Position numbers and translations under genes: made by a program. 64,000 nucleotides of DNA, taken from contig CANKJK010000004.1 in NCBI GenBank assembly GCA_947482665.1, positions 62,001 through 126,000 of the forward strand, read 5' to 3'. This document shows positions 1-64,000 of this stretch, in pieces. The DNA comes from Acidobacteriota bacterium. GTDB taxonomy: Bacteria; Acidobacteriota; Vicinamibacteria; Vicinamibacterales; UBA2999. Numbering within the stretch: position 1 is the first letter of the stretch; each line of letters begins with the position of its first letter. The notes beneath the pieces were generated by a model, which saw nothing but the letters and a program-made list of their open reading frames with translations, searched no databases and was not told the origin of the DNA.

Positions 1-111
1 CCTGGTGCGGCCGGTCAGATCTCCACGGCCATGATCATCACCGCGGCCATGATCGAAGGCGCGACGCTGTTTGCCGTCGTCGTCGGCATGCTCGCGGTCC
101 TCAAGGCCTAG
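1..111 (+). CDS. atpE: F0 ATP synthase subunit c, C-terminal end (partial)
   Basis: The window opens inside this gene; 36 codons and a TAG stop remain. The visible peptide is the end of the loop and the second transmembrane helix of the proteolipid ring subunit. The carboxylate that carries the proton (or sodium ion) is the Glu in the motif AAMIEGATLF, codon 19 of the visible part. The hydrophobic stretch after it and the short Lys-Ala end are normal for subunit c. Only 5 nt separate it from atpF, so the two are co-transcribed as part of an F0 operon whose earlier genes, presumably atpB, lie upstream of the window. Confidence 0.93.
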   Translation, partial: PGAAGQISTAMIITAAMIEGATLFAVVVGMLAVLKA

Positions 112-116
112 GACCT

Positions 117-695
117 ATGAGACAGCGAGTGCTCGTCGCAGCGCTCGTCGCGTTGAGTGCGCTGCCGGCCTACGCCAATGAGGCGGAGCCGGCGGGCCTC
201 AGCCCGTTCGCGGGGGATTTTGGCAACGCCCTCTGGACGGTGCTGATTTTTGTCCTCGTGCTGGTCGTGCTCGGGAAGTTCGCCTGGGGTCCCGTGCTCG
301 GCATGCTCAAGGAACGTGAGGACTTCATCCGGAAGTCCCTGCACGATGCCAAGCATGATCGCGACGCAGCCGAATCGCGGCTGAAGGAATACACGGCGCA
401 GCTGCAGTCCGCACGGGCGGAAGCGGCCACCATGGTCGAAAACGCCCGGCAGGATGCCGAGCGGCTTCGCGAGGAACTGCGCCAGAAGGCGAAGTCGGAA
501 TCCGACGCCATCCTGAAGAATGCCGAGCGGCAGATTCAGTTGGAGCGGGACCGCGCGCTGGCCCAGATCCGCACCGAGGCCGTCGACCTCTCCGTGATGA
601 TTGCGTCCAAGTTGATCGGGCGGAATCTCTCGAAGGCCGACAATGAGCGCATCATCGAGGACGCGCTCAAGCAGGTCGAGGCCCGGCACCAGTAA
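117..695 (+). CDS. atpF: F0 ATP synthase subunit b
   Basis: 192 aa. Peripheral-stalk subunit linking the F0 ring to the F1 head. Residues 1-21 look like a cleavable signal peptide (hydrophobic core, Ala-Tyr-Ala before Asn-Glu-Ala). A second hydrophobic helix at about 38-58 (LWTVLIFVLVLVVL) is followed by the family motif KFAWGPVLGMLKERE and a long charged Ala/Glu/Lys/Arg coiled coil to the end. The helix plus stalk is diagnostic of subunit b. The signal-like extension in front of the usual membrane anchor is unusual for b subunits but would leave the N-terminus outside, as the topology requires. atpE is 5 nt upstream; no atpH follows, so F0 and F1 genes are probably in separate operons. Confidence 0.92.
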   Translation: MRQRVLVAALVALSALPAYANEAEPAGLSPFAGDFGNALWTVLIFVLVLVVLGKFAWGPVLGMLKEREDFIRKSLHDAKHDRDAAESRLKEYTAQLQSARAEAATMVENARQDAERLREELRQKAKSESDAILKNAERQIQLERDRALAQIRTEAVDLSVMIASKLIGRNLSKADNERIIEDALKQVEARHQ

Positions 696-699
696 CACA

Positions 700-975
700 G
701 GATTCCTCCAGGGATCGGGTGCTGCTCCAGCGATCTGAATTCAAGACGCTGGATCTGCCTGGCCCCTGGAGGGATGCCTTGAGTCATCCCCCAGAAAACA
801 CCAGTAATTCCTGACCTGGCGCAAGCCGGCTTCTGGGCACGACCCTTGCTTTCTTGTCGAGACATGCGGCGTTTGTCCCACGGGACGCCAGCAGCCAGAT
901 AGATGGGAAGCGCGTTGAGGAACTGACTAGGCCCCCGACGCATTCAGGCCCGGTGCACTGCGCCGGGCCATTTTT
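700..975 (+). other. Untranslated structured stretch after atpF (candidate 3' UTR or small RNA)
   Basis: The 290 bases between atpF and the next, convergent gene hold no convincing reading frame but several inverted repeats. A 9-bp stem pairs 705-713 with 764-772 and encloses a 7-bp stem (726-732 with 747-753). A further GGCGT/ACGCC hairpin lies at 868-889, and the stretch ends in a terminator at 947-975. This could be a long processed 3' UTR of the atp operon or an independent small RNA. No known RNA family was recognised by eye. Confidence 0.4.
947..975 (+). terminator. Rho-independent terminator
   Basis: A perfect 7-bp GC stem, GGCCCGG (947-953) with CCGGGCC (963-969), is followed by A and five T residues (971-975). 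It sits 250 nt after the atpF stop and just before the convergent gene's stop at 986, so it would end transcription from the atp side. Confidence 0.7.
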
Positions 976-985
976 CTGTACGGCC

Positions 986-1930
986 TCAGAGGCCGAGGTC
1001 GGCGAGATATCGCTTGGCCTCTGCGGCCTCGGGACTCCCGGCATCCGCCGCGGCCACGGCCTTGAAGAACTCGGCAGCGGCCATCTTGTCACCCCGGCGC
1101 AGGGCCAGGAGTCCGAGCTGCAGCCGCGGGCGCAGCCACGTCGGGTCCATGGCGGCGGCCCGCTTGAAGAGTTCCTCCGCGCCGGCCGTCTCGCCCTTGC
1201 TGAAGCGGACTTCGGCCAGTGCGAACACCATCTCCCGGCTCGCGCCGGCCACCGCGCCACGCGAGACCAGCTTCTCGGCATCGTCGGCGTGTCCGTTGGC
1301 CAGGTGCGTCAGGGCCAGCTCAATCCGGGGACGGTCGCTCTCGGGGTCGGCCTTCAGCGCCACTTCAAACGCTGCCGCGGCCTTCTCGAGACTGGCCGTT
1401 CGGGCCTGGGCTGACTCCCGGGCTGCCTTCTGCCGCCAGGCATCGCCGATCACCAGCTGCACCGACGTGAGCGTCGGGTTCTTCTCGAGGATCTCCTGAT
1501 AGGCCGCGATGGCCTGCTCATACCGTCCCTCGGCGCGCAGGGAACTGGCGGCCGACAGGTCCGCGTCAATCTGCCGGCTGACGGCCGAGGGCGGTGGCGC
1601 GATGGTGCGGGAGAGCACGAACTCCAGCGGAGCGTTGCCGGTGACCGAGGACCGGACGAGCGCGCGGCCCTGTTTCGGGGCGAAGCCAGGGGCCTCGGCC
1701 AGGAACGCCCAGGCGCCGCCCGCGAGACCGATCATTGCGAAGCGGCCCTTGTCATCGCTGGTCGACGCAATTTCTGGCGGTCGGCCATTGGGATTTGAGG
1801 CCTTGATGACCGCCCCTTTGATGGCGTGGCCCTCCGTGTCGATCACGATGCCCCGCACGGCGCCGCTCTGCGCCGCTGCCGAGATCGCCATGCCCAGGAC
1901 GAACGCTGCCGCGAGTGCGGGGGTTCTCAT
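986..1930 (-). CDS. Exported carboxypeptidase-regulatory-like / TPR protein
   Basis: 314 aa. A signal peptide (about 1-20, ending AAAQ) is followed by a beta-sandwich of the carboxypeptidase-regulatory-like type (about 23-110: GIVIDTEGHAIKGAVI, then a GRFAMIGL turn). The rest is Ala/Glu-rich helical repeats with TPR character (EGRYEQAIAAYQEIL; GETAGAEELFKRAAAMDP; RRGDKMAAAEFFKAV). It is probably a periplasmic scaffold. The regulatory-like domain matches that of the large receptor transcribed divergently from the same intergenic region, but no substrate can be named. There is no Shine-Dalgarno; a TATAGA hexamer lies 9 nt upstream of the ATG. Confidence 0.8.
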   Translation of the reverse strand: MRTPALAAAFVLGMAISAAAQSGAVRGIVIDTEGHAIKGAVIKASNPNGRPPEIASTSDDKGRFAMIGLAGGAWAFLAEAPGFAPKQGRALVRSSVTGNAPLEFVLSRTIAPPPSAVSRQIDADLSAASSLRAEGRYEQAIAAYQEILEKNPTLTSVQLVIGDAWRQKAARESAQARTASLEKAAAAFEVALKADPESDRPRIELALTHLANGHADDAEKLVSRGAVAGASREMVFALAEVRFSKGETAGAEELFKRAAAMDPTWLRPRLQLGLLALRRGDKMAAAEFFKAVAAADAGSPEAAEAKRYLADLGL

Positions 1931-1939
1931 CGCGGCTGT

Positions 1940-1945
1940 TCTATA
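1940..1945 (-). promoter_or_regulatory. -10-like hexamer TATAGA, possible leaderless start
   Basis: On the minus strand TATAGA ends 9 nt before the ATG at 1930, and no Shine-Dalgarno is present. A purine start 6-8 nt after the hexamer would give an mRNA with almost no leader. No good -35 was found. Confidence 0.4.
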
Positions 1946-2075
1946 GCACGGCCATCCGGTTTTGTGCTACCTTCCGCCGCGCTCCCCACGACGGGAGTCC
2001 GTTCGTTTTTGGTTTCTGGCCCTGTGTCCAGGCTCCGGTCTGCCTCGCACCCGCGCCAGCTGTGAGGGAGGAAGA

Positions 2076-5054
2076 ATGAAGCGACTGTTTGTACGATTGC
2101 TTGCGCTCGCCGTGCTGGCCCTGCCAGCCCTGGCATCCGCGCAGACCTCGGGTGCTATTGCCGGTGAAGTAAAGGATGCCACCGGCGGTGTGCTGCCGGG
2201 CGTCACGGTGGAAATCGCGAGCCCGGCCCTCATCGAAAAGGTCCGGACCGCCGTTGCCGACGGCGCCGGCAAGTACAAGGTGACCGACCTGCGGCCTGGC
2301 ACCTACAGCGTCACCTTTACGCTGGCCGGGTTCTCCACCGTGAAGCGGGAGGGCATCGACCTCAACGCCGGCTTTACGGCGACCATCAATGCCGACATGA
2401 AGGTCGGGTCAATGGAGGAGACCATCGTCGTCTCCGGCCAGGCGCCGGTCGTCGACACCCAGAACGTCCGCGAGGCGCGCGTCCTGACGCGCGAGATTAT
2501 CGACACGATCCCGACGGCCAAGTCCATCTCCAACCTCGCGGCGCTCGTGCCCGGCATGTCCGTGCTCGGAGCCACCACGCCAGGGCAGGACGTGGGCGGC
2601 ACATCGGGCGAGGGCTTCCAGGGCCTGCAGATCCACGGCGGTCGCCGCAACGACCAGCAGACGCTCCTCGACGGCATGTCGGTCGCGATGGTGCAGGCCT
2701 TCGCCGGCAGCATCACGGCCACCTCACTTGGCGACCAGACCATTGAGCAGACCATTCTCGAAACCAGCGGCCACTCCGCTGAGTGGGAGACGGGCGGCGT
2801 CGTCGCGAACATGCTGCCCAAGCAGGGCGGCAACGCGCTTCGCGGCGGCTTCTTCGCCAACTTCGCGAACGAGCACACGCAGTCGAACAACTACGACGAC
2901 AAGCTGAAGGCCAAGGGCCTGACCTCGCGGCTGCCGATCAAGCAGCTCCAGGACATCAACCCCTCGCTCGGCGGCCCCCTCAAGAAGGACAAGCTCTGGT
3001 TCTTCACGGCCTACCGCGACTGGCGCGTGGCCAACTACACGAGCCAGAGCACGCGGGCGCCGAACCTCAACCCGACCGGCTTCACCTACGTGCCGGACCT
3101 CTCCGTGCGGCCGTTCCAGGACCAGGTGACCAAGGACGCGGTGGGTCGGGCCACCTGGCAGGTGACGCCGAAGCAGAAGCTCGCCGTGATGTTCGACTGG
3201 AACGACAAGATGGAGTACCGCACCATCGCCGGCAACGTGGCGGAGGAAGCGAACTACATCCAGAACTTCCACAGCAACATCACGCAGGTCACCTACTCGG
3301 CGCCGATGACCAACCGCATCCTCGTCGAGGGCGGCCTGTCACTGACAGACGTGCACCACACCATCGTCCCGCGGCCCGGCGCCATCGGGCCCTCCGCGCT
3401 CGAAACGACAACCGGTCAGCGCATCCGCGGCGTCACCTTCGGCAGCCCCGTCAGCCCCCAGGTCTACCGCGACGAGGATCAGCGTAACGACGTCTATCGC
3501 GGCGCCGTCTCCTACGTGACCGGTTCGCACGCCATCAAGTTCGGATTCCAGGAGCAGAACGCCTTCCTGAGCCCCTACTACACGGCGCCGGCCGACTACG
3601 AGGTCAACCTTGTGCGTGGCGTGCCCAACCAGGTGATCTACCTGCCGACGCCCTACCGCCTGACCAACTACGCCTACAAGACGAGCGCGTTCGGGCAGGA
3701 CCAGTGGCGCGTGAGCCGCCTGACGATGAACCTTGGCGTCCGGTGGGATCGCCTTCGGACGCGGTACCCGGACTACAACATCGCCTCGACGAATCTGCTG
3801 CCTGCGCGGTCCTTCCCGGGCGCGGACGTCTTCAAGTGGAACGACTTCTCGCCGCGGCTCGGCGCGTCGTATGACGTGTTCGGCAATGGCAAGACGGCCG
3901 TCAAGGCGAGCTTCTCGCGCTACGTGGTGGCGGAAACGATGGACCTGACGCGCACGGTCGATCCCACCACCGCATCGGCCGGCACGCTGACCCGCACGTT
4001 CAACGATCTGAACGGCGACTTCGTCCCGCAGGGCGACCCCCTGAACCCGGCGGCCAACGGTGAGCTGGGCCCGAGCCCGAACCAGAACTTCGGCAAGCTC
4101 GTGCTGACCACCACCTACGACCCGAAGTGGACGCAGGGCAGCGGCGTCCGCACCTACAACTGGGAGTTCTCGACGGGCATCCAGCACGAGCTGCGCTCGC
4201 AGATGTCGTTGAACCTCGCCTATTACCGGCGCTACTTCGGCAACTTCACGGTGACCGACAACACGCGCGTGTCGGCCTCCGACTACGACCCGTTCTGCGT
4301 CACGGCGCCGTCCGACTCCCGCCTGGGCTCCCAGAGCGGCAAGCAGATCTGCGGATTTCTCGATCTGAATCCCTCGAAGCTGGGCCAGCTCCAGAACCTC
4401 GGAACGCTCGCCAACGACTACGGCAAGCAGATCGAGCAGTGGCAGGGCATCGACCTGGCCATCAACGCGCGGCTGAAGAACGGGACCACGCTCCAGGGCG
4501 GGTTCAGCACCGGCCGGACGCTGACAGACAACTGCGCGATCTTCGCGAAGATCCCGGAGGCTGGCACCACCGGTCTCGCCAACTCGCTCGGTGGCCCGTA
4601 CTGCCGGCAGAACCAGCCGTATCTCTCGCAGATCAAGCTGCTCGGCACCTACAAGCTGCCGTACGACATCATCCTCTCGGCGACCTACCAGAGCCTGCCC
4701 GGGCAGCCGGTCTCGGCCACCGCGGTGGCGAACAACGCGCAGATCTCGCCCACGCTGGGCCGGAACCTGTCGGCCGGCGCCACGGCCACGGCGAGCATTG
4801 CGCTCATCGCACCGAACTCGATGTTCGGCGATCGGATCAATCAGATCGACATGCGGGTGACGCACGTCTTCAAGTTCCGTGGTTCGCGGACGCTGCGCGC
4901 CATGCTGGACCTCTACAACCTGACGAACGGCAACACCGTCACGGCGTGGAACAACGCCTACGGCACGCTCGCCGGTGGCGGTACGACGTGGCTGCAGGCC
5001 ACCGGCATCCTGCCGGCGCGCCTGATGAAGTTCGGCGTGCAGCTCGACTTTTAG
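2076..5054 (+). CDS. TonB-dependent-receptor-like outer-membrane protein with carboxypeptidase-regulatory domain
   Basis: 992 aa. The start was chosen at 2076 because AGGGAGGAAG lies just upstream and a signal peptide follows (MKRLFVRLLALAVLALPALA, cleavage near SAQ). Residues about 24-105 form a carboxypeptidase-regulatory-like fold (GEVKDATGGVLPGVTVEI; GKYKVTDLRPGTYSVTF). A plug-like segment follows (VVDTQNVREARVLTREIID), then a long alternating beta-barrel ending in Phe (KFGVQLDF), the outer-membrane insertion signal. Family members import large or chelated substrates, often glycans or peptides; the ligand here is unknown. An open frame extends upstream to 1962 but has no ribosome site. 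A strong terminator follows. Confidence 0.88.
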   Translation: MKRLFVRLLALAVLALPALASAQTSGAIAGEVKDATGGVLPGVTVEIASPALIEKVRTAVADGAGKYKVTDLRPGTYSVTFTLAGFSTVKREGIDLNAGFTATINADMKVGSMEETIVVSGQAPVVDTQNVREARVLTREIIDTIPTAKSISNLAALVPGMSVLGATTPGQDVGGTSGEGFQGLQIHGGRRNDQQTLLDGMSVAMVQAFAGSITATSLGDQTIEQTILETSGHSAEWETGGVVANMLPKQGGNALRGGFFANFANEHTQSNNYDDKLKAKGLTSRLPIKQLQDINPSLGGPLKKDKLWFFTAYRDWRVANYTSQSTRAPNLNPTGFTYVPDLSVRPFQDQVTKDAVGRATWQVTPKQKLAVMFDWNDKMEYRTIAGNVAEEANYIQNFHSNITQVTYSAPMTNRILVEGGLSLTDVHHTIVPRPGAIGPSALETTTGQRIRGVTFGSPVSPQVYRDEDQRNDVYRGAVSYVTGSHAIKFGFQEQNAFLSPYYTAPADYEVNLVRGVPNQVIYLPTPYRLTNYAYKTSAFGQDQWRVSRLTMNLGVRWDRLRTRYPDYNIASTNLLPARSFPGADVFKWNDFSPRLGASYDVFGNGKTAVKASFSRYVVAETMDLTRTVDPTTASAGTLTRTFNDLNGDFVPQGDPLNPAANGELGPSPNQNFGKLVLTTTYDPKWTQGSGVRTYNWEFSTGIQHELRSQMSLNLAYYRRYFGNFTVTDNTRVSASDYDPFCVTAPSDSRLGSQSGKQICGFLDLNPSKLGQLQNLGTLANDYGKQIEQWQGIDLAINARLKNGTTLQGGFSTGRTLTDNCAIFAKIPEAGTTGLANSLGGPYCRQNQPYLSQIKLLGTYKLPYDIILSATYQSLPGQPVSATAVANNAQISPTLGRNLSAGATATASIALIAPNSMFGDRINQIDMRVTHVFKFRGSRTLRAMLDLYNLTNGNTVTAWNNAYGTLAGGGTTWLQATGILPARLMKFGVQLDF

Positions 5055-5078
5055 GATCGACCCGTCGGGAGACTGTCA

Positions 5079-5112
5079 AGGCGATGCCGTCCACGGACGG
5101 CATCGCCTTTTT
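5079..5112 (+). terminator. Rho-independent terminator after the receptor gene
   Basis: A perfect long stem (AGGCGATGCCGTCC, 5079-5092, with GGACGGCATCGCCT, 5095-5108) has a two-base tip, with a T-run at the 3' end (5107-5112). It begins 24 nt after the receptor stop and is the clearest terminator in the window. Confidence 0.9.
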
Positions 5113-5209
5113 CACGTACGGCCGGGGAGTAGCCGGCCGGGCGACCGGCCGAGCGGTGCGGCTGGCTGCGCAGGCCTCACTCACGCTCCCGCGTGGGACA
5201 ATTGCCGTC

Positions 5210-6097
5210 ATGCTGACTTTGCAGTGGCCGTCACCGCGCCTCCCCGCCCGCGTTGTTGTCATGGGGGCCGGCGGATTCGTCGGCCACGCGAGCGCCACGC
5301 AACTTGCCTCCACCGGAGCGCCGGTCGTGCGCCTGACCCGTGCCGAGGTGGACTTGCTTGGTCCGGGTGGCTCGGCGGCGCTCCGGTCTCACCTGACACC
5401 GGACACCACTCTCGTGGTGACCTCTGCGCTCGCCCCGGTCAAGAACACCAGCATGCTGCTCGACAACCTGCGGATGATGCAGGCCGTCATCGAGGCCGTG
5501 CAGGCGTCCCCCGTGGCGCACGTGATCTACATCAGCTCCGATGCGGTCTATGCCGACTCCGCGGGTCTGCTGACCGAGGCGTCGTCCGCCGAGCCGGCGT
5601 CACTGCATGGGGTGATGCACCTGGCCCGCGAAGTGATGCTCCGCAATGAGCTCCCAGGCGTGCCGCTGGCGTGCGTGCGGCCCACCCTCATCTTCGGACC
5701 CGGCGATCCCCACAATGGATACGGCCCGAATCGTTTCATGCGTCTGGCGCAGGCCGGGGAGCGAATCGTCCTGTTCGGCCAGGGTGAGGAGCGCCGCGAT
5801 CACATCTTCATCGACGATGTCGCCGCGATCGTGACGCGATGTGCCCTGCACAGGGCGACGGGCATCATCAACGCCGTGACCGGCGTGGTGACGTCCTTCA
5901 GGACGATTGCGGAGATGGCCGCCGCTCGCTATTCGCCGCCGGTCCCGATCGTCGACACGCCCCGCGTGGGCGCGATGCCGCACAACGGCTACCGGGCGTT
6001 CGATGCGAGCCTGCTCGCCCGGGTCTTTCCCGACCTGCAGCTGGCGACCCTGGCCGAGGGACTCGACCGGGTCGTGGCGGCCGCGCCGCGCGTCTAG
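5210..6097 (+). CDS. NAD-dependent epimerase/dehydratase (extended SDR)
   Basis: 295 aa. The Rossmann nucleotide-binding motif is GAGGFVGH near residue 19. A Ser with YADS (ISSDAVYADS) stands where extended SDRs carry Ser and Tyr-x3-Lys. The usual catalytic YxxxK is not evident: the expected place reads LHGVMHLAREVML, so catalysis may differ or be lost. Later motifs are typical of sugar-nucleotide epimerases (RPTLIFGPGD; GEERRDHIFIDDVA; GIINAVTG). The start is set at the ATG preceding the first beta strand; the open frame reaching back into the receptor gene is a shadow. Its stop overlaps the convergent gene by 4 nt. Confidence 0.85.
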   Translation: MLTLQWPSPRLPARVVVMGAGGFVGHASATQLASTGAPVVRLTRAEVDLLGPGGSAALRSHLTPDTTLVVTSALAPVKNTSMLLDNLRMMQAVIEAVQASPVAHVIYISSDAVYADSAGLLTEASSAEPASLHGVMHLAREVMLRNELPGVPLACVRPTLIFGPGDPHNGYGPNRFMRLAQAGERIVLFGQGEERRDHIFIDDVAAIVTRCALHRATGIINAVTGVVTSFRTIAEMAAARYSPPVPIVDTPRVGAMPHNGYRAFDASLLARVFPDLQLATLAEGLDRVVAAAPRV

Positions 6098-7167
6098 GCG
6101 AGCACCGGGTAGTCGGTGTAGCCCTTCGCGTCGGCCGAGTAGAGCGTCGTGAAATCCGGCGCGTTCAGCGCCGCGCCCGCAGCGAATCGAGCCGGCAGGT
6201 CAGGGTTGGCGAGGAACGGCACGCCGAAGGCGATGAGGTCGCCCCGTCCGGCCGCGAGGTCCGCCTCGGCGCGCTCGGCCGTGTAGCCCCCAGCCAGGAT
6301 GAGCCTGGAGATGTGCTGGCGGAAGGTCGCTTTGATCGCATCCGGCACGGGCGGTGCGCCGCCAGCCGAGTGGTCAAGCACGTGCACGTAGAGGATGTCC
6401 CGCACGCCGAGCTGCTCCGCCAGGTATGCGTAGTCCTCCTCCATGGCGTCATAGAGCGGCATGTCGTTGAACGTGCCGAACGGAGAGAGCCGGATGCCGA
6501 CCTTGTCACTGCCGATGGCCGTGCTGACCCGGTCCACCAGCTCGAGCACGAACTTCGCCCGGCGCTCAATGCTGCCGCCGTAGCTGTCGGTCCGCTGGTT
6601 GGATGTCGGGCGGATGAACTGTTCGATGAGGTATCCGTTCGCGGCGTGCAGCTCGACGCCGTCAAAACCGGCGGCGATGGCGTGCTGGGACGCCGCGACG
6701 TATTCCTGGATGGCGGCGAGGATGTCGCCCGCGGTCATCGCCTCGGGCACCGGCTGGTCCTGCATCTGTGACTGGTCCGTCCACATCTGCCCTTTGGCCG
6801 CGATGGCTGACGGCGCCAGCACGCGTGATCCGGCCGGCATGTTCAGCGGATGGCTGACGCGGCCTGTGTGCATCAGCTGCGCGATGATGCGCGCGCCGCC
6901 GGCGTGGGCCGCCGCGGTCGTCAGCTTCCAGCCCTCGACCTGTGCCTGCGAATACAAGCCAGGAATGCGGGCGTAGCCCAGACCATTCGGTGACGGCGCG
7001 ATGCCCTCGGTGACGATGAGGCCGGCCGAGGCGCGCTGGCCATAGTAGGTGGCCATGAGCGCGTTCGGCACGTTGCCGATGGCACGGCTGCGCGTCATCG
7101 GCGACATCACCATGTGATTCTGGAGTGAAAGCGGGCCGAGCGTCGTGGGCGTCAGCAGCAGGGACAT
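6094..7167 (-). CDS. Old yellow enzyme family NADH:flavin oxidoreductase
   Basis: 357 aa, the normal length for FMN-dependent ene-reductases of the NemA/OYE type. The TIM-barrel motifs are present in order: SPMTRSRA near 22; GRVSHPL near 102; the substrate-binding pair His174/Asn177 in ELHAANGYLIEQF; RTDSYGGSIERR near 192; GIRLSPFG near 225; and the phosphate-binding end GVPFLANPDLPAR. It would reduce activated double bonds or nitro groups in the cytoplasm. AAAGG stands about 8 nt upstream of the ATG. It is separated by 49 nt from the cytochrome assembly operon and may be read from its promoter; no functional link is visible. Confidence 0.92.
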   Translation of the reverse strand: MSLLLTPTTLGPLSLQNHMVMSPMTRSRAIGNVPNALMATYYGQRASAGLIVTEGIAPSPNGLGYARIPGLYSQAQVEGWKLTTAAAHAGGARIIAQLMHTGRVSHPLNMPAGSRVLAPSAIAAKGQMWTDQSQMQDQPVPEAMTAGDILAAIQEYVAASQHAIAAGFDGVELHAANGYLIEQFIRPTSNQRTDSYGGSIERRAKFVLELVDRVSTAIGSDKVGIRLSPFGTFNDMPLYDAMEEDYAYLAEQLGVRDILYVHVLDHSAGGAPPVPDAIKATFRQHISRLILAGGYTAERAEADLAAGRGDLIAFGVPFLANPDLPARFAAGAALNAPDFTTLYSADAKGYTDYPVLA

Positions 7168-7216
7168 GTCGAGCCTTTCGGAAATGGGAATGAGAACGGA
7201 TGGGAGGAGTCGTGCC

Positions 7217-7633
7217 TCAGTACATCCGGTAGAGCATCAGGTAGATGACGACGCCCGTGACGGAGACGTACATCCAGAGAGGGAACGTGATCTTCGCGAT
7301 CGCGCGGTGGCGCTCAAAGTCGTCCCGGAGGCCACGCAGCGTGGTCATGATGACCAACGGGACGATGACCGCGGCCAGTACGACGTGGGTGATGAGGATC
7401 GTGAAGTAGACATAGCGTACCGTGCCCTCGCCAGGGAACGGCTTCGAGCCGATGTTGGCGTGGTACACGAGGTACGAGATCAGGAACAGGGTCGAGGACA
7501 CGAGCGCGGCCAGCATCATCCGCTTGTGCGCCGTGCGGCGGCCCTGCTTGATGAAGGTGACGCCCAGCGAGAGCAGGATGAACGAGAGTCCGTTCAGTGT
7601 GGCGTTGAGCGCGGGCAGATCGGCAATCGACAT
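7217..7633 (-). CDS. DUF420 membrane protein (cytochrome oxidase-associated)
   Basis: 138 aa with four hydrophobic helices. It matches the DUF420/YozB family by its His pattern: RRTAHKRMML, SYLVYH, ILITHVVLA, ERHRAIAKITFPLWMYVSVTGVVIYLMLY. Family genes usually sit with cytochrome c oxidase and haem A genes; their exact role is unproven, though the histidines suggest copper or haem handling. The ATG is 2 nt after the permease stop, so it is the last gene of the ctaA-ctaB-ABC operon. A longer open frame upstream was rejected as it runs through the permease gene. Confidence 0.87.
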   Translation of the reverse strand: MSIADLPALNATLNGLSFILLSLGVTFIKQGRRTAHKRMMLAALVSSTLFLISYLVYHANIGSKPFPGEGTVRYVYFTILITHVVLAAVIVPLVIMTTLRGLRDDFERHRAIAKITFPLWMYVSVTGVVIYLMLYRMY

Positions 7634-7635
7634 CG

Positions 7636-8382
7636 CTATCCCTTCAAGGGGCGCCGCACGATGGCGGCGCCGGCTCCCAGCATGATGGCGGCAAACGCAG
7701 CGGTGAGGGCCAGCGGGGCCGCGAGGCCCGCGTGCCCATAGAGCGCGAGCCGCAGCGCCTCCACGCCGTAGGTGAGCGGGTTCACCCGCATCAGCACACG
7801 GATCCAGGGTGCAGCGCCAGCGGCGGGAAAGAGCGCGCCGGAGAGCAGCCACATGGGCACGAGAAACAGATTCATGATGGCGTGAAAGCCCTGCGTTGAA
7901 TCCAGGCTCCAGGCGATCAGGAAGCCCAGTCCCGTCAGGCCGACCGAGAGCACCGCGAGGACGGCGGCCGTGGAGGCAAAGGACGCGACCGTCAGCGGCA
8001 CATGGGCGAGGGGCGCCGCCAGCAGGAAGAGGCAGGCCTGCACGAAGGCCAACGAGGCGCCGCCCAGGACCTTGCCCAGCACGATCGCCATCCGCGGCAC
8101 GGGCGCGACGAGGACACCCTGCAGAAACCCTTCCTGCCGGTCCTCGATCACCGAGATCTCCGCGAAGATGGCCGTGAAGAGAATGATGAGCGCGAGCGTG
8201 CCCGGGAAGAAATACTCAAGGTAACCCCCGCCGGGCGTCGAGCCCTGGAAGGACCGCCCCAGGCCCGAACCAATCACGAACCAGAACAGGATCGGCGAAC
8301 CGAGCGCGCCCACGATCCGGCTGCGCTGCCGTACGAAGCGCAGGATGTCGCGCACCGTCAGCGACCACACGGCGAGCATCAT
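7636..8382 (-). CDS. ABC-2 type transporter permease
   Basis: 248 aa, six predicted membrane helices, with the ABC-2 layout: a short N-terminal amphipathic segment (RDILRFVRQRSRIVG), the loop motif EYFFPGTLALIILFTAIF, then VIEDRQEGFLQGVLVAPV, and the C-terminal NPLTYGVEALR seen in DrrB/NodJ-like permeases. Its ATG overlaps the ATPase stop by 4 nt, so the two subunits are translated together. Position within a haem A synthesis and oxidase assembly operon suggests a role in exporting or positioning a factor for the oxidase, but the substrate is unknown. Confidence 0.9.
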   Translation of the reverse strand: MMLAVWSLTVRDILRFVRQRSRIVGALGSPILFWFVIGSGLGRSFQGSTPGGGYLEYFFPGTLALIILFTAIFAEISVIEDRQEGFLQGVLVAPVPRMAIVLGKVLGGASLAFVQACLFLLAAPLAHVPLTVASFASTAAVLAVLSVGLTGLGFLIAWSLDSTQGFHAIMNLFLVPMWLLSGALFPAAGAAPWIRVLMRVNPLTYGVEALRLALYGHAGLAAPLALTAAFAAIMLGAGAAIVRRPLKG

Positions 8383-9299
8383 GCGAGGTGCTCCCCGGTG
8401 AAGTGTACGAAGGCGTCCTCGAGCGTGGGCCGTCCGAAGGTCACCGAATCGATCTCACCCGGGAAGGCCTCCACCAGCGCCGGCACGAACTCATGACCGC
8501 GCGCCTTTTCGATCCGGAGGCGGTCGCCCAGGCGGTCCGCCCGCGTCCCGAAGCGCGCTTCAATCTTCTGCGCCAGGACCTCCGGGTCCTTCGCCGTGAC
8601 GACGACGACATCGCCGCCCACCGCCTCCACGAGCGTCGAGGGCGGACCCTGCGCCACGACGCGGCCTTTGTGGAGGATGGCCACGCGGTCGCAGGCCGCG
8701 GCTTCGTCCATCAGGTGCGTGGTCATCACGACCGTCATGCCCTGGGCGCGGAAGCGCAGGAGCTGTTCGCGGACGTCGCGGCGGGCCGAGGGGTCGAGAC
8801 CGGTCGTGGGTTCGTCGAGCAGGAGGAGCTCCGGCCTGGTCAGGAGCGTCTTGGCCAGCTCCGTGCGACGTTGCAGTCCGCCAGAGAGGGTGCCGGCCAT
8901 GTCGGTCACGCGGTCCGTCAGGTGGACGGCCTCAAGCGCGTCACGCGTGCGATCGGCCAGGACTCGGCCCGTCAGGCCGAACAGGTGCCCGTGATGGCGG
9001 AGGTTCTCACCCACGGTGAGCCTGGGGTCGATGGCGGCCGACTGGAAGACGACGCCGAGGCGCCGCCTGGCGCCGTGCGGGTCCTGCACGACGTCGGTCC
9101 CGAAGACGCGCACGTGGCCGGAGGTCGGCGTCAGCAGCGTCGACGTGATGCGGAAGAGCGTGGTCTTGCCGCCGCCATTGGGCCCGAGCAGGGCAAAGAG
9201 TTCTCCTGGCGCGACGGTGAAGGAGACGCCGTCCAGCGCCACGCGCTCACCGTAGAGATGGCGGAGCGCCTCGACCTCGAGCGCGGCTACGGCAGCCAC
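8379..9299 (-). CDS. ABC transporter ATP-binding protein
   Basis: 306 aa from a GTG inside the end of ctaB (13-nt overlap). A complete nucleotide-binding domain is present: Walker A GPNGGGKTT, Q-loop VVFQSAA, signature LSGGLQRR, Walker B LLLLDEPTTGLD, and the H-loop His in TTHLMDEA. The C-terminal tail (about 230-306, ending TLEDAFVHFTGEHL) is typical of drug/NodI/NatA-type ATPases partnered with ABC-2 permeases. The frame is open upstream to 9608, but that part is Arg-rich shadow of ctaB, so the GTG nearest the conserved start (ALEVEALRHLYG) was chosen. Confidence 0.9.
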   Translation of the reverse strand: MAAVAALEVEALRHLYGERVALDGVSFTVAPGELFALLGPNGGGKTTLFRITSTLLTPTSGHVRVFGTDVVQDPHGARRRLGVVFQSAAIDPRLTVGENLRHHGHLFGLTGRVLADRTRDALEAVHLTDRVTDMAGTLSGGLQRRTELAKTLLTRPELLLLDEPTTGLDPSARRDVREQLLRFRAQGMTVVMTTHLMDEAAACDRVAILHKGRVVAQGPPSTLVEAVGGDVVVVTAKDPEVLAQKIEARFGTRADRLGDRLRIEKARGHEFVPALVEAFPGEIDSVTFGRPTLEDAFVHFTGEHLA

Positions 9300-10213
9300 A
9301 GCCGGTCCACCACGAGGGCGACCCAGAGGATGGGCAGATAGATGATCGTGGCCAGGAAGAGCCGGCGCGCCGAGATCTGCGTAAGGGCGTGCCGGAACTG
9401 GTAGGAGAGCACCATCAGCCCGACGCCGAGCACGCCTGCCACGATGAGATACGGGAGCCCTGCCAGCCCCGCCGCTGCCGGTGTGGCGCTCACGCCCACG
9501 AGTGCGCCGGTGTACAGCCATGCGTGTCGGCCCGTGCTCCGGCCGTCCGGTTCGATCACGGGCAGCAGGGGCATGCCGGCCCGCGCGTAGTCCTCGCGGT
9601 ACATCCACGCGAGGGCGAAGAAGTGCGGCATTTGCCAGAAGAACATGATCGCGAAGAGCGCGGCCGCGCCCCAGGAAAGCGTGCCCGTCGCAGCTGCCCA
9701 GCCGATGACGGCGGGCAGCGCACCCGGAAACGCGCCGACCAGGGTCGAATGCCAGGTCCGGAGCTTCAGGGGCGTGTAGATCACCACGTAGCTCAGCAGC
9801 GTAATGAGCGCGGTCGCGGCGGCCACAGTGTTGACACCGAGCGTGAGCTCTCCCAGTCCAAGGACGGAGAGCAGGATGCCGAAGGCCGTGGCGTCCCTTC
9901 CGGTGAGCCGTCCTTCCGGGAGCGGGCGCCTGCGCGTGCGGTGCATCAGGCCGTCGGTGCGCCGCTCCCAGGCCTGATTCAGCGCCGAGGCGCCGCCCGC
10001 CACGAGCGCGGTGCCGACGAGGGTATGCAGGAGGAGCGTCAGCCCCACGCCGTCGGGTGCGCCGAGATAGAGGCCGGCCAGCGTCGAGAAGACGACGAGC
10101 AGATTGAGCCGCGGCTTGGTCAGCGTGACGAAGTCGGCGGGGCGTCCCGGCTGGCGCGCCGCCTCAGCGGCCTGGGCGTGTGTGGCCGCGCCCGTGGCAG
10201 GCGCGGTGTTCAC
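9287..10213 (-). CDS. ctaB: Protohaem IX farnesyltransferase (haem O synthase)
   Basis: 308 aa. It transfers a farnesyl group to haem b, giving haem O for terminal oxidases. Family motifs are present: TKPRLNLLVVFSTLAG, the prenyl-diphosphate-binding region NQAWERRTDGLMHRTRRRPLP, YTPLKLRTWHSTLVGAFPGALPAVIGW and FFWQMPHFFALAWMYREDYARAGMPLLPV. About nine hydrophobic helices are predicted. The GTG start overlaps the ctaA stop as GTGA, a usual coupling, and makes the protein family length; the open frame to 10570 is a shadow of ctaA. Confidence 0.95.
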   Translation of the reverse strand: MNTAPATGAATHAQAAEAARQPGRPADFVTLTKPRLNLLVVFSTLAGLYLGAPDGVGLTLLLHTLVGTALVAGGASALNQAWERRTDGLMHRTRRRPLPEGRLTGRDATAFGILLSVLGLGELTLGVNTVAAATALITLLSYVVIYTPLKLRTWHSTLVGAFPGALPAVIGWAAATGTLSWGAAALFAIMFFWQMPHFFALAWMYREDYARAGMPLLPVIEPDGRSTGRHAWLYTGALVGVSATPAAAGLAGLPYLIVAGVLGVGLMVLSYQFRHALTQISARRLFLATIIYLPILWVALVVDRLWLP

Positions 10214-11187
10214 GCGCGGACCCCGAGGTGCGCGGCGGTTGCGCGGTTGACCCGGCTGGACCCGGCCTGGCGGGCGTGACGCCCGAACAAGCGATGCGTG
10301 CGCAGCGCCAGCACGAGGGCTGTGCCGAGCACCAGCGCGCCGTTGGCCACGTGTGCGGAGTTCACGATGAACTGCTTCGCCGTCCACACGACGTACGCGC
10401 CCAGCGTGACCTGCGTGCCGAGCACGATGAGTAGCAGGATCGCGGGGTTGCGCAGCGACGGCCGGCGCCGGTGGTGGGCGAGTACGTGGCCCGCGGTGGC
10501 CAGCACGAGCAGGGTCACCGTCAGCGCGCCGAGCCGGTGCGCGAAGTGGATGGCGATCTTCGCCGTCCAATGCGGGGGGATCAGGTGGCCGAAGGCGAGC
10601 GGGAAGTCCGGAATCGCGAGACCGGCTTCCGTGTGCCGCATCGTGGCTCCCAGCAGGATCTGGATGTAGGCGGCCGCTGCCGTGAGCGTGGCCAACCGCA
10701 TCAGCAGCCGGTCACCCTCGCGCGCGGAGCCGGTCATCCGCTGATAGCCCTCGTGCCACCCTTGCGAGGTCACGGTGGCGACCGTGAGCGTGAGGCAGAA
10801 GACCAGTTGCGCCAGGCTCGCATGCGCGATGGAGATGGGTGGCGGCAGAAAGAAGAGGACCGTCAGCCCGCCAAGGACGCCCTGCGCGACGACCGCGCCG
10901 AGTGCCACGAAGCCCACGCGCCGGACCCACGGCCGCGCCTCGGCGCGCCAGAGCCACACGGCCAGGATGACCATCAGGAACCCGACCGTGCTGGCGATGA
11001 GCCGGTGACCGTGCTCGTAGAAGATCCCGCCCACCATCTTGTCGAGCGGGAACGAGAACATGAACCAGCCGTACGTGTTGGGCCAGTCCGGGACGGACAG
11101 GCCCGACGCCGTGCTCGTGACGAGTCCGCCCGCGAAGATCAGCAGCAGGGTGGCGGCGACCACCAGGCGTGAGAAGAGATGAAGCAT
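10210..11187 (-). CDS. ctaA: Haem A synthase (COX15/CtaA)
   Basis: 325 aa, eight membrane helices in two four-helix halves. It oxidises the C8 methyl of haem O to give haem A. Haem-ligand histidines are visible: FYEHGHRLIAS (Glu58, His59, His61), ISIAHASLAQL (His122), IHFAHRLGAL and VNSAHVANGAL. The TSTASGLSVPDWPNTYG loop is characteristic. It precedes ctaB with a 4-nt overlap and follows the cupredoxin-like lipoprotein gene by 29 nt. Presence of ctaA with ctaB implies an aa3- or related haem-A oxidase whose structural genes are outside this window. Confidence 0.95.
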   Translation of the reverse strand: MLHLFSRLVVAATLLLIFAGGLVTSTASGLSVPDWPNTYGWFMFSFPLDKMVGGIFYEHGHRLIASTVGFLMVILAVWLWRAEARPWVRRVGFVALGAVVAQGVLGGLTVLFFLPPPISIAHASLAQLVFCLTLTVATVTSQGWHEGYQRMTGSAREGDRLLMRLATLTAAAAYIQILLGATMRHTEAGLAIPDFPLAFGHLIPPHWTAKIAIHFAHRLGALTVTLLVLATAGHVLAHHRRRPSLRNPAILLLIVLGTQVTLGAYVVWTAKQFIVNSAHVANGALVLGTALVLALRTHRLFGRHARQAGSSRVNRATAAHLGVRA

Positions 11188-11216
11188 GACGCGCCGCCCG
11201 ACGGGACCCGGCCGGT

Positions 11217-11993
11217 CTAGGACGCGGCCTTGAAGCTGAAGTCCGCCGTCTTGGCGTCCTTGGCGGCCAGTTCGATCGTCAGCGTCTGTGTGCCGAGCTT
11301 CTCGTGCACGGCCTCAAGCGTGTACTTCCCTGGTGGCAGGCCCTTCAGCTCAAACTTGCCATCCGGGCCGCTGACCGCGAAGAAGGGATGGTCGAGCACC
11401 GCCGCGTGAGCGTTCATCCAGCCATGCACGTCGCACTTGAACGGCACCATGACTTCGCGCGCCGAGAAGGTGTGGTCGAACTTCATGCCCTGGATGGGCT
11501 GGCCGGTGTTGAACTCCTGGTTGGCGTTCGGCATCGCGTGCACGTTGTGCAGCGTCGGATCCGAGTTGACGATCTGGAGCGGCTGGCCGACCTGGACGCC
11601 GAAGACGTGCGGCGTGTACTGACAGCCCGTCTGGTTGAGCACCACCGGGGTGGCCGGGGCGGGGAAGTTGCCGGTCAAGCCGTCCTTTACATAGACGAGC
11701 ACGTTGGCGATGGCGCCGTCCGCCGCGACGACGAGCGAGTCCGACTTGGGGTCCTTGTTCTGGCGGGCGCAGATCGGGTCGGCCGACATCTTGATCGCGG
11801 TCACGGGCGGCACGGCGCCGTCCAGCTTGATCGTGCCGGTGACGCCGGCTGCCGTGGCCGGGTCCACGACGGTCGCGGGTGCGGCAGGCGCCGCCGGGGC
11901 CGCAGCGTCCTTGGCATTGCCACCACAGGCGGCAGCGGTCAGCGCGAGAGCAAACACGGGCACAGAAAGGCCCTTCAGCAGACGTGGTGACAT
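11217..11993 (-). CDS. Cupredoxin-like lipoprotein with carboxypeptidase-regulatory-type domain
   Basis: 258 aa. The start is the ATG behind AGGAGAG. A lipobox (LTAAAC, Cys near 20) anchors it, followed by an Ala/Pro linker. The domain carries a plausible type-1 copper set: HNVHAMPN, then FKCDVHGWMNAH with Cys, His and Met. A small beta-sandwich ends the protein (GKFELKGLPPGKYTLEAVHE). Family members are annotated as methylamine-utilisation or plastocyanin-like proteins. First gene of the ctaA-ctaB-ABC-DUF420 operon, so electron or copper delivery to the oxidase is a reasonable inference. Copper binding itself is inferred only from residue order. Confidence 0.8.
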   Translation of the reverse strand: MSPRLLKGLSVPVFALALTAAACGGNAKDAAAPAAPAAPATVVDPATAAGVTGTIKLDGAVPPVTAIKMSADPICARQNKDPKSDSLVVAADGAIANVLVYVKDGLTGNFPAPATPVVLNQTGCQYTPHVFGVQVGQPLQIVNSDPTLHNVHAMPNANQEFNTGQPIQGMKFDHTFSAREVMVPFKCDVHGWMNAHAAVLDHPFFAVSGPDGKFELKGLPPGKYTLEAVHEKLGTQTLTIELAAKDAKTADFSFKAAS

Positions 11994-12075
11994 TGCGAAC
12001 TCTCCTGAGGAGGAAGACAGGCCGGTCGTCGAGGACGTGACCAATCCAGAAATATCACAGAAAACGGGGCCGCGT

Positions 12076-13578
12076 TCAGCGCCGCCGGCCGGCCTTCCGC
12101 GCTGGCGCATGGCCCCCCTTTGGGGCGGGATTCCGGTGTCCCGGCCGAACCCTCCCAGGCCCAGTCGGCTTCGAGGCTCCGGCGTCAGGCTTCACCTCGA
12201 AGGGTCCGCCGGCTTCACCCAGCTTCCGGAAGACGCGGTCCTGCATCCACTTCAGGTCCCACCACTCCACGGGGTTCACGGCGTGGCCGCCCACCAGCAT
12301 GGTGAAGTGGAGGTGGTCGCCGCCCGCCAGGCCCGTCATGCCGCTCTTGCCGAGCAGCTGGCCCTTCGTGACGACCGCCCCTGGCTTGACGTCGATCGAG
12401 GAGAGGTGCGCATAGAGGGACTGCACGCCCAGGCCGTGGTCCACGATGACGCAGTTGCCGTAAATCCCAAGGAACTCCGCAAAGAGCACCGTGCCGTCCT
12501 GGGCGGCAGCCACCGGCACATTGGCGGTGACCGCCAGGTCGAACCCGAGGTGGGTCTGCTGGTCGATCTCCTTGCCCTTGTAGAGGTAGGTCCGGTGGTC
12601 GGCAAATCCCGCCTCGACCTGGGAGTTGCCGAGCTGGGTGAATGGCGCCTTCCACAGCATCTTCGGCGCGGACTTCGCGGCCAGGGCGGCAATCGTCGCG
12701 GCGTTCTGCTGCCGGACCTGGCTGTTGATGGTGACAAACGACGTGACCAGCGACGCAGGGTCGGTCGGCAGGTTGAGGCCGGGCGAGTTCGACACGATGC
12801 CGGGGACCACGCGCCCCAGGAAGGCATCCGTGACCTCGATGCGGCTCTTCTTGAATGGCTTGGGGAACACCTGGTCGCCGAACGCTGCCCGCGCCTCGTT
12901 CCCGGCGGCGTCCGTCGCGAACACGACCATCGGCGTCTTCAAGTCCTGGTCATGGAGCAGCGCATAGACGGCCACGCGGAGTGACGGGTCGGCGGTGATG
13001 CCCGCGCCGCTGGCCGGATACCCACGATAGGTGACGTCGCCGACGCGCACGCCCGACTCCACGTCATCCGGCGTGGCCTTGTAGACGACCAGCTCCGCAC
13101 CGCCCAGATTGATGTAGTGCTTCGTCGAGACCACGGACACGCGGGGCGGCTCCAGCCTGACCTGCACGTCCTTTCTGACGAGGGTCTCTGATTCGCGAAT
13201 CCCGTAGAGGACCGGACGCGCCGCACGCACGATGATCGTGGCCGGACCGGCCACGAGCTGGGGGATGTTGGCCTTCCCGACCGGGCGGATGATGTAGAGC
13301 CGGTCCGCGCCTTCACGCCTGGTGTCGTCGCCCGCCCCGGTCAGTGTGAAGACCGGGAGGCGCGTGCCGTGCTGTTCGATGACGGCGTCGACACGGGTGA
13401 GGTGTCCGCCAGGCGCGTCGATCATCAGCTCCAGTGAGCTCTTCTGCCCGATGAAACCGCCGGGTTGGCGGATCTCCAGCGCCGGTCCCTTGGCCCGGCC
13501 GGCCACGAACCACGCGCCTCCGAAGGCGAGAAGACCCAGACCGACCACCCACGAGAGGAGTTTGAGAAAGGCGCGCAT
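12076..13578 (-). CDS. M23-family metallopeptidase (LytM-type), membrane anchored
   Basis: 500 aa. One N-terminal membrane segment (about 7-27), a 300-residue beta-rich extracytoplasmic region, then a LytM domain with the zinc set His343 and Asp347 (HLGFD), His391 (LYAHLSS) and His422/His424 (DHLHF), all intact. It should cut peptidoglycan cross-bridges or regulate amidases in the periplasm. The tail (about 470-500) is basic and Pro/Gly rich. Only 16 nt separate its start from the divergent carbonic anhydrase gene and no ribosome site is visible. Confidence 0.92.
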   Translation of the reverse strand: MRAFLKLLSWVVGLGLLAFGGAWFVAGRAKGPALEIRQPGGFIGQKSSLELMIDAPGGHLTRVDAVIEQHGTRLPVFTLTGAGDDTRREGADRLYIIRPVGKANIPQLVAGPATIIVRAARPVLYGIRESETLVRKDVQVRLEPPRVSVVSTKHYINLGGAELVVYKATPDDVESGVRVGDVTYRGYPASGAGITADPSLRVAVYALLHDQDLKTPMVVFATDAAGNEARAAFGDQVFPKPFKKSRIEVTDAFLGRVVPGIVSNSPGLNLPTDPASLVTSFVTINSQVRQQNAATIAALAAKSAPKMLWKAPFTQLGNSQVEAGFADHRTYLYKGKEIDQQTHLGFDLAVTANVPVAAAQDGTVLFAEFLGIYGNCVIVDHGLGVQSLYAHLSSIDVKPGAVVTKGQLLGKSGMTGLAGGDHLHFTMLVGGHAVNPVEWWDLKWMQDRVFRKLGEAGGPFEVKPDAGASKPTGPGRVRPGHRNPAPKGGHAPARKAGRRR

Positions 13579-13584
13579 CTGACA

Positions 13585-13590
13585 AGATTA
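13585..13590 (-). promoter_or_regulatory. -10-like hexamer TAATCT, possible leaderless start
   Basis: Minus-strand TAATCT ends 6 nt before the peptidase ATG at 13578, inside the 16-nt gap between divergent genes. With no Shine-Dalgarno and no space for a leader, transcription probably begins at or next to the start codon. Confidence 0.5.
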
Positions 13591-13594
13591 GTGC

Positions 13595-14299
13595 ATGAAG
13601 GCGCACACCTCGGAGACCCAACGGAGCACGACCCCGGCCAAAGCCCTCCAGTTCCTCAGGGAAGGCAATGCCCGCTTCGTCAGCAATCTCAATGCGCACC
13701 GCGACCTGCTGGAGCAGGTCAATGCCACGCGAGACGGCCAGTGGCCGATTGCCGCGGTGCTCAGCTGCATCGACAGCCGCACGTCGGCCGAACTGATCTT
13801 CGACCAGGGCCTGGGCGACATCTTCTCCATCCGGATCGCGGGGAGCGTCGTGAACACCGACATCATCGGCAGCCTGGAATTCGCCAGCCGCATCGCCGGG
13901 TCCAGGCTCATCGTCGTGTTGGGCCACTCCCGCTGCGGCGCCATCATGGGCGCCTGCGACCACGTGGAGCTGGGCAATCTGACTGAGCTGCTCTCGAAGA
14001 TCCAGCCCGCCGTCTACGAGGAAAGCGAGACGAAGGACCCGGCAGCGCGCCACTCCGGCAATACGGTCTTTGTCGAGAACGTGGCCGAACTGAACGTGCG
14101 CCGGTCCGTCCGCGCCATCATCAACCGCAGCATCATCCTCGAGGACATGATTGCGGGAGGGGAGGTCGCCATCATCGGCGCGAAGCACGACCTCGACACC
14201 GGCCTCGTCACCTTCTACGACGACACCTACGTGGCGGATCGGGCGTCGCTTGACACGTTCGCGAAGCGCGCCAGCGGCCCGAACGTACCCGTCCGCTAG
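13595..14299 (+). CDS. Beta-class carbonic anhydrase
   Basis: 234 aa. Hydrates CO2 to bicarbonate, zinc dependent. The zinc ligands and catalytic dyad are all present: Cys58 with Asp60 and Arg62 in SCIDSR, then His111 and Cys114 in LGHSRCGA. The region between (GDIFSIRIAGSVVNTDIIGSLEF) is standard for the class. The C-terminus contains GEVAIIGAKHDLDTGLVTFYD, which completes the dimer strand. The start follows the divergent peptidase start by 16 nt, has no clear ribosome-binding site, and may also be leaderless. Confidence 0.95.
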   Translation: MKAHTSETQRSTTPAKALQFLREGNARFVSNLNAHRDLLEQVNATRDGQWPIAAVLSCIDSRTSAELIFDQGLGDIFSIRIAGSVVNTDIIGSLEFASRIAGSRLIVVLGHSRCGAIMGACDHVELGNLTELLSKIQPAVYEESETKDPAARHSGNTVFVENVAELNVRRSVRAIINRSIILEDMIAGGEVAIIGAKHDLDTGLVTFYDDTYVADRASLDTFAKRASGPNVPVR

Positions 14300-14329
14300 C
14301 CCGGGCACGTTCGGGGCTGTTGCTGGCTG

Positions 14330-15652
14330 TCAGCGCTGCAGATTGCCGAACCGGTCGTAGTGGCGCGTCGCCTTCCGCGTGCCTTTATAGAGGAAACGCT
14401 GCACGCGGTTCCCGGTCAGGCTTTCGCCGACATAGAGGTTATTCCGGCTGTCGGCCGCAATGGCGTGGGCGATGGTGAACTCGCCGCCCATCTGGCCGCC
14501 GTGGCCGAACTCGCCGATGACCTGCAAGTCCGCCCGGCGCAGAATCCACACCTTGTCGTTGCGGCCATCAGCCACGAACACCCATCGCTGGTCGCGGTCC
14601 TTCGAGAAGTTGAGGTCCAGCACCGTGCCGCGCATCGTGGAGGGCCGGATAAAGGCCTCCTTCACGAACGTGCCGTCCTTCCGGAACACCTGGATGCGCG
14701 AGTTGTTCCGGTCGCCCACGTAGAGCAGGCCGTCCTTGTCGATGCGCGCCGAGTGCGCCACGGCAAACTGCGTCGGCGGCGCGTCGGTGGGCTTCCAGGT
14801 GAAGGGCAGCTTGCGCGGTGGCACCGCGTCGTCCGGCGGCTTGCCGTAGGCGCCCCAGTAACGCTTGTAGGCGCCAGTTTCCGAGTCGAACACGATCACG
14901 CGGCGGTTCTGGTAGCCGTCGGCCACAAAGACCTCGTTCGCCTCGGTGTCGACGGCCACGCCGGCGATGTTGCCGCCCCCGCCCAGCACCCATGTGTTGT
15001 GGCTGTCGACCTTGCCCTTGCCACCGTCATACCCGATCTCGAGCAGGAACTTCCCGTCGCGCGTGAACTCGAGCAGATGCGAACCGCCGAGCCACACACG
15101 GCCCTTCTTGTCGATTGTCAGACTGTGCTCGCCGCGCACCCAGTGGTACGGGCGCGGCTCCAGATTGATGCGCGGCGGCGCGGGCGCCTTCGCGGTGTAG
15201 GTCGGGTCGTAGCCCCGCGGGACCTTCTGCGTGGACGCCTGGTTGGTGCCCTCTCCGCCCCCGCCCGACATGCCGCTCCCCGCCCAGTCATATTCCGGGC
15301 CTGGACCGCCGAAGCCCTGGAGCACCGTGCCGGCCATATCGAACTCGACGACGGCGGGCGGTGGCACGCAGCACTCCGATTCCGGTTCGGGATACGCGGC
15401 GTCGTTCTCATGGCCGGCCAGGACGGAGCGCGGCCGGTTCAGGACCCAGATGTGGTCCTCGGCGTCCACGTCAATGCCGGCGACGTTGCCCAGCACCCAG
15501 TGGTTCGGCAGCGGCCGTTTCGGCCAGTACGGGTCCCACTCGTAGACGGGAACCTGGTCGTCGTGCGCCGGATCGGGCGCCGCCGCAGTGGGCCACCAGC
15601 GGGCGGACGCACCCAGGATCAGGACGAACACAGCCAGCAACAGACGCTTCAT
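14330..15652 (-). CDS. Exported NHL-repeat six-bladed beta-propeller protein
   Basis: 440 aa from an ATG preceded by GGAGG at 12 nt. A signal peptide (MKRLLLAVFVLILGASA) is followed by NHL-like blades with repeated G(V/I)xVDxxxxIWV-type strands (VAGIDVDAEDHIWVLNRP; VAVDTEANEVFVADGYQNRRV; ARIDKDGLLYVGDRNNSRIQVF; IAADSRNNLYVGESLTGNRV). A Cys-Cys-Val-Pro-Pro-Pro segment lies between blades. Such propellers act as periplasmic binding or lyase-like proteins; no catalytic residues could be assigned. It lies downstream of the transglutaminase operon on the same strand, 73 nt away, but looks separate. Confidence 0.8.
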   Translation of the reverse strand: MKRLLLAVFVLILGASARWWPTAAAPDPAHDDQVPVYEWDPYWPKRPLPNHWVLGNVAGIDVDAEDHIWVLNRPRSVLAGHENDAAYPEPESECCVPPPAVVEFDMAGTVLQGFGGPGPEYDWAGSGMSGGGGEGTNQASTQKVPRGYDPTYTAKAPAPPRINLEPRPYHWVRGEHSLTIDKKGRVWLGGSHLLEFTRDGKFLLEIGYDGGKGKVDSHNTWVLGGGGNIAGVAVDTEANEVFVADGYQNRRVIVFDSETGAYKRYWGAYGKPPDDAVPPRKLPFTWKPTDAPPTQFAVAHSARIDKDGLLYVGDRNNSRIQVFRKDGTFVKEAFIRPSTMRGTVLDLNFSKDRDQRWVFVADGRNDKVWILRRADLQVIGEFGHGGQMGGEFTIAHAIAADSRNNLYVGESLTGNRVQRFLYKGTRKATRHYDRFGNLQR

Positions 15653-15725
15653 GGCGGGAGCCTCCAGGACTGCCGGACGGTACGCCGCCGTCCGGTCCTC
15701 GGTCAACAGCGGCCCGCCAGGCGCG

Positions 15726-16589
15726 TCACGCGTCGAGGCGGAGGACATCAACGGCGACGGAGAGCTGGTGTTCGCCGCCGCCGAGCATCACGCCACGAAG
15801 CGGACTCACGTCGCCGTAGTCGCGGCCGCGCGCCAGCGTGATGTGCATCTCACCGGGCACGACGTTGTTGGTCGGGTCCAGGTCGATCCAGCCCGCACCG
15901 GGGCAGTAGACCGAGAGCCATGCATGCGAGGCGTCAGCGCCGACGAGCCGCGGTTGCCCGGGCGGCGGCAGCGTCTCGATGTAGCCGCTGACGTAGCGCG
16001 CGGCAAGGCCCATGGTCCGGAGGCAGCCGATGCCCAGCTGCGAGAAGTCCTGGCAGACGCCCCGGCGCAGCCGCATCACGTCGGCCAGTGGCGTCGCCAC
16101 GGTGGTGGCCTGCGGGTCGAAGCGGAAGTCGGCGTGAATCCGCTCGACCAGCTCCAGCACGGCCTCCAGGAGCGGCCGGCCAGGCGTGAACGAGGGCCGG
16201 GCATAGTGCGCCACCTCCTCGGTCGGCCGTATGGCTGGCGAGTCGAACGCATACTCGATCACGTCGAGCGGAAGCTGTTCGTGGTCGCGGGCTGACTCCC
16301 AGGGCGCATCGGCCAGCGGGCCGGGCATGGCAGGCCGGTGCACCTCCACGCGACTCCGCGCCGTGACGCGCAGCTCGTGATGCGCACCTTCCATGATGAA
16401 GAACGTCATCTCGTTGCCGTAGAAATCACGGTGGCGACGGGTGATGGCCGGCGCCGGATCAATCTCGATCTCCTGGCTCAGGCACGTCTGATGGGGAAGC
16501 GTCAGCGGCGAGAGCCGCGCCACGTGATGCGAGAGCAGCACCGCGTCGGTGTAGCGATAGCGCGTGGTGTGGGTGACGTCGTACCGCAC
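15726..16589 (-). CDS. Transglutaminase-like cysteine peptidase-fold protein
   Basis: 287 aa from a GTG 7 nt after the preceding stop. An N-terminal beta domain typical of bacterial transglutaminase-like proteins (YDVTHTTRYRYTDAVLLSHH; DFYGNEMTFF) leads to the core with an intact triad: Cys179 (RRGVCQDFSQL), His222 (ASHAWLSVY) and Asp237 (WIDLDPTNN). It may hydrolyse or form isopeptide/peptide bonds in the cytoplasm; no signal peptide is seen. Last gene of a five-gene operon with ATP-grasp and alpha-E genes, so it probably acts on the peptide product of those enzymes. The upstream open frame (to 16814) is a shadow. Confidence 0.9.
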   Translation of the reverse strand: MRYDVTHTTRYRYTDAVLLSHHVARLSPLTLPHQTCLSQEIEIDPAPAITRRHRDFYGNEMTFFIMEGAHHELRVTARSRVEVHRPAMPGPLADAPWESARDHEQLPLDVIEYAFDSPAIRPTEEVAHYARPSFTPGRPLLEAVLELVERIHADFRFDPQATTVATPLADVMRLRRGVCQDFSQLGIGCLRTMGLAARYVSGYIETLPPPGQPRLVGADASHAWLSVYCPGAGWIDLDPTNNVVPGEMHITLARGRDYGDVSPLRGVMLGGGEHQLSVAVDVLRLDA

Positions 16590-16596
16590 GGTCCGC

Positions 16597-19116
16597 CTAC
16601 TGACTGACCCGCACTTCGGCGTGGCTGAAGTACGACGCGGCCAGTGCGTCCGAGAGGCCGAGCAGCGGCTCGTCCATCTGGTCGAGGAGGTGGAGGAGCG
16701 GCCCGTAGTCCTGGTCCTCGCCGGTGAGGCCGAGCTCAGCAAAATCGGCACGGTCAAGCAGCTGCGCGGCGGCTGCAAGGCGCGCGGCCTGGTGGTTGAC
16801 CTGCGCCGAGGCATCGTCGTGCGGCAACTGGGCGAGGTGATCCGTCAACGCATTGAGCTGGAAGGCCAGCGCGCGCGTATTGGTGGTGTCGCCGAGCAGG
16901 AGATCGAGCACCGGTGGCAGCTGAGGCTCCGCGAAGTAGCGGCGGCGGTAGGTCATGCTGCTGTCGGCGATCTCAAGAAGCGACGCGAGCACGGTCGTCA
17001 CGGGGTTGGCCACGGCGAGGGCCGAACGCACCAGGCGCGCGGTTTCGAGCGCTCGCTCCAGGCGGCGACCCATGTCGAGGAAGCGCCACCCGTACCCGCG
17101 CGTCATGTTCTCCATTTCCATGCCCGCGAAGGCGGCCAGGTCCGTGACGAGCTGGTTCAAGTGCTGGAGTACGTCGTCGACCTGGAGGCGCCCACGGCGG
17201 AGGGTGAAGTCCGCCTGGAGCTGGCTCAGGATGCGCCAGGTGTCGAGCGAGAGCCGGTCCCGCACGGACATCGCGATACGGCGGATATCGGCCAGCGGTG
17301 CCCGGAGCGTGCTCTCTGGTCCGTCCGGGCTGAAGAGTTCGGTGAGCGTGTGCTCAAGCGATGGCAGGCTGACGTCATCGTCGGCGGCTGAGGCCGGCCA
17401 CGCGCCCAGGGCCACGAGCAGGCGTTCGAGCGCCGCGACCTCGGGCGTGCGCGCCGCGGTGTCCTCGCGCGTAGCCGCGGTGACGAAGCTTCGCAGCAGC
17501 CGCACCGTCTGCTCCGCGCGCTCGACCTGGCGGCCGAGCCAGAACAAGTTATCAGCCACGCGGCTCGGCAGGTCCGTCCCGTGCTGCTCGCGCCGCACCC
17601 GGACCTGCGCGGGAGGGAGCAGCGACGCAGCCTGAGGCGGCTCGTCCCCGATGATCCAGGTGTCCTTGCTGCCGCCGCCGCGTTGCATCGAGACGATCGG
17701 TTCGCCGTCGTCGGCGCCCGTGCGGGTGAGCCCGCCCGGCATCACGACCCACGAGTCGCCCGCCACGGCGACGTAGGCGCGCAGCACGGCCTGGCGGGGA
17801 TGGAAGGCCTGCCCGGACCACGACGGCGCGACCGACAGGGCGACCTCTCGCTGCCCGACGAACTCCTCGGGCCGGGCGCGCAGCGCCGATCGCAGGGCGC
17901 GCAGCTGCTCGCGCGTCAACAGGCGGCCGAAGATCGGAGGGGCGGCTGCGTGCGGCAGCGCGCGCTTGATCACGAGATCCTGCGCGTGCTCCAGGACGTA
18001 GGTGAGGTCGTCCGGGTGGCCACACCACCACGACCGCGCCGGTTGCAGGAGCAGCTCCTCCCCAAGGAGGCGCCGGCAGAGGTCCGGCAAGAAGGCGGCG
18101 ATGCCGGGTGTTTCGGTGAGGCCGCTGCCGAGCGCGTTGGCGACCGTGACGTGGCCGGCGCGCACCGCCTCGACCAGACCGGCCACACCCAGCGTCGACT
18201 CGGCACGCAGTTCAAGCGGGTCGCAATAGCTGTCGTCCAGGCGGCGGAGAATCACGTCGACCGGCTGCAGCCGGTCGAGCGTCTTGATGAAGACGCGCCC
18301 GTCGCGGCACGTCAGGTCGCCGCCCTCAACGAGCGTGAACCCGAGGTAGCGCGCGAGATAGGCGTGTTCGAAGTAGGTCTCGTTGAGCGGACCCGGCGTC
18401 AGCACCACGACCCTGGGATCGCGGCTGAGCGGCGGCGCGAGCATCGCGAGACCGTCGCGGTGCGCGCGGAAGAAGGCCGAGAGCTGCGGCACCTGGCACT
18501 CGCGAAAGGCCTCCGGCAGGCTGCGCGAGAGCACAATCCGGTTTTCGAGGGCGTAGCCCGCTCCCGAGGGCGCCTGCGTACGGTCGCTCAGCACGCGCCA
18601 CTGGCCGTCCGGTGAGCGGGCCAGATCCACGGCCAGCAGATGCAGCCGCACGCCCCCGGGTACGTCGATGCCGTGGCAGGGCCGGAGGAACGCCGGGTTG
18701 GCGTGGATGAGCGACGGCGGGAGCACGCCCTCGCCGACCAGGCGCATGGGGCCGTAGAGATCCCCCAGGATCGTGTTGAGCAGACGCGCGCGCTGCACGA
18801 GGCCCGCTTCGATGCGGATCCACTCGGCGGCCGCGATGGGCAGCGGCACCATGTCGAGTGTCCACGGACGGTCGGAGCCGGCCGGGTCCCCGTAGACGTT
18901 GTAGGTGACGCCGTTGTCGCGGATGGCTCGCCGCGCGTTCTCCCGGCGGGAGGCAAGTTCGTGCCGGCCGAGCCTGTCGAGCGAGCTGAAGAGCGGCTCG
19001 CAAAAGGGACGCAGGCCGCGGCCGGCGCCGAACGCTTCGTCGAAGACGCCGTCCCGGACGCGGTACTCCTCGAGCAGGCTCGTGACGGTCGAGCCGCCTG
19101 AGGCTGTCGGGTTCAC
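16597..19116 (-). CDS. Circularly permuted ATP-grasp fused to alpha-E domain
   Basis: 839 aa. Residues about 1-490 are a circularly permuted ATP-grasp (RVVVLTPGPLNETYFEHAYL; VDVILRRLDDSYCDPLELR; VMPGGLTR; SMQRGGGSKDTWII). Residues about 515-839 are an all-helical alpha-E domain (SRVADNLFWLGRQVERAEQTVRLLRS; YGWRFLDMGRRLERALETARLV; HLAQLP). ATP-grasp enzymes make amide bonds through acyl-phosphates. Compared with the separate paralogue at 23456-24907, the glycine-rich segment after the DLV(I/V)K strand is replaced by a proline/alanine loop (RALPHAAAPPIFGR), so nucleotide handling may differ. It starts 4 nt inside the end of the large transglutaminase gene. Confidence 0.9.
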   Translation of the reverse strand: MNPTASGGSTVTSLLEEYRVRDGVFDEAFGAGRGLRPFCEPLFSSLDRLGRHELASRRENARRAIRDNGVTYNVYGDPAGSDRPWTLDMVPLPIAAAEWIRIEAGLVQRARLLNTILGDLYGPMRLVGEGVLPPSLIHANPAFLRPCHGIDVPGGVRLHLLAVDLARSPDGQWRVLSDRTQAPSGAGYALENRIVLSRSLPEAFRECQVPQLSAFFRAHRDGLAMLAPPLSRDPRVVVLTPGPLNETYFEHAYLARYLGFTLVEGGDLTCRDGRVFIKTLDRLQPVDVILRRLDDSYCDPLELRAESTLGVAGLVEAVRAGHVTVANALGSGLTETPGIAAFLPDLCRRLLGEELLLQPARSWWCGHPDDLTYVLEHAQDLVIKRALPHAAAPPIFGRLLTREQLRALRSALRARPEEFVGQREVALSVAPSWSGQAFHPRQAVLRAYVAVAGDSWVVMPGGLTRTGADDGEPIVSMQRGGGSKDTWIIGDEPPQAASLLPPAQVRVRREQHGTDLPSRVADNLFWLGRQVERAEQTVRLLRSFVTAATREDTAARTPEVAALERLLVALGAWPASAADDDVSLPSLEHTLTELFSPDGPESTLRAPLADIRRIAMSVRDRLSLDTWRILSQLQADFTLRRGRLQVDDVLQHLNQLVTDLAAFAGMEMENMTRGYGWRFLDMGRRLERALETARLVRSALAVANPVTTVLASLLEIADSSMTYRRRYFAEPQLPPVLDLLLGDTTNTRALAFQLNALTDHLAQLPHDDASAQVNHQAARLAAAAQLLDRADFAELGLTGEDQDYGPLLHLLDQMDEPLLGLSDALAASYFSHAEVRVSQ

Positions 19117-22100
19117 CGGGGTTCGGCGAGCGGGCGCGTCGCCAGGCCGGTGGCGGGTCTACGGCGAAGGTCGAGGGTCATGGGAAATTCCGGATCGTTC
19201 TCAGCGGGTGGCGTACCCAACAGCCCCGGGTGGTGGCCCAGCGCGCTGAACCGCGCCAGCCGCCGGCCTTCCGCCTCATAGCTGTTGACGGGGAACTGCG
19301 CGAAGTTGCGGCCCCCGGGATGAGCCACATGATAGACGCACCCGCCGAGCGCCCGAGCACTCCAGGTATCGATGAGGTCGAATACGAGCGGGGCGTGCGC
19401 CGGAATTGTCGGATGGAGACTTGCGGCCGGTTGCCAGGCCCGGTAGCGGACACCCGCCACGAATTCGCCGACGGCGCCCGTCGGGTGGAGCGGCACCGCG
19501 CGGCCGTTGCAGGCGAGCACGAAGCGCGACCCGGTCCAGCCCCGCACCTTTACCTGGAGCCGCTCCACGGACGAATCCACATAGCGCACGGTGCCGCCGG
19601 CGGTGGGTTCCTCTCCGAGGACATGCCACGGCTCGAGGGCCTGCCGGACTTCCAGGTGGAGCCCTGCGTGCGCGATGGCCCCGCAGGCCGGAAAGCGAAA
19701 TTCCAGATGCGGTGCGAACCACTCCGGCTCGAAGGCGAAGCCAGCCCGGTTGAGATCCCGGAGCACGTCGTCCAGGTCGGCCGCCACGAAGTGCGGCAGC
19801 ATGAAGCGATCGTGGAGGCCCGTGCCCCAGCGTGCGAGCGGCTGCACGTAGGGGCGCTCCCAGAATGCCGCGATGAGCGCACGCAGCAGCAGTTGCTGTG
19901 CGAGGCTCATCCGGCTGTGGGGCGGCATCTCAAACGCCCGCAACTCGACGAGTCCCCGCCGCCCCGACGCGGATTCCGGCGGATAGAGCTTGTCGATGCA
20001 GAATTCGGCGCGATGTGTGTTGCCCGTGACATCGACCAGCAGGTTCCGGAAGAGCCGGTCGGTGAGCCACGGCGGCACCTCGCCCCGCGGAATCTGCGCG
20101 AAGGCGATCTCGATCTCGCGCACCGCGTCGTCACGCGCCTCATCCACGCGGGGATGCTGACTGGTCGGACCGATGAACAGCCCCGAGAAGAGGTAGGAGA
20201 GCGACGGGTGGTTGTGCCAGTAGCCGACCAGGCTCCGCAGCAGGTCGGGCCGGCGGAGGAACGGGCTGTCGGCTGGTGAGGGTCCACCGACGACGATGTG
20301 GTTGCCGCCACCGGTACCTGTGTGGCGGCCATCGAGCATGAACTTCTCGGTGCCGAGTCTGGTGAGACGGGCCTCCTCGTAGAGGGTCGTCGTGCGCGCC
20401 ACCAGTTCGTCCCACGAGGTCGACGGATGGAGGTTCACTTCGATGACGCCGGGATCCGGCGTGACCGAGAAGTGCTCCAGGCGGTCGTCGTGGTGGGGAG
20501 GCTCACCTTCGAGGACCACCGGGAGCGCGAGCGCGGCGGCCGTCCGCTCGACTGCGGCGACCAGATCCAGGTAGTCCTCGGTGCGCGTCACCGGAGGCAT
20601 GAAGATGTGCAGCCGGCCATGGCGCGGCTCCACGCACACCGCCGTACGAACGATGCCCAGGGCGGAATCCCCACGCCGGGGCGCTTCCTGCCTCGCCAGC
20701 CCTCGGCCGTCGGCCTCACGCGTGCGCGCCCGGGGACCGGCCGCGCCCTCACCGGTCGAGGCGCGCTGCCGTGAGGCCAGCGGGGGCTGCGGCGCGAAGG
20801 GATCAGGGGCGTCGAGCAGCGGACGGTCTCCCGGTGCGGACCAGGGGAGCGAATCGAGTGGCAGCCGGTAGCCGATCGGCGAGTCGCCCGGACTCAGAAA
20901 CAGGTGCTCACGCCGCAGGAACCAGCGGCCCGTGGTCCAGCCGTTGCCCTCGTCCGGGTCGAGGCGTCTCAGGGGGAGTACGTAGCCCGCGATGTGGTCG
21001 AGACCGTGCGCGAACACGCGTGCAAGCCGGGTCCGCTCCTCTTCGTCGTCGAGCTTCGAGGCGAGCGGGTCGACGTTGGTCGGCAGGCGCCGCTCGCGCC
21101 AGAGGTAGTACCAGGCGTCCTCGTGGGCGGGCAGTGACGCGTCCTCCACGCCCAGCTCGCGGGCAAGGCGTGCGACGAACCGTCGCGCCGTCGTGCTGTC
21201 GTGGCCGTAGTCGCGCGATTCGTCGGCGATGAGCGCGTCGTCCGTCCAGATGGCCTCGCCGTCGGGCCGCCACCAGCAGCCAAGCGCCCAGCGGGGGAGC
21301 GACTCACCCGGATACCACTTGCCCTGCCCGTAGTGCAGCAGCCCTCCCGGGGCGAACCGCGCCCGCAATCGGCGAATGAGCGTGCCGGCCAGTTCGCGTT
21401 TGTGGACGCCGAGCGCGCCGGTCGTCCACTCCGCGCCGTCCATGTCGTCGATCGAGACAAAGGTCGGCTCGCCGCCCATCGTCAGGCGTACGTCGCCAGT
21501 GCGCAACCGCGCGTCCACCTGGTGTCCGAGCGCTTCGATCTTCGCCCACGCCTCGTCGCTGTACGGCCGTGTGACGCGGGGCGATTCGGCGATGCGCCGC
21601 ACGGACATCGTGTGTTCGAGCGTGGCCTCGCACGGGTCCACCGCGCCGCTGATGGCGGCGGCCGTGGCCGGCTCCGGCGTGGCCGCGAGTGGCAGGTGCC
21701 CCTCGCCGGCGAGCAGACCAGACGTGGCATCCAGCCCGACCCAGCCCGCACCCGGGAGATACGCCTCGGCCCAGGCGTGCAGATCGCAGAAGTCTTCTGC
21801 GGCGCCCTGGGGGCCGTCCAGCGCGCGCACGTCCGGGGCGAGCTGAATGAGATAGCCAGAGACGAAGCGCGCCGCGATCCCGAGGTGCCGCAGCCACTGG
21901 ACGAGCAGCCACGCGCTGTCGCGACACGAACCGCTCCCCAGCCGCAGCGTCTCCTCCGGCGTCTGCACGCCGGGCTCCATGCGGATGATGTAGCGGATGT
22001 CGGTGGCCAGCCTCTGGTTGAGCGCGACCAGGAAGTCCACCGTGGCGCGGGGCGTACGTTCCACGGACGCGATGAGCGCGGCGAGCGCCGGACCGGGCGT

Positions 22101-22463
22101 GGCCGTTTCGAGATAGGGCGCCAGGTCCTTACGCGTGACCGGGTCGTAGGCGAACGGCCATTGTTCGGCGCCGGGTTCGAGGAAGAAGTCGAACGGATTG
22201 ATGATGGAGAGCGAGGCGACCAGGTCGACGTCAACCGTGAGTGCGCGCGCCTTCTCCGGAAAGACCACCCGGGCCAGATAGTTGCCGTGCGGATCCTGCT
22301 GCCAGTTCAGGAAGTGCGGCTGAGGCTCGACCGTGAGTGCATAGCTCAGCACGTTGGTGCGGCAGTGCGGTGCCGGCCGCAGCCGGATCGTGTGGGGCGA
22401 GAGCGCGACGTCCCGGTCGAAGACGTAGTGCGTGCGATGGGAGAGCGCGACGTGGATCGCCAT
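19113..22463 (-). CDS. Large transglutaminase-like protein with DUF2126 region
   Basis: 1116 aa. An N-terminal transglutaminase-type module (1-260) has Cys180 (LGSGSCRDSAW), His229 (DLHAWAEAYLPGAGW) and Asp245. From about residue 320 to the end comes the DUF2126 region (MGGEPTFVSIDDMDGAEW; GKWYPGESLPRWALG; LDGRHTGTGGGNHIV; VEVNLHPS-like strands). Part of it, including the glycine-rich TGTGGGNHIV motif, resembles amide-ligase folds. It is known as a companion of circularly permuted ATP-grasp genes in many bacteria. No signal peptide. It starts 6 nt after the alpha-E gene stop and overlaps the following ATP-grasp/alpha-E gene, so it is translationally coupled. Confidence 0.92.
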   Translation of the reverse strand: MAIHVALSHRTHYVFDRDVALSPHTIRLRPAPHCRTNVLSYALTVEPQPHFLNWQQDPHGNYLARVVFPEKARALTVDVDLVASLSIINPFDFFLEPGAEQWPFAYDPVTRKDLAPYLETATPGPALAALIASVERTPRATVDFLVALNQRLATDIRYIIRMEPGVQTPEETLRLGSGSCRDSAWLLVQWLRHLGIAARFVSGYLIQLAPDVRALDGPQGAAEDFCDLHAWAEAYLPGAGWVGLDATSGLLAGEGHLPLAATPEPATAAAISGAVDPCEATLEHTMSVRRIAESPRVTRPYSDEAWAKIEALGHQVDARLRTGDVRLTMGGEPTFVSIDDMDGAEWTTGALGVHKRELAGTLIRRLRARFAPGGLLHYGQGKWYPGESLPRWALGCWWRPDGEAIWTDDALIADESRDYGHDSTTARRFVARLARELGVEDASLPAHEDAWYYLWRERRLPTNVDPLASKLDDEEERTRLARVFAHGLDHIAGYVLPLRRLDPDEGNGWTTGRWFLRREHLFLSPGDSPIGYRLPLDSLPWSAPGDRPLLDAPDPFAPQPPLASRQRASTGEGAAGPRARTREADGRGLARQEAPRRGDSALGIVRTAVCVEPRHGRLHIFMPPVTRTEDYLDLVAAVERTAAALALPVVLEGEPPHHDDRLEHFSVTPDPGVIEVNLHPSTSWDELVARTTTLYEEARLTRLGTEKFMLDGRHTGTGGGNHIVVGGPSPADSPFLRRPDLLRSLVGYWHNHPSLSYLFSGLFIGPTSQHPRVDEARDDAVREIEIAFAQIPRGEVPPWLTDRLFRNLLVDVTGNTHRAEFCIDKLYPPESASGRRGLVELRAFEMPPHSRMSLAQQLLLRALIAAFWERPYVQPLARWGTGLHDRFMLPHFVAADLDDVLRDLNRAGFAFEPEWFAPHLEFRFPACGAIAHAGLHLEVRQALEPWHVLGEEPTAGGTVRYVDSSVERLQVKVRGWTGSRFVLACNGRAVPLHPTGAVGEFVAGVRYRAWQPAASLHPTIPAHAPLVFDLIDTWSARALGGCVYHVAHPGGRNFAQFPVNSYEAEGRRLARFSALGHHPGLLGTPPAENDPEFPMTLDLRRRPATGLATRPLAEPR

Positions 22464-22469
22464 GGCCGA

Positions 22470-23462
22470 TCAGGCGTTGAAGCCGCCGGCGAACCCCGTG
22501 GCCGGAGTGGCCTGGGGCGCGGGCGCGCCGAAGAACGTGTGCTGGATGTGAAAGCCGACGGTATTCATGCCCTTCTGTAACTGATCGAGGTACTCATGCA
22601 GGCCCGCTGCGATGATCGCATCGACCTGGGCATAGGCCAACTCCGAACATAGCGCACCGAGGAGCTGCTCCGCCGGATTCCGGAACATCCCCATCGGCGT
22701 GCCGGAGATGGCGTGCTCGGATTCCCGCGCCGAGTTCAGGCAGTTGTGCACCGCGCGGGGGAACTCCTTGTCGAGCAGGAGGAACTCGACGATGCGGTTG
22801 GGCGCGATGCGGCCATGCCGCTTGCGGTACATCTCGAACGCGCTCGCGGAGCGGAGCACCGCGGCCCACTGCACGTCATCCACGGCCGTGCCGATGTCAT
22901 GCACGTCTGGCAGCAGCAGGAAGTACTTCACGTCGAGGATGCGCGACGTCTTGTCGGCGCGCTCCAGCTTGCGCGCGAGGCGGCAGAAGTGCCACCCCTC
23001 GTTGTGGGTCATCGTCGCGTCGGTGACGCCGGCGAAGAGCTGGCTCGCCATCTTGACCTGGGCGAAGAGTTCCTGCGGGTCGCGCGAGTAGCGCGTCTTG
23101 CCGACCGCGTCGGCGACGAAGAGATACGACTCGTTGACCTGCTGCCACATCTCCGACGAGATGATCTCGCGCACCGAGCGCGCGTTCTCGCGGGCGGCCC
23201 GGAGGCACGAGAGGATCGAGTTCGCGTTCTCGGTGTCGAAGGTCAGGAACTGGATGACGTTGCGCTGCGTGGGCTCGCCGTAGCGCTTCAGGAACACCTC
23301 GGTATCGCCGGTGATGTCGACGAGCGGCCGCCACTGATGGACCGACGTACCCGGCAGGTCGAGCGTGAGGTTGAGGTTGACGTCCACGAAACGCGCGACA
23401 TTCTCCGCGCGCTCGATGTTCCGGCTCATCCAGTAGATGGAGTCCGCGACGCGGCTCAGCAT
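22470..23462 (-). CDS. Stand-alone alpha-E domain protein
   Basis: 330 aa, nearly all helical. It begins with the hallmark MLSRVADSIYWMSRNIERAENVARFVDVN, closely resembling the start of the alpha-E half of the fused protein (SRVADNLFWLGRQVERAEQT). A second conserved helix pair follows (HNEGWHFCRLARKLERADKTSRILDVKYF). Its biochemical role is unknown; it always travels with circularly permuted ATP-grasp enzymes and is thought to be a partner subunit. It overlaps the end of the ATP-grasp gene by 7 nt, so the two are made together, the split equivalent of the fusion downstream. Confidence 0.9.
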   Translation of the reverse strand: MLSRVADSIYWMSRNIERAENVARFVDVNLNLTLDLPGTSVHQWRPLVDITGDTEVFLKRYGEPTQRNVIQFLTFDTENANSILSCLRAARENARSVREIISSEMWQQVNESYLFVADAVGKTRYSRDPQELFAQVKMASQLFAGVTDATMTHNEGWHFCRLARKLERADKTSRILDVKYFLLLPDVHDIGTAVDDVQWAAVLRSASAFEMYRKRHGRIAPNRIVEFLLLDKEFPRAVHNCLNSARESEHAISGTPMGMFRNPAEQLLGALCSELAYAQVDAIIAAGLHEYLDQLQKGMNTVGFHIQHTFFGAPAPQATPATGFAGGFNA

Positions 23463-24907
23463 GCGTCACCGCCTTCGTCATCGAGTACCCACGTGTCCTT
23501 GCTGCCGCCGCCCTGGGAGGAGTTCACGACCAGCGAGCCCTTGCGCAGCGCGACGCGCGTCAGGCCGCCCGGCAGCACGAAGATCTCGCGCCCGTAGAGG
23601 ATGTACGGGCGGAGGTCGACGTGCCGGCCCTCGAAGTGGTCGTCGATGATGGCGGGCACGCGCGAGAGAGACAGCGTGGGCTGTGCGATGTAGTTACGCG
23701 GGTTGGCGATGATGCGCTGGGCGAAATCCGCGCGCTCGCTCTCGCTGGCGTGTGGGCCGATGAGCATGCCGTAGCCGCCCGACTCGTTGGCCGCCTTCAC
23801 GACGAGGTCCTTGAGGTGTGCGAGGACGTAACGGCGGTCATCCTCCTCGGCGCAGATGTAGGTCGGCACGTTCGGCAGGAGGATCTCCTCGCCGAGGTAG
23901 TACTTCACGATGCGCGGCACGTAGGCGTAGATCACCTTGTCGTCCGCCACGCCCGTGCCCGGCGCGTTGACCAGTGCCACGCGCCCCGCCTTGTAGACGC
24001 TCATCAGGCCGCGGACGCCCAGCATCGAGTCCGACCGGAACACGTCCGGGTCGAGGAAGTCGTCGTCCACGCGCCGGTAGATCACGTCCACCCGTTCGAG
24101 GCCCTTCGTGGTCCGCATCCAGACGAAGCCGTCCGTGACGACCAGGTCGCGGCCCTCCACCAGCTCAACGCCCATCTGCTGCGCGAGGAACGAGTGCTCG
24201 AAATAGGCCGAGTTGTAGACGCCGGGCGTGAGGACGACCACGCGCGGGGTGCCCGCGGTCTCCGGCGCCACGTACTCGAGCATGTCGCGCAGGCGCCCCG
24301 GGTAGTCGTTCACGGGGTGAATCCGGACCGACTGAAACACCTGCGGAAAGGTGCGCTTCATCAGGTTCCGGTTCTCGAGCACGTAGGACACACCCGACGG
24401 GCAACGGAGGTTGTCCTCGAGCACGTAGATCTGGCCGTCGCCGTCGCGCACCAGGTCCGTGCCGGTGACGTGGCACCAGATGCCCCGCGGCGGGCGTAGG
24501 CCCGTGCAGGCCGCGCGCAGCGTCTTCGCCGATTCGAGGACCTCGCGGGGGATCACGCCGTCCTTCAGGATGCGCTGGTCCGTGTAGATGTCGTCGATGA
24601 AGAGGTTCAGGGCGTGGATGCGCTGCCGCAGGCCGCGCTCGATCGTGCGCCACTCGGCCGCGTCGATGATGCGGGGCACCAGGTCGAAGGGGAAGATCCG
24701 CTCGGTGCCGGCCTCGGCGCCGTACACGTTGAAGGTGATGCCCATCGCGAGCAGCGCCTGTTCGGCGGACCGCTGGCGGCGGAGGAGTTCTCCCTCGGGG
24801 AGCGCGTTGACCAGATCGACCAGTGTGCGAGCGCCGGGGCGCGCCACGCCCTTCTGCTCGAACATCTCATCGAAGAAGGCGCCGGGATCGTAGTCGGCAA
24901 ACGTCAT
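23456..24907 (-). CDS. Circularly permuted ATP-grasp amide ligase-like protein
   Basis: 483 aa. Motifs in order: ITFNVYG near 55; LEDNLRCPSGVSYVLENR near 160; RVVVLTPGVYNSAYFEHSFLA near 220; VDVIYRRVDDDFLDP near 265; then the nucleotide-binding strand and glycine-rich loop LVVKAANESGGYGMLIGP near 370; HVDLRPYILYG; FVLPGGLTRVALRKGSLVVNSSQGGGSKDTW at the end. All ATP-grasp elements look intact, so it should form an amide or peptide bond using ATP. First gene of the operon running to 15726. The ATG at 24905-24907 was preferred over one 8 codons upstream because it begins the conserved MTFADYDPG region. Confidence 0.92.
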   Translation of the reverse strand: MTFADYDPGAFFDEMFEQKGVARPGARTLVDLVNALPEGELLRRQRSAEQALLAMGITFNVYGAEAGTERIFPFDLVPRIIDAAEWRTIERGLRQRIHALNLFIDDIYTDQRILKDGVIPREVLESAKTLRAACTGLRPPRGIWCHVTGTDLVRDGDGQIYVLEDNLRCPSGVSYVLENRNLMKRTFPQVFQSVRIHPVNDYPGRLRDMLEYVAPETAGTPRVVVLTPGVYNSAYFEHSFLAQQMGVELVEGRDLVVTDGFVWMRTTKGLERVDVIYRRVDDDFLDPDVFRSDSMLGVRGLMSVYKAGRVALVNAPGTGVADDKVIYAYVPRIVKYYLGEEILLPNVPTYICAEEDDRRYVLAHLKDLVVKAANESGGYGMLIGPHASESERADFAQRIIANPRNYIAQPTLSLSRVPAIIDDHFEGRHVDLRPYILYGREIFVLPGGLTRVALRKGSLVVNSSQGGGSKDTWVLDDEGGDAC

Positions 24908-24947
24908 GGTGAGCCCTGTTCTCGGGCCCATTGTGGATCGGTCAGGG

Positions 24948-25010
24948 CCAATTGAGTGCGGACAGCTCTGTCCAATTGGTGCCTGTGATCGACAAAAACG
25001 TCGATACAGG
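24948..25010. promoter_or_regulatory. Paired inverted repeats in the divergent ATP-grasp / CoA-transferase promoter region
   Basis: This 146-nt gap between divergent genes holds two strong dyads. CCAATTG (24948-24954) pairs with CAATTGG (24973-24979) around an inner palindrome GGACAGCTCTGTCC (24960-24973). CCTGT-ATCGAC (24982-24993) pairs with GTCGAT-ACAGG (25000-25010) over a six-base AAAAAC loop, with one bulged G. GGACAG and GGTGCC each recur at 25011-25022. They may be operator sites or an RNA hairpin in the CoA-transferase leader. GGGGACAGGGTGCC also resembles REP-type repeats. Confidence 0.5.
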
Positions 25011-25053
25011 GGACAGGGTGCCAGGAAAAACAGGGTTTCGGAGACTATGGGTC

Positions 25054-26337
25054 ATGGCAAAACCCGTGATGACGGCGGCCCAGGCCGTCGGTCTGGTGAA
25101 GTCCGGTGACCGTGTCTTCCTCCACGGCAGCGCGGCAACTCCGCTCACCCTCGTCCATGCGCTCTTTGACCGGGCGAGCGAACTACGGGATATCGAGGTC
25201 ATCAGCGTCAGCACCTACGGCGACCTGGGCCTCGATCGGCCCGGCGTCCGGGAGTCCTTCTTCATCAACTCCCTCTTCGTGTCGGCGAATGTCCGGGAGG
25301 TCGTGGATACGGACCGCGGAGACTATGTGCCGGTCTTCCTCAGTGAGATCCCGCGCCTCTTCGAGGCGGGAATCCTGCCGATCGACGTGGCCCTCGTGCA
25401 CGTCTCGCCGCCCGACGCCCACGGCTACTGTTCGCTCGGCGTCAGCGTGGACGTCGCCCGCTCGGCCGTCGTGCATGCCCGGACCGTCATCGCGCAGGTG
25501 AACCCGCATATGCCCCGCACCCACGGCGACGGGCACCTGCACGTGAGCCGGTTCGCCGCGATGGTGGAGGTCGATGATCCGCTGCCGGAGGTGGACTATG
25601 GTCCCCACATTGGGCCCTGCGAGCGGGCGATCGCGGACCGGTGCGCGGGCCTCATCGAGGACGGCTCGACGCTCCAGATGGGTATTGGCGCGATTCCCGA
25701 CGCGATCCTCGGCGCGCTCGAGCATCACCGCGACCTGGGCGTTCACACCGAGATGTGCTCAAACGGCATCCTGCCGCTGTTGCAGAAAGGCGTGATCACG
25801 AACCGGTTCAAACGGAAGCACCCGGGGCGCGTGGTGACGAGTTTCGCCCTTGGGACGCGGGCGCTCTATGACCTGTTCGACGACAACCCGGACTTCGCCT
25901 TCCTCGACGCGCAGTATGTGAACGACGGCAACGTCATCGCGAAGAACCCGAAGGTCGTGGCCGTCAACAGCGCCATCGAGATGGACCTGACTGGCCAGGT
26001 GTGCGCCGACAGCATCGGCACGTACCAATTCAGTGGCGTGGGTGGGCAGATGGACTTTCTCCGGGGCGCCGCCCTCAGCGATGGCGGCAAGCCCGTGATC
26101 GCGATGGCGTCGGTGACGGCGAAGGGGGCCAGCAAGATCGTCCCGTTCCTCCGGCCTGGGGCGGGTGTGGTGACGACGCGCGCGCATGTGCACTGGGTCG
26201 TCACTGAGTGGGGCACGGCCTATCTCTACGGGAAGAATCTGCGGCAGCGGGCGGATGCGCTGGTGGCCATCGCGCATCCCGATCAGCGCGAGGCGCTGGC
26301 TCGCGCGACGCGCGAGCGTTTCGGCCCGAAGGGTTAA
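25054..26337 (+). CDS. Acetyl-CoA hydrolase / CoA-transferase family enzyme
   Basis: 427 aa, family length for 4-hydroxybutyrate or acetate CoA-transferases. The ping-pong catalytic Glu is Glu233 in GVHTEMCSNGIL. Other hallmarks are HVSPPDAHGYCSLGVSVD near 116, QMGIGAIPDAIL near 208, YVNDGNVIAKNP, GQVCADSIG and GVGGQMDFLRGAALS. It would exchange CoA between acetyl-CoA and a short-chain acid. The start was set at 25054 because GGAG lies about 11 nt upstream and the conserved fold begins there. A hairpin lies 44 nt before the start. The stop overlaps the convergent glycosyltransferase gene by 4 nt. Confidence 0.9.
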   Translation: MAKPVMTAAQAVGLVKSGDRVFLHGSAATPLTLVHALFDRASELRDIEVISVSTYGDLGLDRPGVRESFFINSLFVSANVREVVDTDRGDYVPVFLSEIPRLFEAGILPIDVALVHVSPPDAHGYCSLGVSVDVARSAVVHARTVIAQVNPHMPRTHGDGHLHVSRFAAMVEVDDPLPEVDYGPHIGPCERAIADRCAGLIEDGSTLQMGIGAIPDAILGALEHHRDLGVHTEMCSNGILPLLQKGVITNRFKRKHPGRVVTSFALGTRALYDLFDDNPDFAFLDAQYVNDGNVIAKNPKVVAVNSAIEMDLTGQVCADSIGTYQFSGVGGQMDFLRGAALSDGGKPVIAMASVTAKGASKIVPFLRPGAGVVTTRAHVHWVVTEWGTAYLYGKNLRQRADALVAIAHPDQREALARATRERFGPKG

Positions 26338-27539
26338 GCGCGAGGCACGCCGAAGACGTCGAGCCAGCCCCTGCGGAACGCAGCGGCGCTGAAGGGGAAG
26401 TCCGGAGCCTGGTGCTGTGCCAGGCCCGCCGCGGAGGCCGCGTCACGGGCCGCCGGGTCATCCAGAAAGTAGCGGAGCCCCTCGACGAGCGCCTCGACCG
26501 TTGACGCGTGACAGATGAAGCCCGTCTTCAGGTGGACGACGGATTCAACCAGGCCACCCGTTGGAAAGATGACCGGCGGCAGGCCGGCGCCGGTGGACTC
26601 CAGCCCGACGTTCCCGAATGTTTCTTCCTGCACGATGGGCGCCGCGAGAATGTAGCCGGCCCGCATGATGGCGGCGACATTCTGCCGCCCGCCGACGAAG
26701 CGGACGCGATCGCCGAGTCCCGCCGCGGCAACGCTGGTCTGAAGCTGGGTCGCGTAGGCCACGTAATCGGGCGGCCAGATGGGAAGGGTACCGACGATCA
26801 CGAGCTGGAGATCCAACCCCGCTTCGATCAGGAGTCGGCAGGCCTCGATGGCCAGGTGGGTTCCCTTGAACGGCGCGACCTGTCCGACGACCAGCACCGT
26901 CCTGCGCTGGCGGACCAGCTCGACCACGTCCTGATCGGTGCCTTCAGCGCATGAGCGCGTGGCCAGTCGGTTGAGGACCATGCCGAGTTGATGTTCCGGG
27001 ACTCCCGCGGCGGCGAGCCGGGTGCGGCAGAACACGGAAATGGCGATGATGCGATCGACCAGGCGGGGCACGACCCGTGACCAGAGCCAGAGGTGGACAC
27101 GATTCGGTACCGGATGGTTGGCCACGCGCAGGATGGTGGGCACGCCCAACGCCCGCAGGATCAGCAGCGCCGGGGCGTTGCGAATCGCCGTCATGAAGTT
27201 CGGCATGAAGATGTGCGTCGGGCGGAAGCGTCGGGAGTCCCGCAGCAGCCCCAGGCTCGTATTCAGGATTTCCCAGGCGAATTGCATCGCCCGCAGCGGG
27301 TTCAACAGGGCACGGCTGAAGCCGTACCGGTAATACCCCGTGGACCAGGTGGCGCCGATGTCATCGGCGAGCTGGACGATGCGTTCGTTCTCCCAGTCGT
27401 TGACGATGCAGTGAACCGCCGCGCCTTCGTCCCGCAGTACGCGCAGCACCTCGAACGTCATCCGCTCGTTGCCGAAGACGACGAACATATCGCCGCAGCA
27501 GGCGATTACGCGCAGGGGCGGGTGTTCCGCGGGGGACAT
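26334..27539 (-). CDS. GT4-family glycosyltransferase
   Basis: 401 aa, GT-B fold. The C-terminal nucleotide-sugar half has VLVVGQVAPFKGTHLAIEA (strand plus Lys), VRFVGG and the E-x7-E motif in QEETFGNVGLESTGAGLPPVIF, which binds the donor sugar. The N-terminal half (VVFGNERMTFEVLRVLRDEGAAVHCIVND; HIFMPNFMTAIRNAPALLILRALGVPTILRVANH) binds the acceptor. Likely cytoplasmic or membrane-peripheral, in surface glycan synthesis; donor and acceptor unknown. The ATG has no Shine-Dalgarno; TAGACT ends 6 nt upstream. It is a single-gene unit between a convergent gene and tRNA-Glu. Confidence 0.88.
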   Translation of the reverse strand: MSPAEHPPLRVIACCGDMFVVFGNERMTFEVLRVLRDEGAAVHCIVNDWENERIVQLADDIGATWSTGYYRYGFSRALLNPLRAMQFAWEILNTSLGLLRDSRRFRPTHIFMPNFMTAIRNAPALLILRALGVPTILRVANHPVPNRVHLWLWSRVVPRLVDRIIAISVFCRTRLAAAGVPEHQLGMVLNRLATRSCAEGTDQDVVELVRQRRTVLVVGQVAPFKGTHLAIEACRLLIEAGLDLQLVIVGTLPIWPPDYVAYATQLQTSVAAAGLGDRVRFVGGRQNVAAIMRAGYILAAPIVQEETFGNVGLESTGAGLPPVIFPTGGLVESVVHLKTGFICHASTVEALVEGLRYFLDDPAARDAASAAGLAQHQAPDFPFSAAAFRRGWLDVFGVPRA

Positions 27540-27545
27540 CGGGCA

Positions 27546-27551
27546 AGTCTA
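27546..27551 (-). promoter_or_regulatory. -10-like hexamer TAGACT, possible leaderless start
   Basis: Minus-strand TAGACT is followed by exactly 6 nt (TGCCCG) and then the glycosyltransferase ATG at 27539. No ribosome-binding site is present. The geometry matches a leaderless transcript. Confidence 0.45.
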
Positions 27552-27728
27552 CGTGCGAACACCGGCGAGACGCTCTTGCGCGGTGTGGGCCGTTGGTACC
27601 GGTACGGGGGGAGGAACGCTAAGAATACCGGCCGGTTCGCCAGTCGCAACCGAGCGGCAACTCTCCCCGCGCCAACGGCGTGCCAACTTCCCATCGCCGG
27701 CGCGTCGAGAACTGACACCCTGAAGAAG

Positions 27729-27803
27729 TGGTAGCGGTACGGGGAATCGAACCCCGATTTAATGGTTGAGAACCATCCGTCCTAACCGTTAGACGATACC
27801 GCC
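27729..27803 (-). tRNA. tRNA-Glu (anticodon CTC)
   Basis: 75 nt read on the minus strand. The acceptor stem is GGCGGTA paired with TACCGCT, with a G-U first pair. The D arm contains TAACGGTTA. The anticodon stem GATGG/CCATT closes the loop TTCTCAA, so the anticodon is CTC, reading GAG (Glu). The T arm is GGGGTTCGATTCCCC, discriminator A, and the CCA end is encoded (complement of 27729-27731). All cloverleaf elements are intact. Confidence 0.96.
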
Positions 27804-28113
27804 GTAGAGGGTGAGAACAACAATAATACAAGGCTTTCTTGATCCACGGCAAGCCCGCTGTCTCTATGAGAAGAAGCCTGTGCGCCAATGCTGCGCCGGT
27901 CGGCCCCACGCTTCGTAGGTTTCTTCTGTTAGCGCTGTCCCGTTCGGGAGAACTCGGCTGGCCGTAGCCTTCCCCCGATGCGCATAGACGTGGATGAATC
28001 GGGCGGCTTCATCCTCGCCGCCGCTCCTACCAAGGTCTGCTGTATTGGCGCGCTGTCGTTCCGGAGCGCTTCTGATGAGGATCCGATCAAGCAGGCAGCG
28101 GCGCGGCTCGGCG
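27804..28113. other. Intergenic region beside tRNA-Glu
   Basis: 310 nt between tRNA-Glu and the repeat-protein gene. The first 50 nt hold the tRNA promoter. From about 27864 to 28010 the minus strand is open and reads a plausible peptide ending FIHVYAHRGKATASR, LPNGTALTEETYEAW and HWRTGFFS before a stop. It has no start codon of its own and no recognised family. It may be a gene remnant. No integrase or att-type repeat of the tRNA 3' end was found. Confidence 0.35.
27823..27852 (-). promoter_or_regulatory. Sigma-70-type promoter of tRNA-Glu
   Basis: On the minus strand TTGCCG (27847-27852) and TATTAT (27823-27828) are separated by 18 nt. The -10 box ends 19 nt before the mature tRNA 5' end at 27803, consistent with a short precursor leader. 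Confidence 0.65.
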
Positions 28114-28698
28114 TCAGTGCGCTGACGTGCGGGCGCCGTCGCGGAAGCCCCCTTCGTAGCCCTGCCGGAAGCCGTCGCGATAGTTGCGGCGGTAGGCGTC
28201 CTTCGAGCCGTACTCCCGGAAGTACCCGGCGTCGCCGTCGCGATACGCGCCCTCGCGCGTCGGGTCGTACCGGTCACGGTCGTTACCGTCATCAAAGCCG
28301 CGGCGGTAGCCGTCCGCCTGTCCGCGGGCGAAGGCCGGGTCGGGCACGGTGCTCCTGGTCACGCCGTTTCCACGTGATCCGGCTCCGGGCGCCATGCGGG
28401 CCTCGCGCTCGCTCGTGAAGCCGGCGCGGTAGCCGTCACCATACCCGCGCTGCACTTCACCGCGGAAACCCCGGCGCGGTCCCCGCGCGGGGCCCCGCGG
28501 CGGTCCGAGTGGTTCCAGTGCGGGCTCGTGGCCAGTGCGTGCGTCGCGGACGCCGTCGAGGTAGCCCCGCTCGTAGCCTTCGTCATAGGGCGCCATCCGC
28601 CGGATGTCCGGACCCCACCGCTGTGGAGGCGGATCGGCCGGTGCACCCCCGAGGACCAACGGGAACATCGCGGCGGCGAGAAGGAGTGTGAAGGGCAT
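28114..28698 (-). CDS. Exported protein with aromatic/glycine repeats
   Basis: 194 aa from the ATG that begins a clean signal peptide (MPFTLLLAAAMFPLVLGG, then APADPPPQ). The mature protein is hydrophilic and rich in Tyr, Arg, Asp and Gly. It contains repeated units of the form Y-x2-G-Y/F-x2-G: YERGYLDGVRD near 39, YGDGYRAGF near 85, ADGYRRGFDDG near 127, and NYRDGFRQGYEGGFRDG near the end. The central stretch is Pro/Arg/Gly-rich. The repeats resemble short Gly-aromatic motifs of exported structural or metal-binding proteins, but no family is recognised. A longer open frame upstream (to 28887) lacks a signal peptide and overlaps the divergent gene. Confidence 0.65.
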   Translation of the reverse strand: MPFTLLLAAAMFPLVLGGAPADPPPQRWGPDIRRMAPYDEGYERGYLDGVRDARTGHEPALEPLGPPRGPARGPRRGFRGEVQRGYGDGYRAGFTSEREARMAPGAGSRGNGVTRSTVPDPAFARGQADGYRRGFDDGNDRDRYDPTREGAYRDGDAGYFREYGSKDAYRRNYRDGFRQGYEGGFRDGARTSAH

Positions 28699-28792
28699 CA
28701 CGACCTGTCGTCCGCCATTTTGCAAGCGGCAGGCCATCCAAGGGAACGCCAATCTGGCGTGATCCCGCGCTATCCTCGCAACGATCACCCCC

Positions 28793-29803
28793 ATGCGACG
28801 CCTGCTCAGGACAGTTGATGCCCACGTCGGAGGGCAGGTCCTTCGTCTTGTGATCGACGGACTTCCGACTCCCTCCGGCAGTTCCATGCGCCGGAAGCAG
28901 CAGTGGATGGCGGACCATGCCGACGACCTGCTCGCGGCGCTGGTCCGGGAGCCGCGCGGCCACGAGGGCGTGACGGCCGGATGGTTTACGGTGCCCGAGC
29001 ACCCGGACGCGCACGCCGGCGTGCTCTTCCGGCATGCCGAGGGCTACGCCGGGCTCTGCGGGCACGGTGTCATGGGCGCTGTGGCCATCGGGATTGAGCA
29101 CGGTCTGCTGTTCGACCGGGCAGCCGAGACCTCGCCCGACCGCATCGTGCGACTGGATACCCCTGCCGGCCGGATCCAGGCGACCGCGCGCGTCTCACCT
29201 GATGGACGCGTGACCTCCGTTGCGGTGACGCTTCCGCCGGCGCTGGTCATCAACCCGTCCGTGGTGTGCCGGGCACTCGGGCGTCCGGTGCGCGCTGATA
29301 TCGCCTGGTGTGGCGGGTGCTACGTCATCCTCGACGCGGAATCGGCCGGCCTCACCCTGGATGCCACGGCCATGGCCGACATTCAGCGGGCGGGCCGGGC
29401 GATCGCGGCGGACCTGGCCGGCTCGGCGCTGCTCACCCACCCGACGCTCGGCGCGCAGGACGGCGTGGAGGCGGTCGTGTTCATCGGGCCTCCTCGCGCG
29501 GAGGACGCGCACCTGACCAGCGCGACCGTCTATCCCGACGGCGCCGTGGACCGCTCTCCCGGGGGGGGCTCCACCGCCGCCGTGCTGGCCGTGCTGGATG
29601 CGATGGGGCTCGTCCTCGACGATGCGCCGTTTGTGCACGAAAGCCTGATTGGCGCCCGCTTCACGGCGCGCGTGACGTCGCGTCTGGAGATTGAGGGCCT
29701 GCCGGCCGTCGTGCCGGAAGTAGAGGCTGCGCCGTGGATCACGGGCGAGCACACGTTTCACATCGATGACGCGGACCCGTTCCGCGCGGGATTTCGCTTC
29801 TAA
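28793..29803 (+). CDS. Proline racemase-family enzyme lacking the second catalytic cysteine
   Basis: 336 aa, the family length. Known members are proline racemase, 4-hydroxyproline 2-epimerase (both with two catalytic cysteines) and trans-3-hydroxy-L-proline dehydratase (second Cys replaced, Thr in the human enzyme). The first cysteine is present (Cys89, GLCGHGVMGAVA). At the second site, where the family has DRSPCGTGT, this protein reads DRSPGGGST, so the Cys is Gly257. The N-terminal RTVDAHVGGQVLRLV and EGVTAGWFTVPEH segments are family-like. I infer a dehydratase-like or altered activity. TATCCT at 28771-28776 is a possible -10. Confidence 0.85.
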   Translation: MRRLLRTVDAHVGGQVLRLVIDGLPTPSGSSMRRKQQWMADHADDLLAALVREPRGHEGVTAGWFTVPEHPDAHAGVLFRHAEGYAGLCGHGVMGAVAIGIEHGLLFDRAAETSPDRIVRLDTPAGRIQATARVSPDGRVTSVAVTLPPALVINPSVVCRALGRPVRADIAWCGGCYVILDAESAGLTLDATAMADIQRAGRAIAADLAGSALLTHPTLGAQDGVEAVVFIGPPRAEDAHLTSATVYPDGAVDRSPGGGSTAAVLAVLDAMGLVLDDAPFVHESLIGARFTARVTSRLEIEGLPAVVPEVEAAPWITGEHTFHIDDADPFRAGFRF

Positions 29804-29815
29804 CCCGCGCGGTCT

Positions 29816-30136
29816 CTACAGCCCGAGCTGCGTCCGCGCCAGGCGGTCGAGGAGCACGGGCAGGCGCTCACCGTCGAGCGCGAAGCCTGCGGCCTCGCCC
29901 GCCCAGCCCAGTTTGAAGCTGCGCGAGAGGGCCGAGACCCAGATCTGCCGGACGGGCGCGTTGGGACTGACGACGAACTTCGCGGGCTTTGGGTCCTCGA
30001 AGATCACCTGCAGGACGCCATTCTGGAGCTCCACCTCGAAGTCGTGCTCGTCGGCGAGCGGGAGGAGCGCCTTCTGCGCCGCCTCGATCGCCACGTCGGC
30101 GGCGACGGCAAATTCCTGATCGGTCAGTTCCGGCAT
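29816..30136 (-). CDS. cyaY: Frataxin-like iron donor protein CyaY
   Basis: 106 aa. The short alpha-beta sandwich matches CyaY: LTDQEFAVAADVAIEAAQKAL (first helix), an acidic stretch (DEHDFEVEL), GVLQVIFEDPKPAKFVVSPNAP, and RQIWVSALSRSFKL with the conserved Gln-Ile-Trp-Val-Ser. It binds iron through acidic residues on helix 1 and regulates IscS-dependent Fe-S assembly. The start lies 8 nt after the VWA gene stop, so it is co-transcribed with that gene; no isc gene is visible nearby. Confidence 0.85.
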   Translation of the reverse strand: MPELTDQEFAVAADVAIEAAQKALLPLADEHDFEVELQNGVLQVIFEDPKPAKFVVSPNAPVRQIWVSALSRSFKLGWAGEAAGFALDGERLPVLLDRLARTQLGL

Positions 30137-30144
30137 GCCCGTCC

Positions 30145-31041
30145 CTATTCCTTTGAAGCGATGTACGACTTGCGCGCCCGCGCCGCGAAGCCGGGCTTGT
30201 TTACTTTGAGCTCCAGCTTGTGCTCCCTGCCGTCGAGCACGGCCGGTGAGAAGCCGAGCGTGTACTGACTGTGCAGCTCCTGCGCCACGCGGGAGAAGGT
30301 CGGACCGAGGTCGTCGGTCTTGCGCAGCTGGAAGTATCCGCCACCGGTTTCGTCGGCCAGCTTCTTCAGGCCGCGATCCGGCTGGGAGCGCACCCGTTGC
30401 CGGCCATTGAAGTACTCGGACTCCAGGCCGATGGCGTAGACCATGACTTCGTCGGCCTGCGCCCGCTTCATCACATCACCCAGGCCGCGCTTGCTCGACG
30501 TGTCGTCGCCATCGGTAAAGACCAGCACGACCTTGCGCCCCGCCACGCCGTCGAGCGTGGCCATGCTCTCCCAGATCGCGTCGTAGAGCCGTGTCGGGTT
30601 GCCGAACTGGAGGTCGCGGAGCGCGCCAATCAGGTCGTCGCGGTCGTGGGTGAAGTGCCCGCTGAACTGGATCTTGTCGTTGAACGCGCCGACCTGGCCC
30701 TTGTCCGCCGGCAGCATCCGCATCAGGAACTGTTCGGTGGCCCGGTTCAGCAACTCCAGGCTTCCCGTCATGCTGGCGCTGGTGTCGAGCATCACGACCA
30801 CCGTGAAGGGTGTGACCTCGCTCTCAAAGAACCCGATTTCCTGCGGTTTACCATTGTCGAGCAGGGAGAAGTCCGGTTTTTCCAGGCCGGGGACCAGCCG
30901 CCGTTCGGCATCCGTCACGGTGGCCACGATGGGCACGATGCGGGTGCCGGCCCTGAAGGTCGGTTCCTGCGCGTGGCTCGCGATGCCCAGCGCGACGGTC
31001 AGCCCGACGACGATTGCGACAACACGAGACGCGTTGGTCAT
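30145..31041 (-). CDS. Exported VWA-domain protein
   Basis: 298 aa, signal peptide about 1-24 (ending ASHAQ). The von Willebrand A fold carries a MIDAS site: Asp86-Thr-Ser88-Ala-Ser90 in VVMLDTSASM, the Thr in NPTRLYDAIW, and Asp in VFTDGDDTSSKR. A beta-strand extension precedes it (VPIVATVTDAERRLVPGLEKPDFSLLDNG), as in the recurrent VWA family of Acidobacteriota. It probably mediates metal-dependent protein binding in the periplasm. A reading frame continues far upstream antisense to the receptor gene but is a GC artefact. TAAGCT stands 8 nt before the ATG. Confidence 0.88.
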   Translation of the reverse strand: MTNASRVVAIVVGLTVALGIASHAQEPTFRAGTRIVPIVATVTDAERRLVPGLEKPDFSLLDNGKPQEIGFFESEVTPFTVVVMLDTSASMTGSLELLNRATEQFLMRMLPADKGQVGAFNDKIQFSGHFTHDRDDLIGALRDLQFGNPTRLYDAIWESMATLDGVAGRKVVLVFTDGDDTSSKRGLGDVMKRAQADEVMVYAIGLESEYFNGRQRVRSQPDRGLKKLADETGGGYFQLRKTDDLGPTFSRVAQELHSQYTLGFSPAVLDGREHKLELKVNKPGFAARARKSYIASKE

Positions 31042-31164
31042 GTCCGATGAGCTTAGCAAGCGCTGTTCCGTGCGTCTAACCAAGCGGGCGTGAGCCTTTT
31101 GGAGTATTTTCAACCAGCCATGTCCTCGTCCGGCGTCAGTGCCCGGGCGATTCGAGGTCCCAGG

Positions 31165-33546
31165 ATGCGTCGAACGTCTCTTGCCTTGTTGCTGAGTCTT
31201 GCCAGCCTCGTCTGTGTTGCGGGGACGAGTGCCCGCGCCCAGTCGCCGGCGGTCACGTCGCGCCGGCTGGTGGTCACCGTGCTGGACGCGCAGGGGCTGC
31301 CCATCCCTGGTGCGCGGGTCACCGCCGTGCTGCAGGCCGGGCATCTGGACCGCACCGCCACCGGGGCCGGTGAGCAGGTCACGCTCGCGGATCTGCCGGC
31401 CGGCGCGTACAAGGTGCGTGTCTCGGCGCCCGGCTTCGAGACACAGGACCTGACCGCCGACCTGTCGGCGCAACAGGAACAGGCGCTCACCGCCAACCTC
31501 AAGGTGGCCGGCATCACTGAACAGTTGGTCGTCACGGCCACGCGCACCGAGCAGCGCGTCGCCGACATTCCCGCGAGCATCAGCGTCGTGAGTCGCGAGC
31601 AGATCCTCCGCTCCGCGGCCGTCGTGGCCGACGACGTCCTGCGTCAGGTGCCCACCTTCAGCCTCTTTCGCCGCACCAGCAGCCTGGCGGCCAATCCCAC
31701 CGCGCAGGGTGTGTCCCTGCGTGGCATCGGGCCGAGCGGCGTCAGTCGGACCCTTGTGACGCTCGACGAAGTGCCGTTCAATGATCCCTTTGGCGGCAAT
31801 GTGTTCTGGACGCGCGTGCCGCTGATGAACGCCGAGCGGATCGAGGTCGTGGAAGGGCCGTCGTCGAGCCTTTACGGCAACTATGCGATGGGCGGCGTCA
31901 TCAACATCATCACCAACCGCCCCACACCCCGCACGCTCATCTTCAAGCCGCAGTACGGCACCAGGGCCACGCCCAAGATGGACGTCTTCGCGAGCGACGT
32001 CTGGGGCCGGCTCGGGGTGACGGTCGATGCCAGCACGCTGCAGACGGACGGCTACGTGACCGTGGCGCCCGAGGAGCGCGGCGCCATCGACAACGAGGCG
32101 AATGTCCGCTTCCAGAATGTCAGCAGCCGCGCCGACTATCGGCTCTCGGACCGCGTGAATCTCTTCTTCCGCGGTGGCTATTTCGACGAGAAGCGCGACA
32201 ACGGCAAGATCGGCGAGCTCAACGACACGACGTGGAGCGCGGCGCAGGGCGGCGCGCGCGTGCAGCTTCCCGAGGGCAGCACCGTACAGGCGCGGCTCTT
32301 CTATGACCATGAAGACTTCCACCAGAACACCTTCGCGGTACCGGCGGCCGTGCCGGCGAGAAGCCTGAGCAACATCACGCTCGACAAGATCGTCCCCTCG
32401 CGCGCGATCGGGTCGCTCGTGCAGTGGTCGCGGGCGCTGAGCCTTGGCGGCGTCACCCACGCGGCGACGGCAGGCACCGACTTCCGCCGCATCGTGGGCG
32501 ACAGCGACGAGCGGACCTTTGCCGCAGCCACCGGGCTGACGCCCGTTGTGCACCGCGTGGCCGGCGGGCGGCAGCGCTTCGCCGGTCTCTTCGCGCAGGA
32601 CATCATCGAGCTCACCCCCACGTGGCAGGTGACGTTCGCGGCGCGGCTCGATTCCTGGCGGAACTACGACGCCCATAACCGCGAAATCACGCTCGCCACG
32701 GGCCTGCCGACCGCCACCAACCGCGACGCGCTGCCGGACAAATCCGACACGGCAGTCAGTCCGCGCGTGGCCGTCCTCTATCGCCTTCGGAGCAATGTCT
32801 CGGTCTGGACGAGCCTGAGCCGCGGGTTCCGCGCGCCGACCCTGAAGGAGCTCTACAGCCCGTTCCGCGTGGGCAACGTCCTGACCCAGTCCAATGAGGC
32901 GCTCGGACCCGAGCGGTTGACGGGCGGGGAGGTCGGCGTCAGCGCCGCGCCGAGTCAGCAGGTGACCGTGCGCGGCACGTGGTTCAGCAACCGCGTCAAC
33001 GATGCCATCGCCAACGCCTCGGTGACTGCCAACGGGCTCACGCGCCAGGTGCGCAACGTCGGCAGCACGAACATCGCCGGCCTGCAGCTCGACGGCTCGT
33101 ATCACCCGACACCGCGGTGGAACGTCACCGCGGCCTACGTCTTCGATGTCGCCCGCGTGCACGCCGGCGTCGCCGACGCGACCGGGCTTGACCTGACGGG
33201 CCGCGACCTCGCGCAGGTGCCGCGGCACCGGGCGTCGTTCGAGCTCACCTACAGCAATCCGAAGATTGCGATCCTCGCGCTGGAGCATCAGTTCGTCGGA
33301 CACCAGTTCGATGACGATCAGAACCTCGCGCGCATCCTGCCGGCCATCGCGGCCCGCAGCGTCGTGGGCCTGCCGGGTTATCAGGTGACGAATGTCACGG
33401 CCACGCGGGTCATCACTCGTCAGGCGAGCGTCTTCGTCGGTGTGCAGAATCTACTGGGCACGGAGTACTACGTGGGCACCAATCCCACGACCGTCGGTAC
33501 GCCGCGCCTGGTCAACGCAGGTATTCGGCTCCAGATGGGGCATTAG
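31165..33546 (+). CDS. TonB-dependent receptor
   Basis: 793 aa from the ATG that begins a signal peptide (MRRTSLALLLSLASLVCVAG, cleavage after ARA). A carboxypeptidase-regulatory-like domain (about 32-110) precedes a canonical plug: VVTATRTEQRVADIPASISVV, VPTFSLFRRTSSL, GVSLRGIGPSGVSRTLVTLDEVPFNDPFGG, IEVVEGPSSSLYGNYAMGGVINI. The barrel (SRGFRAPTLKELY is the classic receptor motif) ends in VNAGIRLQMGH, so the last residue is His rather than Phe. The vitamin B12/siderophore-type plug suggests uptake of a chelated metal or haem. The genes for an ABM-fold protein and a DsbA-like protein follow directly. Confidence 0.9.
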   Translation: MRRTSLALLLSLASLVCVAGTSARAQSPAVTSRRLVVTVLDAQGLPIPGARVTAVLQAGHLDRTATGAGEQVTLADLPAGAYKVRVSAPGFETQDLTADLSAQQEQALTANLKVAGITEQLVVTATRTEQRVADIPASISVVSREQILRSAAVVADDVLRQVPTFSLFRRTSSLAANPTAQGVSLRGIGPSGVSRTLVTLDEVPFNDPFGGNVFWTRVPLMNAERIEVVEGPSSSLYGNYAMGGVINIITNRPTPRTLIFKPQYGTRATPKMDVFASDVWGRLGVTVDASTLQTDGYVTVAPEERGAIDNEANVRFQNVSSRADYRLSDRVNLFFRGGYFDEKRDNGKIGELNDTTWSAAQGGARVQLPEGSTVQARLFYDHEDFHQNTFAVPAAVPARSLSNITLDKIVPSRAIGSLVQWSRALSLGGVTHAATAGTDFRRIVGDSDERTFAAATGLTPVVHRVAGGRQRFAGLFAQDIIELTPTWQVTFAARLDSWRNYDAHNREITLATGLPTATNRDALPDKSDTAVSPRVAVLYRLRSNVSVWTSLSRGFRAPTLKELYSPFRVGNVLTQSNEALGPERLTGGEVGVSAAPSQQVTVRGTWFSNRVNDAIANASVTANGLTRQVRNVGSTNIAGLQLDGSYHPTPRWNVTAAYVFDVARVHAGVADATGLDLTGRDLAQVPRHRASFELTYSNPKIAILALEHQFVGHQFDDDQNLARILPAIAARSVVGLPGYQVTNVTATRVITRQASVFVGVQNLLGTEYYVGTNPTTVGTPRLVNAGIRLQMGH

Positions 33547-33557
33547 GGATTTCATTC

Positions 33558-33851
33558 ATGGCCGCATCCGTATTTGTCGTGGCTCGCTTCCGGGCCAAGG
33601 AAGGGCAGGCCGACGCCCTGAAGCAGGCGCTCGCGAAGCTCGTGCCGCCGACGCGGCGGGAGCTTGGCTGCTATCAGTACGACCTGCTGGAGAGTCCCGA
33701 GGATGCGCACGATCTCTGCATCCTCGAAAAGTGGGAGGACGAGAAGTCGTTGGGCCAGCACATTCAGGGCGAGGGCCTGCAGAAGCTGCTTGGCGATGCG
33801 CGCCCCTTCATCGACGGCACGCCGCAGGGCAATCGGTACCGGCTCGTCTGA
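33558..33851 (+). CDS. ABM-fold (antibiotic biosynthesis monooxygenase-type) protein
   Basis: 97 aa, a single ferredoxin-like beta-alpha-beta domain: VFVVARFRAKEGQADALKQALAKLVPPTRRELGCYQYDLLES, then FLIL-like strand DLCILEKWEDEKSLGQHIQGEGLQKLL. The family covers haem oxygenases, quinol monooxygenases and stress proteins. The fold needs no cofactor of its own. It begins 11 nt after the TonB receptor stop and its TGA overlaps the ATG of the next gene by one base, so it is co-translated. A role on the receptor's substrate, for example haem, is possible but unproven. Confidence 0.85.
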   Translation: MAASVFVVARFRAKEGQADALKQALAKLVPPTRRELGCYQYDLLESPEDAHDLCILEKWEDEKSLGQHIQGEGLQKLLGDARPFIDGTPQGNRYRLV

Positions 33852-34879
33852 TGACTGCTGCCGTGCGCGCGACGCTCTGCGCGGTGCTCCTGGGGCTCGC
33901 CACGGCCGCCACCGCCCAATCGGGCGGCGACGTCGCGGCCCGCATGGGTGACCGCGTCTTCACCGTGAAGGATCTCGATGAGGCGTGGAAGGCCTACGAC
34001 GCCAAGTCGAGAGCCGAGGCGGAGCAGGCTCTCTATGACGGACGGCGCGATGCCCTCAACCGGCTCGTGGCGAAGCTGCTCGTGGAGCAGGCCGCCAAGG
34101 CCAAGGGCTCCGACCCCGATCGCTACATGAAGGAGGAGGTCGCACGCCGGCGCCAGCCTGTCAGTGACGCCGACGTCAGCGCCTTCTTCAAGGCGAACGC
34201 GCAGCAGATGCGGGGCAGGCCCTTCGAGGAAATGGCGCCGAGCATACGGGCCTTCCTGGAGGAGCGGCAGGCGGATGTGGCCCGGGACGCCGTCGTGGCC
34301 GATCTGCGCAAGGCGGGCACGCCCGTGAAACTGCAGCTCGAGCCGCCGCGCGTGCAGGTCGCCATCACCAGTCAGGATCCGGTGCGTGGCCCGGGCACCG
34401 CACTCGTCACGCTCGTCGAGTTCTCCGACTACCAGTGCCCGTTCTGCGGGCGGGTCATCCCGACGCTGAAGCGGTTGCGCGACACCTACGGCGAGCGGCT
34501 GCGGATCGTGTGGAAGGACTATCCCCTGTCTGATATCCATCCGCAGGCGCAGAAGGCGGCGGAGGCGGCGTGGTGCGCCGGCGAGCAGGGCAAGTACTGG
34601 GAGTTTCACGACCGGCTGTTCGCTAACCAGGCCACGCTTGGCATGGATGGACTCAAGCAGCATGCGACGGCAGTCGGGCTTGAACCGATCGGCTTCACGT
34701 CCTGCATGGAGTCCGGGCGCTACGCCACGCGTGTGAAAGATGGCGCGGAGCTCGGCCGCGATCTCGGGGTCGACTCCACGCCAACCGCGTTCATCAATGG
34801 TCGGCGGCTGACCGGCGCTCATCCCTATGAGGTGTTTGCCGAGGTCATCGACGACGAGCTGGCCCGGCTGACGAAGTAG
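33851..34879 (+). CDS. Exported DsbA-like oxidoreductase with SurA-type N-terminal region
   Basis: 342 aa. Signal peptide about 1-22 (TATAAT-AQ end). Residues about 30-150 are helical and resemble the chaperone segment of PpiC/SurA-like proteins (RMGDRVFTVKDLDEAW; DALNRLVAKLLVEQAAK). From about 180 a thioredoxin-fold DsbA domain follows with the redox pair Cys196-Pro-Phe-Cys199 (FSDYQCPFCGR), and the cis-Pro loop GVDSTPTAFINGRRL near the end. It likely catalyses disulfide exchange in the periplasm. The frame is open back into the receptor gene, but the TGATG junction with the ABM gene fixes the start. Confidence 0.92.
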   Translation: MTAAVRATLCAVLLGLATAATAQSGGDVAARMGDRVFTVKDLDEAWKAYDAKSRAEAEQALYDGRRDALNRLVAKLLVEQAAKAKGSDPDRYMKEEVARRRQPVSDADVSAFFKANAQQMRGRPFEEMAPSIRAFLEERQADVARDAVVADLRKAGTPVKLQLEPPRVQVAITSQDPVRGPGTALVTLVEFSDYQCPFCGRVIPTLKRLRDTYGERLRIVWKDYPLSDIHPQAQKAAEAAWCAGEQGKYWEFHDRLFANQATLGMDGLKQHATAVGLEPIGFTSCMESGRYATRVKDGAELGRDLGVDSTPTAFINGRRLTGAHPYEVFAEVIDDELARLTK

Positions 34880-34908
34880 CGCGGGTTCGTGGCGCGCGGC
34901 TGGAACGC

Positions 34909-36249
34909 TCAGTCCCGCGCTGCCTCGGCCACCAGCACCCGTGCGCGCGTCATCCACACAAGCATGAGCGCAATGGCGACCAGTGTCAGTCCGGCGTAGA
35001 GGCCGAGCCACAGGCCGACGATGCCCCAGCCCCACCAGAAGCAGAGCGCGTAGCCGAGCGGCAGCCCGATCACCCAGTGGGCGATGACGTTGGCGACGAC
35101 CGGCGTGCGCGTGTCGCCGAGGCCGCGCAGAACGCCGGTCGCGACGGTCTGTGCGCCGTCAAACCACTGGAACGGCGCGACCAGTCGCAGCACCTGTACG
35201 CCGACGGCCACGACGGCGGCGTCGCGCGTGAAGAGCCGCAGCAGCGGCGCCGCGGCGGTCGCGAAGACGGTCGCAATGGCCAGCATCACCACCGTGACGG
35301 CAATGAACGCCGCCCACCCGGCCTGCGCCGTTCGCCGCGGGTCCTGCGCGCCGTGGGCGTGGCCCACGCGCACGGCTGCCGCCGAGGCAAGACCCAGCGG
35401 GATCATGAAGGCTGTCGACACGATGTTGAGGGAGGCCTGGTGCGAGCCGAGCGCCACTGGTGTCAACCTGCCCGCCAGGGCACTGGCCACCGAGAAAACC
35501 CCGACCTCCAGCGTGACCTGCAGCGCGGCCGGCGTTCCGAGGCGCAGCAGGTCAAGGACCTGCGCACGCGTAACGGTCAGGCGCACGGCCGGTGTATCCG
35601 GACCCCAGCGCCGATGCACGCGCCGGATGGCGAGCCAGAGCACCCCCGCCAGATAGACGCGCGCGATGTTGGTGGCCCACGCCGACCCGGTCACACCGAG
35701 CGCGGGCGCGCCCCAGTGGCCGTAAATGAGCATCCAGTTGCCGAGCGCGTTGACGAGGTTGGCCGTCAGGAGCGCCCACATGATGGGTCGCACCACGTGG
35801 ATGCCCTGGAGGTAGCGTCTGCACGCGGCATAGATGAGCAGCGGCGGCAGGCCCAGGAGCAGCGTCCGCAGATAGGGTCGGGCCAGCACCAGCACGTCCG
35901 GGTGGAGGTGCCACCGGCCAATGGTCGCGAAGACCCCGAACGCCACCGCCAGCAGCGGGAGGGCCGAGGCCAGCGCCAGCCAGAGCGCGTGTCCGAGCCA
36001 TGCGATGCCGCCGGCGCGGTCACCGGCTCCTGTGGCCCGCGAGACGAGCGTGTCGAGACCGAGCATGAGGCCCATGCCGAAGATCGCGACCGCCATGAAC
36101 AGGTTGCTGCTCATGCCGGTGGCGCCAATCGCGGCCGGCCCCAGCGGGCCGACCATCATGGCGTCCACCAGGCCCATCGCCATCCAGCCGATCTCGCCCA
36201 GGATCACGGGCCCGGCAATCAGGAGCAGGGCCTTCAGTTCGGCGCGCAC
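34909..36249 (-). CDS. MATE-family multidrug efflux transporter
   Basis: 446 aa from a GTG, giving the family's usual length with 12 membrane helices. Typical motifs are present: LIAGPVILGEIGWMAMGLVDAMMVGPLGPAAIGA (helices 1-2), LGLDTLVSRATGAGD, and in the second half LGTPAALQVTLEVGVFSVASALAGRL and AAAVRVGHAHGA. It would export cationic compounds or toxins using a proton or sodium gradient. The frame is open to 36423, but that extension is Arg/Pro-rich and overlaps the divergent gene. The GTG stands 6 nt after TACCAT with no ribosome site. Confidence 0.93.
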   Translation of the reverse strand: MRAELKALLLIAGPVILGEIGWMAMGLVDAMMVGPLGPAAIGATGMSSNLFMAVAIFGMGLMLGLDTLVSRATGAGDRAGGIAWLGHALWLALASALPLLAVAFGVFATIGRWHLHPDVLVLARPYLRTLLLGLPPLLIYAACRRYLQGIHVVRPIMWALLTANLVNALGNWMLIYGHWGAPALGVTGSAWATNIARVYLAGVLWLAIRRVHRRWGPDTPAVRLTVTRAQVLDLLRLGTPAALQVTLEVGVFSVASALAGRLTPVALGSHQASLNIVSTAFMIPLGLASAAAVRVGHAHGAQDPRRTAQAGWAAFIAVTVVMLAIATVFATAAAPLLRLFTRDAAVVAVGVQVLRLVAPFQWFDGAQTVATGVLRGLGDTRTPVVANVIAHWVIGLPLGYALCFWWGWGIVGLWLGLYAGLTLVAIALMLVWMTRARVLVAEAARD

Positions 36250-36255
36250 AGGCGG

Positions 36256-36261
36256 ATGGTA
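36256..36261 (-). promoter_or_regulatory. -10-like hexamer TACCAT, possible leaderless start of the MATE gene
   Basis: Minus-strand TACCAT is followed by 6 nt (CCGCCT) and the GTG start at 36249. It is arranged back-to-back with the promoter of the divergent operon. Confidence 0.4.
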
Positions 36262-36273
36262 CTCGCCCCGTGG

Positions 36274-36303
36274 TTGACCCTGTCGAGGCGCTGCCGGTAT
36301 CGT
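36274..36303 (+). promoter_or_regulatory. Promoter of the 36310 operon: TTGACC, 18 nt, TATCGT
   Basis: A -35 box TTGACC (36274-36279) and -10 box TATCGT (36298-36303) are separated by 18 nt. The -10 ends 6 nt before the GTG at 36310, and no Shine-Dalgarno exists, so transcription should begin at the start codon. This is the best-formed leaderless promoter in the window. Confidence 0.65.
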
Positions 36304-36309
36304 CGCCGG

Positions 36310-37014
36310 GTGTCCGATTTGCGTCCAGGGCTTTCGACGCGACTGCGAGGCCGCTCGTTTCGGCATCTGACTCCCGCGTACCTCTATTGGCGTGGCCGGT
36401 TGGCGTACGCAAAGCGGACCCATCCAGCCGACCCGTCGTTGACCCAGCAGGCGGTCCAGCTACTTGATCAACTTCTTCGCCCGACGGACGTGGGCGCCGA
36501 GTGGGGCGCGGGAAATTCCACGGGCTGGTTTGCTGAGCGCACCGCGCACCTCACCAGCTTCGAGACCAGCCGGGCGTACCACTCGGTGGTGCGCGACAAC
36601 CTGGCGCGACGGGGCCTCCGCAATGTTGACCTGCAGTGCGTGGACTTCGCCTGGCTCCCTGACGAGGATGCGTGCCACGCCTCGGAGCTGCTGGTTCGCG
36701 CGCGTGCCATCCCGGACGCATCCCTCGACTATGCGCTCATCGATTCGGCCCCGCGATCCTGTCTCTGCGAGACGGTGGTCTCCAAGCTCAAGGCTGGTGC
36801 TGTATTGGTGCTCGACAACGCCAACTGGTACATCCCTCCGCCCGCGTGGCTCCGGCCCGTGCCGAGCGCGTCGGTGTCCGCAGCGCTCGGTTGTCCCGGT
36901 AGCGCGATACCTGGGAACCGCTGCATGCCAGGATTCCTGGCGCAGACCGCGTCCTGGCGGCGCATCTGGACCAGCGATGGCGTGACGGCCACGCTCCTGT
37001 TCTTTAAACCCTGA
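36310..37014 (+). CDS. SAM-dependent methyltransferase-like protein
   Basis: 234 aa from a GTG. The core has a Rossmann-type methyltransferase start: VGAEWGAGNSTGWFAERTAHLTSFE (glycine loop and acidic strand end), then LRNVDLQCVDF, DYALIDSAPR (strand 4) and LKAGAVLVLDNANWY (strand 5). The acceptor is unknown; the motif EWGAGNST is used by a group of small methyltransferases near glycan genes. It is the first gene of a five-gene operon with an iron alcohol dehydrogenase, a PQQ propeller, a DinB protein and a small membrane protein. The open frame extending back to 35077 is antisense shadow of the MATE gene. Confidence 0.75.
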   Translation: MSDLRPGLSTRLRGRSFRHLTPAYLYWRGRLAYAKRTHPADPSLTQQAVQLLDQLLRPTDVGAEWGAGNSTGWFAERTAHLTSFETSRAYHSVVRDNLARRGLRNVDLQCVDFAWLPDEDACHASELLVRARAIPDASLDYALIDSAPRSCLCETVVSKLKAGAVLVLDNANWYIPPPAWLRPVPSASVSAALGCPGSAIPGNRCMPGFLAQTASWRRIWTSDGVTATLLFFKP

Positions 37015-37024
37015 TTCGCGTCCC

Positions 37025-38131
37025 GTGCCGCCTCTGACGCCGCGACTCATTGCCGGTCCTGGTTCGTTCGCCCGCCTCGGCTCCGTTGCCCACGCGCTTG
37101 GTCTTGCCCACGTGCTGGTCGTCGCCGACCCGGGCATCCGCGCGGCCGGCTATGTGGAACAGGCGTGCCGGATCCTCTCGGAGGCCGGCGTGACCTCCGC
37201 CGTCTTTGACGGCTTCGGCGAGAACCCGACCTCGGCGATGGTCGAGGCTGGGCGGCAGGCGGCCGCGTCGCGTGGCATCGATGGCTTCGTGGGTCTCGGC
37301 GGCGGCAGTTCCATGGACTGTGCGAAAGGCATCAACTTCCTGCTGACCAATGGCGGAGTAATGGCCGACTACCGGGGCTACGGCCGGGCGGCACAGCCGA
37401 TGCTGCCGTTGATTGCCGTGCCGACCACGGCGGGCACGGGGAGCGAGGCGCAGTCCTACGCGCTCATCTCCGACACGGCCACGCACGAAAAGATGGCGTG
37501 CGGCGATCCCAAGGCGATGGCGGCTGCCGTCATCCTGGACCCGGTGCTCACGGTGAGCCAGCCCACGGGTGTCACGGCCGCGGCGGGCTATGACGCCATC
37601 GCGCATGCCGTGGAGACGTGGGTGACCACGCGCCGTACCTCGGAGTCCGACGCCTTCGCGCGAGAGGCCTGGGCGCTGCTCAGCGCCAACTTTGAGCGTG
37701 TGCTGCGCGACCCCACCGACCTCGAGGCGCGTGGCGCCATGCTGACAGGCGCCTTCAAGGCTGGCGCAGCCATCGAGCACTCCATGCTTGGGGCGACGCA
37801 CGCCTGCGCCAACGCCCTGACGGCGCGTTATGGCACGGCCCACGGCGTAGCCATCGGCCTGCTGCTGCGTCACGTGGTCGCGTGGAACGCCGAGGGCGAC
37901 TCGGTTGTCGCCGCGCGATACCGCGAACTCGACCCGGACCTGGTGACGGTACTCACGCGCCTGACTCTCACCGCCGGCATGCCAGCGGACCTTGCATCGG
38001 CGGGGGCGAGGCGGGAGGATGTGGAGCAACTGGTCGCACTGGCCGCATCGCAGTGGACCGGGACGTTCAACCCGCGCCCGTTCGATGCGGACGGCGCGCG
38101 CATCCTGTTCGAGAGGGCATGGCACGCATGA
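37025..38131 (+). CDS. Iron-containing alcohol dehydrogenase
   Basis: 368 aa. NAD(P)-binding half: [16 protein letters not shown] and [17 protein letters not shown]. Metal-binding half: Asp and His in [12 protein letters not shown], His in [16 protein letters not shown], and [10 protein letters not shown], the four ligands of the group-III Fe-ADH. It oxidises or reduces a primary alcohol/aldehyde in the cytoplasm; substrate not determinable. It starts 11 nt after the methyltransferase gene and ends in an ATGA overlap with the following propeller gene, so it lies within one operon. Confidence 0.92.
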
Positions 38132-39282
38132 GGTCGAGATTCAGCGTCGCGGCGCTCGCGCTCCTGCTGCTGCCGTCCCCGTCGATGCCCGCCCGCGCCC
38201 AGGCGCCGGCAGCCCGCCCGGCGGCCGTGCCGGGCGCACCCGACGCCGACAGCTGGCCGCAGTTCCGCGGGAACCCGGCGCTCACCGGAGTCGCGCAGAC
38301 CGCGCTCCCCGCGCAGCTCTCCGTGAAGTGGACCTACGAAGCGGGCGACGCGATCGAATCCTCGGCAGCCATCGCCGATGGCAAGGTCTTCGTCGGATCC
38401 GCGACCGGACATCTCCTGGCCCTCAACCTCTCCGACGGGAAGCTCCTCTGGAAGTACGCGGTCGAGCAGGCGGTCGGGGAGTCCTCGCCGGCCGTGGCGC
38501 AGGGACTGGTGTTTGTCGGAGATCTGGGCGGCGTCTTTCACGCCGTGCGCGTGGCGGATGGAACCCGGGCCTGGACTTTCAAGACCGCGACCGAGATCAA
38601 GTCGTCGCCCGTCGTCGTCGGCGATCGGGTGCTCATCGGGGGCTACGACGCCAAGCTCTACTGCCTCTCGCTCAAGGACGGAAAGCTCCTCTGGTCGCTC
38701 GAGACCGACAACTACATCCACGCGACGCCCGCCGTAGTCGACGGCATGATCTATCTGGCCGGATGCGACGAGGTCCTGCATGTCGTGCGTCTCTCGGACG
38801 GCAAGGAGCTCACGACGATTCCCTTCGGCGGGAACACGGGCGCCTCGACGGCCGTCGTCGGCACCCGTGCCTATTTCGGCACCTTCAACAATGAAGTGCT
38901 CTCGGTCGACGTGAAGGCGCGACGGATTCTCTGGCGCTACGAACACAAGGAGCGCCACTTCCCGTTCTATTCCTCGGCCGCGGTCGCAGGCAGTCTGCTC
39001 ATCGTCGGCGGCCGGGACAAGATGGTGCACGCGCTCGACCTCGCCAACGGCAAGGAGAAGTGGACCTACATGACGCGGGCACGCGTGGATTCCTCGCCCG
39101 TGGTGGCGGGCGGCCGCGTGTATGTCGGCTCGAGTGACGGCCGCTTCTACGTGCTGAGCGTCGAGAAGGGGCAGAAGCTCTTCGAGTATGACGCCGGAGC
39201 ACCGCTGACCGCCTCACCCGCCATCGCCGCCGGGCGGATCGTGATCGGGTCCCTCGACGGCCGGCTCATCTGCTTCGGATAA
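38128..39282 (+). CDS. Exported PQQ-like beta-propeller protein
   Basis: 384 aa. The ATG at 38128 overlaps the dehydrogenase stop (ATGA); a second ATG at 38119 is possible but sits only two bases after the GAGAGG. A signal peptide ([20 protein letters not shown]) precedes [12 protein letters not shown], the usual entry to PQQ-type propellers. Repeats of about 40 residues follow, each with G-x-L/V-W or K-W strands ([50 protein letters not shown]). No PQQ-dehydrogenase catalytic set is evident, so it is a structural or binding propeller. Confidence 0.85.
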
Positions 39283-39287
39283 CCGCC

Positions 39288-39770
39288 ATGAATCCTGGAC
39301 CCTACGCCGCTTATCTGGACGGACACGACCCGCTCGACTCACTTGCCGAGGTCTCGGCCTGGATCGCGGACCTCACCGATGGCTGGACCGATGGCGAGTT
39401 CGAGCGCAGCTACGCACCGGGCAAGTGGAGCGCCCGTCAGCTGCTGCTGCACCTCGTGCACTGCGAAACGGTGTTCGTGGATCGCATCCGCTTCGCGCTC
39501 ACGACTGAGGACTACGTCGCCACATCGTTTGATCAGGACCCGTGGATGGCGTTGGATGCAGGCGCCGATGCGCACTCGGCGCTCTCGGCCTATCTCAGCC
39601 TGCGCCGTATGACGCTCTCACTGTTCCGGGCGCTCTCGCCCGAGCAGCGCGCGCGGACGCTGACGCACCCCGACTTCGGCCTCTGGACCGTGGACACGGT
39701 GATCACCGCTCTGGCCGGGCATGAGCGGCATCACCTGCCGCAGTTCGAGCAGATCGCGGTGCAGCCGTGA
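39288..39770 (+). CDS. DinB-family protein
   Basis: 160 aa four-helix bundle of the DinB/YfiT type. Metal-binding histidines are placed as in the family: WSARQLLLHLVHCETVFVDRIR near residue 44, and TALAGHERHHLPQFEQI near 145. Members include thiol-dependent transferases and damage-inducible proteins of unknown reaction. It starts 5 nt after the PQQ propeller and its TGA overlaps the next gene (GTGA). Confidence 0.85.
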   Translation: MNPGPYAAYLDGHDPLDSLAEVSAWIADLTDGWTDGEFERSYAPGKWSARQLLLHLVHCETVFVDRIRFALTTEDYVATSFDQDPWMALDAGADAHSALSAYLSLRRMTLSLFRALSPEQRARTLTHPDFGLWTVDTVITALAGHERHHLPQFEQIAVQP

Positions 39771-39997
39771 CGCTCGCGTCGCTCGCGCTGGCTGTGTATG
39801 CGGCCGGCGCGCTGGTGGCCCTGGTGCGCACGGACGCTGGCTGGGGTGCGCGCGTGCTGCTGGCGCTGACCTGGCCGGTGGCCCCCCTCGCCTTCGCGCT
39901 GACCGTGGCGTCGCTGGTCGCCGTGGGCATGGTGGCCTTCCCGCCCTTCGGCGTGACCGTCCTGGCCGTGGCCGGTGCGGCCTGGTATCTCCTCTAG
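39767..39997 (+). CDS. Small hydrophobic membrane protein
   Basis: 76 aa from a GTG that overlaps the DinB stop by 4 nt. Two or three hydrophobic helices (TLASLALAVYAAGALVALV; ALTWPVAPLAFALTVASLVAVGMVAF; VTVLAVAGAAWYLL) with almost no charged residues. No family is recognised. The coupling to the gene before it supports it being real. It ends the operon that begins at 36310. Confidence 0.65.
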   Translation: MTLASLALAVYAAGALVALVRTDAGWGARVLLALTWPVAPLAFALTVASLVAVGMVAFPPFGVTVLAVAGAAWYLL

Positions 39998-40033
39998 CCC
40001 GGCCTCGCCACCAGAGGCGCGGCCGTGTCGCGC

Positions 40034-41299
40034 CTACCGGGTCCGGCGCTGGCCGATGGCCCAGAGCCGACCGGCTGTCCGGATGAAGATCTGCCCGTCG
40101 GAGATCGCCGGTGAGCTGAGCGTGTAGTCGTTCAGCGGATTCTCGGCCACGACGTGAAACGCCGGACCCGTCGCAAATACGCTCGTCAGGCCATCCTCGT
40201 TCGTCACATACACCTTGCCGTCGGCCAGCACGGGCGACCCGCTGTAGGTTCCGGAGCGGAGCCGTTCGGGGCCGTAGACGCGCACGCCGGTCTTTGCGTC
40301 GAGACACCACACGACGCCGTTGTCCCGCACCACATAGAGGTACGTCCCATCGGTGACGGGTGTCGGCACGTCAGGTCCGTTCGGACTCGACCACACGAGG
40401 TGGCTCTTCGTGACATTGCCGCGTCCGCCGGCGCGGAAGGCGAGCAGGGGCCGCTCGCGCGAGGGCGCAATCACGAGGTCACCGAGGGGAATCGGCGAGG
40501 CGACGAGGCGGTAGTTCCCGTAGCGGTTCGGATTGAAGCCGTCGAGGCGCCACACCTCACGGCCCGTGGCCGGGTCGTGGCCCGTCGCAACGTCTCCGCC
40601 GGTCACGACCAGTTCCGGTCCTGTGCCGGTCTGCACCAGAAGCGGCGTCGTGTAGGCATCGGGTGATTCCCCTGGCGCCGTCGTGGGACGCTCCACCTTC
40701 CAGAGGGTCCGGCCTGTGGCGCCGTCGACCTTGAACACGTAGGACGGTGCGTCGGTGAACGTGCCATGGAGCACCTGCAGGTAGAGCGCACCGTCAGACA
40801 GGAGCGGCGAGGAGGCGTAGCCGTAGTTCAGGCCGAAGGGGCCGTACTCCTTCTGGATGTCGCGTGCCCAGAGACGCGCGCCATCCAGATCGAAGGCGGC
40901 AAGCTGCCCGGTGCCGGTCATGACCCACACCCGACGGCCGTCCGTGACCGGCGACGGCGAGGACATGTCGTGCTTGCGCTGCCGATGGTTGCCGCCGCCG
41001 AGCGGCCGCTTCCATCGTGTCTGCCCTGTGGCCCGATCGACCGCCCAGAGCGAGAGCGCTTCGCCCGCGGCGACGCTCACGAACACTGAGTCGCCCGTGA
41101 CAATCGGCGTCGAACCGCTGGAGTCGGGCATCGCCAGACTCCACGCGATGTGCGTCTTCGTGTCCCAGGATGATGGCAGGCCGGTCTCCGGGCTCGTGCC
41201 GTTCAGGGCGGGTCCGCGCCACTGCGGCCAGTCGGCGGCGCCCGCGGCCAGCGTGCTGATGAGCAGGACTGCCGCAACCGTCACGGGCGTGCGGACCAT
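40034..41299 (-). CDS. Exported PQQ-like beta-propeller protein
   Basis: 421 aa. Signal peptide about 1-21 (STLAAGAA), then WPQWRGPALNGTSPETGLPSSW, the standard opening of eight-bladed quinoprotein-like propellers. Blades repeat with Trp-docking motifs (ATGQTRWKRPL; GARLWARDIQ; TGRTLWKVE; ATGREVWRLDG; KTGVRVYGPE). Function is unknown: catalytic Asp and calcium-ligand residues of true PQQ dehydrogenases are not obvious. It starts 10 nt after the FtsX-type permease gene and is the last gene of a four-gene operon (glycosyltransferase, ABC ATPase, permease, propeller), which hints at a role in envelope glycoconjugate export. Confidence 0.85.
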   Translation of the reverse strand: MVRTPVTVAAVLLISTLAAGAADWPQWRGPALNGTSPETGLPSSWDTKTHIAWSLAMPDSSGSTPIVTGDSVFVSVAAGEALSLWAVDRATGQTRWKRPLGGGNHRQRKHDMSSPSPVTDGRRVWVMTGTGQLAAFDLDGARLWARDIQKEYGPFGLNYGYASSPLLSDGALYLQVLHGTFTDAPSYVFKVDGATGRTLWKVERPTTAPGESPDAYTTPLLVQTGTGPELVVTGGDVATGHDPATGREVWRLDGFNPNRYGNYRLVASPIPLGDLVIAPSRERPLLAFRAGGRGNVTKSHLVWSSPNGPDVPTPVTDGTYLYVVRDNGVVWCLDAKTGVRVYGPERLRSGTYSGSPVLADGKVYVTNEDGLTSVFATGPAFHVVAENPLNDYTLSSPAISDGQIFIRTAGRLWAIGQRRTR

Positions 41300-41309
41300 G
41301 GTGCGGCGT

Positions 41310-44300
41310 CTACTCGTGCCGGAGGGCCGGGAGGATGTCGTCGGTGGCGACGGCGCGCGTGGCGAGCGTCGTGGAGAGGAGGCCGCTCACCGCGACGGCC
41401 GCGAGCAGGCCGAGCGTGGCTCCGAGCGGGAGGCCTTCGCCGCGCTCCGCATAGGCGGGCCCGATGGCCACCAGCGCGCATGCCAGGCCCAGCAGCAGGC
41501 CACAGGCCAGGAGGCACACGCTCTCGGCGACGACGGCGCGTACGAGATGGGCGCGTTGGAATCCGGTGGCACGCAGCAGCGCCATCTCGCGGCGCCGTTC
41601 GAGGACGTTGCGGAGCAGCACCGTGCCAAGACCGAAGGTGCCCAGGATGAGACCAAAGCCGCCGAGCGCCTGGAAGGTGCTGAGATACGTGTTCTCCACG
41701 CGGTGATACCCGGCGAGCCGGTCCGCGGCGGATTGGGCGTCAAAGCCGAAGTCGCCGAGCTGACCTTCCAGGAGCGTCGCCAGGGTGTCCGGCGCGCGGC
41801 GTGCATGGCCGGCGACGGCGCGCTCGCCGACGAGAAAGACCCGGAAGCCCTCGTGCCTGGGGAACCAGTGCGTGAACTGCGCGTCGCTCATGATGAGTTC
41901 CGACTGCAGGGCCGAATCCCGCAGCGCGCCGACGACGCGCAGCTTGATGGGCGTGCCGTCAGGCGCGTCGATGACGATGTCGTCCCCGAGCGCGACGTGA
42001 AAGGCATAGGCGAGCGAGGTGGCGTCGCCGATGACGGGCACGACGCGCGGGTCAGGTGAGGGCGCCTCGAGCAGGCGCCACGGGTTCTGCCGATCCCCGG
42101 GCGTGACCGCGAGGCTGTCCGCGAATGCGAACCGGTTCTGGGCAATGAAGGCGGAGGTGGCCCCGAGCAGCCGGGGGCTGGCCGGGCGATAGAGATTCGC
42201 GCAGCTGGTGTCGTCGCCGGGGCGCAGGCGGAACCGGGCGATGTCGAGGCCCGCCGCGTCGGCTCCGAGGTTGAGCGCGTCGCGTCCGGCCGGAGTCGAC
42301 GGGTCGTGCATCAACGGCTGGACGGTTTCCGCGACCAGCGAATACCCGCCCGTGCTGCCGTGCGGATCGTCGGTGGCCGTCGCGCTCTGCCGGAAGGCGC
42401 CGACGGCGACGATGAGGAAGCTCGCGCCGGCGATGAGCGCGATCGAGAGGAGTGACCGCGATGGGCGCGCGCTCGCGTTGCGCAGACCGAGGCGCATGAG
42501 TGCGCGTGGGCCTGGCGGCAGGAAGCGGCCGTTGAGCACACGCAGCCACACACCGATGCCGCAAAGTCCGCCGATAAGCAGGAGCGTACCCGACCCGAAG
42601 AAGGCCGCCGCGGCCGGCACCTGCCCCGAGGCGCCGGCGGCCAGCAGTGCGACGGCGAGGACGGTGGCCGATACGGCCGCGAGGCCGAGTCGCCGCGACC
42701 GGCTGGCCGCCGGCTCAGGACTCAGCCAGGCGCCGGACATCAGGCCGTGCACCGAGATTGACCGGAACCCGCGCAGCGTCCAGAGCACGCAGCCGAAGGC
42801 AGCCACTGCGCCACCGGCCGCTCCCGCCAGGAGCGGGGTTGCCGTGACGGCGAGGTGCAGGTCCGTCGTCCCGACCGCGCCGATCCAGACCGTGCGCAGC
42901 GCCGCCATCATCAGCGCGGTGAAGCCGATGGCCCCGGCCATGCCCGCCAGGGCTCCCACGAGGACCACGGCTCCACCCTCGAGGAGGATGAGTTGCCGCA
43001 CCAGCGACGGCGTAAAACCAAAGGCGGCCAACGTCCCCGCCTCCGCGCCGCGCTGCTCGACGCCGAGCCGGAAGAAGAGCGCGGTGAGCAGCAGGCTCGC
43101 GGCGACGACGAAGATGCTGAAGTAGCCGAAGTACTCCCCGAAGTCCGTCGTGCCTGCCGCGGCCGCGAGCGCGTCGGCACGAACGGCGCGTACCTGGAAA
43201 CCGGCCACGCTCGCCGGGAGCCGTGCTCCGAGCGCCGGGCGCAGCGCCGCCTCGTCCGCGCCGAGCGCGCGGATGGAGGTGACCTGTCCGTAACGTGACT
43301 TCCAGAGCCGTTGGCCGTCTTGGAGGCGGATGAAGGCCTTGGGTGCCGTCCGGAACTCACGCCAGAAGGCTTCGTCCTTCTTGCGGACCTTGGTGAGGTC
43401 GACGGGGAACGGCGGGTCCCAGTCCGACATCTCCTCGCTCGTGGACACGCCTGGATAGTCCGGCGTCAGGTCGCGGTCGATGCCCAGGCCCGCCATCGGC
43501 AGCTCGCCGGCCATCGCGAAGGTGGCCGAGGCGGACGACAGGCCGCCGTCGTCGGACCAGAGGAAGTACTCCAGCGTGACGGCATCACCCGGTTCGGCCT
43601 CGAGGTCCTCGGCTGTCCAGGCTGAGAGCCACACCGGGGGCGCGTCCGCGCGAGCCGGCGTATGCGTGACGGCGGGCCTCTGAGGGCTGTCGTCGTCCGC
43701 GGGTTGCCGATGCCCTGCGGCGGCTGGCGGCGGTCGGTGGCTGCTCGCCGGTGTGCCCTCCAGCCGCGCGATCGCCTCCGTGATCGCGCCTGGCGGCAGC
43801 GCCGAGACGAGCGAGTAGGGCGTCGTGCGTCCGTTGGCCGAAATGCCCGTGGCCAGATACGTCAGCACCGGGAGCGCGGTCCCGCTGGCCTCGCTCACCG
43901 CACGCTGGACGCCCGCGGCGACCACGTCGGGAAGATACCCGGAGGTGGACTCGATCGCGGTCGTGCCGGGCTGAAGCGCCCGCAGGCGCAGGCCCAGATC
44001 CTCGATCCGCACGGTCTGGCCGAGGCGCGCACGCAGTCCCGTGGCATCGTCGCCCGCTCCGGTGCCGACCAGAATCATGTTTGCGAGTCCGGCCAGGTCG
44101 GCGTCCTTCTGGAGGCGCGAGAGCGGCACGAACACCGTGCGGGCGTCGCCCTGTTTCGGTGAAGGGGAGAACTCACCGGACTCGGCGCGGGTGAGGACCC
44201 GCCCGACCGTGACGCGCACGGCCCGGCCTGGCTCATCGCGCCGGCCCTGCAGCACGCCGGAGGGGATCGCCGAGGGCTTCTGAACGCGCAACTGGAGTGC

Positions 44301-44723
44301 GTCGTCCGCCTTCGCGCCGAACTCGGCGGCCAGCGCCGGACTCAGATAGGCCGTCCGGCCCGTGGGGCCGTCAACGCCCGCGACCTGCTGCAGGCGCCAG
44401 AAGCGATCATCGACGCCGAAGATCTGGACGCCGGTGGCCCGGCGTCCGCTCGCCTCGTGGAGGACGACGCCGTCGAGCGCCAGCACGGGCACGCCCTCGA
44501 TCCTCGTCGCCAGACTGTCGGTAAAGAGTGCGTTGGCGGTGACCACGGCGCTCACGCGGCCCAGCCGGGCCAGCGCCAACTCGCGCAGGCTCGCGCGCAC
44601 CGAGACGCCAACCAGCAGCGACCCGCCGAGCGTCGCCACGGCAATGGCCACGCCGGCCGTGGCCGCGAGGTTCGTGCGCCAGTAGTAGCGGAGGCTGGCC
44701 GCTGCGTACTGGAGACGCGTCAT
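41310..44723 (-). CDS. FtsX/MacB-like ABC transporter permease (double-length)
   Basis: 1137 aa. N-terminal helix (about 18-38, YYWRTNLAATAGVAIAVATLGGSLLVGVSV), a large periplasmic domain, then a first FtsX module around 520-650 (FGYFSIFVVAASLLLTALFFRLG), two further helices, a second periplasmic region, and a C-terminal FtsX module (LGGFGLILGTFGLGTVLLRNVLERRREMALLRATGF) ending at about 1125. The layout matches duplicated FtsX permeases of the lipoprotein/macrolide-export group, mechanically coupling ATP hydrolysis to the periplasm. Its ATG overlaps the ATPase stop by 4 nt. Confidence 0.88.
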   Translation of the reverse strand: MTRLQYAAASLRYYWRTNLAATAGVAIAVATLGGSLLVGVSVRASLRELALARLGRVSAVVTANALFTDSLATRIEGVPVLALDGVVLHEASGRRATGVQIFGVDDRFWRLQQVAGVDGPTGRTAYLSPALAAEFGAKADDALQLRVQKPSAIPSGVLQGRRDEPGRAVRVTVGRVLTRAESGEFSPSPKQGDARTVFVPLSRLQKDADLAGLANMILVGTGAGDDATGLRARLGQTVRIEDLGLRLRALQPGTTAIESTSGYLPDVVAAGVQRAVSEASGTALPVLTYLATGISANGRTTPYSLVSALPPGAITEAIARLEGTPASSHRPPPAAAGHRQPADDDSPQRPAVTHTPARADAPPVWLSAWTAEDLEAEPGDAVTLEYFLWSDDGGLSSASATFAMAGELPMAGLGIDRDLTPDYPGVSTSEEMSDWDPPFPVDLTKVRKKDEAFWREFRTAPKAFIRLQDGQRLWKSRYGQVTSIRALGADEAALRPALGARLPASVAGFQVRAVRADALAAAAGTTDFGEYFGYFSIFVVAASLLLTALFFRLGVEQRGAEAGTLAAFGFTPSLVRQLILLEGGAVVLVGALAGMAGAIGFTALMMAALRTVWIGAVGTTDLHLAVTATPLLAGAAGGAVAAFGCVLWTLRGFRSISVHGLMSGAWLSPEPAASRSRRLGLAAVSATVLAVALLAAGASGQVPAAAAFFGSGTLLLIGGLCGIGVWLRVLNGRFLPPGPRALMRLGLRNASARPSRSLLSIALIAGASFLIVAVGAFRQSATATDDPHGSTGGYSLVAETVQPLMHDPSTPAGRDALNLGADAAGLDIARFRLRPGDDTSCANLYRPASPRLLGATSAFIAQNRFAFADSLAVTPGDRQNPWRLLEAPSPDPRVVPVIGDATSLAYAFHVALGDDIVIDAPDGTPIKLRVVGALRDSALQSELIMSDAQFTHWFPRHEGFRVFLVGERAVAGHARRAPDTLATLLEGQLGDFGFDAQSAADRLAGYHRVENTYLSTFQALGGFGLILGTFGLGTVLLRNVLERRREMALLRATGFQRAHLVRAVVAESVCLLACGLLLGLACALVAIGPAYAERGEGLPLGATLGLLAAVAVSGLLSTTLATRAVATDDILPALRHE

Positions 44724-45394
44724 GACGCGTTGACCAGGCGCCCGTTGGTGATCGTGTAGCGGCGGGCGAAGCGGCCCGCGACCGCGCTGCTATGGGTCAC
44801 GAGCAGCAAGGCCACCGACGTGGAGGAGTGCAGTGACACGAGCAGGTCCGCCACCATGTCCGCGTTGTGCTCGTCCAGGTTGCCGGTCGGCTCGTCGCAG
44901 AGCAGGACCGTCGGCCGGCGGATGAGCGCGCGCGCGATGGCGGCACGCTGCTTCTCGCCGCCGGAGAGCTGGGCCGGCCGATGGGTCAGCCGGTGCTCCA
45001 GCCCCACGCGGGCCAGCAGCGACCGCGCGTGGTCCACATGCGCGCGGGCCTGCGAGGGATCGTCGATGAGCGTCGGCGCCAGCACGTTCTCCAGCACCGT
45101 CAACTGCGGCAGCAGGCAGTGGTCCTGGAAGACAAACCCGACCGTGACACCGCGAAACACGGCAGCGTCGTCGTCGTTGAGGGTGTAGGGATTGATGTCG
45201 TTGAGGAGCACCGTGCCCGTCGTGGGCCGCTCAAGGCCGCCGGCAATGTAGAGCAGCGTGCTCTTGCCGCTGCCCGACGGCCCCATGATGGCCGCGGCTT
45301 CGCCGCGGGCGACGGCCAGGCTGGCATCGTTGAGGATGGCGATGGAGCCCTGAGGGGATTCGTAGTCCTTCGAGACGTGGCTGACAACGAGCAT
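44720..45394 (-). CDS. ABC transporter ATP-binding protein (LolD/MacB type)
   Basis: 224 aa, a single nucleotide-binding domain of the LolD/FtsE class. Walker A GPSGSGKST, Q-loop FVFQDHCLLPQLTVLENV, signature LSGGEKQRAAIARAL, Walker B VLLCDEPTGNLD, H-loop THSSAVAGR. It powers the large FtsX-type permease encoded next, with which it is translationally coupled. Start is 3 nt after the glycosyltransferase stop. Confidence 0.93.
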   Translation of the reverse strand: MLVVSHVSKDYESPQGSIAILNDASLAVARGEAAAIMGPSGSGKSTLLYIAGGLERPTTGTVLLNDINPYTLNDDDAAVFRGVTVGFVFQDHCLLPQLTVLENVLAPTLIDDPSQARAHVDHARSLLARVGLEHRLTHRPAQLSGGEKQRAAIARALIRRPTVLLCDEPTGNLDEHNADMVADLLVSLHSSTSVALLLVTHSSAVAGRFARRYTITNGRLVNAS

Positions 45395-45397
45395 GGG

Positions 45398-46720
45398 TTA
45401 CGACCGGGCGTCCGTGGCGGCGTGATGAGTGTCGAAGGCACGGCGATAGGCGGTCAGCACGCGCTCACCCATCTGCCGCTCGGTGTAGTGTTCGCGCACG
45501 CCGGCCGCGCCCTGCAGGCCCATCTCCCGCGCCTGACCGGGATGCTCGCGCAGGGCCATGAGGCCGTCGGCGAAGGAGGCCGGGTCGTCAGGTGTCACCA
45601 GGAGCCCGCCGCCGGTCATGTTCACCATCTCGCGCATCGAGCCGTGATTCGGCGCGACCACCGGGATCCCGCACGACATGGCTTCAAGCAGGTAGAGGCC
45701 CTTCGGCTCCACGTAGGTACTCGGCACCGAGAAGGCGTCGAGCCCGTGCAGGAACCGGATCTTGTCGGTGCGGTCGAGCGTGCCGTGATAGTGGAACTCG
45801 TCGCGCAGGCCCCAGTCGGTCAGTTCGCGCTCGATGCGCGCAAGGTAGGGCCGGTGCTCGGGAGCGAGATACCCGGCTGCCTCGAGGCGCGACGGCGGCA
45901 GGCCCCGCTCGCGCCGGGCCACGCGGTAGGCCGCCGCGAGCAGGTGCAGACTCTTTTCCGGAGCGATGCGCGCGAAGTAGCCGATGACGAACGGGTCGGA
46001 CTGGAGGCGCGTGCGCCCGCCGGCAGTCAGGTCGTCGGTGGCGACCCCGAGTGGGGTGACGGCGATGCGGTCCGGGCTGATGCGGAAGCGCGCGCCCGCG
46101 TAGTCCTTGTAGTACTCGCTGACCGAGAGGAACAGGTCCACGTCGCGCGAGTGCTCGCGAATCAGCTCCTCCGAACGCTCGCGGTCCGCCTCGGGGAGAC
46201 CGTCGAGAAAGAGGTCCTCGCCCTGGAGCGTGACGCACACGGGCCGTCCGGTGGCGCGGCGGATGGGCGGCGCCAGCGAGATGAGCAGTGCGTTCGGGAT
46301 ATTGATGACGTCGAAGGGCGGCTCCGAGACGATCCAGTGGACCAGCTTCTCGATTTCCTTCCGCTGGAATCCGCGCTCACCAAGCAGGGTCGAGACGGTC
46401 AGCGACCCGAGGCTGCCCGCGTCCACCTGGATCGAGCGCTTGGAGACGAGGTTGAGGAAGGCGCGGGAGTCCCAGAGCCGGTCCAGTGCCCAGGGAGTGT
46501 GGCGGAAGAGCGCCGAGGCCTGCTGGAGGTAGACGCTCACACCCCCGAAGAGCACCTTGGGCTGGCTGACGTTCTCCACATCCGTCCGCGTCGGCGTATA
46601 GACCGGCGCCAGCGTCACGTCGTGGCCGGCGGCCATGAGCGCCCGGGCCAGGGCGTTATCTCTGAGGCAGCTGCCGCAATACATGTCGGCCGCGCCGGCC
46701 GTGATGGAGAGGATTCGCAC
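45398..46720 (-). CDS. GT4-family glycosyltransferase
   Basis: 440 aa from a GTG. An N-terminal GT-B half with the usual first strand and glycine loop (RILSITAGAADMYCGSCLRDNALARALMAAGHDVTLAPVY). The C-terminal half has FVIGYFARIAPEKSLHLLAAAYRVAR, the E-x7-E donor motif in VEPKGLYLLEAMSCGIPVV and the trailing NHGSMREMV. Head gene of an operon with a MacB-like ABC transporter. TAGAAT stands 8 nt upstream without ribosome site, suggesting a leaderless message. A much longer upstream frame (to 47680) is a shadow of the divergent cytochrome genes. Confidence 0.88.
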   Translation of the reverse strand: MRILSITAGAADMYCGSCLRDNALARALMAAGHDVTLAPVYTPTRTDVENVSQPKVLFGGVSVYLQQASALFRHTPWALDRLWDSRAFLNLVSKRSIQVDAGSLGSLTVSTLLGERGFQRKEIEKLVHWIVSEPPFDVINIPNALLISLAPPIRRATGRPVCVTLQGEDLFLDGLPEADRERSEELIREHSRDVDLFLSVSEYYKDYAGARFRISPDRIAVTPLGVATDDLTAGGRTRLQSDPFVIGYFARIAPEKSLHLLAAAYRVARRERGLPPSRLEAAGYLAPEHRPYLARIERELTDWGLRDEFHYHGTLDRTDKIRFLHGLDAFSVPSTYVEPKGLYLLEAMSCGIPVVAPNHGSMREMVNMTGGGLLVTPDDPASFADGLMALREHPGQAREMGLQGAAGVREHYTERQMGERVLTAYRRAFDTHHAATDARS

Positions 46721-46728
46721 GCATGAGA

Positions 46729-46734
46729 ATTCTA
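46729..46734 (-). promoter_or_regulatory. -10-like hexamer TAGAAT, possible leaderless start of the glycosyltransferase operon
   Basis: Minus-strand TAGAAT matches five of six bases of the -10 consensus and ends 8 nt before the GTG at 46720. No clear -35 was seen. Confidence 0.45.
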
Positions 46735-46744
46735 GTGCGGGCGC

Positions 46745-46750
46745 TATGAT
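46745..46750 (+). promoter_or_regulatory. -10-like hexamer TATGAT, possible leaderless start of the cytochrome operon
   Basis: TATGAT matches five of six consensus bases and is followed by 6 nt (CCGCCC) and the ATG at 46757. There is no Shine-Dalgarno, so the mRNA probably starts at the ATG. It shares a 36-nt divergent region with the hexamer at 46729. Confidence 0.5.
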
Positions 46751-46756
46751 CCGCCC

Positions 46757-47476
46757 ATGCGCGTCCTGCCCGCGTCCCGCCTGTGGCCCACTCTGGTGAC
46801 GGCCGCATGCCTTGCCGCTGCCCGTCCCGCCGAGGCGCAGAAGGAATTCGAGATCTACTACCAGATGCAGGCGATGAACGATGCCCTTGGTGTCAGCTGC
46901 ACCTACTGCCACGTGCCGGCCGAGGGCGCCCGCGTGGACTACAAGGCGGAGAGCAATCCGAAGAAGGCGGTGGCCCGGAAGATGCGCGAGATGACCGCCG
47001 ACATCAACGCCCGGGTCTGGCTGGCCACCGGCACCGAGGCGGCGCGGGAGGCGTCCGTCACCTGCGTCAGCTGCCACCGCGGCGTGGCCGTGCCCGGTCC
47101 CATCGCCGGCATTGTGCAGCGGGCCATCGAACGCGAAGGCGTGGAGGCGGCGGTAACGCAGTATCGCGATCTCCGGCGCCGGTTCTACGAACGCGATGTC
47201 TACGACTTCACCGAAGCGGAGTTGCTTCGCATCGCCCGCGGCTACGTGGATTCGAACCCGGATACCGCCATCGCCCTGGCGGCGATGAACCTCGACTGGC
47301 GGCCGCGGTCGGCCGCGAGCTATGTCGTGATGGCCATCGCCCACACACGGAAACTTGACGACAAGGGCGCCATCCCGCTGCTCAAGAAAGCGCTCGAGCT
47401 GGATCCCGAGAATGGCGCCGCTCGCGGCCATCTGCTGAAGCTGGAAGAGTTCCAGCATCTGCGGGAGAAGCGGTGA
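46757..47476 (+). CDS. Exported di-haem cytochrome c, reaction-centre-type
   Basis: 239 aa. Signal peptide about 1-27 (ARPAEA end). Two haem sites: Cys48-Thr-Tyr-Cys51-His52 and Cys103-Val-Ser-Cys106-His107. The surrounding motifs (MQAMNDALGVSCTYCH; ARKMREMTADIN between the haems) match the cytochrome subunit of photosynthetic reaction centres, a fold also common in non-phototrophic Acidobacteriota. Residues about 120-239 are helical and look TPR-like (KGAIPLLKKALELDPENGAARGHLLKLEEF). Probably a periplasmic electron carrier. Its stop overlaps the start of a paralogue (TGATG). Confidence 0.88.
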   Translation: MRVLPASRLWPTLVTAACLAAARPAEAQKEFEIYYQMQAMNDALGVSCTYCHVPAEGARVDYKAESNPKKAVARKMREMTADINARVWLATGTEAAREASVTCVSCHRGVAVPGPIAGIVQRAIEREGVEAAVTQYRDLRRRFYERDVYDFTEAELLRIARGYVDSNPDTAIALAAMNLDWRPRSAASYVVMAIAHTRKLDDKGAIPLLKKALELDPENGAARGHLLKLEEFQHLREKR

Positions 47477-48294
47477 TGCGCACAGTGTGGACGGCACAGG
47501 GCCCTCGGGTGCTGACCGCGTCGGCGCTCGCCGCCGCGCTGGTCTGGGCAGCCCTGGCCTGGGCGCCGGTCTCTGCACAGGAGCCGGCGGCCGGTCCCGC
47601 CGCTCCCGCCTCCGCGCGCCCGCCTGTTCCCTCAGCGGCTCCCGCGGCTCAGGCTGCCGTGCCCCGGATGCCCCGGCCAAACATGCAGGCGATGAACGAG
47701 GCGCTGGGCGTCACCTGCGCGTACTGTCATGTGCCGCACGCGCGCTTCAAGGACGAGCTGGACTTCAAGTCCGAAGCGAACCCGAAGAAGCGCGTCGCCC
47801 GGATGATGGTGGCGATGACGGCCGACATCAACGCGGCGATTCCGGCCGCCGTGCTCAAGGCGTCCGCTGAGGCGACGACGGTCACCTGCCTGACGTGCCA
47901 TCGGGGTGTGGCCGACCCGAGGCCGCTCCCGGAGATCCTCACGCACGCGATCGAGGACGAGGGACTCGACGACGCGCTCGCCCGGTACCGCGCGTTGCGG
48001 GCGCGCTATTTCGGCAAGGACGCCTACGACTTCTCCCAGGCCACGCTCCTCGCCGTGGCCCAGAAGATGGTGGAGCGGGACCCGGAGGGCGCGCTGAGCC
48101 TGATGCGCGTCAATCTCGAGTTCTATCCCGCCTCCGCCGACAGTTACGTGATGATGGCCGTGGCCGAGACCCGGCGCCTCGACGACCGGGCCGCCATCGT
48201 CCACCTCGAGAAGGCGCTGGCGATCGACCCCAGGCACAGCCTCGCGTTGGGATATCTGGAACAGCTGAAGCAGTTCACCAAGCGGCGCCCCTAG
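47476..48294 (+). CDS. Exported di-haem cytochrome c, paralogue of the preceding gene
   Basis: 272 aa from the ATG in the TGATG junction. A signal peptide (about 10-35) and a Pro/Ala linker (about 38-65) precede the domain. Haem sites are Cys81-Ala-Tyr-Cys84-His85 and Cys138-Leu-Thr-Cys141-His142, with MMVAMTADINAA between, paralleling the upstream copy. The C-terminal half again carries a TPR-like ending (RAAIVHLEKALAIDPRHSLALGYLEQLKQF). The two genes clearly arose by tandem duplication and are co-translated, suggesting a heterodimeric or serial electron-transfer pair. Confidence 0.88.
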   Translation: MRTVWTAQGPRVLTASALAAALVWAALAWAPVSAQEPAAGPAAPASARPPVPSAAPAAQAAVPRMPRPNMQAMNEALGVTCAYCHVPHARFKDELDFKSEANPKKRVARMMVAMTADINAAIPAAVLKASAEATTVTCLTCHRGVADPRPLPEILTHAIEDEGLDDALARYRALRARYFGKDAYDFSQATLLAVAQKMVERDPEGALSLMRVNLEFYPASADSYVMMAVAETRRLDDRAAIVHLEKALAIDPRHSLALGYLEQLKQFTKRRP

Positions 48295-48357
48295 CACCAC
48301 GGGCTGCTAGCGGCGTTCGCGGCCCAGGGTGCAGGCCCGTGGGCGAGAGGAGCGACG

Positions 48358-51096
48358 ATGCGCGGAGCGCGGCTGGCGGCGTGTTGCCTCGGGCTGATGT
48401 GTCCGGGCGTCGTCTCCGCGCAGACCGACGCGCCCGTCGCCACGTTCAAGGCCGGCGTCGAACTCGTCACGGTCGACGTCTCGGTGTCCGACAAGAACGG
48501 CCAGCCCGTCCGGGATCTCGTCGCGGCCGACTTCACGGTGAAGGTGGACGGAAAGGTCCGGCGTGTCGCGTCCGCGCAGGAGGTGCACTTCGACCCGGAG
48601 GCCTCGCGCCAGGCCAAGGCGCAGCGCGCCGGCGAGGAGACGTTCTTCACCTCGAACATCGGCCCGCCCCAGGGCCGGATGATCATCATCGCGGTCGACC
48701 AGTCGAACATCCGCGCAGGCGCGGTGCGGCAATTGCTCCGGCGCGCGGCGCAGTTTGTCGACCGGCTCGGCCCGGACGATCAGGTGGCCTTCGTTGCCTT
48801 TCCGGCGCCAGGGCCAGAGGTGAACTTCACCACCGACCGCGTGCGCGTCAAGGCGGCGATGGAACGCGTCGTCGGCAGCCAGCAGGAGTTCACGGGCAAG
48901 TTCAACATCAGCCTCTACGAGGCGCTCGCGGTCTCCGAGCGGCTGGACGAGATCACATTCAAGCAGGTGGCCGACCGCGAGTGCGCGGCCCAGCGTGGCG
49001 CCGACGCGCAGGAATGTCAGCGTGAGGTGCGCAACGAAGCGGCGGAGCGGGCGCGGTTCGTACGCCAGGAAGCCGGCCTCGCGTTGAGCGGGCTCGAAGG
49101 ACTGCTCAGGCGCCTTGCCGTCCTCGAGGGGACCAAGGCGATGGTGCTGCTCTCGGAAGGCCTGGTGCTCGACGAAGTCAGCGGCGCGGGAGAGTCGGTC
49201 GCCCGGTTGGCCACCGTGGCCCGCACCAGCCTCAACGTGCTGCTGATGGACATCACGCAGAACGACGTCTCCACGTCGCAGCTGCCCTCGACACCCTCGC
49301 AGGACCGGGCCATCCAGACCGGCGGCCTCGAGACGCTGGCCCTGTCCGCACGCGGCGCGCTCATCCGTGTCTTTGGTGACGGTCGCAGCGCCTTCGATCG
49401 GCTCTCCGCCGAACTCTCCGGCTATTACGTGCTGGGCGTCGAGGAGGCCGCCAACGACCGCGATGGCAAGCGGCACCGGCTCGACGTCGAGGTGCGCCGC
49501 AAAGGACTCACGCTCCGCTCACATCGTGCCTTCGTGGTTGCCAGCACCGAGGCGCGGTCGGCGCTGCCCCAGGACCGGCTGGTGGAGGCCTTGAACTCGC
49601 CCTTTTCCGTGGCCGATGTGCCCCTGCGCATCACGCACTTCGCCTTCCAGGACCCCCGGGAGCCCGCCCGCGTGCGTCTCATCGTATCGGCCGAGGTCGG
49701 GCAGGCAGGGACGCTGGCGGCGGACTACACCGTCGGCTTCGTGCTCTTCGGGTCCGATGGACGCACGGTGACCAGCGGCTCACGCAAGGCGCCGCTCGCG
49801 CCGGTCGATGGTCAGCCTGACGCGCCGCTCGAATACCAGTTCATCGCGACGGTGGACCCGGGCATCTACACGCTCCGCTTTGGCGTCGTGGACGCGCAGG
49901 GCCGTCGAGGGTCCGTGGTCCGCGACGTCCAGGCGTGGAAGACCGAAGGCGTGGAGTTCACCGCCGGCGACCTGCTGGTGGGCAATCCGCCGGGTTCGCC
50001 GGATGAACTCTCACTGCCGCAGGTGGAGCCGCGGGTGCATCAACGGCAGATGAACGCCTATCTGGAAATCTACGCGTCGAGCCAGACAGGGTTCGACGGC
50101 ACGAGCGTCACCATTGACGTCGCCGAGGACGTGGACACCCCGGCGCTCACGACGACGCCGGCCAGCTTCTTCAAGGGCGCCAACGCGGGCACCGTGATCG
50201 CCTCCGCGCAGATTGGGACCGAGGCGCTGCCGCCCGGCCGCTACGTGGCCCGCGCGCGCATCGAGCGGTCGGGCAAGCCTGCCGGACTCCTGCTGCGGCC
50301 GTTCATCGTGCAGCCCGCCGGGAGTGGGCCGTTGCCACCCGCACATCTCTCGTCGTGGGTGCCGCTGTTCCGGCGCGAAGCGGTCCTCGCGCCTGCCGTG
50401 GTGACAGAGATGCTCGCGCTGGCGGAGCAGGCCTCGCCCGCGCTCAAGGGCGCGCTCGTCGAGGCGCGCGCCGGCCATTACGGCGCCGCCGCGCTCGAGG
50501 CCCTCACCTCAGGCGACCAGACCGGCGCGGCGTTTCTCAAGGGACTCGACTTCTTCATGAAGGGGCAACTGGATCAGGCCGCGACGCAGTTCAACACCGC
50601 CGCCGGCCCGCGGCGGGAGTACTTCGCCGCGGCGTTCTATCTCGGTGCCTGCTACGCCGCGGCGGGCCGCGACCGTGACGCGGCGGGTGTCTGGCAGATG
50701 GCGGCCGGAGGACGCGCCAGGCCAGGTCTGGTCTATCTGCTCCTGGCCGACGCGCGGCTGCGCGCGAAACAGGCCGCGTCCGTCATCGATGTGCTGGAGC
50801 CGCTCCGCGCGCGCCTGCCGGGTGATGAGGATGTGGCCCGCCGCCTCGCACTGGCCTACGTGTTGACCGGGCGCTATGCCGAGGCACTGCCACTCCTCGA
50901 CATCTACGCGCAACGCCATGCCGAGGATCAGGAGTCGGCGTTCGGCTATGTGTTCGCGCAGTACGCGCTGACGGCGAAGGCGGGCACGCCGCTGCCAGTG
51001 GCCGAGCAGACGAAGGTGGCGCGGCTGGCGAAGGTCTACACAGGACCGGACCAGCCGCTGCTGGCCCGGTACGTCGCGGCGCTGACGACGAAGTAA
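48358..51096 (+). CDS. Exported VWA-domain protein with long C-terminal TPR-like region
   Basis: 912 aa. A Shine-Dalgarno (GAGAGGAG) precedes the ATG. Signal peptide about 1-21. A beta-rich strand set (VELVTVDVSVSDKNGQPVRDLVAADFTVKVDG) leads to a VWA-like core (MIIIAVDQSNIRAGAV in place of DxSxS, so the classical MIDAS is altered). Further beta-sandwich material covers about 400-680; the last 230 residues are helical repeats (RREYFAAAFYLGACYAAAGRDRDAAGVWQMA; AYVLTGRYAEALPLLDIYAQRH). Probably periplasmic and protein-binding. It stands 63 nt after the cytochrome pair, with its own ribosome site. Confidence 0.82.
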   Translation: MRGARLAACCLGLMCPGVVSAQTDAPVATFKAGVELVTVDVSVSDKNGQPVRDLVAADFTVKVDGKVRRVASAQEVHFDPEASRQAKAQRAGEETFFTSNIGPPQGRMIIIAVDQSNIRAGAVRQLLRRAAQFVDRLGPDDQVAFVAFPAPGPEVNFTTDRVRVKAAMERVVGSQQEFTGKFNISLYEALAVSERLDEITFKQVADRECAAQRGADAQECQREVRNEAAERARFVRQEAGLALSGLEGLLRRLAVLEGTKAMVLLSEGLVLDEVSGAGESVARLATVARTSLNVLLMDITQNDVSTSQLPSTPSQDRAIQTGGLETLALSARGALIRVFGDGRSAFDRLSAELSGYYVLGVEEAANDRDGKRHRLDVEVRRKGLTLRSHRAFVVASTEARSALPQDRLVEALNSPFSVADVPLRITHFAFQDPREPARVRLIVSAEVGQAGTLAADYTVGFVLFGSDGRTVTSGSRKAPLAPVDGQPDAPLEYQFIATVDPGIYTLRFGVVDAQGRRGSVVRDVQAWKTEGVEFTAGDLLVGNPPGSPDELSLPQVEPRVHQRQMNAYLEIYASSQTGFDGTSVTIDVAEDVDTPALTTTPASFFKGANAGTVIASAQIGTEALPPGRYVARARIERSGKPAGLLLRPFIVQPAGSGPLPPAHLSSWVPLFRREAVLAPAVVTEMLALAEQASPALKGALVEARAGHYGAAALEALTSGDQTGAAFLKGLDFFMKGQLDQAATQFNTAAGPRREYFAAAFYLGACYAAAGRDRDAAGVWQMAAGGRARPGLVYLLLADARLRAKQAASVIDVLEPLRARLPGDEDVARRLALAYVLTGRYAEALPLLDIYAQRHAEDQESAFGYVFAQYALTAKAGTPLPVAEQTKVARLAKVYTGPDQPLLARYVAALTTK

Positions 51097-51124
51097 CGCG
51101 CCAGGGGCGCGGGTGGCCCGAGCC

Positions 51125-53764
51125 TCAGCGTGAGGCTGGTGCCGGACGCGGTGCCTTCGAGAGGCTGACGAGGTTGGCGAACTGGCGATAGGCGCCTGGC
51201 ACGCCGGCCGGCAGCTGCCGGAACCACGCATACGCCGTATAGACGAACCGGCCCTTGCCGATCTCGGCCACGACCTCGCCGCCGGACTGCATCGGCTCGC
51301 CGCGGTCGGCTGTGGCGAGCAGCGGGACGTACTTCGCATCAAACTTCGTGAAGGCGTAGAGATTCCGGTCCTGCACCCAGCCTGAGAAGTCCGCCGCGGT
51401 GATGGTGTTGGGGAACGTGAAGATCGGGTGCGCCGGCTGGAGGATCTCCACCGGGGCGTTTTCATCCGTCACCCGCGAGGCCATCTCGGCAGGGAAGGGC
51501 AGCACCTTCTTTGCGATGTAGTCGGGCTGCTGGTACTGCACGATGAGCGTCCCGCCCTTCTCGACATACTGCAGCAGCCGCCCGTGGTTGGCGATGAAGT
51601 CGGGCCGCGCCTGCGAGGCGCGGATGCCAACGACGATGGTGTCGTAGACGGAGAGGTCGCCGGTCGCCAGCGCGTCCTTCTCCAGCATCGTCACATCGAT
51701 GCCCATCCGGCGGAGCGCGTCCGGCACGTCGTCGCCGGTACCCATCACGTAGCCGACCTTCACCTTGGCGACTTTCAGGTCGATGACCTGGGCCGTCACC
51801 GTGGCCGGTTGATACACGCGGTGCGTCTGGATGTGCGGATAGGCGATCACCTGCACGTCGTTCGTGTAGGAGGTGCCGTTGACGGAGGCTTCAGCCGTGA
51901 TGGTCAGGCTGCCCGGCTTGCGGCCGGCCGGCGCCTTCACCACGAAGGGCGCGGAGGTCTGCTCGCCGGCCTTGAGCGAGATCGCGGCCTCTGCCGGCGT
52001 CGACGTCCACCCGGTAGGCAGCTGAAGCCGCACGACGCCCGAGAGGGCCTGGGGCGCGTGGTTGCGCGCCTGCACGACGAGGCGCTGGCTGGCCACGGTC
52101 GTGCCAGCGGGAATGATGAGGAGGCGCGAATCGACGCCCACCGTGATGGCGGGCGTGACATTCACCTCGCGCCGCAGTTCCCCGCGCACCTGGTCCGCCA
52201 TGCGGTACTGCACAGGCTCGGCGATCGTGACGCGCTCGCCGCCGATCGTCATGGCGTACTCGACCTCGATGAGCGGCGGATCGAACGGGAGGCCCCGTGA
52301 TGGCGCCGTCCACGTGTAGCTCTCGGTGGGGCGCCGGCGCTCCAGAAAGTACGGCTGCGTGGGCGGCGCCTGGGCCGGCACGGTGAGCGCGTAGCGCGCG
52401 GTGAAGGCCGTCTGCTCGCGGCGGGCGAAGGGATTGCCCGTTTCTTCCTGCGCCTGACCATCAGCCGCGGCGACCGTCCATCCGGCTGGTGCCTTGACGG
52501 TAACGGAGACGCTCTGCGCCGCATCCTTCAGTCCGAAGAGCCGAGCCGTGACAGTCAGCGTGCCGCCGGGCACGACGGTTTCCCGGTCGGCGAGTGGGTC
52601 GAGCGAGAGTTCAGCGGCTCGGACGAGGGCGTCGCTGGCCTCACGCTCCTTGAGCGCGAGCAGGAAGTCGGCGTCGGCCTTTGCGAGGTCAGTGCCGGGG
52701 GCGCTCTTGAGCGTCTGCCGCGCCGTGCGGACCGCTTTGAGCGTTGCCGCGAGCGCGGGTACTGACTTTGCCGGCTGGAGCGCGTTGAACTCCGCGAGGG
52801 CACGCGCGGCGGCCGCCTGCAGGGCCTGCAGTTCCGGCGCGAGCGTGCCTGGCGGAAGGCCGCTCGTGGTTGCGAGGCCGGTCAGGGTCGTGTCGATGCC
52901 ATCGAAGACACCGGCTTCCTTGGGCGGCGCGGTCACGAGGCTGGTCAGCAGCTTCAGCCCCGTGGTGAGCGGGCCGCGAACCTCGATGCCACCCATCGAC
53001 TGCGACTTGTGCTGGCTGCGGCCTTCCGATGCGATCTCGGCGTAGGAGCGCCCGATCACCGCGTCGAACGCGCCAGCCTGGATGGACACACTGGGCGGGT
53101 CCGAATCCCTGGGCGGGAAGCCCTGGCCGCGATAGAGCTTCTTGACCTGCCATGGGCGGAGCCCTCCGGCCAGCTGTTCCGGGAACTGGCCCGGGTCGGC
53201 CGCGGCCTTGAACGCGAGCGGTGTGAGATAGCCCGCGAAGGAGTGGTGGCCGTGCCCGTCAGCCGCCGTCCCGCTGAAGCGCGAGTAGATCACCTGCGGG
53301 CGATACATCCGGATCACGCGCACCATGTCGCCGAGGACGTCGTGCTCATCCCACTTGGCCTGGGCCTCCTCGAGGGACTTCGAGAAGCCGTAATCGTAGG
53401 TGCGGGTGAAGAACTGGTCGGCGCCGTCGAGCCGCCGCGCCTGGAGGAGTTCTTCGGTCCGGATGACGCCCAGCGCCTCGAAGAGCTCAGAGCCGATGAT
53501 GTTCTGGCCGCCCTCGCCGCGGTTGAGCGCGAGATAGGCGACGCGCGCGTGGTCGCCGCGCACGGCCCTGGAGATGAAGAAGGAGTCCTCGTCGTCCGGA
53601 TGGGCGCCCGTGTGGAGGACGCTTGCCGTGGTCTGCAGCCGCTGCAGCAGATGCGAGAGCCCCATCGCGCCCAGGTCGTAGACAGGCCGGACCTGCGCCG
53701 CGGGACGGCTGGCGACCGCGGTGACAAGTGCGAGAAGAACGAGACCGGGCAGAAGACGGCGCAT
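51125..53764 (-). CDS. Large exported PIG-L family deacetylase
   Basis: 879 aa. Signal peptide about 1-23. The PIG-L/LmbE catalytic domain follows with its zinc site AHPDDED (His55, Asp57, Asp58) and HGHHS (His171 to His174), as in N-acetylglucosaminyl deacetylases. Residues about 400-730 are beta-sandwich domains (two NEW3-like units), and the C-terminal 150 residues look like a glutamine-amidotransferase-like ThuA fold (DTIVVGIRASQARPDFIANHGRLLQYVEKGGTLIVQYQ). It would deacetylate an amino sugar or glycoconjugate outside the cytoplasm. TAGAAT 8 nt upstream and no ribosome site suggest a leaderless message. Confidence 0.88.
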   Translation of the reverse strand: MRRLLPGLVLLALVTAVASRPAAQVRPVYDLGAMGLSHLLQRLQTTASVLHTGAHPDDEDSFFISRAVRGDHARVAYLALNRGEGGQNIIGSELFEALGVIRTEELLQARRLDGADQFFTRTYDYGFSKSLEEAQAKWDEHDVLGDMVRVIRMYRPQVIYSRFSGTAADGHGHHSFAGYLTPLAFKAAADPGQFPEQLAGGLRPWQVKKLYRGQGFPPRDSDPPSVSIQAGAFDAVIGRSYAEIASEGRSQHKSQSMGGIEVRGPLTTGLKLLTSLVTAPPKEAGVFDGIDTTLTGLATTSGLPPGTLAPELQALQAAAARALAEFNALQPAKSVPALAATLKAVRTARQTLKSAPGTDLAKADADFLLALKEREASDALVRAAELSLDPLADRETVVPGGTLTVTARLFGLKDAAQSVSVTVKAPAGWTVAAADGQAQEETGNPFARREQTAFTARYALTVPAQAPPTQPYFLERRRPTESYTWTAPSRGLPFDPPLIEVEYAMTIGGERVTIAEPVQYRMADQVRGELRREVNVTPAITVGVDSRLLIIPAGTTVASQRLVVQARNHAPQALSGVVRLQLPTGWTSTPAEAAISLKAGEQTSAPFVVKAPAGRKPGSLTITAEASVNGTSYTNDVQVIAYPHIQTHRVYQPATVTAQVIDLKVAKVKVGYVMGTGDDVPDALRRMGIDVTMLEKDALATGDLSVYDTIVVGIRASQARPDFIANHGRLLQYVEKGGTLIVQYQQPDYIAKKVLPFPAEMASRVTDENAPVEILQPAHPIFTFPNTITAADFSGWVQDRNLYAFTKFDAKYVPLLATADRGEPMQSGGEVVAEIGKGRFVYTAYAWFRQLPAGVPGAYRQFANLVSLSKAPRPAPASR

Positions 53765-53772
53765 AGGGGGGA

Positions 53773-53778
53773 ATTCTA
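53773..53778 (-). promoter_or_regulatory. -10-like hexamer TAGAAT, possible leaderless start of the PIG-L gene
   Basis: Minus-strand TAGAAT is followed by 8 nt (TCCCCCCT) and the ATG at 53764. The identical hexamer and spacing occur upstream of the glycosyltransferase gene at 46720. Confidence 0.45.
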
Positions 53779-53809
53779 TCCGTCGTTGCGTGTGCGGCGC
53801 CTTTTGCCG

Positions 53810-53815
53810 TACCGT
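53810..53815 (+). promoter_or_regulatory. -10-like hexamer TACCGT upstream of the Cys/His-rich protein gene
   Basis: TACCGT fits TANNNT and ends 9 nt before the ATG at 53825. The intervening GAGGA could instead serve as a ribosome-binding site, so this call is weak. Confidence 0.3.
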
Positions 53816-53824
53816 GAGGACCCG

Positions 53825-54202
53825 ATGGTCCTCTTTCGCCGCCTCCTGCCGTGGATGGCCGCCCTTAGCCTTGTGCTGCAGATTGGCCTCGGGGGCGTGA
53901 GCCTGTCGGCGATGGCGCCGGCCGAGGCGCCAGCCAGCACCCTCTGCACCTGCTTCCACGGAGCGGACCACCACGGCGAGTGCCCGATGCACCACACCGC
54001 GTCTGGTCAGACCCGCTGCCGCGTGCGCGGGCTCGACGACGCCGCGACGACGGCGCTGGCCGCGCTGCTCGCGCCGCTCACCACGCCGAGCGCTGCTCCG
54101 GCTGATTTCGTTGCGCCGTCGACGGCCGCCGCCTCGCAGTCCGTGCTCGCGCTGCCCATCGCGCGGCCGTTCGTGCCCGACCTCCCCCCTCCCCGCTCCT
54201 GA
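53825..54202 (+). CDS. Small exported Cys/His-rich protein, possible metal binding
   Basis: 125 aa. An N-terminal hydrophobic segment (about 8-30) acts as a signal or anchor. It is followed by a cluster of potential ligands: Cys41, Cys43, His45, His49, His50, Cys53, Met55, His56, His57 and Cys65 in CTCFHGADHHGECPMHH and TRCRVRG. The rest is Ala/Pro-rich and low complexity. CPMHH-type motifs recur in small exported proteins next to metal-related TonB receptors, which fits the receptor gene 180 nt downstream. No enzymatic domain. The open frame extending upstream (to 53009) is antisense shadow of the PIG-L gene. Confidence 0.65.
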   Translation: MVLFRRLLPWMAALSLVLQIGLGGVSLSAMAPAEAPASTLCTCFHGADHHGECPMHHTASGQTRCRVRGLDDAATTALAALLAPLTTPSAAPADFVAPSTAAASQSVLALPIARPFVPDLPPPRS

Positions 54203-54382
54203 CCCTCGCCTGAGGTGCCGGTGTGCCGCGCGTGGTCGCGGCCGCGCCGATCGCGCGCGTGCGTGACGGTACCCGGCGTGTTTCAGATTGCGGACGACGA
54301 CGACTTGTCTCCACAGGGCCGAATCCCGGCGCCCGTGGTGAGACGGGTGTCCGCGTTGGCCGCCAGTCAGGAGAGTGCAGTC

Positions 54383-57214
54383 ATGCGTGTACGCTATCGC
54401 GCGTGCCTCGTCGCCGTGATGCTGGTCTTCGGCATCAGCGCAGGCGAGGTTCGCGCACAGGAATCCGTGTCACAGGGCTCCATCAGCGGTCGCGTGGTCG
54501 ACCCGCAGGGGGCCAGCATTGCCGGCGCCGAGGTGCGCGTCCGGCAGATAGAGACCAACGTGGAGGCGAGCGGCGTCACCGACGACGCCGGGCGCTTCCG
54601 CTTCGGCGCCCTGCGCGTCGGGCCCTACGAACTCACCGTCCGCCGGCCGGGGTTTGCCGAGTCACGGCAGAACGTGACCGTGCTCGCGGCGTCGGCCTTT
54701 GACGTGGCGGTCAGCCTGGCAGTCGCCGGCCTCACCGCCGATGTCGCTGTCACGGCCGAGGCGCCCATCCTGGAAGGCGCACGCAGCCAGATCGCTTCGA
54801 CGGTCGCGCAGGCCGAAATCCGTGACCTGCCGATGAACGGGCGGAACTTCCTCGATCTGGCTCTTCTCGCGCCCGGCGTCGCGCCCGCGAACCTCGCCAG
54901 CGGCCAGCTCTTCCCGGAAACCTCCGCGGTGCCCGGGCAGGGGCTCGCCATGTCGAGCCAGCGGAATCTCTCGAATAACTTCATCGTCGATGGCCTCTCG
55001 GCCAACGACGATGCGGCGGCGCTCTCGGGCATGCCCTATAGCGTCGACGCCGTGGAGCAGTTCCAGGTCGTGACCTCCGGCGGGCAGGCCGAGCTGGGTC
55101 GCGCGCTTGGCGGCTACGTGAACGTCGTCACGCGCAGCGGTACCAACCGGCTGCGGGGTGACCTCTTCGGCTACCTTCGCGACGACCGGTTCAACGCGGC
55201 CAACGCGCTCTCCGGCACCACGCTCCCGATGTCGCAGAGGCAGTACGGCCTGAGCGTCGGAGGGCCCGTGTCGCGGAACCGCACGTTCTTCTTCGGCAAC
55301 ATCGAGCACCGGCTGCTCGACCAGACCGGCTTCACGACCGTGCCGCAGGCGACGGTGAATGTGATCAACGCGCGTCTCGCCTCCGTGGGCTACCCGGGTG
55401 CGCCGGTCAAGACCGGTGTCTACGAGAACCCCGTGCACACGGTGATGGCGCTTGCGAAGGTGGATCACCGCATCGGCTCGGGCGGACAGCTCTCCGTCCG
55501 CTACAGCGCCTACACCGCGGACTCGCAGAACTCCCGCGGCGCGGGCGGCCTCTCAACGCCGTCGGCGTCAGCGGGGCTCGACAACCTCGATCAGGCGGTG
55601 GCCGTCGCGCACACGCAGGCGTTGTCGTCGCGTCTCCTCAACGAGGTCCGCGCGCAGTGGACCCACAGCGACCTCAAGTCCCCACCGAGCGATCCGGTCG
55701 GGCCCGCTGTCAGCATCGCGGGTGTCGCCTCGTTCGGCACACTCTCCGGGAGTCCTGTGGGCCGGACGAACTCGATGGTCGAGGCGTTGGAGAGCCTGAC
55801 CTATCAGCGCGGCTCGCACGCTGTCCGTGCCGGCGCCTCATTCCTCTTCAACAGCGACGTCATCACGTTCCCACGAGCCGTGCGCGGGTCGTACGCCTTC
55901 TCGTCGCTCGCGAACTTCCTGTCGGGCACCTACAACAACCAGGGATTCACGCAGACGTTCGGCCAGACCGTCGTGGAGCAGACCAATCCGAACGTCGGGG
56001 TGTACGCGCAGGATGAGTGGCGCATCCGCCCGGGTCTGACGGCTAACGTGGGTCTGCGGTACGACCTGCAGTATCTCGACACCACTACGACCGACACCAA
56101 CAACCTCGCGCCGCGCGTGGGACTGGCCTGGACGCCGGACGGGAAGGCCACCACGGTCATCCGCGGGAGCGCGGGTCTCTTCTTCGACCGTGTGCCCCTG
56201 CGAGCGGTGGCCAACGCGCTGCTCTCTGCTGGCAATACTACGGACCTGGCGAACCTGCGGCAGATCGGCATCAGCCTCTCGCCTTCGCAGACCGGCGCGC
56301 CCGTGTTTCCCGCCATCCTCACCGAGGCCGTGCCGTCGGTGACGCTCATCAACCTGACGACCATGAACCCGGCCATGCAGAATGCCCGCTCTCGGCAGGC
56401 GAGCGTGGAAGTGGAGCGGCAGCTCGACAGCCGCACCACGCTGAGCGCGTCCTACCAGTACCTGCGCGGACTCGAACTCGTCATGGCCATCAACCGAAAC
56501 GTTCCGACGTGCGCAGCCGCAGGCACGAACAATGGCTGCCGCCCCATCTCCGCCTACGCCAACAACAGCCAGTACTCCCCGGCGGGCACCTCCACCTATC
56601 ACGGCCTGCAGGTGGCGCTCCAGCAGCGGCCCTCCACGTGGGGCAGCTACCGCGTGAGCTACACACTCTCAAAAGCGAAGAACAACGTCGGCGAAGCCTT
56701 CTTCAGCGGTCCGATCGATCCGACCGACCTCTCCAGGGACTGGGGTCGATCGGACAGCGACCAGCGCCACCGGCTCGTGGTGAACGGCTCCATTCACACG
56801 CCACTGACGCCAGCGATGACGGCATGGGCGCATGTCGCGCACGGCTTCCAGGTGAGCGGCATCCTGCAGAGCTATTCGGCTCTGCCGTTCAACATCACGT
56901 CCGGCGTGACCACGCTCCAGGGCACGGCGGGCCGGCCGATGGTCGACGGGGCGTTCATCACCAGAAATGCCGGCGAGAGTACGCCGTTCTTTTCGCTCGG
57001 ACTGCGCGTGAGCCGATCGTTCAGCCTTGGCGGATCTGCGCGGCTTGAGGCGCTGGCCGAAGTGTTCAATCTGACCAACCATGTGAATGTCGTTGCGAGG
57101 AACGCGAACTTTGGCGCCGGGGCGTATCCCTCTAATCCGTCCCCAACCTTCGGGCAGGTGACAGCGGTGGGCGAACCACGCTCCTGGCAGTTCGGCGCGA
57201 GAATGGGCTTCTGA
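54383..57214 (+). CDS. TonB-dependent-receptor-like outer-membrane protein with carboxypeptidase-regulatory domain
   Basis: 943 aa. Start chosen at 54383 behind CAGGAGAG, beginning a signal peptide (CLVAVMLVFGISAGEVRAQ). Carboxypeptidase-regulatory-like fold at about 32-115 (GRVVDPQGASIAGAEVRV; GRFRFGALRVGPYELTV), then plug elements (VTAEAPILEGARSQIA; LPMNGRNFLDLALLAPGV; VDGLSANDDAA; VVTSGGQAELGRALGGYVNVVTRSGTN), and a large barrel ending WQFGARMGF with terminal Phe. Its stop overlaps the next ATG (TGATG). The flanking genes carry Cys/His clusters, so the ligand may be a metal complex. 180 nt of untranslated leader precede it. Confidence 0.88.
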   Translation: MRVRYRACLVAVMLVFGISAGEVRAQESVSQGSISGRVVDPQGASIAGAEVRVRQIETNVEASGVTDDAGRFRFGALRVGPYELTVRRPGFAESRQNVTVLAASAFDVAVSLAVAGLTADVAVTAEAPILEGARSQIASTVAQAEIRDLPMNGRNFLDLALLAPGVAPANLASGQLFPETSAVPGQGLAMSSQRNLSNNFIVDGLSANDDAAALSGMPYSVDAVEQFQVVTSGGQAELGRALGGYVNVVTRSGTNRLRGDLFGYLRDDRFNAANALSGTTLPMSQRQYGLSVGGPVSRNRTFFFGNIEHRLLDQTGFTTVPQATVNVINARLASVGYPGAPVKTGVYENPVHTVMALAKVDHRIGSGGQLSVRYSAYTADSQNSRGAGGLSTPSASAGLDNLDQAVAVAHTQALSSRLLNEVRAQWTHSDLKSPPSDPVGPAVSIAGVASFGTLSGSPVGRTNSMVEALESLTYQRGSHAVRAGASFLFNSDVITFPRAVRGSYAFSSLANFLSGTYNNQGFTQTFGQTVVEQTNPNVGVYAQDEWRIRPGLTANVGLRYDLQYLDTTTTDTNNLAPRVGLAWTPDGKATTVIRGSAGLFFDRVPLRAVANALLSAGNTTDLANLRQIGISLSPSQTGAPVFPAILTEAVPSVTLINLTTMNPAMQNARSRQASVEVERQLDSRTTLSASYQYLRGLELVMAINRNVPTCAAAGTNNGCRPISAYANNSQYSPAGTSTYHGLQVALQQRPSTWGSYRVSYTLSKAKNNVGEAFFSGPIDPTDLSRDWGRSDSDQRHRLVVNGSIHTPLTPAMTAWAHVAHGFQVSGILQSYSALPFNITSGVTTLQGTAGRPMVDGAFITRNAGESTPFFSLGLRVSRSFSLGGSARLEALAEVFNLTNHVNVVARNANFGAGAYPSNPSPTFGQVTAVGEPRSWQFGARMGF

Positions 57215-58521
57215 TGACACGCGGATGGCGGGTGCTCCTATTTGTGGCGGCAGGCTTACCCGCGGCGCTGGGCGTGTTCGCCCAGCGCCCGCCGTCCGCG
57301 CCTCTCCCCACCGTGCCCATCGTCCGGCTCGCCGTGCCGGATCGCATGAATGCGGTGCCGGCCCTGGCCGCGCGCGGGGCGTTTGTCGCCGTCGTCTGGG
57401 CGGCGACCGCTGAGAACCAGACGGACGCCTTCGTGGCGGTGAGCCGCGACGGCGGCCGCAGCTTTGGTGGTCCGAGCCGCGTGAACGATGTGCCAGGCAC
57501 GGTGCGGGCCGCGACCGAGAGCGGGCCACGCGTGGCCCTGGGGCCGCCGCTGGCGGGTCGAACGGACCCTGTCGTGACCGTGGTCTGGGCGGGTCGTGAG
57601 CCGGCCTCGACGATTCGGCTGACGCGCTCACGCGACGGTGGCCGCACGTTCGACGCGTCGACGCGGCTCGAGGGCGAACACGCCGTGGGCAATCGCGGCT
57701 GGGCCTCGCTCGACGTCGACGATCGCGGCGCGGCGCGCGTGGTCTGGCTGGATCACCGGCGCACGGCAGCGTGGCCGGGCGGCGAACATCACCATGGCGG
57801 AGGCGTCACATCGGCCCCGGTTCGCGACACGGAGCCGACGCCCACGGATGCGGTGGCGCGCGCCCAGCTCTCAGGGCTCTATATGGCGTCCGGTTCAGGG
57901 CCGGCGAGGGAGATCGCGCGCGGCGTCTGCTATTGCTGCAAGACCTCCATGGCATCAGGCCCTGGCGGTGTCGTGGTGGCGTCGTGGCGGCACGTGTTCG
58001 ACGGCAACCTTCGCGACATCGCGTTCGTGCTCTCTCGCGATGGGGGGCGCACGTTCGGTGCGCCCACACGCGTCAGTCAGGATGGATGGGCAATCGACGG
58101 CTGCCCCGAGGATGGCCCGGCCGTGGCGCTCGATACGACCGGAGCCGTCCATCTCGCGTGGCCGACCGTCGTGCCCGGCCCAGCGCCGTTCAAGGCTGTC
58201 TTCTATGCGTCAGCCCGCGACGGCGTGCATGCCTCTCCCCGGATGCAGCTCAGTCCCCGTGGGCGGACCGTCGCGCATCCCTCTATCGTGCTGGCAGCGG
58301 ATGGGTTGCCCCTCGTCGCGTGGGACGGTGCAGGGACGGACCGTGCGATCTGGGTGACGGCAGGCATGAAGAACGGGCGTTTCGGTCCACCCACACGGCT
58401 GAGCGGCGAGGTGGACGCCTCCTACCCTGTGGGCGCACGCACGAGCGACGGTGTGCTCTGGGCCTGGCGCGAGCAGGAAGGCGCCGCGACCCGAATCGCG
58501 GTGAGCCGCCCGCCGCGTTAG
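57214..58521 (+). CDS. Exported BNR/Asp-box (sialidase-fold) protein with His and Cys clusters
   Basis: 435 aa. Signal peptide about 1-23. The propeller has Asp-box repeats SRDGGRSFGG near 77, SRDGGRTFD near 139 and LSRDGGRTFGAP near 274. Sialidase catalytic residues (Arg triad, nucleophile Tyr) were not recognised, so it is better called a BNR-repeat binding protein. Two insertions stand out: GGEHHHGGG near 189 and GVCYCCKTSM near 238 (three Cys in four residues). Both look like metal sites. It is translationally coupled to the receptor gene, supporting a joint role, perhaps in copper capture. Confidence 0.75.
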   Translation: MTRGWRVLLFVAAGLPAALGVFAQRPPSAPLPTVPIVRLAVPDRMNAVPALAARGAFVAVVWAATAENQTDAFVAVSRDGGRSFGGPSRVNDVPGTVRAATESGPRVALGPPLAGRTDPVVTVVWAGREPASTIRLTRSRDGGRTFDASTRLEGEHAVGNRGWASLDVDDRGAARVVWLDHRRTAAWPGGEHHHGGGVTSAPVRDTEPTPTDAVARAQLSGLYMASGSGPAREIARGVCYCCKTSMASGPGGVVVASWRHVFDGNLRDIAFVLSRDGGRTFGAPTRVSQDGWAIDGCPEDGPAVALDTTGAVHLAWPTVVPGPAPFKAVFYASARDGVHASPRMQLSPRGRTVAHPSIVLAADGLPLVAWDGAGTDRAIWVTAGMKNGRFGPPTRLSGEVDASYPVGARTSDGVLWAWREQEGAATRIAVSRPPR

Positions 58522-58671
58522 TCGGTTGGAGGTGTCGACACCGCCGCACGCGCTGACCCGGACGCTGGCGACAGTGGCGGCGCGAGAGCTCGCGCGGTGG
58601 CAGAAGGCCTGTCATGTGCGCGTGGCTCTGCGGGGCGGCACGTGCATTACGATGGCCCCGGAGGGACTTGC

Positions 58672-59103
<432 letters not shown>

Positions 59104-59269
59104 CAGCCGACGTCTCTCTCCTCCCGCAGCAGGTGCTACGTCGGGTAGGGCCAGCGGATGGTCGCGTTGGCCACGTCGTCGACCGCGGTGCCGGGAACTG
59201 GGAGCCCGTTTGAAACTCGCGACCGAGAGGCGGCCCTTCAGCCCTTCGGAGGGTGTCCGTATCGGGGTC

Positions 59270-61006
59270 CTAGTCCAGCGGCTCGATCCGGATCAGCTGC
59301 GACAAGTTCTTGTTGGGTAGCCAGACCGTCGTTCTGCTCGCGCTGGGATCGACCACCACCTTGCGCGCATCGTAGTAGACGGGCATCAGGTACTCGGTGG
59401 TGGTGCCGTTCCGGTCGATGCGAACCACGCGGTCCGAGCCGGTGCTCGAGGCCCATCCCCCGCCGTGGTGATCCGGTGCCGCCGCATACGCGGACATGTA
59501 CTTTGCCGAAAACGGAAACTCGCGAATCGAGCCCGTCGCGATGTCGAACACGGCGGCCTTGTCGGCGAGGAACTCGCCGAACCAGAAGTGCCCGTCGTCG
59601 TCCGCCCGTCCGCGCCGGGGGCCCGCGTTGGGCGTGGGTGTCGGGTAGGCCCGGCTCTTCCCGGTCTTGGCGTCCACGACGACGATGTTGGAGTTGTAGA
59701 AGCCGGCGCAGATCATGTTGTCGTGCGGATCGCGTTCGACCTGATAACAGAACGGCCGTCCTCCCGGCTCACCAACGGGCGTGGTGACATCCACTTTTCC
59801 GAGCGCGGCGTTCAGGCGGAAGGCCGTGAGGGGCGCGGGCGCAGGCGCGGTGGTCGCGGTCGACCAGAGCGTTGTGGACTGGCCCTTGTGGAACGCGGGC
59901 AGGAAGGCCCAGACCGGCGCCGGCATGTCGAACGTGGTCCACTTCTCCGTGCGCGGATCGAAGTATCCGCTCTTGGTTCCGAGGAATCCCGTGACGGCCC
60001 AGATGCGCCCGTCCGCATCGGCCTCCACGTCCTGAATGCCGACGATCCGTTTGAACCCCGGCCGCGGGTCGGGCCAGGACTGCGGCGTCTCGTACTCGCG
60101 AAATTTCCCTGTCTTGGGCTCGAGCTTCCCGAGATATCCCCAACCGCTGTCGCCGTACCAGACCTGACCCTGCCGATCGACCGTGAGGTCGTGAATGACG
60201 CTCGGCTGACGGGGAATGGGGAATACCGTGACGATGGCCCGCGTGGCCTTGCCCTTGGGCCGGGGCATCGGCGTCAACGGGAAGTTCCACGTCGTACGGC
60301 CGCCGCTGAGGTTCACCGACGCCAGGTAGGCTGCCAGCGCCTTCGACCGCTCGTCGGTCGGCACCTGCGCCGCCGACTGCACCTGCACGCGTCCGAGGGT
60401 CTTCGTGTCGCAGTGTCGCGCGCTCCCAACGCCGCACGCGGAGCTGTTGTCCGCGGCGTAGGTGGACATGCGCCCCATCACGGGCAGGAATTGATCCGCC
60501 GTGTATCTGGATCGCATGACGCGCTCCATGTCATGGCAGAAGCCACAGTTCACCATGGTCCGCACCAGCAGGTCCTTCTGGGCTGCCGTGCCAGGCATGC
60601 TGTTCCACCATTCGACGGTGGTGAGCTGGTGCGCGAGCTGGTCCTTCGTGGCCGTCTGCAGGGATAGATCGAGCCGCGCTGGAGCGCCGTTGCCAACCTG
60701 GACCGGGCGGTCACCCTCCGGGAGGACATAGCCGGCGGCACGAATCGCGATCCGGTAGGTGCCCTTCTCGAGATGGGTGCGGGGGAAGGCGTATTCGCCG
60801 CGTTCGTTGGTCGTGACCGAGGTCATCACCGCTGACCCGTCGCGCGTCGCGATGACGACCACACCTTCCATCAGGCCCTCGGCCTGTGACCGCACCGCGC
60901 CTGTCAGCGCTGAGGTGCTGCCCTGGGCACGCACGAGGGCTGGAATGGGAGCGAGCGCGAGGACCACCGCCACTCCGCCAACAAGGAGACCAAGGCGCGA
61001 TGTCAT
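59270..61006 (-). CDS. Carboxypeptidase-regulatory / cytochrome c / Vgb-propeller fusion protein
   Basis: 578 aa. Signal peptide about 1-28. A carboxypeptidase-regulatory-like domain (about 30-118: GEYAFPRTHLEKGTYRIAIRAAGY), then a cytochrome c-like segment with one haem site Cys154-Gly-Phe-Cys157-His158 (MVNCGFCHDMERVM), and a beta-propeller of the virginiamycin-B-lyase type (about 260-578: IHDLTVDRQGQVWYGDSGWGYLGKLEPKTGKFREY; DVEADADGRIWAVTG; DDDGHFWFGEFLADKAAVFD). Likely periplasmic, joining electron transfer to a substrate-binding propeller; reaction unknown. TATACT lies 7 nt upstream of the ATG. Confidence 0.82.
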   Translation of the reverse strand: MTSRLGLLVGGVAVVLALAPIPALVRAQGSTSALTGAVRSQAEGLMEGVVVIATRDGSAVMTSVTTNERGEYAFPRTHLEKGTYRIAIRAAGYVLPEGDRPVQVGNGAPARLDLSLQTATKDQLAHQLTTVEWWNSMPGTAAQKDLLVRTMVNCGFCHDMERVMRSRYTADQFLPVMGRMSTYAADNSSACGVGSARHCDTKTLGRVQVQSAAQVPTDERSKALAAYLASVNLSGGRTTWNFPLTPMPRPKGKATRAIVTVFPIPRQPSVIHDLTVDRQGQVWYGDSGWGYLGKLEPKTGKFREYETPQSWPDPRPGFKRIVGIQDVEADADGRIWAVTGFLGTKSGYFDPRTEKWTTFDMPAPVWAFLPAFHKGQSTTLWSTATTAPAPAPLTAFRLNAALGKVDVTTPVGEPGGRPFCYQVERDPHDNMICAGFYNSNIVVVDAKTGKSRAYPTPTPNAGPRRGRADDDGHFWFGEFLADKAAVFDIATGSIREFPFSAKYMSAYAAAPDHHGGGWASSTGSDRVVRIDRNGTTTEYLMPVYYDARKVVVDPSASRTTVWLPNKNLSQLIRIEPLD

Positions 61007-61013
61007 GGCGCGC

Positions 61014-61019
61014 AGTATA
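61014..61019 (-). promoter_or_regulatory. -10-like hexamer TATACT, possible leaderless start of the Vgb fusion gene
   Basis: Minus-strand TATACT, five of six bases of the -10 consensus, is followed by 7 nt and the ATG at 61006. No Shine-Dalgarno and no convincing -35 box. Confidence 0.5.
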
Positions 61020-61100
61020 CGACCGACTGCGCGTCCGCGCCCAGGTTCGGCCCGGAGGCGGCGGCGCGATGGTGCACCGGGAGGCCGGGGAGTTGCCCGC

Positions 61101-62099
61101 TCAGCGAGGTGGCGCGGACTTCACCAGTAGCAGCGTCAGGCCGAGTGTCTGCTGGAGGTCGATGTAGGCGTAGGGAGCGCCGGTATCACCGAGCGTGCGC
61201 ACGCCGCCGCGAGCAAGCAGGGACGCAATCATGGCGTCCAGCGACGCCTGATCGGGCAGGTTGAACTGCAGGTATGCGAGTCCTTCGTGCTGCTCGATCA
61301 GGTGCCGCCACACGCTGGTGCCGCCCATCGGCTGAATGAGGTTGAGGCCTGGAGTCAGCCCGCGGATGTTGACCTCGCGAATATAGGCCTCGCGGTCGCA
61401 CTGGCAGTCGGCGGGGAAGGGCACCCCCTTGGTGTCGCGTGCCTCGGGAATGGGGGCGGCGAGCAGTTCTCCCCAGAATCGGCGGGCAGGCTCGATGTCT
61501 CGCGTGAGGTGTCCGAGCGCGACGATGGTCGTGCGGGTCCCCGGCGTGCGTCCGTTTCGCGGGTTGTCAGCCGCGGCGGGCACCAATTCAATCGCGCCAC
61601 CCATGCGGTTGTCGAAATCGAACAAGGCCGAGGCGCGGCCTGTGCCGGACGTCTGGCGTCCGCCGAACTGTTTCAGCGCGCGTCCGGCATCCTTGAGATT
61701 GGGTACCTCGAAGGCCAGATGGTGGATGCCTTCGCCGTGCGCGGTCAGGAAGTCGCGCCACGGGCTCGCGCCGCCAATCGGTTCAGAAAACTCCAGCACG
61801 AGATTGTCGAAGCGCACCTCCGCGAGACGCCGACGCTCGGGCGATACCGTCCGCAGCGGCGTACGCGGCACGTCAAACGTGTCGGCCCACGCACTGGCCG
61901 CGCGGTCGGCGTCCCGTACGACCAGGCCCACGTGCGCCACGCGTGACAACACGGGGCGCTCTGCGGCCTGAAGGCCGGCGGCCGGTGACGGCGGGCCCAA
62001 CAACGCGCCAACCGTCAATGCCGCGAGGGAGAGCGCTGCCCTATGCAGGCCCGTCAACGCCCCAATTCGTAGTGGCAACACCGTGGTTCGGCTGCTCAT
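61101..62099 (-). CDS. Exported two-domain VOC (glyoxalase-fold) protein
   Basis: 332 aa. A signal peptide (about 18-45, AALSLAALTVGALLGPPSPAAG) precedes two VOC-fold halves. The first has VLSRVAHVGLVVRDADRAASAWADTF with a metal-ligand-like His, and GIHHLAFEVPNLKDAGRALKQ. The second has TIVALGHLTRDIEPARRFWGELL, PGLNLIQPMGG and LAYLQFNLPDQASLDAMIASL. VOC enzymes include glyoxalases, dioxygenases and epimerases, usually cytoplasmic; export is unusual. Substrate unknown. It has no obvious promoter and is separated by a receptor remnant from the next gene. Confidence 0.82.
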   Translation of the reverse strand: MSSRTTVLPLRIGALTGLHRAALSLAALTVGALLGPPSPAAGLQAAERPVLSRVAHVGLVVRDADRAASAWADTFDVPRTPLRTVSPERRRLAEVRFDNLVLEFSEPIGGASPWRDFLTAHGEGIHHLAFEVPNLKDAGRALKQFGGRQTSGTGRASALFDFDNRMGGAIELVPAAADNPRNGRTPGTRTTIVALGHLTRDIEPARRFWGELLAAPIPEARDTKGVPFPADCQCDREAYIREVNIRGLTPGLNLIQPMGGTSVWRHLIEQHEGLAYLQFNLPDQASLDAMIASLLARGGVRTLGDTGAPYAYIDLQQTLGLTLLLVKSAPPR

Positions 62100-62152
62100 G
62101 GGTTGTGTCCGACGTTCCAGGTCCCGCCGACGCGTGCTCTGGCGCCCGGTTC

Positions 62153-62299
62153 GCGCTGAGAGTATACGGCCAGGATCAGTGGACCGTTCGACGGTTCACC
62201 ATGAACCTGGCTCTTCGATTCGACGACCTGAACGCCTACTCCGACGCGCTCAGCCTGCCGGCTGGGCGATGTGTCCCGGCCCGAGACTTCCCGAAGGTC
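62153..62299 (+). pseudogene. Fragment of a TonB-dependent-receptor-type gene
   Basis: A 49-codon piece reads ALRVYGQDQWTVRRFTMNLALRFDDLNAYSDALSL, then PAGRCVPARDFPKV. This matches the barrel segment FGQDQWRVSRLTMNLGVRWDRL...LPARSFPGADVF of the receptor at 2076-5054. Nothing receptor-like precedes or follows: upstream is VOC-gene flank and downstream the frame runs on to a stop at 62440 without homology. It is a decayed remnant of a receptor gene. The remainder of 62100-62477 shows no other feature. Confidence 0.75.
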
Positions 62300-62477
62300 T
62301 ATACGAGGCCCTGGACAGTGGAAGTGATCCACAAGCGCTGTCCAGCGGGTGTCGAGGTGATGGAATACGCCGGCGTCGAGGGTGACCAGGCGGTCGCCGA
62401 GGCGGCGGATGTGCGGCGGCTGAAGGGCCTCGCCAAGTAACTGAGGCGGCCCGCTCTGGCGCTCCGATACACATCTC

Positions 62478-63266
62478 CTAGCGGAAACGCTTCGCGAAGC
62501 CGAAGAGGAGGGCATGGTCGGGGCCATCCCCAGTCAGCCGCGTATCCAGTTCAATATCGAGCTGGAAGCGCTGACCCGCCTGCCAGGCGAGCGAGAGAGC
62601 AGCCGTCGACTGGGTATCGTGGCCCGACGGGTCGAGATCGCGAGACAGGTGTGCCTCGACCGCGAGCGAGACCGTCGCGCCCAGAGGATGCGAGATGCCC
62701 GCCGCAGAGCCGAAGGCGACGTGACGGCCCGAACCGCTGGCATTGACCGCAGCACCCGCCTCAGGCGTCAGCGACAGCTGGAAGCCCTGAGCAAGATCGA
62801 AACCCATTGGCAACAGCATCCCTGCACCCCAGTCCCCCGCGCCGCCAGGGGACCTGCCGACGGGCAACGTCACCGAGCCCTGGATGGCGATCGGGCCATT
62901 GGGCCCGGCGAGTCCGCGTCGCCAGGCAATGGTCGCATCGCCAGTGGACGCCGTGGACACAACTCCGCGCGCCGGGTCGCGGACTCGATCGTGGACGTAG
63001 CCGGTGAAGCCGAACTCGAGTTCGACACGCTCGGACAGCCCCAGTCTGAGGGTCATGTCGCCCAGCGTCAGCGTGTCCTGGCGAGAGGCCGCGACGGCCT
63101 GATGGCCCCATCCGAGCAGACCCACCTCGGCCACCGACTCGCCTGGGGCGAGCGTGCAGGCGGGGGTGTTGAGACCCGGCCGGTTGGCGCAGAAGTCCCG
63201 CTCCTCCGCGTTGGCGGGGCTGGCGGCAAAGGCCAGCAACAGGACCGCGGGCAGCAAGAGTTTCAT
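62478..63266 (-). CDS. Outer-membrane channel-like protein (phenol degradation MetA-type)
   Basis: 262 aa from an ATG with GGGAGAAG about 8 nt upstream. Signal peptide about 1-20 (LLLAFAASPANA). The rest alternates strand-like stretches with Trp, Gly and aromatic residues, with long runs such as DMTLRLGLSERVELEFGFTGYV, GDATIAWRRGLAG, GPIAIQGSVTLPV and ALSLAWQAGQRFQLDIELDTRL, ending in FGFAKRFR. It fits the small beta-barrel family of the Phenol_MetA_deg type. The transported substrate is unknown. Confidence 0.7.
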   Translation of the reverse strand: MKLLLPAVLLLAFAASPANAEERDFCANRPGLNTPACTLAPGESVAEVGLLGWGHQAVAASRQDTLTLGDMTLRLGLSERVELEFGFTGYVHDRVRDPARGVVSTASTGDATIAWRRGLAGPNGPIAIQGSVTLPVGRSPGGAGDWGAGMLLPMGFDLAQGFQLSLTPEAGAAVNASGSGRHVAFGSAAGISHPLGATVSLAVEAHLSRDLDPSGHDTQSTAALSLAWQAGQRFQLDIELDTRLTGDGPDHALLFGFAKRFR

Positions 63267-63421
63267 CTGTGCACTTCTCCCCAACAGGATGGCTCATATC
63301 GGCGGAAGGCGCTTTGCCTGAATGACGGTGCGCCCATTGTCAGAAGGCTGATAGCTGAAGCCGGGCCTGGTGCTGGCGCACCGGGTGCCCTCCGGTAAGA
63401 TCTCCTGCCAGGAGGTTCTTG

Positions 63422-64000
63422 ATGAAGCAGTTCGTATTGACGGCCCTGGCCGTGATGGCCCTCGCAGGCGGCATGGCGGCTCAAGGGCAGAAGGTGCCGA
63501 GCCCGGCTGGCACATCGGCTACGCAGGTTGGGCCGAAGTTCAGCAAGTGGATTGAGATCAGCTACGGGCGTCCCATCCTGCGCGGTCGCGCGGACATCTT
63601 TGGCGCCGGTGCAAACTACGGCAAGGGCCTGCTCGCGGGCGCGCCGATCTGGCGCGCGGGCGCAAACGTGTCCACGCGCCTCAATACGGAAGTGCCGCTG
63701 GTCATCGGCGGCAAGACCGTACCGGCCGGCGAGTACAGCGTGTTTATCGAGATCAAGGGCGAGAAGGACTGGACGTTCGTGCTCTCGAGCTACAGCGCAC
63801 TGGTCAACCCGAAGGAGCCGAAGCCGGATCACCTGTGGGGCGCCTACAACTACAAGACCGACAAGGACGTCGTGCGCGCACCGATGACCGTGTCGGCGTC
63901 GCCGATGCTCGTCGATCAGCTCACCTGGGGTTTCACCGACGTGACCGAGCAGGCTGGCCACCTGCAGCTCTCCTGGGCGAAGGCCGTCGCGTCGATCGCC
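63422..64000 (+). CDS. Exported DUF2911 protein (3' end outside window)
   Basis: 193 codons are visible and the frame is open at the end of the window. AGGAGG precedes the ATG. Signal peptide about 1-21 (TALAVMALAGGMAAQ). DUF2911 hallmarks: IEISYGRPILRGRADIFG, GAPIWRAGANVSTRLNTEVPLVIGGKTVPAGEYSVFIEIKGEKDWTFVLSS, then NYKTDKDVVRAPMTVS. The family is exported, found mainly in Bacteroidetes and Acidobacteria, and of unknown function. It reads divergently from the channel-like gene. Confidence 0.9.
   Translation, partial: MKQFVLTALAVMALAGGMAAQGQKVPSPAGTSATQVGPKFSKWIEISYGRPILRGRADIFGAGANYGKGLLAGAPIWRAGANVSTRLNTEVPLVIGGKTVPAGEYSVFIEIKGEKDWTFVLSSYSALVNPKEPKPDHLWGAYNYKTDKDVVRAPMTVSASPMLVDQLTWGFTDVTEQAGHLQLSWAKAVASIA

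Follow-up and report, generated by a model that had tools for sequence, protein, structure and literature searches.

What is the function of a locus that encodes, in a row and on the same strand, a small Cys/His-rich protein, a TonB-type receptor and a beta-propeller? We analysed such a locus in a window of 64,000 nucleotides taken from the 3.5 Mb assembly of a soil bacterium of the Acidobacteriota (GCA_947482665.1, contig CANKJK010000004.1). The initial annotation had proposed the uptake of copper or another soft metal, with the small protein as an extracytoplasmic chelator and a propeller that binds rather than hydrolyses its ligand. Its description of the genes was accurate (Table 1): the 125-residue ORF, with ten Cys/His/Met in 25 residues, lies where it had been placed, the receptor matches the CarboxypepD_reg and OMP_b-brl_4/TonB barrel profiles, both EHHHGGG and CYCCKT occur in the propeller, whose start codon overlaps the receptor stop in TGATG (TGA at 57212-57214, ATG at 57214-57216). 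We think it likely that the three genes form a copper-acquisition operon under the control of a copper-sensing leader peptide, and hereafter call the small protein the leader.

Table 1. Position of the features of the locus in the window.
Feature	Position	Strand	Remark
Leader ORF, 125 aa	53825..54202	+	N-terminus hydrophobic, followed by the Cys/His cluster and a C-terminal tail rich in Pro; putative nascent-chain regulator that senses copper
Metal-ligand cluster, residues 41-65 (CTC...HH..CPMHH...C)	53945..54019	+	All 14 rows of alignment A1 share C-P-x-H; the last Cys is at -61, counted from the C-terminus
C-terminal tail PDLPPPRS + stop	54176..54202	+	Proposed ribosome-arrest motif
Spacer, 180 nt, leader stop to receptor start	54203..54382	+	Proposed attenuation site
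TonB-dependent receptor, 943 aa	54383..57214	+	CarboxypepD_reg + OMP_b-brl_4
CxCC beta-propeller, 435 aa, exported	57214..58521	+	Start codon overlaps receptor stop (TGATG)
EHHHGGG (context GEHHHGGG)	57784..57804	+	Low-confidence loop; variable but His-containing among aligned propellers
CYCCK, residues 239-243	57928..57942	+	Invariant; core of the proposed metal site
GCP, residues 296-298	58099..58107	+	Invariant; fourth conserved Cys

As the start of the receptor gene, GTG 54215 was rejected in favour of ATG 54383, which has an AGGAG Shine-Dalgarno sequence and opens a signal-like N-terminus. An exported FKBP-type prolyl isomerase is encoded on the same strand about 150 nt after the propeller (58672-59103).

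Close matches to the propeller (E below 1e-60) were found in 23 of 99 genomes, including the one containing the window (24 matches, leaving out partial ones at contig ends), and the receptor in 30 of the 99 at E<=1e-180. In relatives, the receptor and the small protein cluster with the propeller. The order leader-receptor-propeller is found in L047, L048, L051 and L056 to L060, and in L062, where a contig end cuts the propeller. Judging from this gene order, the three genes are a conserved cluster in the Vicinamibacterales (Acidobacteriota). Its maintenance in relatives, as well as the invariance of CYCCK in 35 propellers from two phyla, goes beyond chance. A sample of 396 genomes across the phylum gave 13 matches, all in one order. 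Searching GTDB species contigs with the propeller alignment gave 41 loci; those with named records are mostly from Acidobacteria/Vicinamibacteria and Gemmatimonadetes MAGs, and a few names, e.g., Bifidobacterium, evidently belong to mislabelled MAGs. Most of the sequences compared are MAG-derived. Propellers can also occur with neither leader nor receptor next to them (e.g., L043, L049, L099, L106). In three loci of one genus (L055, L065, L066), the leader is directly 5' of the propeller, a methyltransferase gene follows the latter, and the receptor gene is elsewhere in the genome.

The propeller provides the link to copper. Its Pfam match, to BNR_2 (PF13088), is weak and below the cut-off, and a sequence search revealed no relative in the PDB. 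An AlphaFold2 model (pLDDT 87, pTM 0.86) has as its nearest folds PLL-type lectins, CylK and glycan-active propellers, although a shared propeller fold shows no function. The protein thus resembles the sialidase family and BNR_2 propellers in its Asp-box propeller fold, with three SxDGGRxF boxes, and in its weak PF13088 match. It differs from them by an invariant CxCC and Cys-Pro, by its copper-gene neighbourhood, and by the lack of the F/YRIP (FRIP) motif of sialidases, both in the window protein and in nine homologues from plasmids. Eight residues are invariant in the 35 propellers: C239, Y240, C241, C242, K243, C297, H181 and H355. From this invariance, rather than from geometry, we infer a metal site composed of CxCC, GCP and His. 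These features, conserved across phyla, support the earlier proposal of a binding role.

More distant homologues retain the CxCC. Among eight divergent loci, two lie among copper genes: one next to a multicopper oxidase, CopB and a P-type ATPase (L164), the other next to a P-type ATPase with YHS and a multicopper oxidase (L165). Four divergent CSCC/CTCC paralogues (L161, L162, L163, L167) have no obvious copper neighbour. On plasmids of Alphaproteobacteria and Gammaproteobacteria, homologues named 'sialidase family protein' are found among copper genes. A CxCC followed about 55 residues later by Cys-Pro is present in 10/10 plasmid proteins, and nine of the ten neighbourhoods, as a raw count, have an annotated copper gene within ~7 kb; the tenth, from Spirosoma (Bacteroidota), has a Cys-rich DUF326 protein. 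These are not ten independent cases, since several share one Roseobacter island. The genes in the copper islands of Roseobacteraceae and Methylomagnum plasmids (L168-L176) all encode CxCC and Cys-Pro, and their annotation as sialidases is probably misleading. The Methylomagnum copy adjoins CopC and is near amoA/amoB.

Copper genes are also found around the propeller in closer relatives, and this evidence does not depend on the small protein. MbnP (TIGR04052) and MbnH (TIGR04039) are encoded downstream of the propeller in L065, both above the cut-off, MbnH is near it in L104, and tblastn matches to both are near it in L117 and L126. CopC occurs in L104, L117 and L126, and CopD in L126. PCuAC lies within 3-8 kb of the propeller in four genomes (G028, G030, G032, G035), which amount to two independent cases, i.e., two genera. 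In five Gemmatimonadota loci (two of them profile-tested), a gene for a TlpA/ResA-like thiol reductase is directly 5' of the propeller, which suits a protein whose cysteines have to remain reduced. In L049, L050 and L053 we noticed, by eye, two-component genes near the propeller that resemble a RegB/RegA-type redox pair. In relatives, CPMHH-type proteins do accompany the CYCC propeller and copper genes, a check that the initial annotation had suggested, and its soft-metal locus can be narrowed down to copper by the repeated presence of MbnP/MbnH, PCuAC, CopC/CopD, PepSY_TM and multicopper oxidases. It is very improbable that the metal is instead zinc, nickel or mercury, or that the locus takes up sugars or glycans with the propeller as a lectin. 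The nearest folds of the model would fit the latter and one plasmid copy is near mer genes, but the neighbours repeatedly belong to copper-specific families, and an invariant CxCC and Cys-Pro, together with the missing FRIP motif, are not what a lectin or glycosidase would show.

Beside the window locus itself we recognized no copper gene, and no PCuAC was found anywhere in its genome. Hence, copper as the ligand of this locus is inferred from its relatives. The genome encodes two heme-copper oxidase subunit I (COX1) proteins and one Cu ATPase and thus needs copper.

The role of the small protein is where our reading departs from the earlier one. Its residues 41-65 (CTCFHGADHHGECPMHHTASGQTRC) contain 4 Cys, 5 His and 1 Met, with ligands arranged as C41xC43, C53PMH and C65, and the N-terminus is, judged by eye, basic and hydrophobic. 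It matches no Pfam or NCBIfam family, the sole hit (GNAT_like) being sub-threshold. Both the CXXC copper motif and a C-terminal RAPP are absent. The tail is conserved. In an alignment of 14 leaders the mean column identity is 31%; C-P-x-H and three Pro of the tail are nonetheless invariant, and all 14 end in PPP[RK], one residue and the stop. In all relatives, the residue after the Pro run of the leader tail is R or K. Among the Vicinamibacterales leaders, 23/23 end in Pro-Pro-[RK]-x-stop, mostly as PPPR, with two reading PRPPR. Of the 542 ORFs that were called across the window and 40 loci, at least 11 end in PPP[RK]x-stop, a minimum since some known leaders escaped the ORF caller, and every one of the 11 is such a leader.

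The distance from the last Cys to the C-terminus is also constant. A Cys is located 51-62 residues before the C-terminus in all 31 leaders collected from two phyla, of which 23/23 in the Vicinamibacterales, and these had been selected for their tail and Cys content, not for spacing (starts in relatives were assigned by rule). In the 23 Vicinamibacterales leaders, the segment from this Cys to the tail has a median identity of 13%, versus 75% for the last eight residues. A Cys at -51 to -62 with none in the last 50 residues is found in 21/23, against a mean of 1 and a maximum of 5 in shuffles.

Given the conserved tail and Cys-to-end spacing, and the parallels with CruR and CutF described below, the small protein most likely acts as a nascent-chain copper sensor of their type rather than as a copper scavenger. 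That it is a finished extracytoplasmic chelator, bufferin-like or metallothionein-like, feeding the receptor or the propeller, seems distinctly unlikely to us. The dense Cys/His/Met cluster, the hydrophobic N-terminus and the extra CPMH repeats in the leaders of some relatives would agree with such a role. However, chelation predicts neither an invariant tail with a single residue between it and the stop codon, nor a fixed distance from the last Cys to the C-terminus, nor a spacer before the receptor gene. It also leaves unexplained why the leader stands upstream of differing genes, mostly the receptor but directly the propeller in L105, L108, L109, L112 and L119. Moreover, no mature protein was detected for CruR or CutF, which are built alike (PMC9426467, PMC9973294). 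Overall, 16 of the ~25 receptor loci with enough upstream DNA carry a leader. One locus, L104, has two PPPR leaders (9298-9747 and 14362-14811). One precedes propeller-CopC-MbnH; the other stands upstream of a gene for a cytochrome c-domain protein, after which comes a PCuAC match.

Leaders with the same layout but a tail of NGPP, NAPP or TAPP are found in Gemmatimonadota, where the order leader-receptor-[TlpA-like]-propeller recurs with unrelated-looking leaders. The DUF2946 profile (PF11162) matched none of the 14 leaders at E<=1 and nothing in the genome of the window at E<=0.05, so membership of the leaders in this family was rejected at the profile level. Comparing the profile of the Vicinamibacterales leaders with the Gemmatimonadota ones and one DUF2946-like leader gave a probability of 4%, i.e., no detectable homology. 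The shared layout may therefore reflect convergence or very old descent. One relative (G006, loci L044/L128) shares the VWA and PIG-L neighbours of the window but lacks a leader-receptor pair upstream of its propeller. Directly downstream of this propeller there is, instead, a leader of DUF2946-like type (CFLC...RAPPA-stop) together with a ZnuD-like receptor, an apparent module swap.

If the leader is a sensor, the spacer before the receptor gene is the candidate site of control. It spans 74-157 nt in the 17 relatives with a placeable start. In the last 210 nt of the leader, C exceeds G in the window and in 22/22 relatives, which is compatible with a Rho site and also with Pro/Ala/Thr-rich coding. 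A TGGTGT element is enriched in the spacers (8/18, shuffle mean 0.8, maximum 5), mostly ~50 nt downstream of the leader stop and often behind a stable hairpin (in the window, and e.g., in L140, L148 and L151), and is possibly an RNA element of an attenuator; some spacers come from congeneric species, and these counts are thus not fully independent. The spacers align poorly over their length and gave no usable consensus structure. Pairing of the Shine-Dalgarno region with the 26 nt that directly follow the leader stop, which would sequester it, was not significant, as 59 of 200 shuffle sets reached the mean duplex energy.

We propose the following working for the locus. Under copper scarcity, the ribosome would pause at the Pro-rich tail while translating the leader, and this pause would let transcription or translation continue into the genes for receptor and propeller. 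With enough copper, the metal would bind the Cys/His cluster of the nascent chain; at ~55-85 residues from the last codon, this cluster would by then have just left the ribosome or lie in the translocon. Binding would release the pause and switch off the downstream genes, by Rho acting in the spacer if the analogy with CruR holds. The receptor would import a copper complex across the outer membrane, and the translationally coupled propeller, once exported, would hold copper through the CxCC thiolates and the Cys of GCP and hand it to periplasmic copper proteins.

The same leader-controlled operon might also work in the opposite direction, with copper prolonging the stall and opening the next gene, for tolerance rather than uptake. 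This is the direction in which CutF acts (PMC9973294), many of the CxCC propellers are located in copper-resistance islands, and TGGTGT could be part of such a switch. Yet a TonB-type importer is expected to be copper-repressed, like bfrG in Bordetella, the neighbours MbnPH, PCuAC and PepSY_TM point to supply, and the pairing between spacer and Shine-Dalgarno sequence is not significant. We therefore regard activation by copper as rather unlikely and keep repression by copper as the preferred reading.

Two generalizations taken jointly are, in our view, slightly favoured by the sequence comparisons. CxCC propellers would be a cross-phylum periplasmic family handling copper, filed as sialidases and found in both supply operons and resistance islands, and the Vicinamibacterales leaders would be a new class of copper-responsive arrest peptides (tail P-D/E-x-PPP-R/K-x-stop) with the geometry of CruR and no detectable homology to it. 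Characterised arrest motifs are RAPP-like, and PPPR is not among them. Judged against the open-licence literature, the copper-associated CxCC family and the PPPR leaders are most likely new, and the propeller is the more interesting part. Outer-membrane entry and sensing of copper are still poorly known in Gram-negative bacteria, the characterised examples considered here being from Proteobacteria. Our reading, if true, would add Acidobacteriota and Gemmatimonadota to the groups with co-translational copper sensing, there with another tail motif. It would also allow a comparative test of what arrest peptides need, the Cys-to-tail distance being the apparent constant, and give a testable function to the 'sialidase family protein' genes travelling on marine Roseobacteraceae copper plasmids.

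How does the locus compare with known systems? In the archaeon Nitrososphaera viennensis, the gene clusters shown as upregulated under copper limitation include a putative sialidase together with DsbD (PMC7785015), a possible experimental link between propellers and copper, likened here by annotation and not by CxCC. CruR and CutF are copper-responsive leaders that act during their own translation (PMC9426467, PMC9973294). CutF of Rhodobacter capsulatus has a CxxxC, a Pro-rich end and acts in cis; bound copper increases stalling and opens a stem-loop for the multicopper oxidase, and we found no significant equivalent pairing (PMC9973294). CutF-like proteins have fewer than 150 aa, Pro-Pro near the end and a metal cluster, and often precede TonB-like and PCuAC genes (PMC9973294). 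The leader, with 125 aa, has PP within its last 15 residues and a same-strand next gene within 1000 nt, as in the definition of that study, whose main text has no mention of Acidobacteriota, Gemmatimonadota or BNR/propeller neighbours (PMC9973294). That definition also asks for a Sec signal peptide, for which the basic and hydrophobic N-terminus of the leader is a candidate.

The closest parallel is the Bordetella pertussis operon cruR-bfrG/crtA-bp2921 (PMC9426467; for its receptor, PMC12914433). In both operons a small Cys leader, probably exported in the case of the window, is the first of three genes and a TonB-dependent receptor the second, with a spacer of 162 nt in Bordetella versus 180 nt here. 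Both leaders have a Pro-rich C-terminus, a last motif Cys that precedes the end by ~50-60 residues (by 53 in CruR, where it is C93 of 145, the second Cys of CXXC; PMC9426467) and an excess of C over G in their 3' part, the rut region in CruR. Adding five residues to this spacing strongly reduced copper control by CruR (PMC9426467), whose arrest at RAPP was demonstrated in vitro (PMC12992588). Unlike CruR, the window leader has neither a DUF2946 match nor a CXXC, and its tail is PPPR-x instead of RAPP. The receptor is of the PF25183 type with CarboxypepD_reg and is likened to CrtA by reported features, not by sequence: the ligands conserved in at least 90% of its 29 orthologues are two His, with no Cys or Met, and CrtA likewise has two conserved His and no conserved Cys/Met, a parallel and not a class membership. 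The third gene encodes the CxCC propeller here and a PepSY_TM protein in the CruR operon. In one relative (L050) PepSY_TM and a siderophore-type receptor are found next to the propeller, which is the CrtA/CrpH arrangement.
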